A stretch of 44,255 nt of DNA, from assembly GCA_022627515.1 (NCBI GenBank), contig JAKEGK010000240.1, forward strand, positions 1 to 44,255. The letters run 5' to 3'. Shown one piece after another: positions 1 through 44,255 of the stretch. How positions within the stretch are numbered: position 1 is the stretch's first letter; every line of letters begins with the position of its first letter. The notes below the pieces were generated by a model that saw nothing but the letters and a program-made list of their open reading frames with translations, made no database searches and had not been told where the DNA came from. A program made the position numbers and the translations under genes. Source of the DNA: Gammaproteobacteria bacterium (GTDB lineage Bacteria > Pseudomonadota > Gammaproteobacteria > SZUA-152).

Positions 1-449
1 ATCTCTAAAATATTCATTAAATAGCGCACATGCATTGGTGTGCTTTTCAGGACGGTAGGTTGCCGTCACGGATTGCATGAAGCGTAAGTTGATGGCTATA
101 GATGTATAACGAAAAAATCTATAAGCGTCCGGCGCGATTAACGCCCATATGGTATTCGAAGGTTAGCCGGTTGGCGGGTAAATTGTTATAGAGTGCCCGA
201 TTATCAGGAAATATTATTTGTAAATAAGGGCGTTGATAGAAGCGCTATATAGTTCGCAAATTCAAAAAAAATTGTGCCATAATGCTCCGTAGATTAGGGA
301 GATAGGTTGAACATTAAGCTTGGATAGTGCTAAAACCTCATAATAAAACTGTACAAAAGATTCGCAGGCAGGTGTTCTTCTCATCCGGTAGTGCCTCAAA
401 AATTAAAGCCTGTTTTCACGAATAACAACATCATCGAGCGGAGTGTGCA
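1..449. other. Gene-free left flank with possible weak promoter
   Basis: No convincing coding region was found. The frames entering from the left edge stop within about 60 bases, and the 80-aa minus-strand ORF at 396-638 is a shadow of the TPR gene. A CATAAT hexamer at 278-283 preceded by a poor TTCGCA at 253-258 could be the promoter of the downstream TPR gene, but the spacing (19) and the -35 match are weak. No terminator or repeat stands out. Confidence 0.4.
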
Positions 450-1487
450 ATGAAGTTGAGAACATTTTTTCTTTTTGTTTTTGGTATCGGCGGGATTTAT
501 TTTGCGCCAACTGTTCTTGCTGCTGATTCCAGTCAGGAGCCAGACAAGATCAAACAAATCCTGCTTAACACCAGGTCCGCGGAAATGCAGGAGGATACAG
601 GCGGTGTGGATCAAACGCGTGATGTAAATGCGGTTCAATACAAGATTGGCTTTAAAGACGGTTACCAGAAAGCGGTGGAAGATCTCAAAAAGTCACTGAG
701 TGGCGGTGTTGCCGCTCCGGCAGCCGCCGCGCAAATGGTTACAATGGAAAATCCCGAACAGACCAGGGCAAAAGCCAATGAACTGGTGCATAAAAGTTTT
801 GAACAACTCGTAAAAGAGGGCAACTGGGATGCGGCAATCCAGTCCGCTTCAGCGGCAATTGGTATTAATCCCGTTGATCCAATAGCCTACATAAATCGCT
901 CCTGGGCCTATGCCGAAAAAGGCATGCTGGACGAGGCGATCAGCGACGCCAACAAGGCGGTGGAACTTGCGCCGCGCAACGCCATGGCGCATAACAACCG
1001 GGCTTATGCATATGAGCTGGCCGGTTCACTCACAAAAGCCAGGCAGGATTATAAAATTGCCTGCGAATTGAAATACCAACCCGCGTGTGACACGGTGGCG
1101 GTGTTTGAACGCGCAGTCACGGGTGATACGCAAAAAGAGGTAAAGGAATTATTGAACCGCAGTTTTCAGAAATTTAATGAAAAAGACTGGCGCGCCGTCG
1201 AGGAAATTTCCACCAAGGCGATTGACCTTGATCCCGGTAACGCCATGGCCTACGTTAACCGTTCCGGAGCGCGTGCCGAGCTGGGATTGTTATCTACGGC
1301 GCTGGATGACTGCAACCGCGCGATTCAGCTTAGTCCCGGGCTGGGTCTGGCGCACAATAATTGCGGCTACACCTATGAATTACTGGGCCAATCAAAGCAG
1401 GCGGAAGTCGCCTACCTCCAGGCATGCAATCTGGGAGTGAAAAAGAGCTGCCGGGATTATTTTCGCCTGACGAACGCCGTGCATTAA
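450..1487 (+). CDS. Secreted TPR-repeat protein
   Basis: This 345-aa protein has a signal peptide (hydrophobic residues about 5-20, likely cleavage after TVLA near residue 24), so it is probably periplasmic. After a low-complexity Ala-rich linker (about residues 85-95) come tetratricopeptide repeats with the usual alternation of AY.NR, A..D..KAI.L.P and aromatic positions. The repeats fall into two homologous halves, about residues 110-215 and 230-340. Each half ends in an ACxL...xC segment reminiscent of Sel1-like repeats. The start ATG follows a GGAG Shine-Dalgarno seven bases upstream. TPR proteins are protein-interaction scaffolds; nothing here identifies the partner. The gene stands alone, with a 241-bp gap before htpG. 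The family assignment is secure and the function unknown. Confidence 0.85.
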   Translation: MKLRTFFLFVFGIGGIYFAPTVLAADSSQEPDKIKQILLNTRSAEMQEDTGGVDQTRDVNAVQYKIGFKDGYQKAVEDLKKSLSGGVAAPAAAAQMVTMENPEQTRAKANELVHKSFEQLVKEGNWDAAIQSASAAIGINPVDPIAYINRSWAYAEKGMLDEAISDANKAVELAPRNAMAHNNRAYAYELAGSLTKARQDYKIACELKYQPACDTVAVFERAVTGDTQKEVKELLNRSFQKFNEKDWRAVEEISTKAIDLDPGNAMAYVNRSGARAELGLLSTALDDCNRAIQLSPGLGLAHNNCGYTYELLGQSKQAEVAYLQACNLGVKKSCRDYFRLTNAVH

Positions 1488-1623
1488 ATAATTTCCGCGA
1501 TCCTGGCGCCACTCCGGGTAACCTGCTTTGGCGGATGGCCCGGCATCCTGTAAGATCCTTCCTCTTTGTGATTTGCGCATCTGATTGTTTTATCGGAAAT
1601 TTCTCCGGCTTTACTGCTACACC

Positions 1624-1651
1624 CTTGATTTTTTGCAGGCCGCGCCTATAT
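1624..1651 (+). promoter_or_regulatory. Sigma-32-like heat-shock promoter of htpG
   Basis: CCCTTGAT (CTTGAT at 1624-1629) followed after 14 bases by GCCTATAT (1644-1651) resembles the sigma-32 consensus CNCCCTTGAA - 13-15 bases - CCCCATNT. The site lies about 80 bases upstream of htpG, a classical sigma-32 regulon member. The -35 match is good and the -10 is partial. A housekeeping -10 (TATATAA) overlaps the same place. Confidence 0.55.
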
Positions 1652-1728
1652 AAGTGCAAAAACTGATGCCCATTTCATCCAAAATCCTGAGTTAATAGTT
1701 CAGATCAATCAACAAGCGGGAGCAAGTC

Positions 1729-3648
1729 ATGACTGTTGAAGCGCAAGATATAACAGGACAAAAAGAAACACTAGGATTTCAGACAGAGGTAAAACATCTC
1801 CTCAAATTAATGATCCATTCGCTGTATAGCAACAAGGAGATATTTCTGCGCGAACTGATTTCCAATGCTTCTGATGCCGCTGACAAGCTGCGTTTTGAGG
1901 CGTTATCCAATGATTCCCTGTACGGCAAGGACTCCGAACTCAAGATTCGCGTTGATTACGACAAGGATGCCAGAACCATTACGGTATCTGATAACGGCAT
2001 CGGCATGACGCGTCAGGAAGTGATGGATAACATCGGGACTATTGCTAAATCCGGCACCAAGGAATTTTTTGAATCATTAACCGGCGATCAGGCCAAGGAC
2101 GCTCATTTGATCGGCCAGTTCGGCGTCGGGTTCTACTCATCTTTCATCGTGGCGGATAAAGTCGTTATTTTGACGCGCAAAGCGGGCGAAACTGCAGACA
2201 AAGGGGTGCGTTGGGAGTCTGCAGGGGAAGGTGATTATTCCATTGAGAATGTGGGCAAGGCTACACGAGGCACCGATGTGATTTTACATCTTCGTGAAGA
2301 CGAGGACGAATTTCTCAACGGATTTACGTTGCGGAATATTATCCGCAAATACTCGGATCACATAACCTTGCCGATTTACATGGCGAAGGAAAGCTATGAT
2401 GAGAAAGAAAAGAAAACCAGTAAAGGAGAAGAGGAGGTCGTTAATCAAGCTTCTGCGTTATGGGCGCGTTCCAAGAACGATATCACCGACGAAGAATATA
2501 AAGAATTCTACAAACATGTGGCCCATGATTTTGAGGAACCTATTGCGTATACTCATAACCGGGTGGAAGGCAAATATGAATACACTTCGCTATTTTATAT
2601 CCCTTCCCGCGCGCCGTTTGATCTGTGGGACCGGGAAAGCCGGCATGGGATCAAGCTGTATGTGCGCCGGGTATTCATTATGGATGACGCCAAGCACATT
2701 ATGCCAAACTACTTGCGGTTTGTCCGGGGGCTGGTGGACTCGGACGATCTGCCGTTAAATGTATCCCGGGAAATTCTGCAGCAAAATAAAGTCATTGATA
2801 ATATCCGCTCTGCCTCGGTTAAAAAAGTGCTGGGCTTGCTGGAAGATGTCGCCAAAAACGATCCCGCCAAATATCAGACCATCTGGAACGAGTTTGGCCG
2901 TGTCCTGAAAGAAGGGCCGGGTGAGGATTTTGCCAATAAGGATAAAATTGGCGGCTTGTTGCGGTTTGCATCAACGCATACCGATACAAAAGAGCAAAAC
3001 GTGTCGCTTGCAGACTATATGAGCCGTGTGAAAGAGGGGCAGGACGGCATCTATTATATTACCGCCGACAGTTTTGCGTCCGCCAAAAACAGCCCGCATC
3101 TGGAAATCTTCCGCAAAAAGGGTGTGGAAGTATTAATGTTATCCGACTCCGTAGATGAATGGCTGGTGAGTTCGTTAATGGAATACGAAGGCAAGCAGCT
3201 TGTCAGCATCACTAAAGGCGAGCTGGATCTCGGTAAACTGGAAGGCGAGGAAGAGAAAAAAGAACAGCAGGAAGCCGGTAAGGAATTTCAGGGTATCATA
3301 GCGCAAATGAAGGACACGCTGGGCGAGCAGGTTAAAGACGTGCGGCTTACGCATCGTTTGACGAATTCACCGGCATGCCTGGTAAAGGACACCTACGACA
3401 TGAGCGCCAACCTGGAGCGCATATTGAAACAGGCCGGGCAATCGATACCCGCTTCCAAGCCCATCCTGGAATTGAATCCGCAACATCCCCTGATGCAGAA
3501 GTTAAAAGACGAAAAAGACAGCGGACGGTTCACGGATATGACATTTATATTGTTTGATCAGGCGTTATTGGCGGAGGGCGGGCAACTGGATGACCCGGCG
3601 GCGTTTGTCAGCCGGCTGAATCAATTGTTATTGGATTTATCAAAATAA
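1729..3648 (+). CDS. htpG: Molecular chaperone HtpG (bacterial Hsp90)
   Basis: HtpG is the cytosolic Hsp90 homologue, an ATP-dependent dimeric chaperone that remodels client proteins together with DnaK. At 639 aa it is close to the usual 620-640. The GHKL ATP-binding N-domain is intact: [11 protein letters not shown] (about 46-56), DNGIGM (88-93) and the lid/glycine motif [11 protein letters not shown] (about 129-139). The middle domain contains the conserved DLPLNVSRE segment with the catalytic-loop arginine, followed by the C-terminal dimerisation domain. A charged Lys/Glu-rich stretch near residues 505-515 links the middle and C-terminal domains. The start ATG has a GGGAG Shine-Dalgarno. 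A sigma-32-like promoter lies upstream, and the gene is convergent with the M48 protease gene. Confidence 0.98.
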
Positions 3649-3688
3649 CAATCAATGCAGCTGTCGAACGGTAGAGAAGCAAGTCATG

Positions 3689-5251
3689 CTATTCCACAAT
3701 TTGGGCGCCGGTGAAATTCACCTGAACTTTGCCGGCTTTGCCCAGCGCGCTGGCGGGAACACCCGTAGTTAAACTGACCTGGGCGCCGGGTTTAATTGTT
3801 TGCGTCATTTGGAAATCTTTCTGAAATATCCGGCTGCCGCTTTCCGCATACAGATTCACGGTGAGCCGCAAATTTTTCACCGGCACAAGTGAGCGGTTTT
3901 TAAGTTCGATAACCACATTACCCGCGCGGTCAGCGCCGCCCTGATAGGCAATATATCTGGAAGGATTAGCGGGTAAATCGAGGCGCGTATAGGCCAGCGC
4001 CGACTTTTGTCCCGCTTCGGACTTGGAATCCGCCGCTTTTCCATAGTACTCCTTCGCCGCCTGCAAGTCGTTTTCTTTTTCCGCGATGGTTCCCAGCGCG
4101 TGATAAGCCGGGGCGGTGGGTAACAACGCAATGCTTTTTTGCAAATCCTGTTTGGCCAGTGTGTTTTGGGTTAGTTTTTCGTGAGTCAGGCCGCGTTCCA
4201 GGTAAAACAGAAAAAATTCGGGATTGTAATTAATAGCGGTGGTAAATGATTTTTCAGCCTCAGCAAATCGTTTTTCGTAGTAGTGGATATCGCCTTTCAA
4301 CGCATAAAACAGCGCCTCTCTGGGTTCGATTTTTAATGCGCTATCGGTCAGTGCCATTGCTTTCTGTGGATTATTTTCCTTAACCGCTGTTTTTGCCTGT
4401 TCAAGCTGATCGTAAGCGGGTTTGGTTTTTATAAGATGGGCAATTCTCTGTTGGTAAATATCTTCATTGCGAACACCTTTTACATTGAGTTGCCGGGCGG
4501 TGGCTTTGTTGGCGTCGACGCGCTCCTGTGAAGGCGGGTGGCTGGCAAATAAGCCTTCCAGCCAGTTGGATTGCCTGCCAGCAGACAACTTGACAAAAGT
4601 TTCCTGCAGTTTGATCGCGGCGGCTGGGTCGTATCCCGCTTTTGCCATATATTTCATGCCATAAAGATCGGACTCCAGTTCGGCATCGCGGCCGTATTTT
4701 TGACTGATCAGCTGGCTGCCAAGTGCGGCAGCGCCAACGATCAGTTCCGCGTTGTCTTCTCCACTGGTAGCGATACCCAGTCCCACAATGCCGGCATTGA
4801 GCAGCATGCCCCGTTCCATACTTTTTGCGCCATGACGCGCCGCTGCGTGAACAATTTCGTGGCCCAGCACCGCCGCCAGCTCCGCTTCGCTATTCAACTC
4901 CAGTAACAATCCCCGGTTCACCGCTATCTTGCCGCCAGGCAATGCCCAGGCATTGGGTACCGGATTATTGAGTACGACAAATTCATACGGCAATTCGGGA
5001 CGATCGCTGACCGCCGCGAGTTTTTGACCCACCGCGTTCACATATCGACTCAATTCCTTGTCGATTACGTAGACGCCGCCCTGTGATTGCTGCGATGGCA
5101 GGTAATTTTCCTGGCCTATAGAAATTTCCTGGCTTTCCGATACCAGCTGCAGTTCGGTTTTACCGGTTACCGGATTGGTCCCGCAGGCGTTTATCAACGC
5201 AAATGCAATAACGAGAGGCGCGAGTTTAGACAGGATTGAGTTGCCAGACAT
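3689..5251 (-). CDS. M48 family metalloprotease lipoprotein with TPRs and C-terminal beta domain
   Basis: This is a periplasmic zinc metalloprotease of the BepA/LoiP type, a family involved in outer-membrane protein quality control. The ORF track starts at a TTG (5269); the ATG at 5251 gives a better signal sequence start (MSGNSILSK). A lipobox ending INAC places the acylated Cys near residue 23. The zinc motif HEIVH lies at about 131-135, with a downstream ELESDLYGMKY segment supplying the third ligand. After the protease domain come several TPRs. The last roughly 90 residues look like a beta-strand-rich domain, which would exceed the usual 480-490-aa BepA layout. An extended -10 promoter lies upstream. 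The gene is separated by 220 bp from dolP on the same strand. Family assignment is secure; orthology to bepA is plausible but not proven. Confidence 0.9.
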   Translation of the reverse strand: MSGNSILSKLAPLVIAFALINACGTNPVTGKTELQLVSESQEISIGQENYLPSQQSQGGVYVIDKELSRYVNAVGQKLAAVSDRPELPYEFVVLNNPVPNAWALPGGKIAVNRGLLLELNSEAELAAVLGHEIVHAAARHGAKSMERGMLLNAGIVGLGIATSGEDNAELIVGAAALGSQLISQKYGRDAELESDLYGMKYMAKAGYDPAAAIKLQETFVKLSAGRQSNWLEGLFASHPPSQERVDANKATARQLNVKGVRNEDIYQQRIAHLIKTKPAYDQLEQAKTAVKENNPQKAMALTDSALKIEPREALFYALKGDIHYYEKRFAEAEKSFTTAINYNPEFFLFYLERGLTHEKLTQNTLAKQDLQKSIALLPTAPAYHALGTIAEKENDLQAAKEYYGKAADSKSEAGQKSALAYTRLDLPANPSRYIAYQGGADRAGNVVIELKNRSLVPVKNLRLTVNLYAESGSRIFQKDFQMTQTIKPGAQVSLTTGVPASALGKAGKVQVNFTGAQIVE

Positions 5252-5344
5252 GATGTTTAATTGGTCCAATCAAACGGGTCAGTACGATATGCTTTCCAAA
5301 CGCGAGATTTCAACAATTGCTGGTTCGAAAAAAAAATTTTAAAG

Positions 5345-5353
5345 ATTATACCA
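5345..5353 (-). promoter_or_regulatory. Extended -10 promoter for the M48 protease gene
   Basis: Read on the minus strand the sequence is TGGTATAAT, a perfect TATAAT with the TGn extension, about 90 bases upstream of the M48 ATG. No good -35 is seen at 16-18 bases. An A/T tract sits just downstream of the expected transcription start. Confidence 0.5.
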
Positions 5354-5489
5354 CTTCAACTGCGAAGGTTTATGATATTGCGCAATGATATTTGAGAGAT
5401 CACAAACATCCCCAATAGTTTTCGATCCCGCAATGGGAAAGGAATAACTGGCCGATTATCGAGGATGATGGAATTGTCCGGCTGTATTG

Positions 5490-6092
5490 TTATTTTGCAG
5501 GCGCCGGTGCTGCCGGTTCGGGAATGTATTCAAACATGGTGACGACACTTTGGACGCCTGTGACATTTCGCGCCACTTCCGCAGCGATTGCCGCTTCTTT
5601 TTCCGTCACCAGCCCCATGAGGTAAACAATGTCGTTTTCCGTGACGACCTTTATATAGTTGGTTTCCAGTTGCTTGTTTTTCATCAATTGCGATTTTACT
5701 TTGGAGGTAATCCAGGAGTCGCCGGATCTGGCTTCAAATGACGTCAGGTCCGCCACAACCAGTTCGCTGTGAACACGCCGCACATCAGGAATATTCCGCA
5801 CGATGTCAATGACTTTTTGACGCAGCTCTTCGGAAAGTGCTTCGCCGGATAGCAGCACGATCCCGTTAAAGCTGGTGACATTCACGTGAATTTTCTTGTT
5901 AATGCTGGTGTCACCATACAAGGTGTTTGTGGCTTTGGATTCTATGTTTTCATCCTTCACGATGGTGTTGGTATCGCGCCTGTCGGGTAATACCGAGCAC
6001 GATGCCAGGAGCAGTAGAACCAGCAGTACAGCGGCCGGGAAAAACGCCGGCGGACAAAGGCGATAGAATTGTAATATTGTTTTGCCGTACAT
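5490..6092 (-). CDS. dolP: BON-domain outer-membrane lipoprotein DolP (YraP-like)
   Basis: The 200-aa lipoprotein has a hydrophobic signal sequence and lipobox LLASC (Cys 32). Two BON domains follow, at about residues 47-113 and 120-190, with the typical VxVxxxNGxVxLxG pattern (NGIVLLSG in the first, NDIVYLMG in the second). In E. coli, DolP (YraP) binds anionic phospholipid at the division site and supports outer-membrane integrity and BAM function. It is encoded directly downstream of yraN (6-bp gap) and lpoA. The C-terminus is a Pro/Ala-rich tail. Family and context agree, so the assignment is strong. Confidence 0.92.
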   Translation of the reverse strand: MYGKTILQFYRLCPPAFFPAAVLLVLLLLASCSVLPDRRDTNTIVKDENIESKATNTLYGDTSINKKIHVNVTSFNGIVLLSGEALSEELRQKVIDIVRNIPDVRRVHSELVVADLTSFEARSGDSWITSKVKSQLMKNKQLETNYIKVVTENDIVYLMGLVTEKEAAIAAEVARNVTGVQSVVTMFEYIPEPAAPAPAK

Positions 6093-6098
6093 ATCTGA

Positions 6099-6509
6099 TC
6101 AAGCCTGAATAGCGTTGGGAATCCAGTCGATTGCCTGGCCTTGTTCGACGGATTTTTTTCCCATGGATTTTTGTTGCATGGTAACAGACACAACGTCGAT
6201 GCGGCAGGGAATCAGTGTATATTGCCGATGGTGTTGTAAAAAATACTCGGCGCACCTGATGATTTTCTGCTGCTTGCGAAAGTTCACTGATTCGGCCCCG
6301 TCACCAAACCGGATTCCGCTGCGATAGCGTACCTCCACAAAAACCAGCTCTTGATTCTGCTGCATAATTAAATCAATTTCGCCAAGCTTGCAGCGATAGT
6401 TCCTTTCTATCAAATGCATGCCCCGGGATTGCAGGAATCGCAATGCCGCGTCTTCAGCACGCTGGCCAAGCGTGGCGGCGGTATCAGCTGATCCGGAAAA
6501 CAAATTCAT
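6099..6509 (-). CDS. yraN: YraN family protein (UPF0102)
   Basis: This 136-aa protein belongs to the UPF0102/YraN family, a small restriction-endonuclease-like fold of uncertain role linked to DNA processing. The diagnostic core is visible: A..FL...G..LIERNYRCKLGEIDLI followed by FVEVRYR (about residues 25-65), which carries the acidic and Lys residues of the nuclease-like motif. The start ATG lies two bases after the lpoA stop, so the two genes are translationally linked. The C-terminal 35 residues are poorly conserved-looking. Confidence 0.93.
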   Translation of the reverse strand: MNLFSGSADTAATLGQRAEDAALRFLQSRGMHLIERNYRCKLGEIDLIMQQNQELVFVEVRYRSGIRFGDGAESVNFRKQQKIIRCAEYFLQHHRQYTLIPCRIDVVSVTMQQKSMGKKSVEQGQAIDWIPNAIQA

Positions 6510-6511
6510 GG

Positions 6512-8518
6512 CTAGAATTTGTCAAGGATGCGGGGTTTGCCGTCGACAAACTCTGCCCACACCAGGCGTCGAAGCAGCCGGTTGTTAACGTCCAGATAGA
6601 GTAAACCGGTTTCACCCTGATATGAAGAAAATTGATTGCGGCGCATTCGGTTCAGCTCTGAAATAACGTTAAATGCATCAATGCCCAGCGCATACATGCG
6701 CATATAGCGCTGGCTGGAATCCGGCCAGAGTTTTTCAATCCGTGATTTCAGTTCGTTATTGCTCTTACTATGACTCAATGTCCATGGCATGTCGCTGAAT
6801 TTCACATCGTTCATGTCCCGGTCCATGTTGGGTTGCAACGTGCCGCTATATACATGAGAGGTCGCATAAACGGGAATTTCCGCTGCCCGGTGGAAGCGTA
6901 ATTGCGGCCTTAACAGGCGCCCTTGCCGTGAAAAAGCTCCCATAAATATCATATCCACATCCTTGCGGCGCCTGGATTCAAATTCAAAATTCGTATTCAC
7001 CACCCGTTTAAGGTCATCGGCGCGTTTCTCGCTTTCATCCAGATTCAGTAACTTCTTGATAGGTAAACCATAGTCGCTTTTTTGGGCGTCATAGGTTTGA
7101 TGTTCGACAACTTCTCCACCCAGTTCTTCCCAGCGTTCCCGGAAAGCCGCGAACACTCGTTCTCCCCAGGCGGTATTAGGAATTATAACCGCCGCTTTGT
7201 GATGTCCATCTAGCCAGGCGTGTTCCGCCACTTGTTTTGCTTCCTGTTCGGGGGAGAGGCTCATTTGAAAAAAATTACCGTTAGGAGCTTGCGCGGTTTC
7301 GCTGTAATTCAAAGCCAATACCGGCGCCGGAAATTCGCTCTGTTGAATCAATGTGTTTACCGAATCCTTGTTCAATGGTCCCACGACAAATTCAGCGCCA
7401 TCATTTATCGCTTGTTGATAAATCGCCTGAATTTGCCGGGGATCGTCCCCTTCGTCATATATTTTTAGAACCGGTCTGTGCGCATCGTCTTTCTGGCTGT
7501 AATAGGTAGCAAGGAAACCATCCTGTACCGCTTGCGCGGCTTTGCCAAAGCGGCCCTTGAGCGGGAGGATCAAAGCAATTTTTGCCGGCCGGCCTAACGC
7601 CTCCGGCTGCTGGCCAATGATGGTTTTAAGAATGGATAAGTTAACTGGATGATCAGGAAATTTTTCCATCCATTGGTCAATTTGCTGTTGAGCCTGCTGT
7701 TCATCACCTGCGGTTTTGGCAATATAGGCAAGCGTTATCCAGCCTTGCATGGTTTTATCAAACGGTTTATTCGTGAGCGCGGAAATTTCCGAAGCGCCAA
7801 GTTCCTGCAAGTCCCTTAATATGATTTCCTGGTTTTCCAGAATTTGCGCTTCATCGTTAATCAGAGTGTTTAGCGACTGACGCGCAATCGCGGAACCGGC
7901 ATAGTCTTTTTTTGCATAAAACGCGTCAATCTGTTTGTTGTAAAAGTCCTTCTGCAATTCCGGGCGCGCATTTTTAATCAGCCCGGAAATGGAGTTCAAT
8001 TGCGTGACGGCCATATCCGGATGCTGGTTTGCCAGTGAAAGTTGCGCTGTCAATAATGTCTTGCGGATATGAAAACTGTTGTCCAGATTGGCAACATTGA
8101 TTTCATTCAGGATTTGTTCGGCTTGCAACAGGTAGTTGCCCTGTAAAAGCAGGGACGCAATTTGTAACTGGTATTCCTGCCGTTGCGGAGACTCGACGCT
8201 GGCTGCCAATTCGGATAACAAGAGCGCGGCATCCAGATAACGGCCGATTTTGATCAAGTCTTTCGCCGGATTTTCATATCGTTGCTGGGTTTCGATTTCA
8301 GTGGGCGCTGTCACGGGCACCGCTGGTGATGCTCCCGGGCGCAGTATGGTTGAGGGAAAGCCTGTGGGACGTTCCCCGGCCGGAGCAGGTTCAGGCGGCC
8401 TGGCGGGAGCCCCGCCACATGAGGCGATTATTATCAACAGGAGAGCGGCAATTCCAGCGCGAACCGGTTTGCAGGTGAACAAATTTGAATAAGATAAAGG
8501 GGAATGGTTAGTCATCAT
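6512..8518 (-). CDS. lpoA: Penicillin-binding protein activator LpoA
   Basis: LpoA is an outer-membrane lipoprotein that reaches through the periplasm to activate the bifunctional synthase PBP1A. The 668-aa ORF begins with a signal sequence and lipobox IIASC (Cys about 34). A Pro-rich linker follows, then a helical TPR-like N-domain and a C-domain with a type-I periplasmic-binding-protein fold, recognisable by IALILPLKGRFGKAAQA near residue 320 and GPLNKDSVN. The length matches E. coli LpoA (678 aa). Tandem ATG codons at 8518 and 8515 both serve as possible starts, and the Shine-Dalgarno is weak. The gene is divergent from rsmI, with a 145-bp shared intergenic region, and heads the lpoA-yraN-dolP group. 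Confidence 0.93.
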   Translation of the reverse strand: MMTNHSPLSYSNLFTCKPVRAGIAALLLIIIASCGGAPARPPEPAPAGERPTGFPSTILRPGASPAVPVTAPTEIETQQRYENPAKDLIKIGRYLDAALLLSELAASVESPQRQEYQLQIASLLLQGNYLLQAEQILNEINVANLDNSFHIRKTLLTAQLSLANQHPDMAVTQLNSISGLIKNARPELQKDFYNKQIDAFYAKKDYAGSAIARQSLNTLINDEAQILENQEIILRDLQELGASEISALTNKPFDKTMQGWITLAYIAKTAGDEQQAQQQIDQWMEKFPDHPVNLSILKTIIGQQPEALGRPAKIALILPLKGRFGKAAQAVQDGFLATYYSQKDDAHRPVLKIYDEGDDPRQIQAIYQQAINDGAEFVVGPLNKDSVNTLIQQSEFPAPVLALNYSETAQAPNGNFFQMSLSPEQEAKQVAEHAWLDGHHKAAVIIPNTAWGERVFAAFRERWEELGGEVVEHQTYDAQKSDYGLPIKKLLNLDESEKRADDLKRVVNTNFEFESRRRKDVDMIFMGAFSRQGRLLRPQLRFHRAAEIPVYATSHVYSGTLQPNMDRDMNDVKFSDMPWTLSHSKSNNELKSRIEKLWPDSSQRYMRMYALGIDAFNVISELNRMRRNQFSSYQGETGLLYLDVNNRLLRRLVWAEFVDGKPRILDKF

Positions 8519-8663
8519 GTGTATTCATCAATTTCAGGGTTTGGATTCAAAAACCATTGCTGGTAATTTCAAGTTAACAAGCCTGTGCCGGAATGCAATT
8601 GGCGGCGGTCATTTACAATATTAACATTGACCGGTGGATCCTCAAGTCATAGGCTATTGTTTC

Positions 8664-9515
8664 ATGACAAATTCCGCTCAAAATGGAACCTTATATATCG
8701 TTGCCACGCCAATCGGTAATCTTGGTGATATAACCTATCGCGCGGTTGAGATACTACGGCAGGTGGATTTGATCGTTGTGGAAGATTCGCGCCATAGCGC
8801 CAAGTTGTTCCAGCATTACAATATTACATCACCTGCTTACGTTTTACATGACCACAATGAGAAAGAAAATTCCATTAAATTGGTAGAAAAACTGCAACAA
8901 GGCGTTGATCTCGCCCTCATTTCCGATGCAGGCACGCCGTTAATTAGCGACCCGGGCTACTGGCTTGTCAATCTTGCGATTCAGCATTCTATCCCCGTGG
9001 CGCCTATTCCCGGACCCAGCGCATCCATCAGCGCGTTGTCGGTATCCGGTTTACCGAGTGACCGTTTTTGTTTTGAAGGATTTTTACCGGCAAAAACACA
9101 GGCGCGTAAAAATCGCTTGCAAGAATTGGCAAGTGAAACGCGGACCCTGATTTTTTACGAGGCGCCTCATCGCATACTGGATTCATTGCGGGATTTGACA
9201 GTTATTTTCGGCCCCGGGCGTCCCGCGGTAATTACCCGGGAATTGACCAAAACATATGAGACAGTCCTGCGCGCGCCGCTGGCTGAAATACTGGATATCG
9301 TTGAGCGTGACGCTAACCAGCAAAAAGGGGAATTTGTCATTTTGGTTCACGGGGCGGAAACCAGATTGGTTGGCGACGAGGAGCAGGTTCGTTTGTTGGG
9401 TATCTTGCTGGAAGCGATGCCGGTTAAAACCGCGGCTTCAATTGCATCGAAAATTACGGGTATCAAAAAGAATCAGCTGTATGAGCGTGCGCTGGAACTA
9501 AAAGGTGCTCGCTAA
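8664..9515 (+). CDS. rsmI: 16S rRNA 2'-O-ribose C1402 methyltransferase RsmI
   Basis: RsmI methylates the 2'-OH of C1402 in 16S rRNA with S-adenosylmethionine, next to the N4-methylation made by RsmH, which is encoded 1.3 kb downstream. The SAM-dependent tetrapyrrole-methylase-type fold shows its hallmark YIVATPIGNLGDIT at the N-terminus, then VEDSRHS, ISDAGTPLISDPG and PGPSASISALSVSG. The ORF track opens at a GTG (8634), but the ATG at 8664 starts ten residues later and immediately precedes the conserved GTLYIVATP, so it is preferred (283 aa). The gene is divergent from lpoA, as in E. coli (yraL/yraM). Confidence 0.95.
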   Translation: MTNSAQNGTLYIVATPIGNLGDITYRAVEILRQVDLIVVEDSRHSAKLFQHYNITSPAYVLHDHNEKENSIKLVEKLQQGVDLALISDAGTPLISDPGYWLVNLAIQHSIPVAPIPGPSASISALSVSGLPSDRFCFEGFLPAKTQARKNRLQELASETRTLIFYEAPHRILDSLRDLTVIFGPGRPAVITRELTKTYETVLRAPLAEILDIVERDANQQKGEFVILVHGAETRLVGDEEQVRLLGILLEAMPVKTAASIASKITGIKKNQLYERALELKGAR

Positions 9516-9529
9516 AGACTATCAAGCGC

Positions 9530-9557
9530 TTGCTTTTTGCAGATAGTCACATATATA
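9530..9557 (+). promoter_or_regulatory. Putative rnpB promoter
   Basis: TTGCTT (9530-9535) and TATATA (9552-9557) are separated by 16 bases, predicting a start near 9564, one base before the inferred 5' end of the RNase P RNA. It overlaps the end of rsmI closely, so rnpB has its own start site. Confidence 0.5.
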
Positions 9558-9564
9558 AGAGCTT

Positions 9565-9925
9565 GGGAGTCGGCTGAACAGTCGCGCTATTCTTCGGAAT
9601 AGGGAGGAAAGTCCGGGCTCCACAGGACAGGGTGCCAGGTAACACCTGGGGGGCGTGAGTCCACGGCCAGTGCAACAGAAAACATACCGCCTAAGCGCCT
9701 TCGGGCGCCGGTAAGGGTGAAATGGTGCGGTAAGAGCGCACCGCGTCGGTGGTAACACGCGACGGCATGGTAAACCCCACCCGGAGCAAGACCAAATAGG
9801 GGAACATTCGCGTCGCGAACGATGTGGTCCGCATCGGTTCCCGGGTAGGTTGCTTGAGATATGCGGTGACGTATATCCAGATGAATGACTGTTCACGACA
9901 GAACCCGGCTTATAGGCTGACTCCC
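9565..9925 (+). ncRNA. rnpB: RNase P catalytic RNA (M1 RNA, type A)
   Basis: RNase P RNA is the ribozyme that removes 5' leaders from pre-tRNAs. The sequence carries the universally conserved segments AGGAAAGTCCGGGCTCC, CAGGGTGCCAGGTAAC, GTGCAACAGA, GGGTGAAATGGTGCGGTAAG, GAGCAAGACCAAATAGGGG and GATGAATGACTGTTCACGACAGA, in the correct order. The P1 helix is formed by GGGAGTCGGC (from 9565) with GCTGACTCCC (to 9925), closing the molecule with one G-U pair. A short T tract follows the 3' strand. The 5' and 3' ends are inferred from P1 pairing and may be off by a few bases. The minus-strand ORF 9522-9896 is only an antisense shadow. Confidence 0.97.
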
Positions 9926-10090
9926 TCCTTTTTTGTTTGTCTTAGTCTTTTCCTGGGTGTTCCACGGGAGTGTTTCACAGTTAAAATCCCAAGTAATTGA
10001 CTATAAATTACACGCATTCGCCACTGTTTGCGCTCCAGTCGGGTAAGTTTTAATCATTATTGTCCGCCAAAGCATCAAACCAGAGCAGAT

Positions 10091-10112
10091 TTAATTAGCA
10101 AGTGCTAATTAA
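10091..10112. repeat. Perfect palindrome A, TTAATTAGCA-AG-TGCTAATTAA
   Basis: Ten-base arms are fully complementary around a two-base centre. It lies in the rnpB-mraZ gap and touches palindrome B. It is too AT-rich and lacks a T tract for an ordinary terminator, so a protein-binding site is more likely. Confidence 0.85.
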
Positions 10113-10134
10113 CTTAAAGTGTTACTTTAAGTTA
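10110..10134. repeat. Perfect palindrome B, TAACTTAAAGT-gtt-ACTTTAAGTTA
   Basis: Eleven-base perfect arms flank a three-base centre. It shares TAA (10110-10112) with palindrome A and ends about 120 bp upstream of the mra promoter. The half-sites differ from those of palindrome A, so two different factors, or one factor with loose specificity, could be involved. Confidence 0.85.
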
Positions 10135-10256
10135 GGTATTTAACAGGCTGTAACTAAGGTTATTTACCGTTCAATGTGCTGCATAATTCCCCGCCACTTT
10201 CTCGTAAGTCATTGTCATAGCAAGAAGAAACTTCCCTCTTTTTGTGGATATTTATC

Positions 10257-10286
10257 TTGACACTATGATAGTTTAATTCCTATAGT
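10257..10286 (+). promoter_or_regulatory. Sigma-70 promoter of the mra/dcw operon
   Basis: A perfect TTGACA (10257-10262) and TATAGT (10281-10286) are separated by 18 bases, predicting a start near 10293. CACTAT...ATAGTG forms an inverted repeat spanning the spacer and -10. The MraZ boxes begin immediately downstream. This corresponds in position to Pmra of E. coli. Confidence 0.75.
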
Positions 10287-10295
10287 GTAGTAATG

Positions 10296-10340
10296 TGGGG
10301 AAAAGTGGACTTTTCTGGAATTCCATGGGTAATTGTGACC
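10296..10340 (+). promoter_or_regulatory. MraZ operator: five TGGNN boxes every 10 bp
   Basis: TGGGG, TGGAC, TGGAA, TGGGT and TGACC start at 10296, 10306, 10316, 10326 and 10336, each separated by exactly five bases. MraZ of E. coli binds TGGGN direct repeats with 5-nt spacers upstream of its own gene. Two boxes match exactly and the others are degenerate. The array covers about +4 to +48 of the predicted transcript, a position suited to autorepression. Confidence 0.8.
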
Positions 10341-10358
10341 AGTTAGGGGATTTTTTGC

Positions 10359-10811
10359 TTGTTAAGTGGGCATACTTCGATCAATCTGGATGCGAAAGGC
10401 CGGTTAGCGATACCGACACGCTACCGTACCTATCTGAGCGAGAGCTGCAGTGGGAAATTTTGCGCCACGGTGCATCCGGATGTGTGCCTGATGCTCTATC
10501 CGTTGCACGAGTGGGGTCCCGTGCAACGCAAAGTCATGAAGCTTTCCAATATGAACAAAAAAGCCCGCGATCTGCAGCGGCTGATCATTGGTTATGCCTC
10601 GGAACTGGATATGGATACGAATGGCCGGTTACTTCTGCCGCCCTCCCTGCGCGAGTTCGCCAAGCTGGACAAACGGGTCGTGCTAATCGGCGTCGGCAAC
10701 AAGTTTGAACTTTGGGACGAAGCGCGCTGGAGTGACCGTCAAAACGAGTGGCTGGCTGACGGAGGCAACGAAAGCAGCCTGTCCGAAGAACTGGAGCAAT
10801 TGTCGTTATAG
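10359..10811 (+). CDS. mraZ: Transcriptional regulator MraZ
   Basis: MraZ is an AbrB-like DNA-binding protein, first gene of the dcw cluster and repressor of its own operon in E. coli. The 150-aa protein has the two tandem SpoVT/AbrB-type folds with the DxxxR motifs DAKGR (11-15) and DTNGR (86-90), plus the KFELWDEARW segment typical of the family. The start is a TTG at 10359. It gives exactly the family N-terminus (MLSGHTSINLD) and has AGGGGA eight bases upstream; no suitable ATG exists in frame. MraZ acts as a ring-shaped oligomer on the repeat boxes just upstream. rsmH starts 13 bp downstream. Confidence 0.97.
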   Translation: MLSGHTSINLDAKGRLAIPTRYRTYLSESCSGKFCATVHPDVCLMLYPLHEWGPVQRKVMKLSNMNKKARDLQRLIIGYASELDMDTNGRLLLPPSLREFAKLDKRVVLIGVGNKFELWDEARWSDRQNEWLADGGNESSLSEELEQLSL

Positions 10812-10824
10812 ATAGCGATGGCCA

Positions 10825-11757
10825 ATGACCGAATCCTACAGCCATCAACCGGTGCTCCTGAAAGAGGTGTTAGAAGCGCTTGATATAAAGCCGCAGGGAA
10901 AATATGTTGACGGAACGTTTGGCCGCGGCGGGCATGCAAGGGAAATAGCGCGGCGCCTGGGAGCGCAAGGCCGGTTGCTGGTGTTGGACAAGGATCCGCA
11001 AGCTATCGCTGAGGCCAGGCTGCAATTTAAAGAGGATGCCAGGGTCATTATTGCGAAAGGCTCGTTCGCGATGCTCAGGCAGAAGGTGGATGAACAGGGG
11101 TGGACTGGCGCGGTCGACGGTATTTTGCTTGACCTGGGTGTGTCGTCACCACAGCTCGATGACGCGGAGCGCGGATTCAGTTTCCGCCGCGATGGTGTGC
11201 TGGACATGCGTATGGACACCGAGACCGGCCGCAGTGCGGCAGAATGGATTGCGCAGGTAAAGGAGCAGGAGTTAGCAACAGTATTGCGTGAGTATGGTGA
11301 AGAACGGTATGCGAAGCGCATTGCGCGCGCCATTGTTAAGGCCAGGGAGATTCAGCCTATTAAAACCACCAGACAATTAGCGGCGATTATTGCGCAAGCC
11401 AATCCGAAATGGGAAACCGGCAAGGATCCGGCGACCCGGAGTTTTCAGGCCATTCGGATTTTTATCAACAACGAACTGGAAGATTTGAAGACTTGTCTGG
11501 CGCAGGTGACCGATCTGTTAAAGACCGGCGGGCGTCTGGTAATTATCAGTTTTCATTCGCTGGAAGACAGGATTGTAAAGAGGTTTATTCGGGAGCAGGC
11601 AAAAGGCGATAGTTACCCGGCCGGATTGCCTGTCACCCTGGCGCAATTAAATCCCAGGCTCAAACCGGTTGGCAAGCCGGTACAAGCGTCGGATGAGGAA
11701 GTGGCGGCGAATCCTCGGGCGCGCAGTTCCGTGCTGCGCGTGGCGGAAAAAATTTAA
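10825..11757 (+). CDS. rsmH: 16S rRNA m4C1402 methyltransferase RsmH (MraW)
   Basis: RsmH adds the N4-methyl group to C1402 of 16S rRNA, completing m4Cm1402 with RsmI. The 310-aa protein starts with the conserved HxPVLLKEVLE, followed by the SAM-binding DGTFGRGGHAREI (about 30-42), then ILLDLGVSSPQLD (about 102-114), RGFSFRRDGVLDMRMD, FQAIRIFINNEL and ISFHSLEDRIVKRFI. The C-terminal NPRARSSVLRVAE is typical. It lies directly between mraZ and ftsL. All diagnostic motifs are intact. Confidence 0.98.
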   Translation: MTESYSHQPVLLKEVLEALDIKPQGKYVDGTFGRGGHAREIARRLGAQGRLLVLDKDPQAIAEARLQFKEDARVIIAKGSFAMLRQKVDEQGWTGAVDGILLDLGVSSPQLDDAERGFSFRRDGVLDMRMDTETGRSAAEWIAQVKEQELATVLREYGEERYAKRIARAIVKAREIQPIKTTRQLAAIIAQANPKWETGKDPATRSFQAIRIFINNELEDLKTCLAQVTDLLKTGGRLVIISFHSLEDRIVKRFIREQAKGDSYPAGLPVTLAQLNPRLKPVGKPVQASDEEVAANPRARSSVLRVAEKI

Positions 11758-11772
11758 AATCAGGAACAGGCA

Positions 11773-12045
11773 ATGCTGGGTAAAACCTTTGGTGTATTGT
11801 TACTGTTGTTGCTTGTGGTAATGGCTTCCGCGTTTCAGGTGATTTATGCCAAGCACCAGAACCGGCAGGCCTTTATAACGCTGCAAAAACTTAAACAACA
11901 ACAGGATGAGATGGAAACGGAATGGGGAAAATTGCAACTGGAGCAAGCCGCATGGGCCGCCCATGGCAGAGTGGAAAAAATTGCAGGTAACGAACTTGAG
12001 ATGGTGATACCTCCTGCGGGAACGGTATCCATTATTAAACCATGA
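11773..12045 (+). CDS. ftsL: Cell division protein FtsL
   Basis: FtsL is a small bitopic membrane protein that forms the periplasmic FtsQLB coiled-coil complex and activates FtsWI. The 90-aa product has a short cytoplasmic start, one transmembrane helix (about residues 5-23) and a heptad-like helix (about 30-55, rich in Gln/Leu/Glu), then the typical RVEKIAGNELEMVIP near the end. AGGAA precedes the ATG. The stop overlaps the ftsI start (ATGA), so translation is coupled. Sequence conservation in this family is low; position between rsmH and ftsI plus topology make the call. Confidence 0.95.
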   Translation: MLGKTFGVLLLLLLVVMASAFQVIYAKHQNRQAFITLQKLKQQQDEMETEWGKLQLEQAAWAAHGRVEKIAGNELEMVIPPAGTVSIIKP

Positions 12046-13781
12046 ATATAGCCGATAACTACAGCACCAAAGACAAACAACGCCTGGCTATGTTGGCCCT
12101 TATGCTGGGTTTTGTTACTTTTATGCTGGTGTGGCGCGCGGTGGATTTGCATGTCGTCAGCAAACAGTTCCTCCGGCACCAGGGGGACGCCCGCTATTTA
12201 CGCGAAGTGTCCGAACCGGCGGACCGTGGCATGATTTTGGATCGTCACGGTGAGCCGCTGGCGATCAGCACGCCGGTTGATTCGGTATGGGCAAATCCGA
12301 AAGAGTTAAGCAAGGCCCGTGCTGACTGGGTGCGCCTGTGCGTCGAACTCAACCTGGACATTGAAGTGCTGCAGCAATTACTGGCCAGTCATTCCAGCAA
12401 GGAATTTGTCTATTTAAAGCGGCATGTCATTCCGGAGATGGCGCAGCGCATTGAAGCCTTGAAAATTCCCGGCGTATTTCTCACCCGGGAGAATCACCGC
12501 TATTACCCCGCGGGTGAAGTTGCTGCGCATGTGATTGGGTTTACCAATATCGATGATACCGGACAGGAAGGCGTCGAGCTGGCAATGGACGAATGGCTGC
12601 GCGGTACACCTGGCAGTAAACGTGTTATCAAGGATCGTTTGGGGCAAACCGTGGAGCAGGTTGAGCAGGTTCGGCTTCCGCAACGCGGCAATGATGTGGT
12701 GCTTACCATTGACCGCCGGATCCAGTACCTGGCTTACCGGGAATTGAAGGCCGCGGTGCAGAAACATCGCGCGGAAGCAGGTTCCGCCGTGATCCTTGAT
12801 GCGCGCACGGGCGAGATTCTGGCGATGGTTAATCAGCCTGCCTACAATCCTAACAACCGCGATGCGTTGCTGGCGGACGTATTGCGCAATCGCGCGGTAA
12901 CCGATGTATTTGAGCCGGGATCAACCGTCAAGCCTTTCACGGTTGCGGCCGCTCTGGAATCGGGAAAATATGAGCCGCAAACCGTGGTCGATACGGCTCC
13001 AGGTCTGTATCGTGTGGGCCGCAAGGTGATTCGTGATTTCAGGAACTATGGCGCAATTGATGTTGCAACGGTTATTCAGAAGTCCAGTAATGTAGGCGCC
13101 AGCAAACTGGCGCTGGCGATTGAGCCGCGCATGATGTGGAATATTTTTGCCGGGGCCGGATTTGGTGAAACCACAGGAGTGAGTTTCCCGGGCGAATCGA
13201 CGGGATTGCTCTCGGACCATTACAGCTGGCGGGAGATAGAAAGAGCAACGCTGTCTTTTGGCTACGGCATGTCGGTGACGGCGCTGCAATTGGCCCGCGC
13301 CTATACGCTGTTTGCCAATGACGGCTCGGTCAAACCGGTAAGTCTGGTGCGCAACACGCAGCAAACCACAGACCATAGCCGTTATTACCGGACGGAACCG
13401 GTATTGAGCGCGACAACGATCAAACAGGTGCGCCAAATGATGCAATCGGTGGTCGAAGAAGGCGGCACCGGGGTGAACGCGCAGGTCCCGGGTTACAAAA
13501 TTGCCGGTAAAACCGGCACCGTTAAGAAGTCGGGTAATGGTGGATATCTTGAAGACAGTTATATTTCGGTGTTCGCCGGCATGGCGCCGGCCACTGATCC
13601 CCGCTTGATCATGGTCGTCATGGTGAATGAGCCGCGTGGTGAGGAATATTACGGTGGCGAAGTCGCGGCGCCGGTGTTTTCCAAAGTGATATCAGGCGCG
13701 TTACGTTTGCTGGATGTGCCGCCGGATGACTTGCCGTCTTTGCAGGGCGCGCATGTCGCACTGTTGGAGGGTGTGCAATGA
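12042..13781 (+). CDS. ftsI: Septal peptidoglycan transpeptidase FtsI (PBP3)
   Basis: FtsI is the class B penicillin-binding protein that crosslinks septal peptidoglycan with FtsW. At 579 aa it matches the family. It has one N-terminal transmembrane helix (about 16-36), a PBP-dimer domain beginning at REVSEPADRGMILDR, and a transpeptidase domain with the three catalytic motifs: STVK (Ser 294), SSN (348-350) and KTGT (490-493). It overlaps ftsL at its start and murE at its end by four bases each (ATGA). All active-site residues are present, so the enzyme should be functional and beta-lactam sensitive in principle. Confidence 0.98.
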   Translation: MNIADNYSTKDKQRLAMLALMLGFVTFMLVWRAVDLHVVSKQFLRHQGDARYLREVSEPADRGMILDRHGEPLAISTPVDSVWANPKELSKARADWVRLCVELNLDIEVLQQLLASHSSKEFVYLKRHVIPEMAQRIEALKIPGVFLTRENHRYYPAGEVAAHVIGFTNIDDTGQEGVELAMDEWLRGTPGSKRVIKDRLGQTVEQVEQVRLPQRGNDVVLTIDRRIQYLAYRELKAAVQKHRAEAGSAVILDARTGEILAMVNQPAYNPNNRDALLADVLRNRAVTDVFEPGSTVKPFTVAAALESGKYEPQTVVDTAPGLYRVGRKVIRDFRNYGAIDVATVIQKSSNVGASKLALAIEPRMMWNIFAGAGFGETTGVSFPGESTGLLSDHYSWREIERATLSFGYGMSVTALQLARAYTLFANDGSVKPVSLVRNTQQTTDHSRYYRTEPVLSATTIKQVRQMMQSVVEEGGTGVNAQVPGYKIAGKTGTVKKSGNGGYLEDSYISVFAGMAPATDPRLIMVVMVNEPRGEEYYGGEVAAPVFSKVISGALRLLDVPPDDLPSLQGAHVALLEGVQ

Positions 13782-15325
13782 TGCCGGCCAGCAACAGTAA
13801 CAATACGGTCAGTTTGAAACAGTTGCTGCAAGGTGTCGCCAAAGTCAGTGACAAGGATAATCGCCCGGTAACGGGCTTGTCTCTCAACAGCAAAACCCTA
13901 AAGCAGGGAGAGGTGTTTTGCGCTCTTGCGGGGCGCAAGGAACATGGGTTGAATTATGCCGCGCAAGCCATCCAGCGCGGCGCCTGCGCGGTGCTCTGGG
14001 AAGCGGATACTTTGGATTATGATGTGGTGATGCTGGATTCGCTCTCCAAACATGCGCCGCTGATCCCGGTTGTGAATTTTAAACATCAATTGGGGTTTAT
14101 TGCGGAACGGTTTTACGGAGAGCCCTCCAAACAACTTTATATGGTGGGCGTCACCGGGACCAACGGTAAAACTTCCTGCAGCCAGTTTCTGGCCAGGGCC
14201 CTGAATGCGGATGAGGCGAGTTGTGTGATTGGCACGCTGGGTAATGGTTTCGTGGACCGGTTGCAGGAAGCCACGCACACGACACCCGATGCGATCACGC
14301 TGCACCGGTTGCTGGCGGAATTTCGCGATCAGCAGGCAAAAAATGTGGTGATGGAGGTGTCTTCGCACGGCCTGGAGCAGGGCCGGGTATCGGGTGTCAG
14401 CTTTGATATGGCGATATTCACCAACCTGAGCCGGGACCATCTGGATTATCACGGTGACATGGCGGCCTATGGCAATGCCAAGAAATTATTGTTTGAACTG
14501 CCCGGCCTGAAGACCGCCGTTATCAATGTGGATGATGATTTTGGCCTGCAATTAGCGGATTCACTAAAGGGTAAACTGGAAGTGGTGCGGTATGGCGTTG
14601 CACACCAGAATACAGGTATCGACGTCCGGGCATCCAAGGTGCGGCTGGATAACGCCGGCATACACTTTGACGTGATTAGCCGCTGGAGCAGCGGCATCGT
14701 CAGTTCGCCATTGCTGGGACAGTTCAATGTCAGCAACTTGCTGGCCGTGCTCAGCGCACTGTTATCCAAGGGTATGCGATTTGAAGAAGCGCTGCGGCGT
14801 ATCAGCCGGCTCACGAATGTTCACGGGCGTATGGAGCGCGTAGCGAATCCACGCGGCAACACCCTGTTTGTCGTCGATTACGCGCATACGCCTGATGCTT
14901 TGGCCAAGGCGCTGCAATCCTTGCGCAAACACGTGGACACTAAAAAGCATGGCCAGCTGTGGTGCGTGTTTGGCTGCGGCGGTGACCGCGACCAGGGCAA
15001 ACGTCCGGTTATGGGAGCAGCGGCGGAACAATTTGCGGATCATGTGATTATTACTGACGATAATCCGCGCACGGAAGCGGCAAGTCATATCGTCGCGCAA
15101 ATACTTGCCGGCGTTTCGAGGCAGCAGGATGTGACTGTGATTCATGACCGGGTCGCGGCAATCAGGCATGCGATCACGCATGCGGGCGAACACGATGTGG
15201 TATTGGTGGCCGGTAAAGGGCACGAGGCTTACCAGATCTTTGGTGAGGAAAAGCGTCCTTACGCAGGTGACGCGGCAATTACTGCCGGCCTGTTGGAACA
15301 ACTTCAGGATTCAAGTGGTGAGTAA
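13778..15325 (+). CDS. murE: UDP-MurNAc-L-Ala-D-Glu:meso-DAP ligase MurE
   Basis: MurE adds the third stem-peptide residue to UDP-MurNAc-dipeptide in the cytoplasm. The Mur ligase layout is complete over 515 aa: N-domain, ATP-binding GVTGTNGKTS (about 124), TTPDA and HGRMERV linking the central and C-terminal domains. The DDNPR motif (D428-N429-P430-R431) is the signature of meso-diaminopimelate specificity, as opposed to lysine. Two ATG codons stand in tandem at the start, the first overlapping the ftsI stop. The murF start overlaps the stop by one base (TAATG). Confidence 0.98.
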   Translation: MMPASNSNNTVSLKQLLQGVAKVSDKDNRPVTGLSLNSKTLKQGEVFCALAGRKEHGLNYAAQAIQRGACAVLWEADTLDYDVVMLDSLSKHAPLIPVVNFKHQLGFIAERFYGEPSKQLYMVGVTGTNGKTSCSQFLARALNADEASCVIGTLGNGFVDRLQEATHTTPDAITLHRLLAEFRDQQAKNVVMEVSSHGLEQGRVSGVSFDMAIFTNLSRDHLDYHGDMAAYGNAKKLLFELPGLKTAVINVDDDFGLQLADSLKGKLEVVRYGVAHQNTGIDVRASKVRLDNAGIHFDVISRWSSGIVSSPLLGQFNVSNLLAVLSALLSKGMRFEEALRRISRLTNVHGRMERVANPRGNTLFVVDYAHTPDALAKALQSLRKHVDTKKHGQLWCVFGCGGDRDQGKRPVMGAAAEQFADHVIITDDNPRTEAASHIVAQILAGVSRQQDVTVIHDRVAAIRHAITHAGEHDVVLVAGKGHEAYQIFGEEKRPYAGDAAITAGLLEQLQDSSGE

Positions 15326-16674
15326 TGGCAGGTTGCGAAATATCTTTGACGGACGCCGCCGCTGCGCTGCAAGCCAGGCTGATTGGCGGTAACGCGGTAT
15401 TTACCGGTGTCAGTTCGGACTCCCGGGCAGTTCAACCCGGCGAATTGTTTGTCGCCCTGAGCGGGCCGAATTTTGATGCGCATGATTTTGCGGAAGACGC
15501 CCGAAAGGCCGGAGCGGCGGCATTGCTGGTCGACCATGAGCTCCGCTGTGCGTTACCGCAGTTGGTGGTGCCGGACACTTTGCGGGCCCTGGGCCAGTTA
15601 GGCGCTTATTGGCGTTCACAGTTGACAATACCCGTGATCGCGGTCACGGGCAGTAACGGAAAAACGACAGTAAAGGAAATACTCAAATCAATATTTTCCC
15701 GGCTGGGGGATACGCTGGCGACCAGGGGTAATTTGAATAATCACATCGGAGTGCCATTAACCTTGTTAAGCATCAACAAACAGCACAAGGCCGCGATAAT
15801 TGAGATGGGCGCCAATCACCCCAATGAAATTTCGTATTTGACAAATATAACGCGTCCCGATGTTGCGTTGATAAATAACGCGGCGCCCGCTCATCTGGAA
15901 GGTTTTGGTTCCCTCGAAGGCGTCGCGAAAGCCAAAGGTGAGATTTATCAGGGCCTGGATAAGAACGGCGCGGCGATTATTAACGCGGATGATCAGTTCG
16001 CGCCGTTGTGGCGCCAGTTGGCTAGAAACAACAGACAGTTGACGTTTGGCTTGCAGCAACCGGCTGATGTCAGTTGCCAATGGCAGGGTGACATAAACGG
16101 TAATCGGCTGAATGTACGCACGCCCAAAGGTGAATTCAGTTGCGTGATGAAATTGCTGGGCAGGCATAACGTTATGAACGCGCTGGCCGCTACCGCGGCT
16201 GCGGTGGCGGCCAATGTCGCTTTGCCGGTTATCGCCGAAGGGATTGCGGCATTAAGCGCTGTGCCCGGGCGCCTGCAATTGAAGCCGGGCATTAACGGGG
16301 CGCGGATCATTGACGACACATACAATGCCAATCCCAATTCGTTGCGGGCCGGGCTGGAGGTGCTGGCCGCCTGTGAAGGAAAAAAATTTCTTGTGCTGGG
16401 CGATATGGGCGAATTGGGAGAAAACACTCTGGAGTTGCATAAGCAGGCAGGATTGGACGCGGCAAGACTCAACATCGATCGCGTTTTTACCCTGGGAGGT
16501 TTCAGCCAGGAAGCGGCGCAGGCGTTTGGGAGCAATGCCCGGCATTTTGAAGATGTGGATGCGCTGGTTAACTCCGTTGTGCCGCAACTTTCCGAAGACG
16601 TTACTATTTTGGTGAAAGGTTCGCGCATGATGCGCATGGAGCGGGTTGTTGCCGCATTGGTGAAACAGGCCTGA
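15325..16674 (+). CDS. murF: UDP-MurNAc-tripeptide:D-Ala-D-Ala ligase MurF
   Basis: MurF attaches D-alanyl-D-alanine to the UDP-MurNAc-tripeptide, the last cytoplasmic step of precursor synthesis. The 449-aa protein shows the Mur ligase P-loop AVTGSNGKTTVKE (about 110-122), GNLNNHIGVPLTLL, MGANHPNEI, IDDTYNANPNSLRAGL and VLGDMGELG in order. These are MurF-specific in combination. It is co-directional with murE (one-base overlap), with mraY 32 bp further on. D-Ala-D-Ala comes from Ddl, encoded 7 kb downstream in the same cluster. Confidence 0.98.
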   Translation: MAGCEISLTDAAAALQARLIGGNAVFTGVSSDSRAVQPGELFVALSGPNFDAHDFAEDARKAGAAALLVDHELRCALPQLVVPDTLRALGQLGAYWRSQLTIPVIAVTGSNGKTTVKEILKSIFSRLGDTLATRGNLNNHIGVPLTLLSINKQHKAAIIEMGANHPNEISYLTNITRPDVALINNAAPAHLEGFGSLEGVAKAKGEIYQGLDKNGAAIINADDQFAPLWRQLARNNRQLTFGLQQPADVSCQWQGDINGNRLNVRTPKGEFSCVMKLLGRHNVMNALAATAAAVAANVALPVIAEGIAALSAVPGRLQLKPGINGARIIDDTYNANPNSLRAGLEVLAACEGKKFLVLGDMGELGENTLELHKQAGLDAARLNIDRVFTLGGFSQEAAQAFGSNARHFEDVDALVNSVVPQLSEDVTILVKGSRMMRMERVVAALVKQA

Positions 16675-16706
16675 CCGGCGCATAACAGCAAGGACAATAA
16701 AAGCAG

Positions 16707-17789
16707 ATGCTACTTTACCTGACCAACTATCTGACACAGCTGCATAGCGGCTTCGGTGTTTTCCAGTATTTAACGCTGCGCGCCATTCTTGGCATACTCA
16801 CTGCGTTGGCGATTTCGTTCATAGTCGGCCCGGTTATGATCAGAAAATTAAGCCATTACCAGATCGGGCAGCATGTGCGCAGTGATGGCCCGCAGGCTCA
16901 TCTGAGCAAGGCCGGCACGCCAACCATGGGTGGCGCGCTGATACTGGTGGCGGTGACGATCAGCACCCTGCTCTGGAGCGACTTATCCAATCGTTATGTA
17001 TGGGTCGTACTGGTCGTCACCTTGCTGTTTGGCGCGGTAGGCTGGGTGGATGATTACCGCAAGCTGGTAAAGAAGCAATCCCAAGGATTAAAAGCCCGGG
17101 AAAAATATTTCTGGCAAACCGTGGGCGGGCTGGGCGCGGCGCTGTTTCTGTATCACACCGCAACGCAGCCCATTGAAACATCATTGATTGTGCCTTTCTT
17201 TAAAGATGTGGTGATTCCGTTAGGCTGGTTTTTTGTTGTCTTTGCCTACTTTGTCATAGTGGGATCCAGTAACGCCGTGAATCTTACTGACGGTCTCGAT
17301 GGGCTGGCTATCATGCCAACAGTACTGGTGGCGGCGGGGCTGGGCATTATTGCTTATGCCACCGGGCATATCAAATTCGCCGAGTATCTTGGCATTCCGT
17401 TTGTGGGCGGCGCGGGCGAAGTGGTGGTGTTCTGCGGCGCGATCGCCGGCGCCGGTTTGGGATTTCTCTGGTTCAACGCTTACCCGGCAATGGTGTTTAT
17501 GGGCGATGTTGGCGCGCTTGCGCTGGGCGCCGCGCTGGGCGTCGTTGCCGTTGTGGTGCGCCAGGAACTGGTGTTGCTGATTATGGGTGGTGTTTTCGTG
17601 ATGGAAACCCTGAGCGTGATTATGCAGGTGGCGTCATTCAAGTTAACGGGAAAGCGTATCTTCCGCATGGCTCCCCTGCATCATCATTTTGAATTGAAAG
17701 GCTGGCCCGAACCGCGGGTCATTGTCCGGTTCTGGATTATTACCGTCATTTTGACTTTGGTTGGTTTGGCGACGCTCAAAATACGTTAA
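16707..17789 (+). CDS. mraY: Phospho-MurNAc-pentapeptide translocase MraY
   Basis: MraY transfers phospho-MurNAc-pentapeptide to undecaprenyl phosphate, making lipid I on the inner face of the cytoplasmic membrane. The 360-aa protein is largely hydrophobic with about ten transmembrane helices. The family motifs are intact: [11 protein letters not shown] (about 71), the DDY aspartate pair in [17 protein letters not shown] (about 112-128), [13 protein letters not shown] with the Mg-binding Asp (about 190-202), and the histidine loop [13 protein letters not shown] (about 320). The length equals that of E. coli MraY. It sits between murF and murD, as expected. Confidence 0.99.
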
Positions 17790-17817
17790 GGGACAATCCT
17801 CGGAGCAAACATAGGTA

Positions 17818-19245
17818 ATGATGGCGGCTGAAAATCACAATACGGTTACCGGCGCGAAAGGCGCGACGGTCATAGTCGGTCTGGGAAAAACCGGCTTGTC
17901 ATGCGCGCGTTATCTCGTACAGCGGGGTGAACCCTTTGTGGTGGTGGATTCGCGCCGGGATCCTCCCTGTCTGAAACAGTTGTTGAGTATCGCGCCTAAT
18001 GTGGAATGTTATTTGGGCGGGTTTGAACCATTTGTTTTTGAACAGGCAACAAGGCTTATCGTAAGTCCCGGTGTCTCGGTCAAGGAATCCGTCATCGCCA
18101 ATGCCATGGCGCGGGGTGCGCAATTACTGGGGGATATCGCCCTGTTTGCGGCCCAAGCTGATGCGCCAATCATTGCGGTTACCGGTTCCAACGGTAAGAG
18201 CACGGTGACATCGATGGTGGGAGCCATGGCGGAACACGCTGGATTGAATGTCAAAGTCGGCGGCAATATCGGAATACCAGCGCTGGATTTTTTAACCGGG
18301 CAACCGGAGACCGCCGTTGGCAATTCAGCTTCCAGTGCGGCGGTGGAAAAACCGGCGTTTTATGTTCTGGAACTGTCAAGCTTTCAGCTGGAAACGACGC
18401 CGAATCTGAATGCCGCCGCGGCGGTGATATTAAATCTTTCCGCCGATCACATGGACCGTTACGCCAACATGCAGGAGTATGTCGCGGCAAAACAAAAAAT
18501 CTATTGCAATTGCCGCTACCGGGTTTTCAACCGCGATGATGAGTTGGGAACGCAAATGATGAAGCAGATTGACAGCGGTCGGCAAGACACTGTTGTGTCT
18601 TTTGGGCTGGGAGTGCCGGCGACAGAACGGGATTTCGGCATTGAACATCGCGCGGGAACATCCTGGCTGGTGAAAGGAAATAAGGCTTTAATGCCGGTGG
18701 ACGAGATGAGTCTGCCGGGCCGTCATAACCAGGCTAATGCATTGGCGGCGCTGGCGCTCGGAGAGGCAATGAAAATCAGCATAGAGGATATGTTGCACGT
18801 GTTGCGTAACTTCGCCGGGTTGCCGCATCGCATGCAACTGGTCGCGGTGCTGAAAGATGTTAGCTGGTATAACGATTCCAAAGGCACCAATGTTGGCGCC
18901 ACGGTTTCCGCCATCGCGGGCATGCCGGGCAACAAGATATTGATCGCCGGCGGCGACGGCAAGGGCGCTGATTTTGAACCATTGCGCGAAGCGGTCATCG
19001 CCAACAATGTGCGGCTGGTGATTCTCATCGGCAAGGATGCGGATCGCATTGAAAAAGTATTGTCCGGCGTGGTGCAGCTCGAAAGAGCTGCAAATATGCA
19101 TGACGCGGTTATGCGGGCGAGCAAGCTGGCCAAAGCCGGGGAGAAAGTGATTTTATCTCCGGCCTGCGCCAGTTTTGACATGTTCAGGGATTATCAGCAT
19201 CGCGGTGATGTATTTATGGAAGCGGTAAGGAATCTGCCATTGTGA
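17818..19245 (+). CDS. murD: UDP-MurNAc-L-Ala:D-Glu ligase MurD
   Basis: MurD adds D-glutamate to UDP-MurNAc-L-alanine. It has the N-terminal Rossmann-like VIVGLGKTGLSCARYL, the P-loop AVTGSNGKSTVT, LELSSFQLE, NLSADHMDRY, GLPHRMQ and YNDSKGTNVGAT with the substrate-binding Lys, and a closing LSPACASFDMFRDYQHRGD. At 475 aa it is longer than E. coli MurD (438), partly from an Ala/Ser-rich insertion around residues 162-177 before the conserved LELSSFQLE. Two tandem ATGs (17818, 17821) can serve as start. Its end overlaps ftsW. Confidence 0.98.
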   Translation: MMAAENHNTVTGAKGATVIVGLGKTGLSCARYLVQRGEPFVVVDSRRDPPCLKQLLSIAPNVECYLGGFEPFVFEQATRLIVSPGVSVKESVIANAMARGAQLLGDIALFAAQADAPIIAVTGSNGKSTVTSMVGAMAEHAGLNVKVGGNIGIPALDFLTGQPETAVGNSASSAAVEKPAFYVLELSSFQLETTPNLNAAAAVILNLSADHMDRYANMQEYVAAKQKIYCNCRYRVFNRDDELGTQMMKQIDSGRQDTVVSFGLGVPATERDFGIEHRAGTSWLVKGNKALMPVDEMSLPGRHNQANALAALALGEAMKISIEDMLHVLRNFAGLPHRMQLVAVLKDVSWYNDSKGTNVGATVSAIAGMPGNKILIAGGDGKGADFEPLREAVIANNVRLVILIGKDADRIEKVLSGVVQLERAANMHDAVMRASKLAKAGEKVILSPACASFDMFRDYQHRGDVFMEAVRNLPL

Positions 19246-20450
19246 TGCAAAGAATCCTGACCGCAAAGCCATACTTTCAGGCCAGAGCCATTGGCGGGGA
19301 AAGTTATCGCGTTGATTATTGGCTGCTGGCGTCCGTTATAGCCTTGCTGACTATTGGTCTGGTGATGATGGGGTCCGCGTCCATCTCTATTGCGGAAAAA
19401 ATGCATGGCGAGCCATTTTATTATATTTGGCGGCAAATATTTTATATTGCGGTTGCGCTGGTGTTGAGCTTTGGCGTGTTACACGTGCCGACCGGCTATT
19501 GGAACAAACTTGGTCCTTCTCTGCTGTTGTTTGGCATGGTGTTACTGGTGTTGGTGCTGCTGGTGGGCAAGCCGGTTAATGGCAGCATGCGCTGGATCGA
19601 TTTCGGTGTCTTCAAAGTACAACCGTCCGAGTTAATGAAGCTGTTTGCCGTGGTTTTTATTGCCGGTTACCTGGTGCGGCGGGGGGACGAAGTAAGGACC
19701 ACCATCAAAGGATTTCTCAAGCCAATGTTGATCCTGGGTGTTGCCGGCGTGTTATTGCTGCTGGAACCGGACTTTGGTTCAGGTGTTGTGATTGCATTTA
19801 CTGCATTGGGCATGATGTTCCTTGCCGGTGTGCGCCTGTGGCAATTTGGCGTGCTGATTATGGTGATGGCAATGGCGCTGTCGCTGCTGGCGTATACCTC
19901 TCCCTACCGCGTCGAACGCCTGACCTCGTTTTTGAATCCCTGGGCGGACCCCTTTGACAGCGGCTTTCAATTGACTCAGGCGCTGATCGCGTTTGGCCGC
20001 GGCGAATGGTTTGGCGTTGGCCTGGGTGGCAGTATCCAGAAGCTGTTTTATCTGCCGGAAGCGCATACCGATTTTCTGTTTGCGGTGATTTCCGAGGAGC
20101 TGGGATTAAGTGGCGGCTTGCTGGTTGTTGTCCTGTTCGTGATTCTTGTGTACCGCGCGTTTCGTATTGGCCATATCGCCTTGTGCCACGAGGACCGGTT
20201 TGCCGGCTATCTGGCGTTTGGCAGCGGCTTGCTGATTGGTTTTCAGGCGCTGATCAATATCGGCGTTAATATGGGCATGCTGCCGACCAAGGGTTTGACG
20301 CTGCCTTTAATGAGTTATGGAGGAAGCAGTGTGGTAACCACCTGTATAGCCTGCGCCATGCTGTTGCGTATCGCGCACCAGTATCCGGTCGCGGCGGAAA
20401 CGCGGTTACCGCACGGAAAAGAGAAACGTATAGCGTATAAAAGGCGCTAA
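19242..20450 (+). CDS. ftsW: Septal peptidoglycan polymerase FtsW
   Basis: FtsW is the SEDS-family glycosyltransferase that polymerises lipid II at the septum together with FtsI. The 402-aa protein has about ten transmembrane helices. SEDS signatures are present: FKVQPSELMKL (about 122-132), the E/D-rich loop LEPDFGSGVVI (about 173), LTQALIAFGRGEWFGVGLGGS and MPTKGLTLPLMSYGGSS (about 345-361). The start is a GTG at 19242 with AAGGA ten bases upstream, or the ATG at 19245 overlapping the murD stop as TGATG; the two differ by one residue. A basic C-terminal tail faces the cytoplasm. Confidence 0.98.
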   Translation: MMQRILTAKPYFQARAIGGESYRVDYWLLASVIALLTIGLVMMGSASISIAEKMHGEPFYYIWRQIFYIAVALVLSFGVLHVPTGYWNKLGPSLLLFGMVLLVLVLLVGKPVNGSMRWIDFGVFKVQPSELMKLFAVVFIAGYLVRRGDEVRTTIKGFLKPMLILGVAGVLLLLEPDFGSGVVIAFTALGMMFLAGVRLWQFGVLIMVMAMALSLLAYTSPYRVERLTSFLNPWADPFDSGFQLTQALIAFGRGEWFGVGLGGSIQKLFYLPEAHTDFLFAVISEELGLSGGLLVVVLFVILVYRAFRIGHIALCHEDRFAGYLAFGSGLLIGFQALINIGVNMGMLPTKGLTLPLMSYGGSSVVTTCIACAMLLRIAHQYPVAAETRLPHGKEKRIAYKRR

Positions 20451-20468
20451 CGTCCTCAGGTGAAGCGT

Positions 20469-21551
20469 ATGGGCAAAATAGCATCCACAAGAATACTAAT
20501 CATGGCCGGCGGCACCGGTGGCCATGTATTTCCCGCGTTGGCGGTTGCCGACGAATTGCGCGCGCGGGGTGCTGAGGTGTTTTGGCTGGGAACCCGCCGA
20601 GGTCTTGAAGCGGATGTGATTCCAAAAGCGAACATTCCCATCTCCTATATCAAGGTAACCGGCTTGCGCGGCAAGGGTTTGCTGGGGTGGTTCCTGGCGC
20701 CGGTTAGGCTTTTATTCGCGTTATGGCAGGGAATCAACGTGATGTGGCAATTGAGACCACAGGCGGTGTTGGGCATGGGTGGTTTTGTCACGGGTCCGGG
20801 CGGCGTTGCCGCCTGGCTGGCCCGCAAGCCGTTATTGGTGCATGAGCAGAACGCCATATCCGGAATGACCAATCGCATGCTGGTTCCGTTAGCCAGCGTG
20901 GTAATGGAGGCGTTTCCCAGCTCGATCGCACCCGGCAAGGCCATTCATACCGGGAATCCTGTACGTAACAATATTTCCCAGTTGTATCAGCTTGGTTCAA
21001 ATGTACGCGGGATTCATGATCCGTTGCATATATTAGTTGTGGGCGGGAGCCTGGGGGCCAAGGCGTTAAACGAGGTGGTGCCTGCAGCACTGAGCAGGAT
21101 CGCTGCCGCGAACCGGCCCGTGGTCTGGCATCAGACCGGAAAGAAAAATATCGACGAGGCGCGGGCGAGTTATCAGCAAAGCGGTGTTGAGGCAAAGGTG
21201 GTGCCATTTATCGATGACATGGCGGAGGCCTACCGCTGGGCGGATCTGGTGATCTGCCGGGCGGGCGCAATGACTATCGCGGAACTGGCCATCGCCGGCG
21301 TGGCGTCGATACTGGTTCCCTATCCCCATGCGGTCGATGATCATCAAACCACGAACGCAAAGTATCTGGTGGATAACGATGCCGCGATACTGGTTCAGCA
21401 AAAGGATTTAACGGTTGAAGTGCTGCACAAAATGCTGGCGGGAATGACAGTAATGCGCCTGCAACAGATGGCGAAGGCCGCCCGCGGTCTGGCGTTGCCG
21501 GACGCCACCCGCATGGTGGCGGATAAATGCCTGGAGGCGGCGCGTGCCTGA
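20469..21551 (+). CDS. murG: Lipid II synthase MurG (GlcNAc transferase)
   Basis: MurG transfers GlcNAc from UDP-GlcNAc to lipid I, forming lipid II at the inner membrane surface. It is a GT28, GT-B-fold enzyme with the glycine-rich loops [16 protein letters not shown] near the start, [26 protein letters not shown] and [13 protein letters not shown], and the donor-binding segment [15 protein letters not shown]...[14 protein letters not shown]. The track opens at a GTG (20460). The ATG at 20469 is preferred because AGGTGA lies five bases upstream and the remaining N-terminus still has the usual short lead. The start lies close behind the ftsW stop. Confidence 0.97.
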
Positions 21552-21564
21552 AGGATTTTTGAAT

Positions 21565-22998
21565 ATGCCAAGCGACCAGAACCTTTATCAAGACGTGGGA
21601 ATGACTCGGATCAAGCGGATTCATTTTATCGGCATTGGCGGTTCGGGTATGAGCGGTATTGCCGAAGTGTTGCTTAATCTGGGGTATTCGGTATCGGGGT
21701 CAGACCTGAAAGAAAATTCCGCAACGCAACGCTTGCGTTCACTGGGCGCCGCGATTCATACCGGACATAATGCCGCGCACGTGCGCGGATGTGATGTCGT
21801 GGTTTACTCATCAGCAGTTAATGACGCCAATCCGGAGATTTATGAAGCCCGCAACCTGCACATTCCTGTGGTGCGGCGCGCGGAGATGCTGGCTGAGTTA
21901 ATGCGTTTCCGTTATGGCATTGCCATCGCGGGCACCCATGGCAAAACCACCACCACCAGTTTGATCGCCAGCCTGCTGGCGGAGGGCGGGCTTGACCCAA
22001 CTTTTGTGATTGGCGGGCGGCTCAACAGCGCCGGTACCCACGCCAGGCTGGGCGCCAGCCGCTACCTTGTGGCGGAAGCGGATGAAAGTGACGCCTCGTT
22101 CCTGTATTTACAGCCGATGCTGGCGGTGGTGACCAACATCGATGCTGACCATATGGCGACGTATGGCGGGGACTACCATAATCTGCGCAGCACCTTTGTT
22201 GAGTTTCTGCACCATCTGCCTTTCTATGGCCTGGCGGTGCTGTGTATTGATGATCCGGGCGTGAAACAGGTCATCAATGAAATCACCAAGCCCGTGCTGA
22301 CCTATGGTTTTTCCACTGACGCGGTGCTGCAGGCGCGGGATGTCCGGCAGCGCAATGCCACCTGCGAATTCACCGCGGTGTTCACCGATAAGCCGCAAAG
22401 CCTGTCCGTGCATCTCAATTTGCCGGGTGAGCACAATGTGTTGAATGCGCTGGCGGCGATCGCGATCGCCAGGGAATGCGGTGTGTCCAATGAAGCGATT
22501 CAAAACGGCCTGAAAAAGTTTCAGGGCATCGCGCGCCGCTTTCAAATCAATGGCGAGGTGAGCACTCCCAACGGCAGGGTAATGTGTATTGATGATTATG
22601 GGCATCATCCGAATGAATTGCTCGCCACTATTAAGGCGATTCGTCAGCAGTGGCCGAAGCGCAGGCTGGTCATGGCGTTTCAGCCACACCGTTATTCCCG
22701 GACGCGCGACCTGTTTGATGATTTCGCGCGGGTGCTGTCGGAAGTTGACGTGTTATTGCTGACGGAAGTCTATGCGGCGGGAGAAGATCCCATTGCCGGC
22801 GCGGATGGCCGGGCGCTTAGCCGTTCGATACGCGCGCGCGGCAATATCGATCCAATTTTTGTCGAAGATGTGCATGATCTGCCCGATGTGTTGAGCGGCA
22901 TCGTGCAGGATGGCGATATAGTCTTAACTGCCGGGGCAGGCAACATTGGCAATGTGGCATTGACTCTGCCGCAACTATTATCGGGAGCGGTTCAATGA
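21565..22998 (+). CDS. murC: UDP-N-acetylmuramate:L-alanine ligase MurC
   Basis: MurC adds the first stem-peptide residue, L-Ala, to UDP-MurNAc. It shows the N-terminal [29 protein letters not shown]-loop, [27 protein letters not shown] with the catalytic histidines, and FQPHRYSRT near the C-domain. The ORF track starts at a GTG (21544) overlapping murG. The ATG at 21565 has AAGGA nine bases upstream and is preferred; an ATG at 21601 directly before the conserved IKRIHFIG is a shorter alternative. Its stop overlaps murB by four bases (ATGA). Confidence 0.97.
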
Positions 22999-23897
22999 TG
23001 GCTGCGCAAAAGCGGAGCGGATTGCGCGGTGCATTGCGTCATGATGAGCCGATGAACCGGCATACGTCCTGGCGCGTAGGTGGTACTGTCGACCGGTATT
23101 ACCAGCCGGCGGATATCGATGACCTTGCAATGTTCTTTTCGCAGTTGGACGAACACGAATCCATTACCTGGGTTGGGCTGGGCAGTAACCTGCTGGTCCG
23201 CGATGGCGGCATTCGCGGCACCGTGATTGCGACCAGCGGTATGTTAAACGGTCTGTCAAAAATTGGTGAGATGACCGTGCGCGCGGAAGCCGGTGTGGCC
23301 TGCGCCAAGGTCGCGCGGTTTTGCGCGCGGCAGTCTCTGCAAGGGGCGGAATTTCTGGCCGGCATTCCAGGCACCATGGGTGGCGCGCTGGCGATGAATG
23401 CCGGGGCGTTTGGCGGTGAAACCTGGAACATCGTGAGCGCCGTGGAAACACTGGATCACACCGGTAATATCCGGCGCCGATTGCCCGCCGATTACACGAT
23501 TGCCTATCGTTCAGTAAAAGGTCCCAAGAACGAATGGTTTGTTGCGGCGGAACTGACACTGCAAGCGGGTGATAGTGAAATCTCCCAGGCGAAAATCAAG
23601 GAATTTTTAAACAAGCGCGGCAATACCCAGCCAATTCAACAGCCCAATGCCGGGTCAGTGTTCAAGAATCCGGCCGGCGATTATGCCGCGCGGCTGATTG
23701 AGGCGAGTGGATTGAAAGGTTATTGCATCGGCGGGGCCTGTGTTTCCGGCAAGCATGCCAATTTTATTGTGAACACGGGAAACGCAACCGCGGCCGATAT
23801 CGAAAACCTGATTGCGCATGTCGCTAAAACAGTGGAACAGCAGCACGGCATCGTGCTGGAGTGCGAAGTCAGAATTATTGGTGAGGCTCTTGTATGA
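22995..23897 (+). CDS. murB: UDP-N-acetylenolpyruvoylglucosamine reductase MurB
   Basis: MurB is the FAD/NADPH-dependent reductase that converts UDP-GlcNAc-enolpyruvate to UDP-MurNAc. At 300 aa it resembles the shorter MurB type rather than the roughly 340-aa E. coli enzyme. FAD-binding motifs are seen in [15 protein letters not shown] (about 56-70) and [19 protein letters not shown] (about 120-138). The catalytic serine lies in NAGSVFKNP (about 220) and the catalytic glutamate in the C-terminal [10 protein letters not shown]. coli carries murB elsewhere; its place between murC and ddl is common in other bacteria. It overlaps both neighbours by four bases. Confidence 0.98.
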
Positions 23898-24817
23898 CAA
23901 AGAATATTGATCCAAAAATGTTTGGCAAGGTGGCTGTGCTGATGGGTGGCCTGTCCGCGGAGCGGGACGTGTCGCTCAAAAGCGGTAACGCCGTTCTGAA
24001 AGCGTTAACCGCACAGAAAATCGACGCCCACGGCATTGACGCCGGGCACGACATTTTATCGGTGCTGGCGGCTGGCCGTTTTGACCGGGTGTTTATCGCG
24101 TTACATGGCCGGGGCGGTGAAGATGGAACCATGCAAGGCGCACTGGAGGTTCTGCAATTGCCGTATACCGGCAGTGGCGTGATGGCATCGGCGCTGGCGA
24201 TGGACAAGCTTCGCACCAAGTATGTCTGGATGGGTCAGGGATTACCGACACCGGGATATTGCGCGTTAAACGACGCCACTGATTTTGCTGCCGTGGTCAA
24301 GCAGTATGGCCTGCCCTTAATGGTCAAGCCGGCCCACGAAGGCTCCAGCATTGGGATGTCCAAGGTAACCCGCGCCGACCAGCTGGAAGGCGCTTACCGC
24401 AAAGCCGCAAAATTTGATTCGGAAGTATTCGCCGAGCAATGGATAACCGGAACAGAGTACACCATCGCGATCCTTGGTGACGAAGCATTACCGATGATAC
24501 GCCTGGAGACACCGCATGATTTTTATGATTACGAAGCGAAGTATATAGCGAATACCACCGGTTATCACATTCCCTGCGGACTTGGCGCAGCGGAAGAGAA
24601 GAAACTGCAGGATCTGGCGTTAAAGGCATTCAAAGGGGTTGGCGCCGCGGGCTGGGGCCGTCTTGATATGTTGTGCGACAAGAAGGGGAATCCTTATTTG
24701 ATCGAGCTGAACACCGTGCCGGGATTGACGGACCATAGCCTGGTTCCCATGGCCGCCAAAGCCGCCGGAATCAGTTTTGAAGAATTGATGGTGCGGATTC
24801 TTCAGGCCACGTTATAA
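23894..24817 (+). CDS. ddl: D-alanine--D-alanine ligase Ddl
   Basis: Ddl makes the D-Ala-D-Ala dipeptide used by MurF. The 307-aa ATP-grasp protein has MGGLSAERDVSLKSG near the start (with the substrate-binding Glu), ALHGRGGEDGTMQG, KPAHEGSSIGMSKV (omega/P-loop region, about 142-155), GWGRLDMLCD and the metal-binding IELNTVPGLTDHSLVP. The Tyr in the LPYTGSGVMASALAMDK segment is typical of D-Ala-D-Ala rather than D-Ala-D-Lac ligases nearby, but this alone does not decide specificity. The start overlaps murB (ATGA); ftsQ begins 33 bp downstream. Confidence 0.98.
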   Translation: MTKNIDPKMFGKVAVLMGGLSAERDVSLKSGNAVLKALTAQKIDAHGIDAGHDILSVLAAGRFDRVFIALHGRGGEDGTMQGALEVLQLPYTGSGVMASALAMDKLRTKYVWMGQGLPTPGYCALNDATDFAAVVKQYGLPLMVKPAHEGSSIGMSKVTRADQLEGAYRKAAKFDSEVFAEQWITGTEYTIAILGDEALPMIRLETPHDFYDYEAKYIANTTGYHIPCGLGAAEEKKLQDLALKAFKGVGAAGWGRLDMLCDKKGNPYLIELNTVPGLTDHSLVPMAAKAAGISFEELMVRILQATL

Positions 24818-24850
24818 AAAATGCAAGCAATACTATTAGCGGAATAGCTC

Positions 24851-25669
24851 ATGGGCGCAAGAAGAATCAAGCGGCAGAAGAATGAAGCGGGATTGAAGCG
24901 GTTCATTTCCGGGCGGCCATTGAAACTGCTGGCCTCGGGTTTAGTGCTGGTGGCGGTTGCATTGTTCGTTAACAACCTGTTTGCGCCCGCCACATTGCCG
25001 TTTAAAACCATCCAGGTTTACGGCGAGTTGCAGTGGCTGGACAGGGAAGAGCTTAACAGACTGGTGCTGCGGGATCTGAATGGCGGATTTTTCAGCCTGG
25101 ATGTCGGCGGCCTAAAGCAGAATCTCGAACAGTACGCCTGGATAAAAGCAGTGTCGATCCGCCGCGTCTGGCCGGATGTATTGCAGATTCTGGTAACGGA
25201 ACAGCAACCGGTTGCGGTATGGAACCATGATTCAATTATAAACCGGGAAGGTGAGTTATTCGCGCCGGTTGCGGAACAATTTCCCGAAGGACTGGCTGCG
25301 GTCAACGGGCCGCCGGGAACACACCGCGCGCTGATAAAACACTTTAACGCCTTGTCGCAAATGGCGGGTGAATTGGGGCTTGCTATAACGGATATTACTT
25401 TGAATGACCGAAGGGCGATGCAGGTAACGCTCAGTAACGGATTGCAGTTATTGATGGGCAGAGTGCGTAACGAGACGGAAAGCGCCACAGAGATGTTGCG
25501 CTTTGTGCGCGCCTATAAAGCCACGCTTGCTCCGCAGAGTGATCGTATCCAGGTTGTCGACCTGCGTTATACCAATGGTCTTGCTGTGCGGTGGAAGCGG
25601 CAAGCATTGTTACAAGGTAAGAAGAACTATAACCATAACAATAATAAAAATGCGTCAGAAGCTGGTTAA
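24851..25669 (+). CDS. ftsQ: Cell division protein FtsQ
   Basis: FtsQ is a bitopic inner-membrane divisome protein that binds FtsL and FtsB. The 272-aa protein has a basic cytoplasmic N-terminus (about 1-30), one transmembrane helix (about 33-50), a POTRA domain beginning at FKTIQVYGEL (about 55-125, including WIKAVSIRRVWPDVLQILVTEQQPVAVW), and a beta-rich FtsQ domain with the C-terminal VVDLRYTNGLAVRW. The last residues are Lys/Asn-rich and look disordered. ftsA begins 18 bp after the stop. Confidence 0.96.
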   Translation: MGARRIKRQKNEAGLKRFISGRPLKLLASGLVLVAVALFVNNLFAPATLPFKTIQVYGELQWLDREELNRLVLRDLNGGFFSLDVGGLKQNLEQYAWIKAVSIRRVWPDVLQILVTEQQPVAVWNHDSIINREGELFAPVAEQFPEGLAAVNGPPGTHRALIKHFNALSQMAGELGLAITDITLNDRRAMQVTLSNGLQLLMGRVRNETESATEMLRFVRAYKATLAPQSDRIQVVDLRYTNGLAVRWKRQALLQGKKNYNHNNNKNASEAG

Positions 25670-25687
25670 TCGCGCAAGGATATTTTT

Positions 25688-26923
25688 ATGGCAAAACGCT
25701 CGGATCAAAATTTGATGGTTGGACTGGATATCGGCACCTCAAAAATAGGCGCGATTGTCGCGGACATTGGACCCAATGGGGAAATCGAAGTGATAGGTAT
25801 TGGCTCGCACCCCTCCAAAGGGCTGAAAAAAGGTGTCGTTGTCAATATTGAGTCCACCACGCAGTCCATTCAGCGCGCTGTTGAAGAAGCCGAGCTGATG
25901 GCAGGTTGTCAGATTGATTCCGTGTTTGCCGGCATTGCCGGCAGCCATATCCAGAGTTTGAATTCACACGGGATTGTTGCGATACGCGATAAGGAGGTTA
26001 CGCAGGCGGATGTCGACCGGGTGATCGACGCCGCCAAGGCTGTGGCTATTCCGGCGGATCAGAGACTGCTTCACGTGATTCCACAGGAGTTTATTATCGA
26101 TGACCAGGATGGCATCAAGGAACCCGTTGGCATGTGCGGGGTGCGGCTGGAGGCCAAGGTGCACCTGGTCACGGGCGCCGTAAGCGCGGCGCAAAACATT
26201 ATTAAATGCGTCCGGCGCTGCGGCCTTGAGGTTGACGATATTATTCTGGAGCAACTGGCTTCCAGTTATGCAGTGCTAACGGAAGATGAGAAAGAGCTGG
26301 GCGTATGCCTGGTTGATATCGGCGGCGGGACGACGGATATCGCCGTGTTTACGGAGGGCGCGATACGGCATACCGCGGTAATTCCCATCGCCGGTGACCA
26401 GATCACCAATGATATTGCCGTCGCGTTAAGAACGCCCACGCAATACGCGGAAGATATCAAAAAGAAGTACGCCTGCGCGCTGACGCAGCTGGCGAATCCT
26501 GACGAAAGTATTGAGGTGCCCAGCGTGGGAGACCGTCCGCCACGCCGGCTGGCGCGGCAAACACTGGCGGAAGTCGTGGAGCCGCGCTGCGAGGAATTGT
26601 TGACCCTGGTGCAGAATGAATTGCGCCGCAGCGGATTTGAGGATTTGTGCGCCGCCGGCGTGGTTTTAACCGGCGGTTGCGCAAAAATGGAAGGGGTGAT
26701 TGAACTTGCCGAAGAAGTGTTTCATGTGCCGGTTCGTCTGGGGGTTCCAAGTAATGTTAGTGGTTTGGTTGATGTTGTAAGAAATCCTATCTATGCAACC
26801 GGGGTGGGATTGCTCTTATATGGAAGCAAGCAACGCAGTGAGTTGCGCCGTGAACGGCATGGGGATTGGGCTGCAAAAAGTATGTGGCAGCGCATGAAAA
26901 ACTGGTTTCAGGGAAATTTTTAA
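25688..26923 (+). CDS. ftsA: Cell division protein FtsA
   Basis: FtsA is the actin-like ATPase that tethers FtsZ filaments to the inner membrane. The 411-aa protein has the actin-fold motifs GLDIGTSKIGAIV (phosphate 1), the inserted SHI-type 1C domain, CLVDIGGGTTDIAVF (phosphate 2, about 208-222) and GVVLTGGCAKMEGV (adenosine loop). The C-terminus MWQRMKNWFQGNF is the conserved amphipathic membrane-targeting helix. AAGGA precedes the ATG. It directly precedes ftsZ with a 35-bp gap holding a GAGGAG site. Confidence 0.98.
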   Translation: MAKRSDQNLMVGLDIGTSKIGAIVADIGPNGEIEVIGIGSHPSKGLKKGVVVNIESTTQSIQRAVEEAELMAGCQIDSVFAGIAGSHIQSLNSHGIVAIRDKEVTQADVDRVIDAAKAVAIPADQRLLHVIPQEFIIDDQDGIKEPVGMCGVRLEAKVHLVTGAVSAAQNIIKCVRRCGLEVDDIILEQLASSYAVLTEDEKELGVCLVDIGGGTTDIAVFTEGAIRHTAVIPIAGDQITNDIAVALRTPTQYAEDIKKKYACALTQLANPDESIEVPSVGDRPPRRLARQTLAEVVEPRCEELLTLVQNELRRSGFEDLCAAGVVLTGGCAKMEGVIELAEEVFHVPVRLGVPSNVSGLVDVVRNPIYATGVGLLLYGSKQRSELRRERHGDWAAKSMWQRMKNWFQGNF

Positions 26924-26958
26924 CGAATTAATACCATCAGTGGTGTTTAATCAGAGGA

Positions 26959-28110
26959 GTGAATGACATGTTCGAGCTAATGGATGCCTATACACAAGGC
27001 GCAGTCATCAAGGTCATTGGGGTTGGTGGCGGCGGCGGTAACGCGGTGGAACACATGGTGCGGCAAAATATTGATGGGGTGGATTTCATTTGCGCCAACA
27101 CCGACGCCCAGGCTTTAAAGAACACATCAGCCAGAACCGTGCTGCAGCTTGGGACCAACATTACCAAGGGCCTGGGCGCTGGCGCCAATCCGGATCTGGG
27201 CCGGCAGGCCGCGCTGGAAGACCGCGAGCGCATTATGGAGGTGATGCGCGGAGCAGATATGGTGTTTATAACGGCTGGAATGGGTGGCGGCACCGGTACC
27301 GGCGGCGCGCCGGTGGTGGCTCAAATCGCGAAGGAGATGGGTATATTAACGGTCGCCGTTATTACCAAACCGTTTCCGTTTGAAGGCAAGAAGCGCATGC
27401 AGGTGGCGGAGGACGGCATCAAGCAATTGACGGAATATGTCGATTCCCTGATTACCATACCTAATGAAAGGCTGTTGTCGGTGCTTGGCAAGAGCGTAAG
27501 TTTACTGGATGCCTTCAAAGCTGCAAACAATGTGCTGCTGGGCGCCGTGCAGGGTATAGCGGAACTCATCACCCGCCCGGGATTGATCAACGTTGACTTT
27601 GCTGACGTGCGGACCGTGATGTCTGAAATGGGTATGGCTATGATGGGTTCGGGCAGCGCCAGGGGGGAAAGCCGGGCGCAGGAGGCGGCGGAATCCGCAG
27701 TGGCAAGTCCGTTGCTGGAAAACATCGATCTCGCTGGCGCCAAGGGTATCCTGGTGAACATCACTGCGGGCATGGATATGGCGATTGGCGAATTTGAAGA
27801 AGTTGGTAACACAATTAAAGCTTTTGCATCAGAGAATGCTACTGTAGTGGTCGGTACGGTTATAGATCCGGAAATGACAGATGAGCTTCGGGTAACCGTG
27901 GTTGCCACTGGCCTCGGCCACGCGCTAAAACATCGCGAAAAGCCGATTGGCCTGGTTGCCAAGAGTGCCGATGGTCAAGTGGATTATGGCAAATTAAAAC
28001 AACCGACAGTAATGCGTCAGCGCGCCGGCAACGGCGGTTATCTGCCGCAGGACGAAAGTAATATGGATTACTACGATATCCCGGCATTTCTGCGGCGGCA
28101 GGCGGATTAA
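26959..28110 (+). CDS. ftsZ: Cell division GTPase FtsZ
   Basis: FtsZ is the tubulin-like GTPase that forms the Z ring. The 383-aa protein has [14 protein letters not shown], the tubulin signature [13 protein letters not shown] (about 108-120), the T7 loop with [15 protein letters not shown], and the C-terminal conserved peptide [11 protein letters not shown], which binds FtsA, ZipA and ZapD. A short variable linker (about 320-365) precedes that peptide. The ATG has a good Shine-Dalgarno (GAGGAG). It is followed by a 187-bp gap with a hairpin and an lpxC promoter. Confidence 0.99.
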
Positions 28111-28136
28111 ATTCTCTGCGGGCAATCTTTAGTCGC

Positions 28137-28162
28137 CTAACGCGAGAGTTATTATGCGTTAG
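28137..28162 (+). repeat. Stem-loop after ftsZ
   Basis: CTAACGC (28137-28143) pairs with GCGTTAG (28156-28162) across a 12-base loop, 27 bases after the ftsZ stop. No T tract follows, so it is not a clear intrinsic terminator; it may be an mRNA 3'-end or processing element. Confidence 0.4.
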
Positions 28163-28221
28163 ATGAATGTGTTGCCATTGTGGAATTGAGAAGCGGTTCA
28201 CTAGGAAGATTCTGGTCGCTA

Positions 28222-28230
28222 TGCTATTAT
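28222..28230 (+). promoter_or_regulatory. Extended -10 promoter for lpxC
   Basis: TGCTATTAT is a TGn-extended -10 with one mismatch to TATAAT, about 68 bases upstream of the lpxC ATG. No good -35 is seen. It would give lpxC expression independent of the dcw operon. Confidence 0.4.
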
Positions 28231-28297
28231 CCCGGATCCGGCTCGGCGATTTAGTGGCTAAAATACCATAACTCTGCAGTATTAAAGAACTTTTTGA

Positions 28298-29209
28298 ATG
28301 ATTAGACAACGGACACTCAAAAACGTAATTCGTGCGACCGGCATTGGTTTGCACACAGGGAAAAAAGTCTATTTGACTCTACGCCCTGCTGCGGTTGATA
28401 CGGGTATCGTATTTCGGCGGATCGATCTGGAAACACCCGTGGAGATCGAAGCAAAGCCGGAAAATGTCGGAGATACGCGTTTATCAACCACCCTGGTAAA
28501 TGGTGAAGTGCGGGTAGCGACCGTCGAGCATTTGCTATCGGCGTTTGCCGGCCTGGGAATTGATAATGCCTATATTGATCTGAGTGCTCCCGAAGTACCC
28601 ATTATGGATGGCAGTGCCGGTCCATTCGTATTTTTAGTGCAGTCGGCCGGTATTGAAGAACAAAATGCTCCAAAGCGTTTTATTCGCATCAAGCGCACCG
28701 TGATTGTCGAGGATGGCGATAAATGGGCGCGCTTTGATCCGTTTGAAGGCTTCAAGGTATCGTTCAAAATTGACTTCGAACATCCGGTATTCCGCAATCG
28801 TTCCCAAACGACCTGTGTCGATTTTTCAAGTACATCCTTTGTAAAAGAAGTGAGCCGTGCCAGAACATTCGGATTTATGCGCGATATCGAACAATTGCGT
28901 GCAAATGATCTTGCGCTGGGTGGCAGCATGGATAATGCGATTGTTATGGATGACTATCGTGTGCTTAACGAGGATGGCCTGCGCTATGAAGATGAATTCG
29001 TCAAGCACAAAGTACTGGATGCGATCGGCGATTTGTATTTGCTTGGATGCAGCCTGATTGGCGAATTCAGCGGTTACAAATCAGGACATGCACTTAACAA
29101 CCGCCTGTTGCGCGCATTATTGGCGGACTCCGAAGCGTGGGAAACGGCAATATTTGACAATATTGACAGTGCGCCGATTTCATTTACGCAACCAATCCTG
29201 ACTACCTAA
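28298..29209 (+). CDS. lpxC: UDP-3-O-acyl-GlcNAc deacetylase LpxC
   Basis: LpxC is the zinc-dependent deacetylase that commits precursor to lipid A synthesis. The 303-aa protein begins [24 protein letters not shown]. The catalytic [15 protein letters not shown] supplies the Glu and first zinc His (about 77-80), [14 protein letters not shown] supplies the second His and the Asp ligand (about 237-242), and SGHALNN the general-acid His (about 265). All active-site residues are present. In enterics LpxC is controlled by FtsH proteolysis through its C-terminus; the tail here (FTQPILTT) differs from that of E. coli, so this control cannot be assumed. Confidence 0.98.
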
Positions 29210-29230
29210 ATTCCAAACTAAATTCCAAAA
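29207..29230. repeat. 12-bp tandem duplication at the lpxC stop
   Basis: TAAATTCCAAAC is followed directly by TAAATTCCAAAA. The unit begins with the lpxC stop codon, so the TAA is present twice in frame. It looks like a replication-slippage duplication. Confidence 0.8.
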
Positions 29231-29334
29231 AAGTTTATTCAATAGGTTATATTGGGAGGATCGTCATCGGCATCCCAAAAACTCGCTTTAATTCATTAAT
29301 ATTCCCCAATTAGCTGCGTCCCTTTACTGAGATT

Positions 29335-29775
29335 TTACACAGTCTTTTTCGAAATACGCTGTATTACGTTCTTCAGAGTGCCGGTGTTTGACGATTTGGC
29401 TTTTTGGATTGGGTGAGATGGACTCGCACTCGGAAAGTGATTGATTGAACGCCTGGACGCGGGCATAGCGTATCCAAGAGGCTGTATTCGAAACTCAATC
29501 TGTTGCAGATTTTCCAATCCCGGCACCTGTTTCAATTGCTCCAGGATCATTGGGCCCAGGTATTTAATTCGGGTATGCCAAACAGCGGAATCCGCACCGA
29601 TTACCAGTGTGACATCCCTGATATTAGCCACATAAATATGTTCTGAGAGCGGTGCATCGACCGCGTTTTTGAGATAAGTGCTTAATTTCTGTAATTCTTT
29701 GCTGCGCTGTATGACGTTTGCCAGTCCCGCATTTGCGTTATTTAATAAATGCCCGATAGAGCGAGTTTTTGTCAT
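29335..29775 (-). CDS. DciA-like DUF721 protein
   Basis: The 146-aa protein fits the DUF721/DciA family, of which the DciA branch loads the replicative helicase DnaB in bacteria lacking DnaC. The N-terminal helical part is followed by the alpha/beta core, with VTLVIGADSAVWHTRIKYLGPMILEQL (about 54-80) matching the pattern of the family (L.I...S..W...L......L...L). The C-terminus from residue about 110 is Ser/Lys-rich and disordered. Its position between lpxC and secA on the opposite strand is the place this family holds in pseudomonads. Assignment rests on pattern and context; no dnaC is visible in the window. Confidence 0.75.
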   Translation of the reverse strand: MTKTRSIGHLLNNANAGLANVIQRSKELQKLSTYLKNAVDAPLSEHIYVANIRDVTLVIGADSAVWHTRIKYLGPMILEQLKQVPGLENLQQIEFRIQPLGYAMPASRRSINHFPSASPSHPIQKAKSSNTGTLKNVIQRISKKTV

Positions 29776-29871
29776 GGTTATTTTCTATAAAATCAAAAAG
29801 TTATGTTAAGCTAGAAGATTTTTTCCTCGGCCCATCAAAGAGTTAATAAATAATATATTGATCATTTGTCA

Positions 29872-29884
29872 ACCAATTATTGGT
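29872..29884. promoter_or_regulatory. Palindrome ACCAAT-T-ATTGGT
   Basis: A perfect 6+1+6 inverted repeat in the 236-bp divergent region between the DciA-like gene and the M23 peptidase gene. A TTGTCA hexamer (29866-29871) abuts it. The layout suits an operator, but no matching regulator is known to me. Confidence 0.4.
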
Positions 29885-30011
29885 CTAAAATGTGAACAAG
29901 TTCTCGCAAGCATTGTGTGCAACAGCCGAAACCATTGAAGTAGTATAGAGTAGAAGTGAACCAGAGATTATTACCGCAAAAACAAATCATAACAGAATAC
30001 GAGTGTTGTTC

Positions 30012-30938
30012 ATGAATATTATCTTTGTACCAAAAAAGAAAGGACAATCATCAGCTTATCGCCTGTCCCGCGGCTGGGTATGGGCACTGAGCTTTTTGGT
30101 CTTAATTTTGCCTGTGGCGCTGTTGGGTGGCGGTTATTACTTGGGCAAAGAAGATTCTGAGCCTGGACCTTGGGCGTTGGTAGAAAGTTGGAAGCATGAA
30201 ATGTCTACACAGCGTCAGCAAATTGACACTGCGACTCGCAAAGCCAAAGAAAATGTCGAAGCTTTGTCCCGCCGTTTGGCGCAACTTCAGGCTCATGTCA
30301 TTCGGCTCGATGCTCTGGGTAGCCGATTAATCGAAATTGCGGAACTAGACAGTGGGGAATTTGACTTTTCTGTTCCACCTGCGGTGGGTGGGCCGGAAGA
30401 ATCCTTGGTGGAACACGAACCTTCAACCCCCGATTTGGTAGCCAGTCTGAATGAATTGACTATTCAACTGGAGAATCGCGCGCAGCAGCTTGATTTGCTG
30501 GAAACCATGTTAATGAACAAAAATCTTCACGATGAAGTCATGCCGGCCGGAAAACCAATCGTTAAAGGATGGACTTCGTCATTTTTCGGTCTGCGCACGG
30601 ATCCATTTACAGGTCACAAAGAGCATCATAAAGGCGTTGATTTCGCAGGAAAACTTGGTAGCGACATCGTGACAGTAGCATCCGGTGTTGTGACCTGGGC
30701 GGGACATCGTTACGGCTATGGATTGCTTGTGGAAGTAAATCATGGCAATGGCTACGCCACGCGCTATGGTCACGCACAGGAAGTATTGGTTAAGGTGGGT
30801 GAAACGGTAAAAAAAGGTCAGGTTGTGGCATTGATGGGTTCCACTGGCCGTTCGACGGGTCCCCATGTGCACTTCGAGGTATGGCGTAATGGAGATGCTG
30901 TTGATCCCATGGAATATATCCGCAGTGCAAAAAACTGA
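30012..30938 (+). CDS. M23 family peptidase (LytM-type, inner-membrane anchored)
   Basis: This is a predicted peptidoglycan endopeptidase. It has a short basic N-terminus, one transmembrane helix (about residues 22-43), a helical coiled-coil-like region (about 60-110 and 140-170) and a C-terminal M23 domain. The zinc and catalytic residues are all present: HKGVDFAG (HxxxD), YGHAQ and HVHFEV (HxH). It should therefore be active rather than a degenerate EnvC-type activator. The track opens at a GTG (30003); the ATG at 30012 is preferred. It occupies the place of secM in E. coli, directly upstream of secA, a common arrangement in gammaproteobacteria without SecM. Confidence 0.93.
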   Translation: MNIIFVPKKKGQSSAYRLSRGWVWALSFLVLILPVALLGGGYYLGKEDSEPGPWALVESWKHEMSTQRQQIDTATRKAKENVEALSRRLAQLQAHVIRLDALGSRLIEIAELDSGEFDFSVPPAVGGPEESLVEHEPSTPDLVASLNELTIQLENRAQQLDLLETMLMNKNLHDEVMPAGKPIVKGWTSSFFGLRTDPFTGHKEHHKGVDFAGKLGSDIVTVASGVVTWAGHRYGYGLLVEVNHGNGYATRYGHAQEVLVKVGETVKKGQVVALMGSTGRSTGPHVHFEVWRNGDAVDPMEYIRSAKN

Positions 30939-31001
30939 TCAGTAAAAAAACTAAGCAATAATTGAAACTTCTTCTATAGTTAGCATTTCTATATTCACGC
31001 T

Positions 31002-31033
31002 ATCCCCGTTATAATCCTCTGCTTTTCGGGGAT
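31002..31033 (+). promoter_or_regulatory. secA upstream promoter/hairpin
   Basis: A perfect TATAAT (31010-31015) sits inside an inverted repeat, ATCCCCG (31002-31008) with CGGGGAT (31027-31033). No convincing -35 is seen 17 bases upstream. The DNA could be a promoter for secA with the right arm in the 5' leader, or the RNA of a longer transcript could fold here. It lies 42-73 bases before the secA start. Confidence 0.4.
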
Positions 31034-31074
31034 CTGTGTGTTCTGCCTTTTTTTAATCAAATTTGTGAGAGTTA

Positions 31075-33813
31075 ATGGTCAGTCAATTACTGAGTAAGGT
31101 TTTTGGCAGCCGTAATGAACGGTTGCTCAAACGCATGGATAAAGTGGTGGCGGAAATCAATGCGCTGGAGCCGGAAATTTCAACGCTCAGCGACGAGCAA
31201 TTGCACGCCAAAACCAGCGAATTTCGCGGGCGGCTTGCAAAAGGCGAGTCACTGGACGATATCTTTACCGAAGCGTTTGCCGTTGTGCGCGAAGCCGGGA
31301 AACGAGTTCTCGGTATGCGCCATTTTGATGTGCAGCTAATCGGTGGCATTGTATTGAACGATGGCAAGATAGCTGAAATGCGCACTGGTGAAGGTAAAAC
31401 TCTGGTCGCGACGCTTGCGGTATATCTGAATGCTCTGAAAGGCAGGGGCGTGCATGTCGTTACTGTAAACGACTACCTCGCCCGGCGTGACGCGGATTGG
31501 ATGGGCAGGTTGTATAAATTCCTGGGTTTGACGGTGGGCGTGATTTTATCCGGCCAGGATCATGGCGCCAAAAAGGAAGCTTACGCAGCGGATATTACCT
31601 ATGGCACCAACAATGAATACGGTTTTGATTACCTGCGCGATAATATGGCGTTCAGCACTGAAGACAAGGTGCAAAGGGAATTGCATTACGCTATTGTGGA
31701 TGAAGTGGATTCCATCCTCATTGATGAAGCCCGCACACCGCTGATTATATCCGGTCCTACCGAAGACAGTTCCGACCTTTATACAAAGATTAACAAGTTG
31801 ATTCCAAGGCTGGAACGCCAGGAAAGCGAGAAAGTCGGCGACGGCGATTATTACGTCGATGAAAAATCCAGGCAGGCTTATTTGACCGAGAAAGGCCATC
31901 AAAAAGTGGAAGACCTGATGACCGAAACCGGTTTGCTGCTGGAAGGAGAAAGTCTTTACGATGCGACCAATATCAAGTTGATGCATCATCTTAACGCGGC
32001 GTTAAGAGCGCACTCGTTGTTTCAGAAGGACGTGGACTATATCGTAGCCAACGGTGAAGTGGTGATCGTGGATGAATTTACCGGCCGCACCATGCCCGGC
32101 CGGCGCTGGTCGGATGGCCTGCACCAGGCGGTGGAAGCCAAGGAAGGTGTGCGGATTCAACACGAAAACCAGACCCTGGCATCCATTACCTTTCAGAACT
32201 ATTTCCGCCTGTATAAAAAACTCGCCGGCATGACGGGTACAGCGGATACGGAAGCGTACGAATTCCAGCAGATTTACGGCCTCGAGGTCGTGGTCATTCC
32301 CACTAACCAGCCGGTTGCCCGGTCCGATCACAGTGACCTGGTCTATTTAACGCCCGACGAAAAATTCGAAGCGATCTGCGCCGACATCAAGGATTGCCGT
32401 GAACGGCAACAACCGGTGCTCGTTGGTACCGCGTCAATTGAAACGTCTGAATATCTTTCCGGTTTACTGAACAAGGCAGGCATCAAACATGAAGTGCTCA
32501 ACGCCAAGTTTCATCAGCGCGAAGCGGAAATAGTTGCCCAGGCGGGCCGGCCCGGTGCGGTGACGATTGCGACCAATATGGCAGGCCGTGGTACTGACAT
32601 CGTATTAGGCGGCAATCTCGAAGCCGAATTGTCCGTGATCGATGCCGCCGACACCGGCGCACGCGAAAAAGTGAAACAGGAATGGCAGCGGCGGCATGAG
32701 CAAGTGGTTGCCTCGGGCGGCTTGCATGTGATTGGCACCGAGCGGCATGAATCACGCCGTATCGACAACCAGTTGCGTGGACGGTCCGGCCGTCAGGGTG
32801 ATCCGGGATCCAGCCGCTTCTATCTATCTTTACGCGACAACCTGATGCGGATATTCGCGTCGGATCGCGTAGCGGCCTTGATGCAAAAACTCGGCATGCA
32901 AAAAGGCGAAGCTATAGAGCATCCGTGGGTCACCAAGGCCATCGAGAATGCACAGCGTAAAGTGGAAGGTCACAACTTTGATATTCGTAAACAATTACTC
33001 GAATACGACGACGTTGCCAATGATCAGCGCAAGGTCGTGTATCAGCAACGCAGCGAATTGATGGCCACCGATGATGTTTCAGAAACCATTAATGCTATCC
33101 GGCATGACGTGTTGAATGAGGTGATCAGCGCCTATATTCCGCCTAACAGCATGGATGAGCAATGGGATATACCGGGGTTGGAAAAAGCCATCGAAGCTGA
33201 ATTCGGTATGCGGATGCCCATTGGCCGCTGGCTGGAAGAAGATCATTCCTTACACGAAGAAACATTGCGGGAAAAAATCGAACAGACCCTGGTGGATGCT
33301 TATAAGGCAAAAGAAATGCAGGCCGGTAGTGGCGTAATGCGTCACTTTGAGAAGGCTGTGATGTTAAAGGTATTGGATGATCAATGGAAAGATCATCTGA
33401 GTTCCATGGATCATTTGCGCCAGGGCATTCATTTGCGTGGTTATGCGCAAAAAAATCCCAAGCAGGAATACAAGCGGGAAGCGTTTGAGCTGTTTACCCA
33501 GATGCTTGACCGCATCAAACATGAAGTCGTCAACATTGTCTCGCGGGTTCAGGTGCGCGCGGAAGAAGACGTGGAAGCGGTTGAAGAACAACGCCGGCGC
33601 CAGGCGCCGATGAGTTTCCAGCATGAAGAAGCTTCCGCGGTTGCCGCGGCCGCTGGCGGCGGGCCTGTGGCTGCAGCGCCGCAAGGCCAATCCGGCGGTC
33701 CGGCAATGCTCGAGAAAAAACCGTTTATCCGTGAAGGAAGGAAAGTGGGACGTAATGAACCTTGTCCCTGCGGGTCCGGTAAAAAATACAAGCAGTGCCA
33801 CGGCAAGCTCTAA
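31075..33813 (+). CDS. secA: Preprotein translocase ATPase SecA
   Basis: SecA is the motor that drives preproteins through SecYEG. The 912-aa protein is full length (E. coli 901). Nucleotide-binding motifs include the Walker [12 protein letters not shown] (about 102-112), [20 protein letters not shown] (DEAD-like Walker B) and the NBD2 motifs [27 protein letters not shown] and [13 protein letters not shown]. The C-terminal zinc-binding SecB-interaction tail [19 protein letters not shown] is intact. No secM-like ORF is found upstream, so regulation by arrest peptide as in E. coli is unlikely. Confidence 0.99.
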
Positions 33814-33940
33814 TTAGCTTTTCATCAACTCATTTCTGATTGCTTTCGCAAAAACTTTTTTGCATGATTGCGTGATGGTGTGCCGTGGTGCAATGTCACG
33901 CGTCCCGCATTCATCTTCTTTCTGATTTCAACAATTTGCG

Positions 33941-33982
33941 TTTTCAATAGCTTTTATTTTTAACAGCTTTTATTTTCAATAG
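33941..33982 (+). repeat. Overlapping AT-rich direct repeats before argJ
   Basis: TTTTCAATAG occurs at 33941 and 33973, and AGCTTTTATTTT at 33949 and 33965, interleaved within 42 bases just upstream of argJ. The second TTTTCAATAG carries the start of the argJ Shine-Dalgarno (AATAGGGA). It is probably a local duplication. Confidence 0.7.
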
Positions 33983-33990
33983 GGAATGCA

Positions 33991-35226
33991 ATGACAAAAA
34001 TCGATAAACAGGATATTCAACGGGAATACGCGTCCATGCAACCAGTGGCCGGCGTGCGTCTCGGCAGCGCTGCGGCCGGGATCAGATACAAGGGGCGTGA
34101 CGATATTGTGTTGTTCGAGCTTTGCGATACCGCGCAAACCGCCGCAATGTTTACTACCAACGTATTTTGTGCAGCGCCAGTTGTGATTGCGAAAAATAAC
34201 CTCGCAAACGCCTCGCCACGTTATCTATTGGTTAATGCGGGCAATGCCAACGCGGGCACCGGGCAACAAGGCATGGATGATGCGAATGCGTGTTGCCATG
34301 CGATTGCTGAATTGGCTGAGTGTGAGGCTGAGCAGGTGCTGCCTTTTTCAACCGGAGTTATCGGACAATATTTACCGGTCGGGAAGATAGTTAAAGCATT
34401 GCCGGCCGCGCTGGACAATCTCAGGGAAGATAACTGGCTTTCCGCGGCCAGGACGATAATGACAACGGATACGGCGCCAAAAGGCGTTACGCGGAAAGCG
34501 GTGATCGATGGGCATGAGATTACGGTGACCGGTATCGCCAAAGGCGCCGGTATGATCTGTCCCAACATGGCGACACTGTTGTCGTACGTCGCAACCGATG
34601 CCGCGTTGCCGGCGGCATTACTGCAAGCAACGCTTGCGCAGGCCGTTAACAAAACCTTTAATCGCATCACCGTTGATGGCGACACTTCCACCAATGATGC
34701 CTGCGTATTGATGGCTACCGGAAAATCCTCGTTGCCATTGATTGATGGAATTGGGAATCCTAACTATAACCGAATGTTAAATCTTGTAACGGAAGTGTTT
34801 GAATTTCTCGCAAAGGCCATCATCCGTGATGCGGAAGGCGCGACCAAGCTGGTTAACGTTACGGTGACGCAGGGAGCGAGCGAGAATGAATGCAAGCAGG
34901 TGGCTTACACCATCGCGCATTCTCCGTTGGTAAAAACAGCGTTGTTCGCCAGTGACCCCAACTGGGGAAGAATCCTGGCCGCGGTGGGCAGGGCGGGTGT
35001 GAGCAAGCTGGATATCCGCAAAGTAAAAATCGAACTCAATGGCGTTTGCATCGTGAGTAACGGTGGAGTCGACGCCACTTATACCGAAGCATTGGGGCAA
35101 CAGGCTATGCAGCCGGCTGATATTGAGATCAATGTTGCATTGGGTAGAGGCAGCGCAACGGCCAATGTCTGGACCTGCGATTTTTCCTATGACTACGTCA
35201 AGATCAACGCCGAGTACCGCACTTGA
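33991..35226 (+). CDS. argJ: Bifunctional ornithine acetyltransferase / N-acetylglutamate synthase ArgJ
   Basis: ArgJ recycles the acetyl group from N-acetylornithine to glutamate in arginine synthesis, and in many species also uses acetyl-CoA. The 411-aa precursor self-cleaves before the Thr of the conserved KGAGMICPNMATLLSYV (about residues 178-194) to give alpha and beta chains. Other family motifs are TNVFCAAPV, LVNAGNANAGTG, DGDTSTNDACVLMATG, HSPLVKTALFASDPNWGRILAAVGRAG and the C-terminal CDFSYDYVKINAEYRT. The ORF is full length. Its position between secA and mutT is seen in other gammaproteobacteria. No clear ArgR box was recognised upstream. Confidence 0.98.
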   Translation: MTKIDKQDIQREYASMQPVAGVRLGSAAAGIRYKGRDDIVLFELCDTAQTAAMFTTNVFCAAPVVIAKNNLANASPRYLLVNAGNANAGTGQQGMDDANACCHAIAELAECEAEQVLPFSTGVIGQYLPVGKIVKALPAALDNLREDNWLSAARTIMTTDTAPKGVTRKAVIDGHEITVTGIAKGAGMICPNMATLLSYVATDAALPAALLQATLAQAVNKTFNRITVDGDTSTNDACVLMATGKSSLPLIDGIGNPNYNRMLNLVTEVFEFLAKAIIRDAEGATKLVNVTVTQGASENECKQVAYTIAHSPLVKTALFASDPNWGRILAAVGRAGVSKLDIRKVKIELNGVCIVSNGGVDATYTEALGQQAMQPADIEINVALGRGSATANVWTCDFSYDYVKINAEYRT

Positions 35227-35245
35227 CGCATTCATCTGAATGCGT
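35226..35245 (+). repeat. Hairpin at the argJ stop codon
   Basis: ACGCATTC (35226-35233) pairs perfectly with GAATGCGT (35238-35245) around an ATCT loop. It starts in the last base of the argJ TGA. There is no T tract after it, so it is terminator-like but incomplete on the plus strand. Confidence 0.6.
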
Positions 35246-35253
35246 GGTTCAAT

Positions 35254-35520
35254 GTCATATGACTCATTGCTGTCCCACAAATATTACTTATAAACAGCAT
35301 AGTCTCCGAGATTTGCAGGGTTTAATGAGTGCTGAAGCTGGTGGAGACATGGATTTACAAAACCGTCGGCGGCAGGGATGCCGCCGTCGAGCTTACAGGG
35401 AAGTATTAACAGCGTGTTTTGTAAATCCATGTCTCCACCAGCTTTTCAAGGCCAAAGATCTGTTGGCATTAGAGAGTCCCTGGTCCGCACTATATTTTGT
35501 GGGACAATAATGCATATGAC
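35254..35520. repeat. Composite nested inverted repeat (MITE-like)
   Basis: The outer arms are GTCATATG...TGTCCCACAAA (35254-35281) and their inverted counterpart TTTGTGGGACA...CATATGAC (35496-35520): two matching blocks of 11 and 8 bp separated by a short unequal spacer. Nested inside is a perfect 29-bp inverted repeat (35335-35363 with 35416-35444), which itself encloses an 11-bp GC-rich hairpin with one mismatch (35364-35374 with 35379-35389). No transposase ORF is present. The right outer arm carries the Shine-Dalgarno-like GGGAC and the start codon of the Nudix-ThiE gene. Identity with a known element family was not established. Confidence 0.8.
35335..35444. repeat. Perfect 29-bp inverted repeat with GC-rich core
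   Basis: The left arm begins AAGCTGGTGGAGACATGG and the right arm ends CCATGTCTCCACCAGCTT; all 29 positions pair. The 52-base interior holds GGCGGCA-GGGA-TGCCGCC, then a single-stranded AGCTTACAGGGAAGTATTAACAGCGT (shown here as one unpaired segment). This asymmetry (hairpin plus unpaired tail within long arms) resembles dispersed palindromic elements of REP or MITE type. Confidence 0.85.
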
Positions 35521-36457
35521 TGACTTGATACATGTTGTGGTTGCCGTGATTCGCAATCCCGCCGGGCAAGTGTTCATTACGCTGCGCCCGGCTCATGTGC
35601 ACCAGGGCGGCCTATGGGAATTTCCCGGCGGCAAAGTTGAGCCAGGTGAATCAGTATCCGATGCGTTGCGGCGGGAAATTCACGAGGAAAATGGTATTGA
35701 TATACTGCGCGCCTTGCCACTCATCAGGATTCCATTTCGTTATTCCGACAAGCATGTTCTGCTGGATGTGTGGGAGGTGCTTGAATTCCACGGCAATGCG
35801 CATGGCAGGGAAGGGCAGGACTGCCGGTGGGTCAGCGCCGATGAACTCGGTCAATTTGCTTTTCCGGCGGCCAACAAAGCCATCATTGCCGCGGTGCAAC
35901 TGCCTGCGGTCTATCTCATTACACCTGAACCAGGCAATAACATACCCGATTTTCTGGATCAGCTTGAGTCACGTCTGGCAAGCGGCACTACGCTACTGCA
36001 ACTGCGGGCCAAACAACTTGAAAGCGAACGTTATATTCGGCTCGCTAACGAGGTAGTTGAATTGTGCCACCGTTATCACGCGACCGTGTTAATGAATGAG
36101 GCGCCGGAGATATTAGGCAAAGTTCCCGCTGATGGTATCCACTTAACGGCCCGGCGATTGATGCAATTGGAAGAAAGGCCAATCTCTCCGGCGTTATGGC
36201 TGGCGGCTTCCTGCCATAGTGTCAGTGAAATCGAGCGGGCAAACCGCCTTGGTGTCGACTTTATTGTGTTATCCCCGGTGAAATCCACCCAAAGTCACCC
36301 GCGTCTGGCCGCGTTGGGCTGGCCCACATTCGGTGACTGGACGGAACATGCCGCCATGCCCGTCTATGCCCTGGGTGGAATGACAATACCGGATATTACA
36401 ACAAGCCGCGAACACGGCGGGCAGGGTATTGCCGGCATCAGCAATCTTTGGGGATAA
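35510..36457 (+). CDS. Nudix hydrolase (MutT) fused to ThiE/TenI-like domain
   Basis: The N-terminal half (about residues 1-130) is a MutT-type Nudix hydrolase, which cleans 8-oxo-dGTP from the nucleotide pool. The Nudix box GGKVEPGESVSDALRREIHEENGI matches GX5EX7REUXEEXGU exactly. The C-terminal half (about 138-315) is a ThiE/TenI-like TIM barrel (LLQLRAKQL, DGIHLTARRL, CHS, VLSPVKSTQSHP, ALGGM). The two Mg-binding aspartates of true thiamine-phosphate synthase appear to be replaced (MNEAPE for ND, LTARRL for GQED), so synthase activity is doubtful. The fusion is known in many gammaproteobacteria next to secA. The track begins at 35378 inside the repeat; the ATG at 35510 or 35516 is the likely start. 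Confidence 0.92.
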   Translation: MHMTDLIHVVVAVIRNPAGQVFITLRPAHVHQGGLWEFPGGKVEPGESVSDALRREIHEENGIDILRALPLIRIPFRYSDKHVLLDVWEVLEFHGNAHGREGQDCRWVSADELGQFAFPAANKAIIAAVQLPAVYLITPEPGNNIPDFLDQLESRLASGTTLLQLRAKQLESERYIRLANEVVELCHRYHATVLMNEAPEILGKVPADGIHLTARRLMQLEERPISPALWLAASCHSVSEIERANRLGVDFIVLSPVKSTQSHPRLAALGWPTFGDWTEHAAMPVYALGGMTIPDITTSREHGGQGIAGISNLWG

Positions 36458-36526
36458 AAGGGTAATGTGCAATTTACAAGATGATGCCGGATGTGAGAAA
36501 TATTATGGAAGGAATTGAAACGCGCA

Positions 36527-36609
36527 GATTAGTTCTACTTTGTTACTTTAATTTATGTTAATGAATAATCCGGCACACGGCTATTTAATGTAACAAAATA
36601 GAACTAGTC
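36527..36609. repeat. 20-bp inverted repeat between convergent genes
   Basis: GATTAGTTCTACTTTGTTAC (36527-36546) and GTAACAAAATAGAACTAGTC (36590-36609) are inverted with 18 of 20 matches and 43 bases between. The right arm contains the yacG stop codon. It lies where the plus-strand Nudix-ThiE gene meets the minus-strand yacG, so it may act as a bidirectional transcription end. A shorter repeat TGCCGGAT/ATCCGGCA (36485, 36568) interleaves with it. Confidence 0.75.
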
Positions 36610-36804
36610 AGAATAATTCTGCTTTTCACCCTGATTCTCTATTGAAAAATCATCTGCTTCTTTGCCGGGAATGCGGTGCGATTCGCTGGCCCATTCGCCA
36701 AGATCAATCAGTTTGCAGCGTTCGCTGCAAAACGGCCGCCATGGATTTTCGGGGATCCATTCAACCAGTTTTTCACATGTGGGACATCTGACGGTGTTTA
36801 TCAT
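36604..36804 (-). CDS. yacG: DNA gyrase inhibitor YacG
   Basis: YacG is a small zinc protein that binds GyrB and inhibits DNA gyrase. The 66-aa product has the four zinc cysteines in [12 protein letters not shown] and [15 protein letters not shown], followed by the typical IPGKE. The track starts at a TTG (36831); the ATG at 36804 places the start right before the conserved [10 protein letters not shown] and after the zapD stop. It is last in the coaE-zapD-yacG group, matching E. coli order. Confidence 0.95.
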
Positions 36805-36815
36805 TAGCGGATCAA

Positions 36816-37583
36816 TTACAGCTTGCAGCAACTTAAATCAAATTCCACCCTTTGATTCGTTTGTATGGGGTGTTTTTGGGTGGCATCCAGAAAACGCACG
36901 GTGAAACGATGTTTGCTGCCGCTGAATTCCGCGAAATACGTAGTATTGCCCGGCAGCGATACGATAATTAACTGGCAGGGCACTTTGGGATCGAGCGACT
37001 GTTTGTACACGCCATCTTCCGCAACCTGCCGTTCAGCAGTCGTGCTTTGCCGGACCAGTTCCAGGGCGCATGTGATGGTCGTTTTTAAGGGATGGAATGG
37101 AATCTGCCACGTTTGCAGATCGCGCAGGCGGCGCCCGGCGGGTTGCCGCAACCAGTAGCGGTAGGCTGGTATATCAAAATCACACAATCCGCCCGCTATG
37201 TTATTGCGAAACTGCAGAGTTTTCAGCAGTTCGTCATCCTTTATGTCTTTATCAATGGGCCCCGTAATATTGCGCAATTGCGCACTGAGTTGCTTCAGGT
37301 TCGACAATATTCCATCCAAGGTCCCTGTTTCAATTCCCGGTTTGCCTTTTAAAGGCGTCAATACTCCCCATATCCGGTCAAGTTCCTTGACGGTTTCCGC
37401 TTTAATGTCAGTGCGGTTGATGACATTGATGATGTCCAGCAAAGCGCTCAGCGCGGTATGGCTGTTTTCGGGCGACTCCCAGGACAGATGATGTTCCATC
37501 AAATTGAAGAGATACTCGAGACGCAGGAAAAACCGGTAACGTTCGTTCAGAGGGTGCTCAAATTGAATAACCCGGGCGTGCAT
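36816..37583 (-). CDS. zapD: Cell division protein ZapD
   Basis: ZapD bundles FtsZ filaments and binds the FtsZ C-terminal peptide. The family signature [21 protein letters not shown] opens the protein, followed by a helical domain and a beta-strand domain ([30 protein letters not shown]). The track starts at a TTG (37649). The ATG at 37583 gives 255 aa, close to E. coli ZapD (247), and aligns with the family start; an ATG at 37622 with a weak AGG six bases upstream would add 13 residues. It is 12 bp upstream of yacG, and its target FtsZ is encoded in the same window. Confidence 0.93.
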
Positions 37584-37695
37584 TGGCTGATTTTCAAAGG
37601 ATTTCGCGGCGTTTGCTTCCATAATTTGCCTATTGTGCAGTGTAGCCAATTATTACGCAACCTTAGTCCCATTTTGATCAAAACGCAATTCGATT

Positions 37696-37717
37696 CCAGC
37701 AGATTCTGGTCTGCTGG
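37696..37717 (-). repeat. Hairpin between coaE and zapD
   Basis: CCAGCAGA and TCTGCTGG form a perfect 8-bp stem with a 6-base loop, and ATTCC/GGAAT just outside can extend it. It lies 24 bases after the coaE stop on the minus strand. No T run follows directly, so it may be an RNA-processing site or a weak terminator. Confidence 0.55.
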
Positions 37718-37740
37718 CGCGGAATGGCAACGGGACTGAA

Positions 37741-38340
37741 TCACTGCTGTTGCGCCAGTTTGAGATATTTTTTGTGGAGCTGTTCTACCTGGATTCGGAG
37801 CGTGTCTGGCGCTCCATTGTTGTCGATCACATCGTCAGCGGCGGCCAGCCGCTCATCGCGGCTTGCCTGGGTTTTAATAATGCGTTTGATCAGCGATTCC
37901 GATATCTTATCGCGCTGTTGTGTTCTCTGGATTTGAGTTGCTTCAGATACATCCACCAGCAATACCCGGTCGACAATGTCCTGCCAGTGTTTTTCCACCA
38001 GCAAGGGAATGACGGCGACACAGTAACTCGCGGTGCAGCATTGTATTTTCGCCAATAAGGATTCTCGAATCCGCGGGTGGAGAATGGATTCCAGTTTGTT
38101 TCTGTCCGCTGCATTGCTGAACACCTGCCGTTTCAGCTTTTGCCGATTTAAGCGGCCGCTCGCGTCAATGATATCGTTACCAAATACGCTAATGATTTCC
38201 TGCAGTGCCGGTTGGCCCGGTTCAACCAAATCACGCGCGATGGCATCGGTGTCGTAAACGGGCACCCCGAGCGCTTTGAATAAATCGGCGACCGTACTCT
38301 TGCCACTACCGACGCCGCCGGTTAGACCTATCGTGAGCAT
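37741..38340 (-). CDS. coaE: Dephospho-CoA kinase CoaE
   Basis: CoaE phosphorylates the 3'-OH of dephospho-CoA, the last step of coenzyme A synthesis. The 199-aa protein opens with the P-loop IGLTGGVGSGKSTVADLF (about 3-20), then the YDTDAIARDLVEPG motif, HPRIR, and VIPLLVEKHWQDIVDRVLLVDVS, with a lid region rich in Arg. Length and motifs match the family. It sits between pilD and zapD in the same orientation, the standard gammaproteobacterial order. Confidence 0.98.
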   Translation of the reverse strand: MLTIGLTGGVGSGKSTVADLFKALGVPVYDTDAIARDLVEPGQPALQEIISVFGNDIIDASGRLNRQKLKRQVFSNAADRNKLESILHPRIRESLLAKIQCCTASYCVAVIPLLVEKHWQDIVDRVLLVDVSEATQIQRTQQRDKISESLIKRIIKTQASRDERLAAADDVIDNNGAPDTLRIQVEQLHKKYLKLAQQQ

Positions 38341-38382
38341 GATTACCAGCTTAAGCTATTTCAGATGAGATAGAGCAGTGTA

Positions 38383-39279
38383 CTACTGAATGCCGGCAAG
38401 TGAAAAATACCACTGCGTGATGTGTGTGCCCCATAACAGATAAACCCATCCGGCAATGGCCAGGTAAGGACCAAACGGTATGGGTATATTTTTGTCACGT
38501 CCGCAGAATACTATAAGGGAAATACCGATAATAGCGCCCACAAACGAGGATAACAAAATGATGCCCGGCAAGGATTGCCAGCCCATCCATGCGCCCAGCA
38601 TGGCCAGTAACTTGAAATCGCCATATCCCATGCCTTCCTTGCCGGTGAGCCGTTTAAACGCCCAGTAAACACTCCACAATGAGAGGTAACCGGCGATTGC
38701 GCCGATAATACTGGAAGTTGAATCAGTGAACAGGCCGAAGAGATTGAGCACGAGGCCGATCCAAAGGAAGGAGAGCGTAATATCATCCGGCAATAACTTG
38801 TGGTCAAAATCAATTACGCTTAACGCAATCAGCGCCCAGGTCAGGCTCAGCGCGGCAAGGCATTGCCAGCTAAATCCGAATTGCCAGGCGGCCACCACCG
38901 ATAACAACGCGGTCATGAGTTCAATGATGGGATAACGCTTGCTGATGGGAGTTTGACAGCCGGAGCATCGGCCTTTTAACCACAGGTAGCTTAACACGGG
39001 GATGTTTTCCAGGGCGGTAATTTGATGACCGCACTTGGGGCACGCCGAACGGGGAACCAGGAGGTTATATTTTTCCTTTTTTTCCGCCGTCAACGTATTG
39101 TCAGTTGAATTGCTTTCCGGTGTCAAAAATTCGGTACATTGTTCCCGCCACGCCGTATGCATCATGACCGGCAGCCGGTGAATCACCACGTTTAAAAAAC
39201 TGCCCACGGCCAGGCTGAAAACGGCGACGAAACTAATAAAGAAGTAAGGGTTAGTTTCCAGTAGATGAAAGAGTGCCAT
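38383..39279 (-). CDS. pilD: Type IV prepilin peptidase / N-methyltransferase PilD
   Basis: PilD cleaves the leader of type IV prepilins and type II secretion pseudopilins and methylates the new N-terminus. The 298-aa polytopic membrane protein has SFLNVVIHRLP near the start, two CxxC pairs (CPKCGHQ and CSGCQTP, about 78-106) of the cytoplasmic zinc domain, and the two catalytic aspartates in VIDFDHKLLPDD and GMGYGDFKLLAMLGAW. The domain between the first helix and the zinc site has a hydrophilic Ser/Asn-Thr insert (about 50-70). It lies downstream of pilC with a 174-bp gap. Confidence 0.97.
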   Translation of the reverse strand: MALFHLLETNPYFFISFVAVFSLAVGSFLNVVIHRLPVMMHTAWREQCTEFLTPESNSTDNTLTAEKKEKYNLLVPRSACPKCGHQITALENIPVLSYLWLKGRCSGCQTPISKRYPIIELMTALLSVVAAWQFGFSWQCLAALSLTWALIALSVIDFDHKLLPDDITLSFLWIGLVLNLFGLFTDSTSSIIGAIAGYLSLWSVYWAFKRLTGKEGMGYGDFKLLAMLGAWMGWQSLPGIILLSSFVGAIIGISLIVFCGRDKNIPIPFGPYLAIAGWVYLLWGTHITQWYFSLAGIQ

Positions 39280-39365
39280 GATTGATTTTCGAAATGCCGT
39301 CAGGGTTAACCGGTTCGACTGATATTTTTGACTGTTACTTACGAAAGTGGTCCAGCGAGCCGGTC

Positions 39366-39392
39366 GCCGCCCGGTGCATCCTTTCGGGCGGC
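39366..39392. repeat. GC-rich stem-loop between pilC and pilD
   Basis: GCCGCCCG (39366-39373) pairs with CGGGCGGC (39385-39392) over an 11-base loop, in the 174-bp gap after the pilC stop. No T run follows on the minus strand, so complete termination before pilD is unlikely; it may set relative pilC and pilD levels. Confidence 0.5.
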
Positions 39393-39453
39393 CGCTTATT
39401 AATAAAAGTTATTTTGAATAGAATATCTGATGCACTGCCTTTTGCAGCAATAG

Positions 39454-40686
39454 TTAAACCACTTCACCCATCTTGAAGATCGGCAGGTACATGGCGATTA
39501 CGAGGCCGCCGATGAGCACGCCCAGGATGGCCATAATCATGGGTTCCAGCAAGGAGCTTAAGCCATCGACCATATTATCCACTTCCTCTTCGAAAAAGTC
39601 GGCAACCTTGGAAAGCATGGTATCCACCGCGCCGGTTTCTTCGCCAATCGCCAGCATTTGCACCACCATATTGGGGAACAGCCCGGATTGTTTCATGGAC
39701 ACATTCATTTGGGTACCGGTCGCGACTTCATCACGCATTTGCAATATAGCTTTGCCATAGACACTGTTACCGCATGCGTCGGCGACGGTTTCCAGTGCTT
39801 CCACCAGCGGCATACCGGCTGCGAACATGGTGGCTAGGGTGCGAGCGAAGCGCGCAATGGTGGCTTTAATGACGATTTCGCCAAAAATGGGGGCTTTTAA
39901 TACAACACGATCTAATGCTTGATTAAATTTTTTTGACCTTTTCTTGAGGTTGATAAATACATATATGGCGGCGCCGATGGCAAGAAAAATTGCCCACCAC
40001 CAAGCTTGGAATAATTTTGATAGCTCGACTACAAACAAGGTGAGTGCTGGCAAATCCGCGCCAAATCCTTCAAACATACTTTGAAATTGGGGGATAACGA
40101 AAATAAGCAAAATGGCGGTAATTACGAATGCCACCACAATAACCGCGGCGGGATAAAAAAGTGCTTTCTTGATCTTACCCTTGATCGCTTCAACTTTTTC
40201 CTTGTAGGTTGCGATTTTGTCCAGCAAGGTTTCCAGAATACCTGCCTGTTCGCCGGCGTGCACCAGGTTGCAGAACAGGTCATCGAAATACAATGGGTGT
40301 CTTCTTAACGCATCTGCAAGCGCAGTACCACTCTCGACATCTGCCTTGATGGCCATGATCATGGACTGCATGCTGGGATTTTCATGTCCCCGGCCGACAA
40401 TTTCGAAAGCCTGCACCAGCGGCACACCGGCGGCCATCATGGTGGCTAGCTGACGGCTGAAAACAGCGATGTCTTTGGACGTGATTTTTTTCTTCCTGGG
40501 TCCACCACCAAATAACGATGTGGGTTTTTTCTTGACTTTAAGCGGGGTAATACCCTGACGGCGCAAGTCCGCCTTGATCAGGGCGACATTAGTTCCCGTG
40601 GCTTCCCCTTTAACGCGTTTACCTTGTTTGTTGGTTCCTTCCCAAACAAAGGCTTCGGATTTTGGGGCTGTTGCTACTTTTGCCAT
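39454..40686 (-). CDS. pilC: Type IV pilus inner-membrane platform protein PilC
   Basis: PilC (GspF family) is the inner-membrane platform on which PilB drives pilus assembly. The 410-aa protein has two T2SSF domains (about 75-200 and 275-400) and three main transmembrane segments (about 175-195, 215-250, 380-400). Typical sequences are FSRQLATMMAAGVPLVQAFEIV in the first copy and FARTLATMFAAGMPLVEALETV in the second. The start MAKVATAPK has AAGGA upstream. The gene follows pilB by 18 bp. Confidence 0.98.
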   Translation of the reverse strand: MAKVATAPKSEAFVWEGTNKQGKRVKGEATGTNVALIKADLRRQGITPLKVKKKPTSLFGGGPRKKKITSKDIAVFSRQLATMMAAGVPLVQAFEIVGRGHENPSMQSMIMAIKADVESGTALADALRRHPLYFDDLFCNLVHAGEQAGILETLLDKIATYKEKVEAIKGKIKKALFYPAAVIVVAFVITAILLIFVIPQFQSMFEGFGADLPALTLFVVELSKLFQAWWWAIFLAIGAAIYVFINLKKRSKKFNQALDRVVLKAPIFGEIVIKATIARFARTLATMFAAGMPLVEALETVADACGNSVYGKAILQMRDEVATGTQMNVSMKQSGLFPNMVVQMLAIGEETGAVDTMLSKVADFFEEEVDNMVDGLSSLLEPMIMAILGVLIGGLVIAMYLPIFKMGEVV

Positions 40687-40704
40687 ATATTATTCCTTCG
40701 TTAC

Positions 40705-42420
40705 TTACTCTTTGGTTACGCGATTGATTTCCTCAAGGGAGGTTAACCCGGCGCGAACTTTTACCAGGCCGGATTGGCGCAGGTCTCGAATTCCTTCCTT
40801 TTGCGCCTGGTCGGCCAACTGTATTGAATTGCCTCCCTCCATAATGATGCGGCGCATGGTATCCGATATGGGCATTACCTGATATATACCGACACGGCCT
40901 TTATAACCGCCGTTGCACTGGTCGCATCCGTTTTGGGAAGGACCGTAGATCTTGAGCGTCTTGACTTCATTGGGCGAGAATCCAATATCAATGAGGGTTA
41001 GATGCGGGATATCCCTGACCTGTTTGCAATTGCTGCATAACCGGCGCGCCAAACGCTGTGCGATGATAAGTTCAACGGAGGAGGCGATGTTATACGGTGC
41101 GATGCCCATGTTGATCATACGGGTCAGGGTCTGCGGCGCATCGTTGGTGTGCAAAGTGGATAACACAAGGTGACCGGTTTGAGCGGCTTTAATGGCAATT
41201 TCACCGGTTTCCATGTCACGAATCTCACCCACCATGATCACATCCGGGTCCTGACGCAAAAAGGCTTTTAGCGCGCTGGCAAACGTTAATCCCACCTTGT
41301 TATCTACGTTAACCTGGTTAATACCCGGCATGTTAATTTCCGCCGGGTCTTCCGCTGTGGAAATATTACGGTCTTCTGTGTTGAGAATGTTAATACCGGT
41401 ATACAGCGAAACCGTTTTACCGCTACCGGTCGGACCGGTAACCAGAATCATACCTTGTGGTTTGGCTAGCGCATTTAAATAGAGTTGCTTTTGGTCTTCT
41501 TCATAACCCAATACATCGATACCCAGTTGCGCGCTGGTGGGATCAAGAATACGCAGTACAATTTTTTCACCAAACAAGGTAGGACAGGTGCTTACGCGAA
41601 AGTCGATCGCCCGGTTTTTGGATAAGGTCATTTTCATGCGGCCGTCCTGGGGGACGCGGCGTTCGGAAATGTCCAGGCGCGATAAAACTTTAAGGCGCGC
41701 GGCGATCCGCTTGGCCAGCCCGACCGGAGGCGTGGCAATCTCGGTTAATACACCGTCCCGCCGGTACCTGACCCGGAAATACTTTTCATAGGGTTCAAAA
41801 TGAATATCCGACGCGCCACTATTAATAGCATCCAGAAGCACTTTATTGATAAAGCGCACGACCGGCGTATCATCGATATCACTGTCGCCGCCGCTGTCTG
41901 CTTTGGCGGTATCCTCGGTTGAAATATCAATAGAGTCCAGGTCGCCATCCAGATCCTGCAATGAAGTGTCACTTGCGGACATGGCTTTTTCAATAATAAC
42001 ATTGAGTTTGTCTTCTTCTACCAGTACGGCTTCCGTGTTCATCCCGGCGTGGAACTTGATTTCATCTAGCGCAATGAGGTTAGTGGGATCCGAAACGGCG
42101 ATAAACAGCCGGTTACCACGCTTAAACAAAGGGAGGCCATGGTGTTGCCGCACCAGCTTTTCATCAACCAGGCGCACGATCTCGGGATCCAGTTCTATGG
42201 CGGTGATATCAAGCAACGGCACCCCGAATTCATGGGCGGCCGCAATTGCCAAGGCCTTACTATTAACCAGCTTGGCTTCAACTAAATGCGTGACCAACGG
42301 TAATTTCTTTTTGGTCGCTACATCCTGAGCTTTGACGGCATCCGCTTCAGACAGCAGGCCATCCAGAACCAGCTTTCTTGCCAATCCACTGAGTTTCATT
42401 TGCGAACTTGGAGTTGCCAT
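40705..42420 (-). CDS. pilB: Type IV pilus assembly ATPase PilB
   Basis: PilB is the hexameric AAA-like ATPase that powers pilus extension. The 571-aa protein has the N-terminal GspE/MshEN domain (about 10-150), the Walker A GPTGSGKTVSLYT (about 330), the Asp box STAEDPAEI, the Walker B VIMVGEIRD, the His box LVLSTLHTND and the tetracysteine zinc site CSNCKQV...CDQCNGG (about 460-510). All motifs are intact. The upstream flank carries a low-quality promoter (TTGATT, 17 bases, AATACT on the minus strand) and no pilA. Confidence 0.98.
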   Translation of the reverse strand: MATPSSQMKLSGLARKLVLDGLLSEADAVKAQDVATKKKLPLVTHLVEAKLVNSKALAIAAAHEFGVPLLDITAIELDPEIVRLVDEKLVRQHHGLPLFKRGNRLFIAVSDPTNLIALDEIKFHAGMNTEAVLVEEDKLNVIIEKAMSASDTSLQDLDGDLDSIDISTEDTAKADSGGDSDIDDTPVVRFINKVLLDAINSGASDIHFEPYEKYFRVRYRRDGVLTEIATPPVGLAKRIAARLKVLSRLDISERRVPQDGRMKMTLSKNRAIDFRVSTCPTLFGEKIVLRILDPTSAQLGIDVLGYEEDQKQLYLNALAKPQGMILVTGPTGSGKTVSLYTGINILNTEDRNISTAEDPAEINMPGINQVNVDNKVGLTFASALKAFLRQDPDVIMVGEIRDMETGEIAIKAAQTGHLVLSTLHTNDAPQTLTRMINMGIAPYNIASSVELIIAQRLARRLCSNCKQVRDIPHLTLIDIGFSPNEVKTLKIYGPSQNGCDQCNGGYKGRVGIYQVMPISDTMRRIIMEGGNSIQLADQAQKEGIRDLRQSGLVKVRAGLTSLEEINRVTKE

Positions 42421-43108
42421 TCTTTTATCAGTATTCTCGAACTATTAATCTTAATCAATTCTATATGTTGATCGTTGGAGTTGAAAACCAGCTTGGTGGG
42501 CAAAATTTGACTAACCTGAAGAAGCAACTTGTCACTTTACTTGCTGCTACGGCCCCCACATTAATTATAAAGCGTAATGGCTCTTGAGGTAGCTATTTAT
42601 TTGATTAGTCAAATTTATGGCACAAACACTTTGCCTCGTCCAACGACAAGGATCCTGAGTCATAGTCCTTATCGGCAAAATATTCGCATTATTTAATAGT
42701 TAATGCCAAGAGTGCGATTATTTTCCGGACAGGATTCAACAAGACATCGGTCATAAACCGCTCAATCTTTATCTTTTGAGCTAGAACTCAATTTTAATCT
42801 GAGAATTTTGGACCGGATTCGTATGGCACAACTTCCGGATTTAGCAAGTTTTGTGCTAGAAACATAGCAATTTACAGGTTTAAAGACATCGGATTTATCC
42901 ACCCTCACAAATAAGGAGAGTTCCAGTTTAGATCCTGCTGCAGCTGTTAGGGGGTACGATATTTGCAACGCTCAAAATCTACCTGGATATTCAAAGTACA
43001 CAGTGGTTTTTCCGGGTGAATAAGCAAAAATTTAAATCAGCTAACGGATTGTTAAAGAGTTTTGATAGCCTAAATTAAATTTGATTATTACTAGTACGCA
43101 ATATTCTC
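42421..43108. other. Gene-poor 688-bp gap, possible gene remnant
   Basis: No convincing gene. The minus-strand ORF 42762-42968 (68 aa) has no recognisable motif, no Shine-Dalgarno and an unusual Lys/Ser composition. On the plus strand an open frame from about 42761 to 43023 is broken by a single TAG (about 42866). The part after it (about 50 codons, ending before TAA at 43021) has balanced composition, and another frame just upstream is also open for about 38 codons. This could be an eroded gene or chance. No pilin leader motif was found. Confidence 0.4.
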
Positions 43109-44164
43109 ATGCCAAGAATTATTCCTAAAGATCAAAAGATCAGGATTGCCGTCGTGGGTTGCGGCCGGATTTCCGCTAAGCATTTTGAAGCCATCCATTC
43201 ACATAACAAAGACCTGGAATTGGTTGCTGTTTGCGATTCCGATAAGAAGCAACTGGACGCCTCCGTGACTAAAACGGGCGTGCAGGGTTTCGACGACCTG
43301 CGTGATTTGTTGAAACAAACCGAAGCCGACCTTGTTGCGTTATGCACGCCCAGTGGTTTACATCCCCAACAGACGATTCGCTGCGCGAGAAGCGGTCGCC
43401 ACGTGATGACCGAAAAACCCATGGCGACCCGTTGGAAAGAAGGCATCAGCATGGTCCGTGCCTGTGACGAAGCGGGCGTGCGCTTGTTTGTAGTAAAACA
43501 AAACCGTCACAACGCTACCTTGCAATTGCTAAAGCGCGCGATCGACAAGAAGCGTTTTGGCAAAATCTACATGGTTCAAGTCAACGTGTTCTGGTCGCGT
43601 CCTCAGGAATATTATGACAGCGCGGCTTGGCGCGGCACCTGGGAATTTGATGGCGGCGCCTTGATGAACCAGGCGAGCCATTATGTGGATCTGTTGGACT
43701 GGTTGATTGGGCCGGTTAAAAGTGTGCAGGCGATGATTGGAACATTGGCTCGTAGAATCGAGGTGGAAGACTCGGCAGTATTGAACCTGCAATGGCGTTC
43801 CGGCGCAATGGGTTCGATGAGCGTGTCAATGTTGACCTATCCGAGAAATATGGAAGGCTCCATTACCATATTGGGTGAAAAAGGCACCGTCAAGCTGGGC
43901 GGCGTTGCCGTCAATCAATTCGAACATTGGGAGTTTGCGAATCAGGATGAAGATGATGAAAAAATCAAGAACGCCAATTACGAAACATCTTCAGTGTATG
44001 GTTTTGGTCACCCTGCTTACTATCAAAACGTAATAGAAACATTACGAGGGAACGCTGAGCCTCTTACTGACGGTCGCGAAGGTTTGCGTTCATTAGAATT
44101 ATTGATTGCCGCCTACATGTCAGCAAGGGATGGTAAGCAGGTTTCTTTGCCGCTTGAGTATTAA
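43109..44164 (+). CDS. Gfo/Idh/MocA sugar dehydrogenase, WlbA/WbpB-like
   Basis: The 351-aa protein is an NAD-dependent oxidoreductase of the Gfo/Idh/MocA family. It has the Rossmann motif IAVVGCGRIS (about 13-22), the catalytic-Lys motif TEKPMA (101-106), a GG.LMNQASHYVDLLDW helix with a conserved His, and a C-terminal beta-sheet domain. The overall sequence resembles WlbA/WbpB, which oxidise the 3-position of UDP-N-acetylglucosaminuronate in making diacetamido-uronic acids of O-antigens. Substrate is inferred from resemblance and from the following epimerase start. No good Shine-Dalgarno is visible before the ATG. Confidence 0.85.
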   Translation: MPRIIPKDQKIRIAVVGCGRISAKHFEAIHSHNKDLELVAVCDSDKKQLDASVTKTGVQGFDDLRDLLKQTEADLVALCTPSGLHPQQTIRCARSGRHVMTEKPMATRWKEGISMVRACDEAGVRLFVVKQNRHNATLQLLKRAIDKKRFGKIYMVQVNVFWSRPQEYYDSAAWRGTWEFDGGALMNQASHYVDLLDWLIGPVKSVQAMIGTLARRIEVEDSAVLNLQWRSGAMGSMSVSMLTYPRNMEGSITILGEKGTVKLGGVAVNQFEHWEFANQDEDDEKIKNANYETSSVYGFGHPAYYQNVIETLRGNAEPLTDGREGLRSLELLIAAYMSARDGKQVSLPLEY

Positions 44165-44227
44165 CAGCTGTATTTTTGTTCCATAAATTCGCCGGTTAGC
44201 AGCGGAATAAATCAAGAATCATACTTC

Positions 44228-44255
44228 ATGAAACTCGTTACTATAGTAGGTGCCC
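44228..44255 (+). CDS. Partial CDS, probable UDP-GlcNAc 2-epimerase (WecB/WbpI-like)
   Basis: Only nine codons are in the window: ATG then KLVTIVGA. This matches the usual start of WecB/WbpI-type 2-epimerases (M.(V/I)VTIVGARPQFIK). Following a WlbA/WbpB-like dehydrogenase by 63 bp, it fits a pathway to UDP-2,3-diacetamido or related sugars. The call rests on a very short stretch. Confidence 0.5.

Follow-up and report, generated by a model that had tools for sequence, protein, structure and literature searches.

The perfect palindrome P2, which lies upstream of the promoter of the mra (dcw) cluster in a gammaproteobacterial genome (4.4 Mb, 312 contigs), is probably an operator and the outer half of a control module that is conserved upstream of this promoter; a dimeric factor would bind it, aided by looping through an IHF-type protein. 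The comparison of mraZ upstream regions establishes, at the level of sequence, the presence of the module in many gammaproteobacterial families, in one register and orientation and at restricted distances from the promoter. The features concerned, numbered within the 44,255-bp stretch of DNA that was analyzed (the window), are as follows.

9566–9928, plus strand: rnpB, RNase P RNA class A, the upstream neighbor, directly followed by a T run (9929–9934)
10091–10112, no strand: perfect palindrome P1, TTAATTAGCA-AG-TGCTAATTAA, lineage-specific, with the half-site TTAATTAGC common to the nearest relative
10110–10134, no strand: perfect palindrome P2, TAACTTAAAGT-GTT-ACTTTAAGTTA, proposed operator, forming the outer, high-consensus half of the distal element
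10111–10156, plus strand: whole distal composite element (P2, spacer, and IHF-like box), from matrix and model searches
10141–10153, plus strand: TAACAGGCTGTAA, degenerate IHF-like inner half (YAAS-N4-TGATT), in the same register as in other genomes
10203–10231, plus strand: proximal box CGTAAGTCATTGT-CAT-AGCAAGAAGAA (STAAGTNNYTGT plus A-tract), at -52 from the -35 hexamer
10257–10286, plus strand: mra (dcw) sigma-70 promoter, TTGACA-18-TATAGT, with the -35 TTGACA starting at 10257 and TATAGT ending at 10286
10295–10329, plus strand: MraZ boxes (GTGGGG, GTGG, and ATGGG repeats), from sequence, downstream of the -10
10359–10811, plus strand: mraZ, the gene that opens the dcw cluster, with a TTG start

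The initial annotation had drawn attention to the two abutting palindromes, and its description of them was accurate on rechecking: the arms of P1 (10091–10100 and 10103–10112) are 10 bp long with a 2-nt loop, those of P2 (10110–10120 and 10124–10134) are 11 bp long with a 3-nt loop, three bases are shared, and 123 bp separate the end of P2 from the -35 hexamer at 10257. No other perfect inverted repeat in the window has arms of at least 10 bp and a loop of at most 6 nt, and 0.25 such repeats would be expected from window shuffles. When the 430-bp rnpB–mraZ gap (63% A+T) was shuffled 2000 times with its dinucleotides preserved, nine sequences contained one such repeat and none contained two, which bears out the view that tandem perfect arms are unlikely to arise by chance. 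As had also been noted, neither palindrome is inside rnpB because that gene occupies 9566–9928. The palindromes do not recur in the rest of the genome: other matches to P2 did not exceed the count for a reversed-pattern control, no second P1 was found above the control count, and each palindrome is thus unique, by which a repeat family or mobile element was ruled out. Among relatives that have a named record, the nearest (MAG JAADGF010000105; locus L033) has an MraZ 81% identical to that of the window, and the apparent TTG start of mraZ at 10359 has a TTG at the same place there.

The distal and proximal elements

The comparison set comprised 164 non-redundant mraZ upstream regions, taken from named contigs and a class-wide sample. 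Across Gammaproteobacteria many of these regions carry a 45-bp distal element, CTTAARG...ACTTTAARTW-N7-YAAS-N4-TGATTT, to the outer part of which P2 is a match. The inner half, YAAS-N4-TGATTT, takes the form of the perfect IHF consensus YAAN4TTGATW, which reads WATCAAN4TTR on the opposite strand, in 24 of the 164 regions, against 1.2 expected, always in one orientation, and that consensus is present at the site in most genomes of the same family too. The outer half stands in fixed register with the inner one, with A at -12, R at -11, and TTxA at -27 to -24. The inner half of the window, TAACAGGCTGTAA at 10141, has two to three mismatches to the IHF consensus and ranks 76th within the window.

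With a matrix built from 117 sites of other families, 10111–10156 was the best place in the 44 kb (24.3 bits, versus 11.3 for the next), and the P2 half of the matrix alone ranked the site first among all places in the window on both strands. Because the window had been part of the motif search from which the 117 sites came, a stricter held-out test was made, in which a matrix from 62 named-contig sites, with this family excluded, was applied to 72 class-wide promoters of other families. It found matches above the 99% shuffle level at 43 of the 72 (0.7 expected), nearly all of them at about -92 to -131 from the -35 hexamer, and 33 also have the proximal box. Under this strictest training the site in the window reached p = 0.0055 (11/2000), and its P2 half alone p = 0.013 (26/2000). 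Two sequence-only covariance models were run on whole genomes. For R2, trained without the window, the site upstream of mraZ was the top match in this genome and in G001, G002, G005, G006, G007, G009, and G010; for R3, trained without the family, it was top or joint top in many genomes of the family and was tied in this one (E 0.13).

Closer to the promoter, a proximal box, TAAGTNNYTGT, was found in 89 of the 164 regions against 0.5 expected, and its relaxed form TAAG[TC]NNYTG in 107, with an A-tract following the box; named records that have it include Woeseia-type bacteria, Ectothiorhodospira, Spiribacter, and Arhodomonas. Apart from four outliers, its start falls 36–42 or 50–53 bp ahead of the -35 hexamer and never at 43–49 bp. 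The two positions thus differ by 12 bp, or roughly one turn of the helix. No clear period was detected in the distal–proximal spacing, and discrete positions were seen only for the proximal box. A proximal matrix from other families placed 10203–10231 first in the window, at 22.0 bits versus 6.6. Woeseiaceae-type loci (L043, L047, L053, L083, L097, and others) have an additional conserved block, GCCACAATTCGCCC...GGGCCAC with GCCAC repeated, between the two boxes. Escherichia coli K-12 has neither the distal nor the proximal box, and the E. coli literature therefore does not bear directly on them.

Symmetry of P2 and the place of P1

Most of 19 upstream regions from the same family (six genera) have a gap-free counterpart of P2, aligned through CYTAAKNNTTTACTTTAASTT, and its distance from the promoter stays similar although the rnpB–mraZ gap varies from about 300 to 700 bp. 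The expectation that the palindromes would be conserved in this gap among relatives thus held for P2 and failed for P1, which has no counterpart at the same place in that alignment, and this does not support treating the two as a single tandem unit. All 11 dyad pairs of P2 are complementary in the window, compared with 7–8 of 11 or fewer in the relatives, and we conclude from the alignment that P2 is conserved in sequence and that its full symmetry is peculiar to this genome. At the level of the consensus, the P2 dyad center was the most symmetric of the centers tried (0.395 versus 0.22–0.33), and two loci from two other families (L030 and L214) have palindromes of their own, TTAATGTTCAACATTAA and CTTAATGCAATTCATTAAG, about the same dyad center. 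Compensatory changes were not found at the P2 dyad, where halves permuted between genomes pair equally well (p 0.23–0.49). Halves that resemble each other but do not change in compensation favor a protein site built of two like halves over an RNA hairpin. In other families, moreover, only modest symmetry is seen and covariation within genomes is absent, so that the alignments do not require the P2 half to be an operator of the dyad type.

The half-site of P1, TTAATTAGC, is also palindromic in L033, where it occurs with exchanged arms as GCTAATTAA-TT-TTAATTAGC, well upstream of the P2 counterpart; none of 5000 shuffles of the L033 gap yielded such a palindrome. Since the half-site forms a palindrome elsewhere in the gap of this relative, P1 is, on present comparisons, a lineage-specific site whose position is not fixed. 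This extra site would probably serve another regulator, and it may resemble the sites of SlyA (TTAGCAAGCTAA), ArcA, and HrcA-type proteins.

Proposed mechanism and alternatives

In the mechanism that we favor, a dimeric transcription factor would bind the P2 half, an IHF-type protein would bend the DNA where the YAAS-N4-TGATT box adjoins, and the bend would carry the factor to RNA polymerase by looping. The A-tract beside the proximal box might assist as a UP-type contact near the polymerase. The weak IHF-like box of this genome is perhaps offset by its strong P2, which is a guess, and ihfA is encoded in the host genome (G000:C114, score above the curated cut-off). The module would thus set the transcription level of the division and wall genes on top of autorepression by MraZ, by activation or by repression, a direction that we can only infer. 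MraZ autorepression acts through GTGG boxes, which are present at the same mra promoter; those boxes differ from the P2 module in being downstream of the -10 and unrelated in sequence. Among the roles put forward by the initial annotation, those of an operator and of a nucleoid-protein site controlling the cell-wall cluster are supported only in the case of P2, together with flanking DNA that had not been marked. A more specific version, to which we subscribe only tentatively, is that the P2 half is recognized by a dedicated, previously undescribed dcw regulator, conserved over much of Gammaproteobacteria and absent from E. coli, which together with IHF and the proximal box would be the main input to the dcw cluster.

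The need for a dedicated factor would disappear if IHF, or an IHF/HU-type protein, contacted the whole distal element by itself, including P2 as an extended flank, and acted architecturally, bending the upstream DNA so that it wraps onto RNA polymerase. The inner half has the published IHF consensus TAAnnnnTTGATW (PMC10380432), and, as at IHF sites upstream of sigma-70 promoters, YAA-N4-TTGATW occurs in many genomes in a single orientation about 100–125 bp upstream of the -35 hexamer. The P2 and IHF halves keep a fixed register, and the AA-N5-TG core is found in the proximal box too. The distal element differs from such sites, however, in its extra conserved block, the P2 half, and in this genome a strong P2 half stands beside a degenerate IHF half. 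Neither the A conserved at -12 nor the TTxA of -27 to -24 is known as an IHF position, and the proximal box has TGT instead of the TGA preferred by IHF. Binding by IHF alone therefore seems rather unlikely to us.

A direct-repeat site for a response regulator of the OmpR/PhoB family, such as PmrA (half-site YTTAAK or CCTAAG), is improbable. A PmrA (BasR) box has a 5-bp spacer and a period of 11 bp, whereas the half-sites are 13 bp apart in this genome, with a spacer of 7 bp. What speaks for such a regulator is the recurrence of CTTAAG, CTTAAT, and CCTAAG in the left arm, which match the PmrA half-sites quoted in PMC10927774; the half-sites in common are CTTAAK/CCTAAK. TTAA is self-complementary, and direct and inverted arrangements are therefore indistinguishable by sequence.

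It would be surprising if the region were transcribed and the palindromes worked as RNA hairpins, either within a 5′ leader that extends the dcw mRNA upstream or at the end of the rnpB transcript, the latter being another role proposed at first. An extended leader does exist in Rhodobacter sphaeroides, whose dcw cluster is preceded by the UpsM leader (PMC5089854), and P2 could fold into a hairpin. UpsM likewise consists of conserved non-coding DNA upstream of mraZ, but it is an RNA element with a terminator, while the P1/P2 region has neither a terminator nor covariation. The predicted folding is ordinary (z -1.35 for P2 and -0.2 for the whole gap), and no terminator-like site was found in 9880–10420. 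The stems of the palindromes are 77–80% A+T and lack a T run, unlike an intrinsic terminator with its G+C-rich stem and T run; rnpB ends at 9928 and has its own T run there, so neither the 3′ end of its transcript nor a simple rnpB terminator accounts for them. Nor does the distal element follow rnpB: as the gap varies over about 300–700 bp it tracks the mra promoter, which lies downstream at a kept distance, and this argues against an rnpB 3′ end.

We give little credence to the view that P1 and P2 are neutral AT-rich palindromes that chance or mutation through hairpins produced beside a conserved site, which would explain why perfect symmetry occurs only here and why P1 is missing in most relatives, but which does not agree with the shuffles (0/2000 for two repeats in the gap, 0/5000 for the P1 half-site palindrome of the nearest relative) or with the fit of P2 to the cross-family consensus.

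Search for other targets and significance of the module

The genome search scored up to 150 candidates per genome, and weak sites would be missed. Among these candidates no consistent second target of the P2 half was found, and shared genes near model matches away from mraZ were mostly absent. Recurrence at other promoters of a regulon was thus not seen in this genome or its relatives, and it is not required of a regulator with a single target. The distal-model matches that did recur away from mraZ, upstream of a Kelch-like gene that two relatives share (L277 and L280; G010:C9:110924 and G014:C171:2023), where a divergent response-regulator gene adjoins, and at one locus in three relatives, owe their score to the IHF-like half. 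A conserved ACACTTGAG...TTTTAACTTATTGATTT with a perfect IHF consensus lies downstream of a small LexA/S24-like gene at L278, L279, and L282 (G021, G018, and G019). Proximal-model matches away from mraZ that were inspected either fell by coincidence in coding sequence (smpB, in each of two genomes) or lay in unrelated spacers. A further match of 14 bits (L275; G007:C233 near 21771), too weak to use, falls in the rpsA–ihfB spacer, beside the gene for an IHF subunit.

No earlier description of the upstream module was found in the literature searched, which excluded most subscription journals. A PdhR site reported at E. coli mraZ (PMC3265435) is similar in that a regulator ties physiology to the dcw promoter, but it was reported in a species that itself has neither the distal nor the proximal box. 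Beyond a few model species, little is known of how cells set transcription of the division and wall cluster. A conserved module in fixed register at the promoter that feeds most dcw genes would represent an input that is invisible in E. coli, which lacks the module, and it supplies short, defined DNA baits and point mutations with which a direct search for the binder becomes possible.

Follow-up and report, generated by a model that had tools for sequence, protein, structure and literature searches.

The argJ/Nudix-ThiE intergenic region is best explained, with a probability of about 0.85, by the insertion of a MITE, a short non-autonomous element with terminal inverted repeats (TIRs), that carries a YPAL-type core with two GGA hairpins and would fold over the start of the Nudix-ThiE gene. 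The window, that is the whole stretch of DNA that was analysed, comprises 44,255 nt (contig JAKEGK010000240.1, forward strand, of the Gammaproteobacteria bacterium (SZUA-152) assembly GCA_022627515.1). This kind of repeat is already known through the core of the Yersinia YPAL/RU-2 repeat; its breadth, its use on several MITE chassis, the inversion of the core, the G·U asymmetry of its arms, and its double CsrA-like apex appear to be undescribed in the literature searched.

The insertion itself is virtually certain. A perfect 9-bp direct repeat, CATATGACT (35256-35264 and 35513-35521), bounds a non-coding unit of 248 bp (35265-35512) that starts with CATTGCTGTCCCACAAA and ends with TTTGTGGGACAATAATG, and it identifies the outer arms as the TIRs of an insertion. 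The TIRs, which were also seen in other genome copies, are 17 bp long with 15 of 17 positions matched (35265-35281 on the plus strand, 35496-35512 on the minus strand), and the outer arms are prolonged beyond them by 35254-35269 and 35505-35520. Inside lie a perfect 29-bp inverted repeat (35335-35363 and 35416-35444) and the arms of a GC core (35364-35374 and 35379-35389; 10 of 11 positions paired). The original prediction had placed these structures, together with a hairpin at the argJ stop codon, in a 283-bp gap, as nested repeats that cover the Nudix-ThiE start. All four are present; the outer arms, the 29-bp repeat, and the GC core do belong to the element, but the argJ-stop hairpin (35226-35245, plus strand; a perfect 9 bp, 35226-35234 and 35237-35245) lies outside the duplication-bounded unit and belonged to the site before the insertion. 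The predicted folding energy of the region is -139.2 kcal/mol, whereas shuffled sequences give -92.0 +/- 5.1 (z = -9.3).

In relatives, which are without the element, the Nudix-ThiE gene directly follows argJ, and the distance from the argJ stop to its start is mostly 0-50 bp. Removal of the element and one duplication leaves a gap of 32 bp here, an empty site reconstructed from the target-site duplication and from relatives that are about 50% identical in protein; the data searched contain no exact empty allele. None of the named Nudix-ThiE loci has the core. Insertion into CATATGACT just 3' of argJ duplicated 9 bp that include the Nudix-ThiE start codon. A perfect 10-bp palindrome, GTCATATGAC (35254-35263), overlaps the insertion point; YPAL has been reported to target dyad symmetry.

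The element is not unique. About 25 copies are found in its own draft genome (4.45 Mb in 312 contigs), and the 248-bp unit shows the hallmarks of a MITE: TIRs, a target-site duplication, many copies, and no coding capacity. Among the 21 copies with both ends paired, the flanking 9-mers agree at seven or more of nine positions in 17 and perfectly in four, whereas agreement at this level is expected by chance in about 0.1% of cases by our own arithmetic. With these copies, the TIRs, the 9-bp duplications, and the short argJ-Nudix gaps of relatives, the earlier suggestion of a non-autonomous mobile element proves essentially correct. It would probably move with the help of a transposase that recognises its 17-bp ends in trans. 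A search of the draft genome and 113 others for a parent transposase or autonomous IS with these TIRs found none; within the own genome the TIR pairs found lie only about 110-300 bp apart, and the sole PF01609 transposase carries an internal stop.

Two kinds of rearranged copies were also seen. Three copies of 126-140 bp (L052, L062, and L195, on contigs C84, C248, and C223) have neither arms nor core; their three different junctions point to independent hairpin deletions, and one of them is perhaps the ancestral empty MITE. A chimeric element (L071, 1380-1550) joins the left half of a TAGAACC chassis to the right half of the window MITE at the hairpin apex, and its right end still corresponds to the TAGAACC right repeat.

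The centre of the MITE is almost certainly a YPAL-type hairpin module, in which a 52-nt core with two GGA-loop hairpins stands atop long inverted arms. In the window the core (35364-35415, plus strand) forms a predicted three-way junction with hairpin 1 (35364-35389, loop AGGGAT at 35374-35379) and hairpin 2 (35390-35415, UAC-AGGGAA-GUA, loop at 35397-35402), their GGA triplets being 20 nt apart; the two 29-bp arms enclose it. The core behaves as a separate module. In its own genome it recurs between different arms and within different outer repeats, on at least four chassis with unrelated terminal repeats, the window family included; other examples are TAGAACCTATCTCAAAATT, GGAATGGCGCTTACTTAAGCA, and TTATAACTCAAGTTTCGGAGTTC, and the GGAATGGCGCTTACTTAAGCA chassis has its own perfect 9-bp duplication, GGTATGAGA. 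When 274 gammaproteobacterial genomes were sampled with a covariance model (R1) built from 15 core copies, 49 of them, from 44 genera, gave matches. Copy number ranges widely even within a genus, with 134 copies in genome G260 and three in its congener G295; at about 73% DNA identity this pair was too divergent for an empty-site test to resolve junctions. The arms measure 18-49 bp; their sequence varies between copies while complementarity is kept. We rejected the idea that each insertion copies its arms from the target, since homology among most arms of a genome can still be recognised despite their rapid change.

Some core copies show further arrangements. In five (L006, L012, L015, L017, and L024) hairpin 2 has been remodelled and includes an additional hairpin of the TTCTTTTCGAAACAAGAA type, and in G260 eight of nine neighbouring copies less than 700 bp apart stand in divergent (- +) order, 166-426 bp from each other, like REP/BIME dimers. 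An exact-pattern scan of viral contigs gave only three matches to the core, and the consensus core had no convincing match in phage and plasmid records. The Yersinia core matched a single YPAL-type locus in 15 plasmid records; there it adjoins an iron-containing alcohol dehydrogenase gene (L303, L304, and L305). The plasmids that carry it are enterobacterial, IncN and IncR among them, and for the most part come from waste water.

The printed 168-nt Yersinia RU-2 (YPAL) sequence holds the core CGTCCGCGCCAAGGATGGCGCGGCTCGAGCCTACATGGATGTATTTACGGCGT between complementary arms (PMC2759123), and the window element almost certainly carries a core of this type. Both elements are intergenic and multicopy. 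However, YPAL, a palindrome of about 168 bp that was recently mobile, has no TIR and is flanked by variable duplications of 3-26 bp (PMC2229807), whereas the window core sits with its own arms in a TIR-bounded MITE with a fixed 9-bp duplication, and the outer sequences of the two are unrelated. The TIRs and the fixed duplication thus make the window element a carrier of a YPAL-type core but not a YPAL element. Most Yersinia genomes have 37-144 copies of YPAL (PMC2847712), and few annotated "sRNAs" are as abundant as the Rfam family Ysr224 (PMC9029176). Its model (RF02770) hits the window on the antisense strand with 37 bits (E = 4e-7), below the gathering score. Ysr224 corresponds to the antisense strand of the YPAL repeat, and its high counts probably reflect a dispersed repeat.

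Other repeat families offer partial parallels. ERIC, Correia/NEMIS, and RUP are, like the window MITE, short, non-coding, and intergenic elements near genes, with TIRs, target-site duplications, and a strong RNA hairpin; their sequences are unrelated to it, and the literature searched does not describe them as having an exchangeable module at the centre in which GGA loops are conserved. REP/BIME repeats (GTAG- and CGTC-tagged) share with the module a palindromic form, enrichment at gene 3' ends, and close inverted pairs, but are single hairpins of 20-40 bp, whereas the module has about 110 bp, a three-way-junction core, and no GTAG tag.

The structure of the core is backed by strong covariation. 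Across 33 copies from about 30 genomes, in an alignment fitted to the model structure and hence biased towards it, 97.9% of cells are paired and double changes occur at 27 of 30 pairs, with the arm helix covarying at 14 of 14; none of 500 shuffles matched this, slid controls also fell far below, and an independent MAFFT alignment of 15 copies gave the same picture of pairing. GGA is present in loop 2 of all 33 copies and in loop 1 of 32, one copy being without the A. Both hairpins have ANGGAN loops with an invariant closing C-G, mainly the two N positions varying; a few first loops contain short insertions or have their first A altered, and in nearly all copies about 20 nt separate the two GGA triplets.

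The core is also asymmetric between strands and can be inverted. When the strand is set by the GGA, arm mismatches are G·U in 50 cells and A·C in 13 (p = 3e-6), cells that are not fully independent and to which a C-to-T mutation bias on the transcribed strand could contribute; the G·U excess is seen in 13 genomes and the reverse in one. This bias indicates folding of one of the two strands, be it as RNA or as single-stranded DNA. If the outer halves of the MITE are taken as reference, the core stands one way in six copies, the window copy among them, and reversed in 17. In three close sister pairs of MITEs (tree support 0.95, 0.90, and 0.73) the two cores point in opposite directions; one such pair is formed by the window copy and its nearest relative, which lies on contig C153. 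Flipping of the segment enclosed by the arms has therefore occurred repeatedly. The genes flanking the core are convergent in 20 cases, in << order in 17, in >> order in 10, and divergent in six. Relative to these genes the core has no preference for the sense orientation (>> and << compared), which argues against a general role in host mRNAs.

The alternative that survives best, and that we consider a serious contender at somewhat less than even odds, is that the core acts at the DNA level, as a single-strand hairpin recognised by a transposase (HUH/RAYT-like) or by a replication template switch, any RNA effects being by-products. The want of orientation bias to genes fits it, as do the near-perfect arms that change symmetrically and the inversion of the core between them, which is expected of template switching or of inverted-repeat recombination. 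It also agrees with YPAL having been reported beside dyad symmetry with 3-26 bp duplications (PMC2229807). However, the preference for G·U over A·C favours RNA more than single-stranded DNA, though G·T pairs in the latter could give the same sign; the assignable copies show no leading/lagging-strand bias (60 vs 51); and conservation of just the GGA in the loops is without a known DNA counterpart.

Of special interest on the RNA side is CsrA/RsmA. SELEX with CsrA gave the consensus RUACARGGAUGU, ANGGAN hexaloops, and a bridging optimum above 18 nt (PMC7652899). By sequence and covariation, the core has the ANGGAN hexaloop hairpins expected of a CsrA/RsmA site, which ideally come as two within 10-63 nt; with their C-G closure and spacing of about 20 nt, they match the published site. 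Binding of CsrA by the core is accordingly conceivable, at a little under even odds, although the stem of hairpin 1 is longer than CsrA favours in SELEX (PMC7652899). CsrB/RsmY-type RNAs and the TwoAYGGAY motif resemble the core in their paired ANGGAN/AYGGAY hairpin loops, but the core is no dedicated sRNA gene and is dispersed in many copies; no Rfam family of these kinds matched the window at E<1.

A more tentative proposal, which we rate at about one in three, is that the module serves as a CsrA/RsmA decoy with a regulatory role at such loci: transcribed copies would titrate CsrA, or its binding would protect or destabilise the host transcript. The loops, their invariant closure, and their spacing speak for it, in agreement with the SELEX consensus, hexaloop, and bridging optimum. 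Against it, the match is at the level of sequence, we found no literature linking CsrA to YPAL, and many copies are antisense to the flanking genes. Co-occurrence is uninformative here, csrA being present in 45 of 49 core-positive and 190 of 225 core-negative genomes; one genome that is 98% complete (G218) has nine core copies and no listed csrA match. Rather unlikely is the widest form of the idea, in which a modular RNA cassette, strand-specific, spread through the class, and bearing two CsrA/RsmA sites, rides on unrelated small mobile elements, its insertions setting invertible CsrA-responsive switches or sponges beside genes across the Gammaproteobacteria, the Nudix-ThiE copy included.

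At the locus itself, the MITE insertion alters the surroundings of the Nudix-ThiE start. The right TIR, as had been noticed, contains GGGAC and ends in an in-frame ATG (35510-35512). The original prediction that the element supplied or captured the start site stands as far as this added ATG and GGGAC are concerned, but the native ATG (35516-35518) is already part of the target duplication: the Nudix-ThiE proteins of relatives align from this second ATG (MTDL...), with which the gene begins (35516-36457, plus strand, MTDLIHVVV...). The frame is also open back to an ATG in core hairpin 1 (35378-35512; MPPSSLQG...CGTIMHMTDL), a possible 46-residue N-terminal extension from the element, comparable to RU-2 as described by Delihas. 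No sigma-70 promoter was found in the element.

Thermodynamic folding supports the proposal that outer-arm pairing hides the start. In the ensemble computed for 37 C, positions 35499-35520 of the filled site are unpaired with a probability of at most 0.01, except 35507 and 35508, whereas in the reconstructed joined empty site the native ATG is predicted to be about 100% unpaired; as folding predictions, these values could be altered by co-transcriptional folding, argJ ribosomes, and RNA-binding proteins. The argJ-Nudix transcript would fold as one long hairpin hiding GGGAC and both ATGs, and occlusion of the start in RNA is reasonably probable; ThiE translation may thereby be lowered or made conditional, and about 120 nt upstream the element would offer two sites of the CsrA/RsmA type. 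A regulatory role of the element at this locus, the further part of that proposal, is nonetheless improbable, at around one chance in four. A dedicated translation switch (riboswitch or thermosensor) for this thiamine-related gene, suggested by the predicted burial of its start, is highly improbable and largely refuted by copy number, since the same sequence lies at dozens of unrelated loci; in addition, relatives are without it, and no TPP riboswitch, thermosensor, or other cis-regulatory Rfam family matches the region at gathering score. On the copy number and this Rfam result we also rejected a unique regulatory leader.

These results tie an obscure Yersinia repeat, YPAL, which has been counted as the abundant "sRNA" Ysr224, to a structure that occurs in 44 genera, and they suggest a concrete candidate ligand for it. 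If CsrA binds the core, hundreds of dispersed repeats would join the Csr network. If it does not, this strand-specific, invertible, and self-correcting hairpin would be a good system in which to study the spread and upkeep of palindromic repeats.
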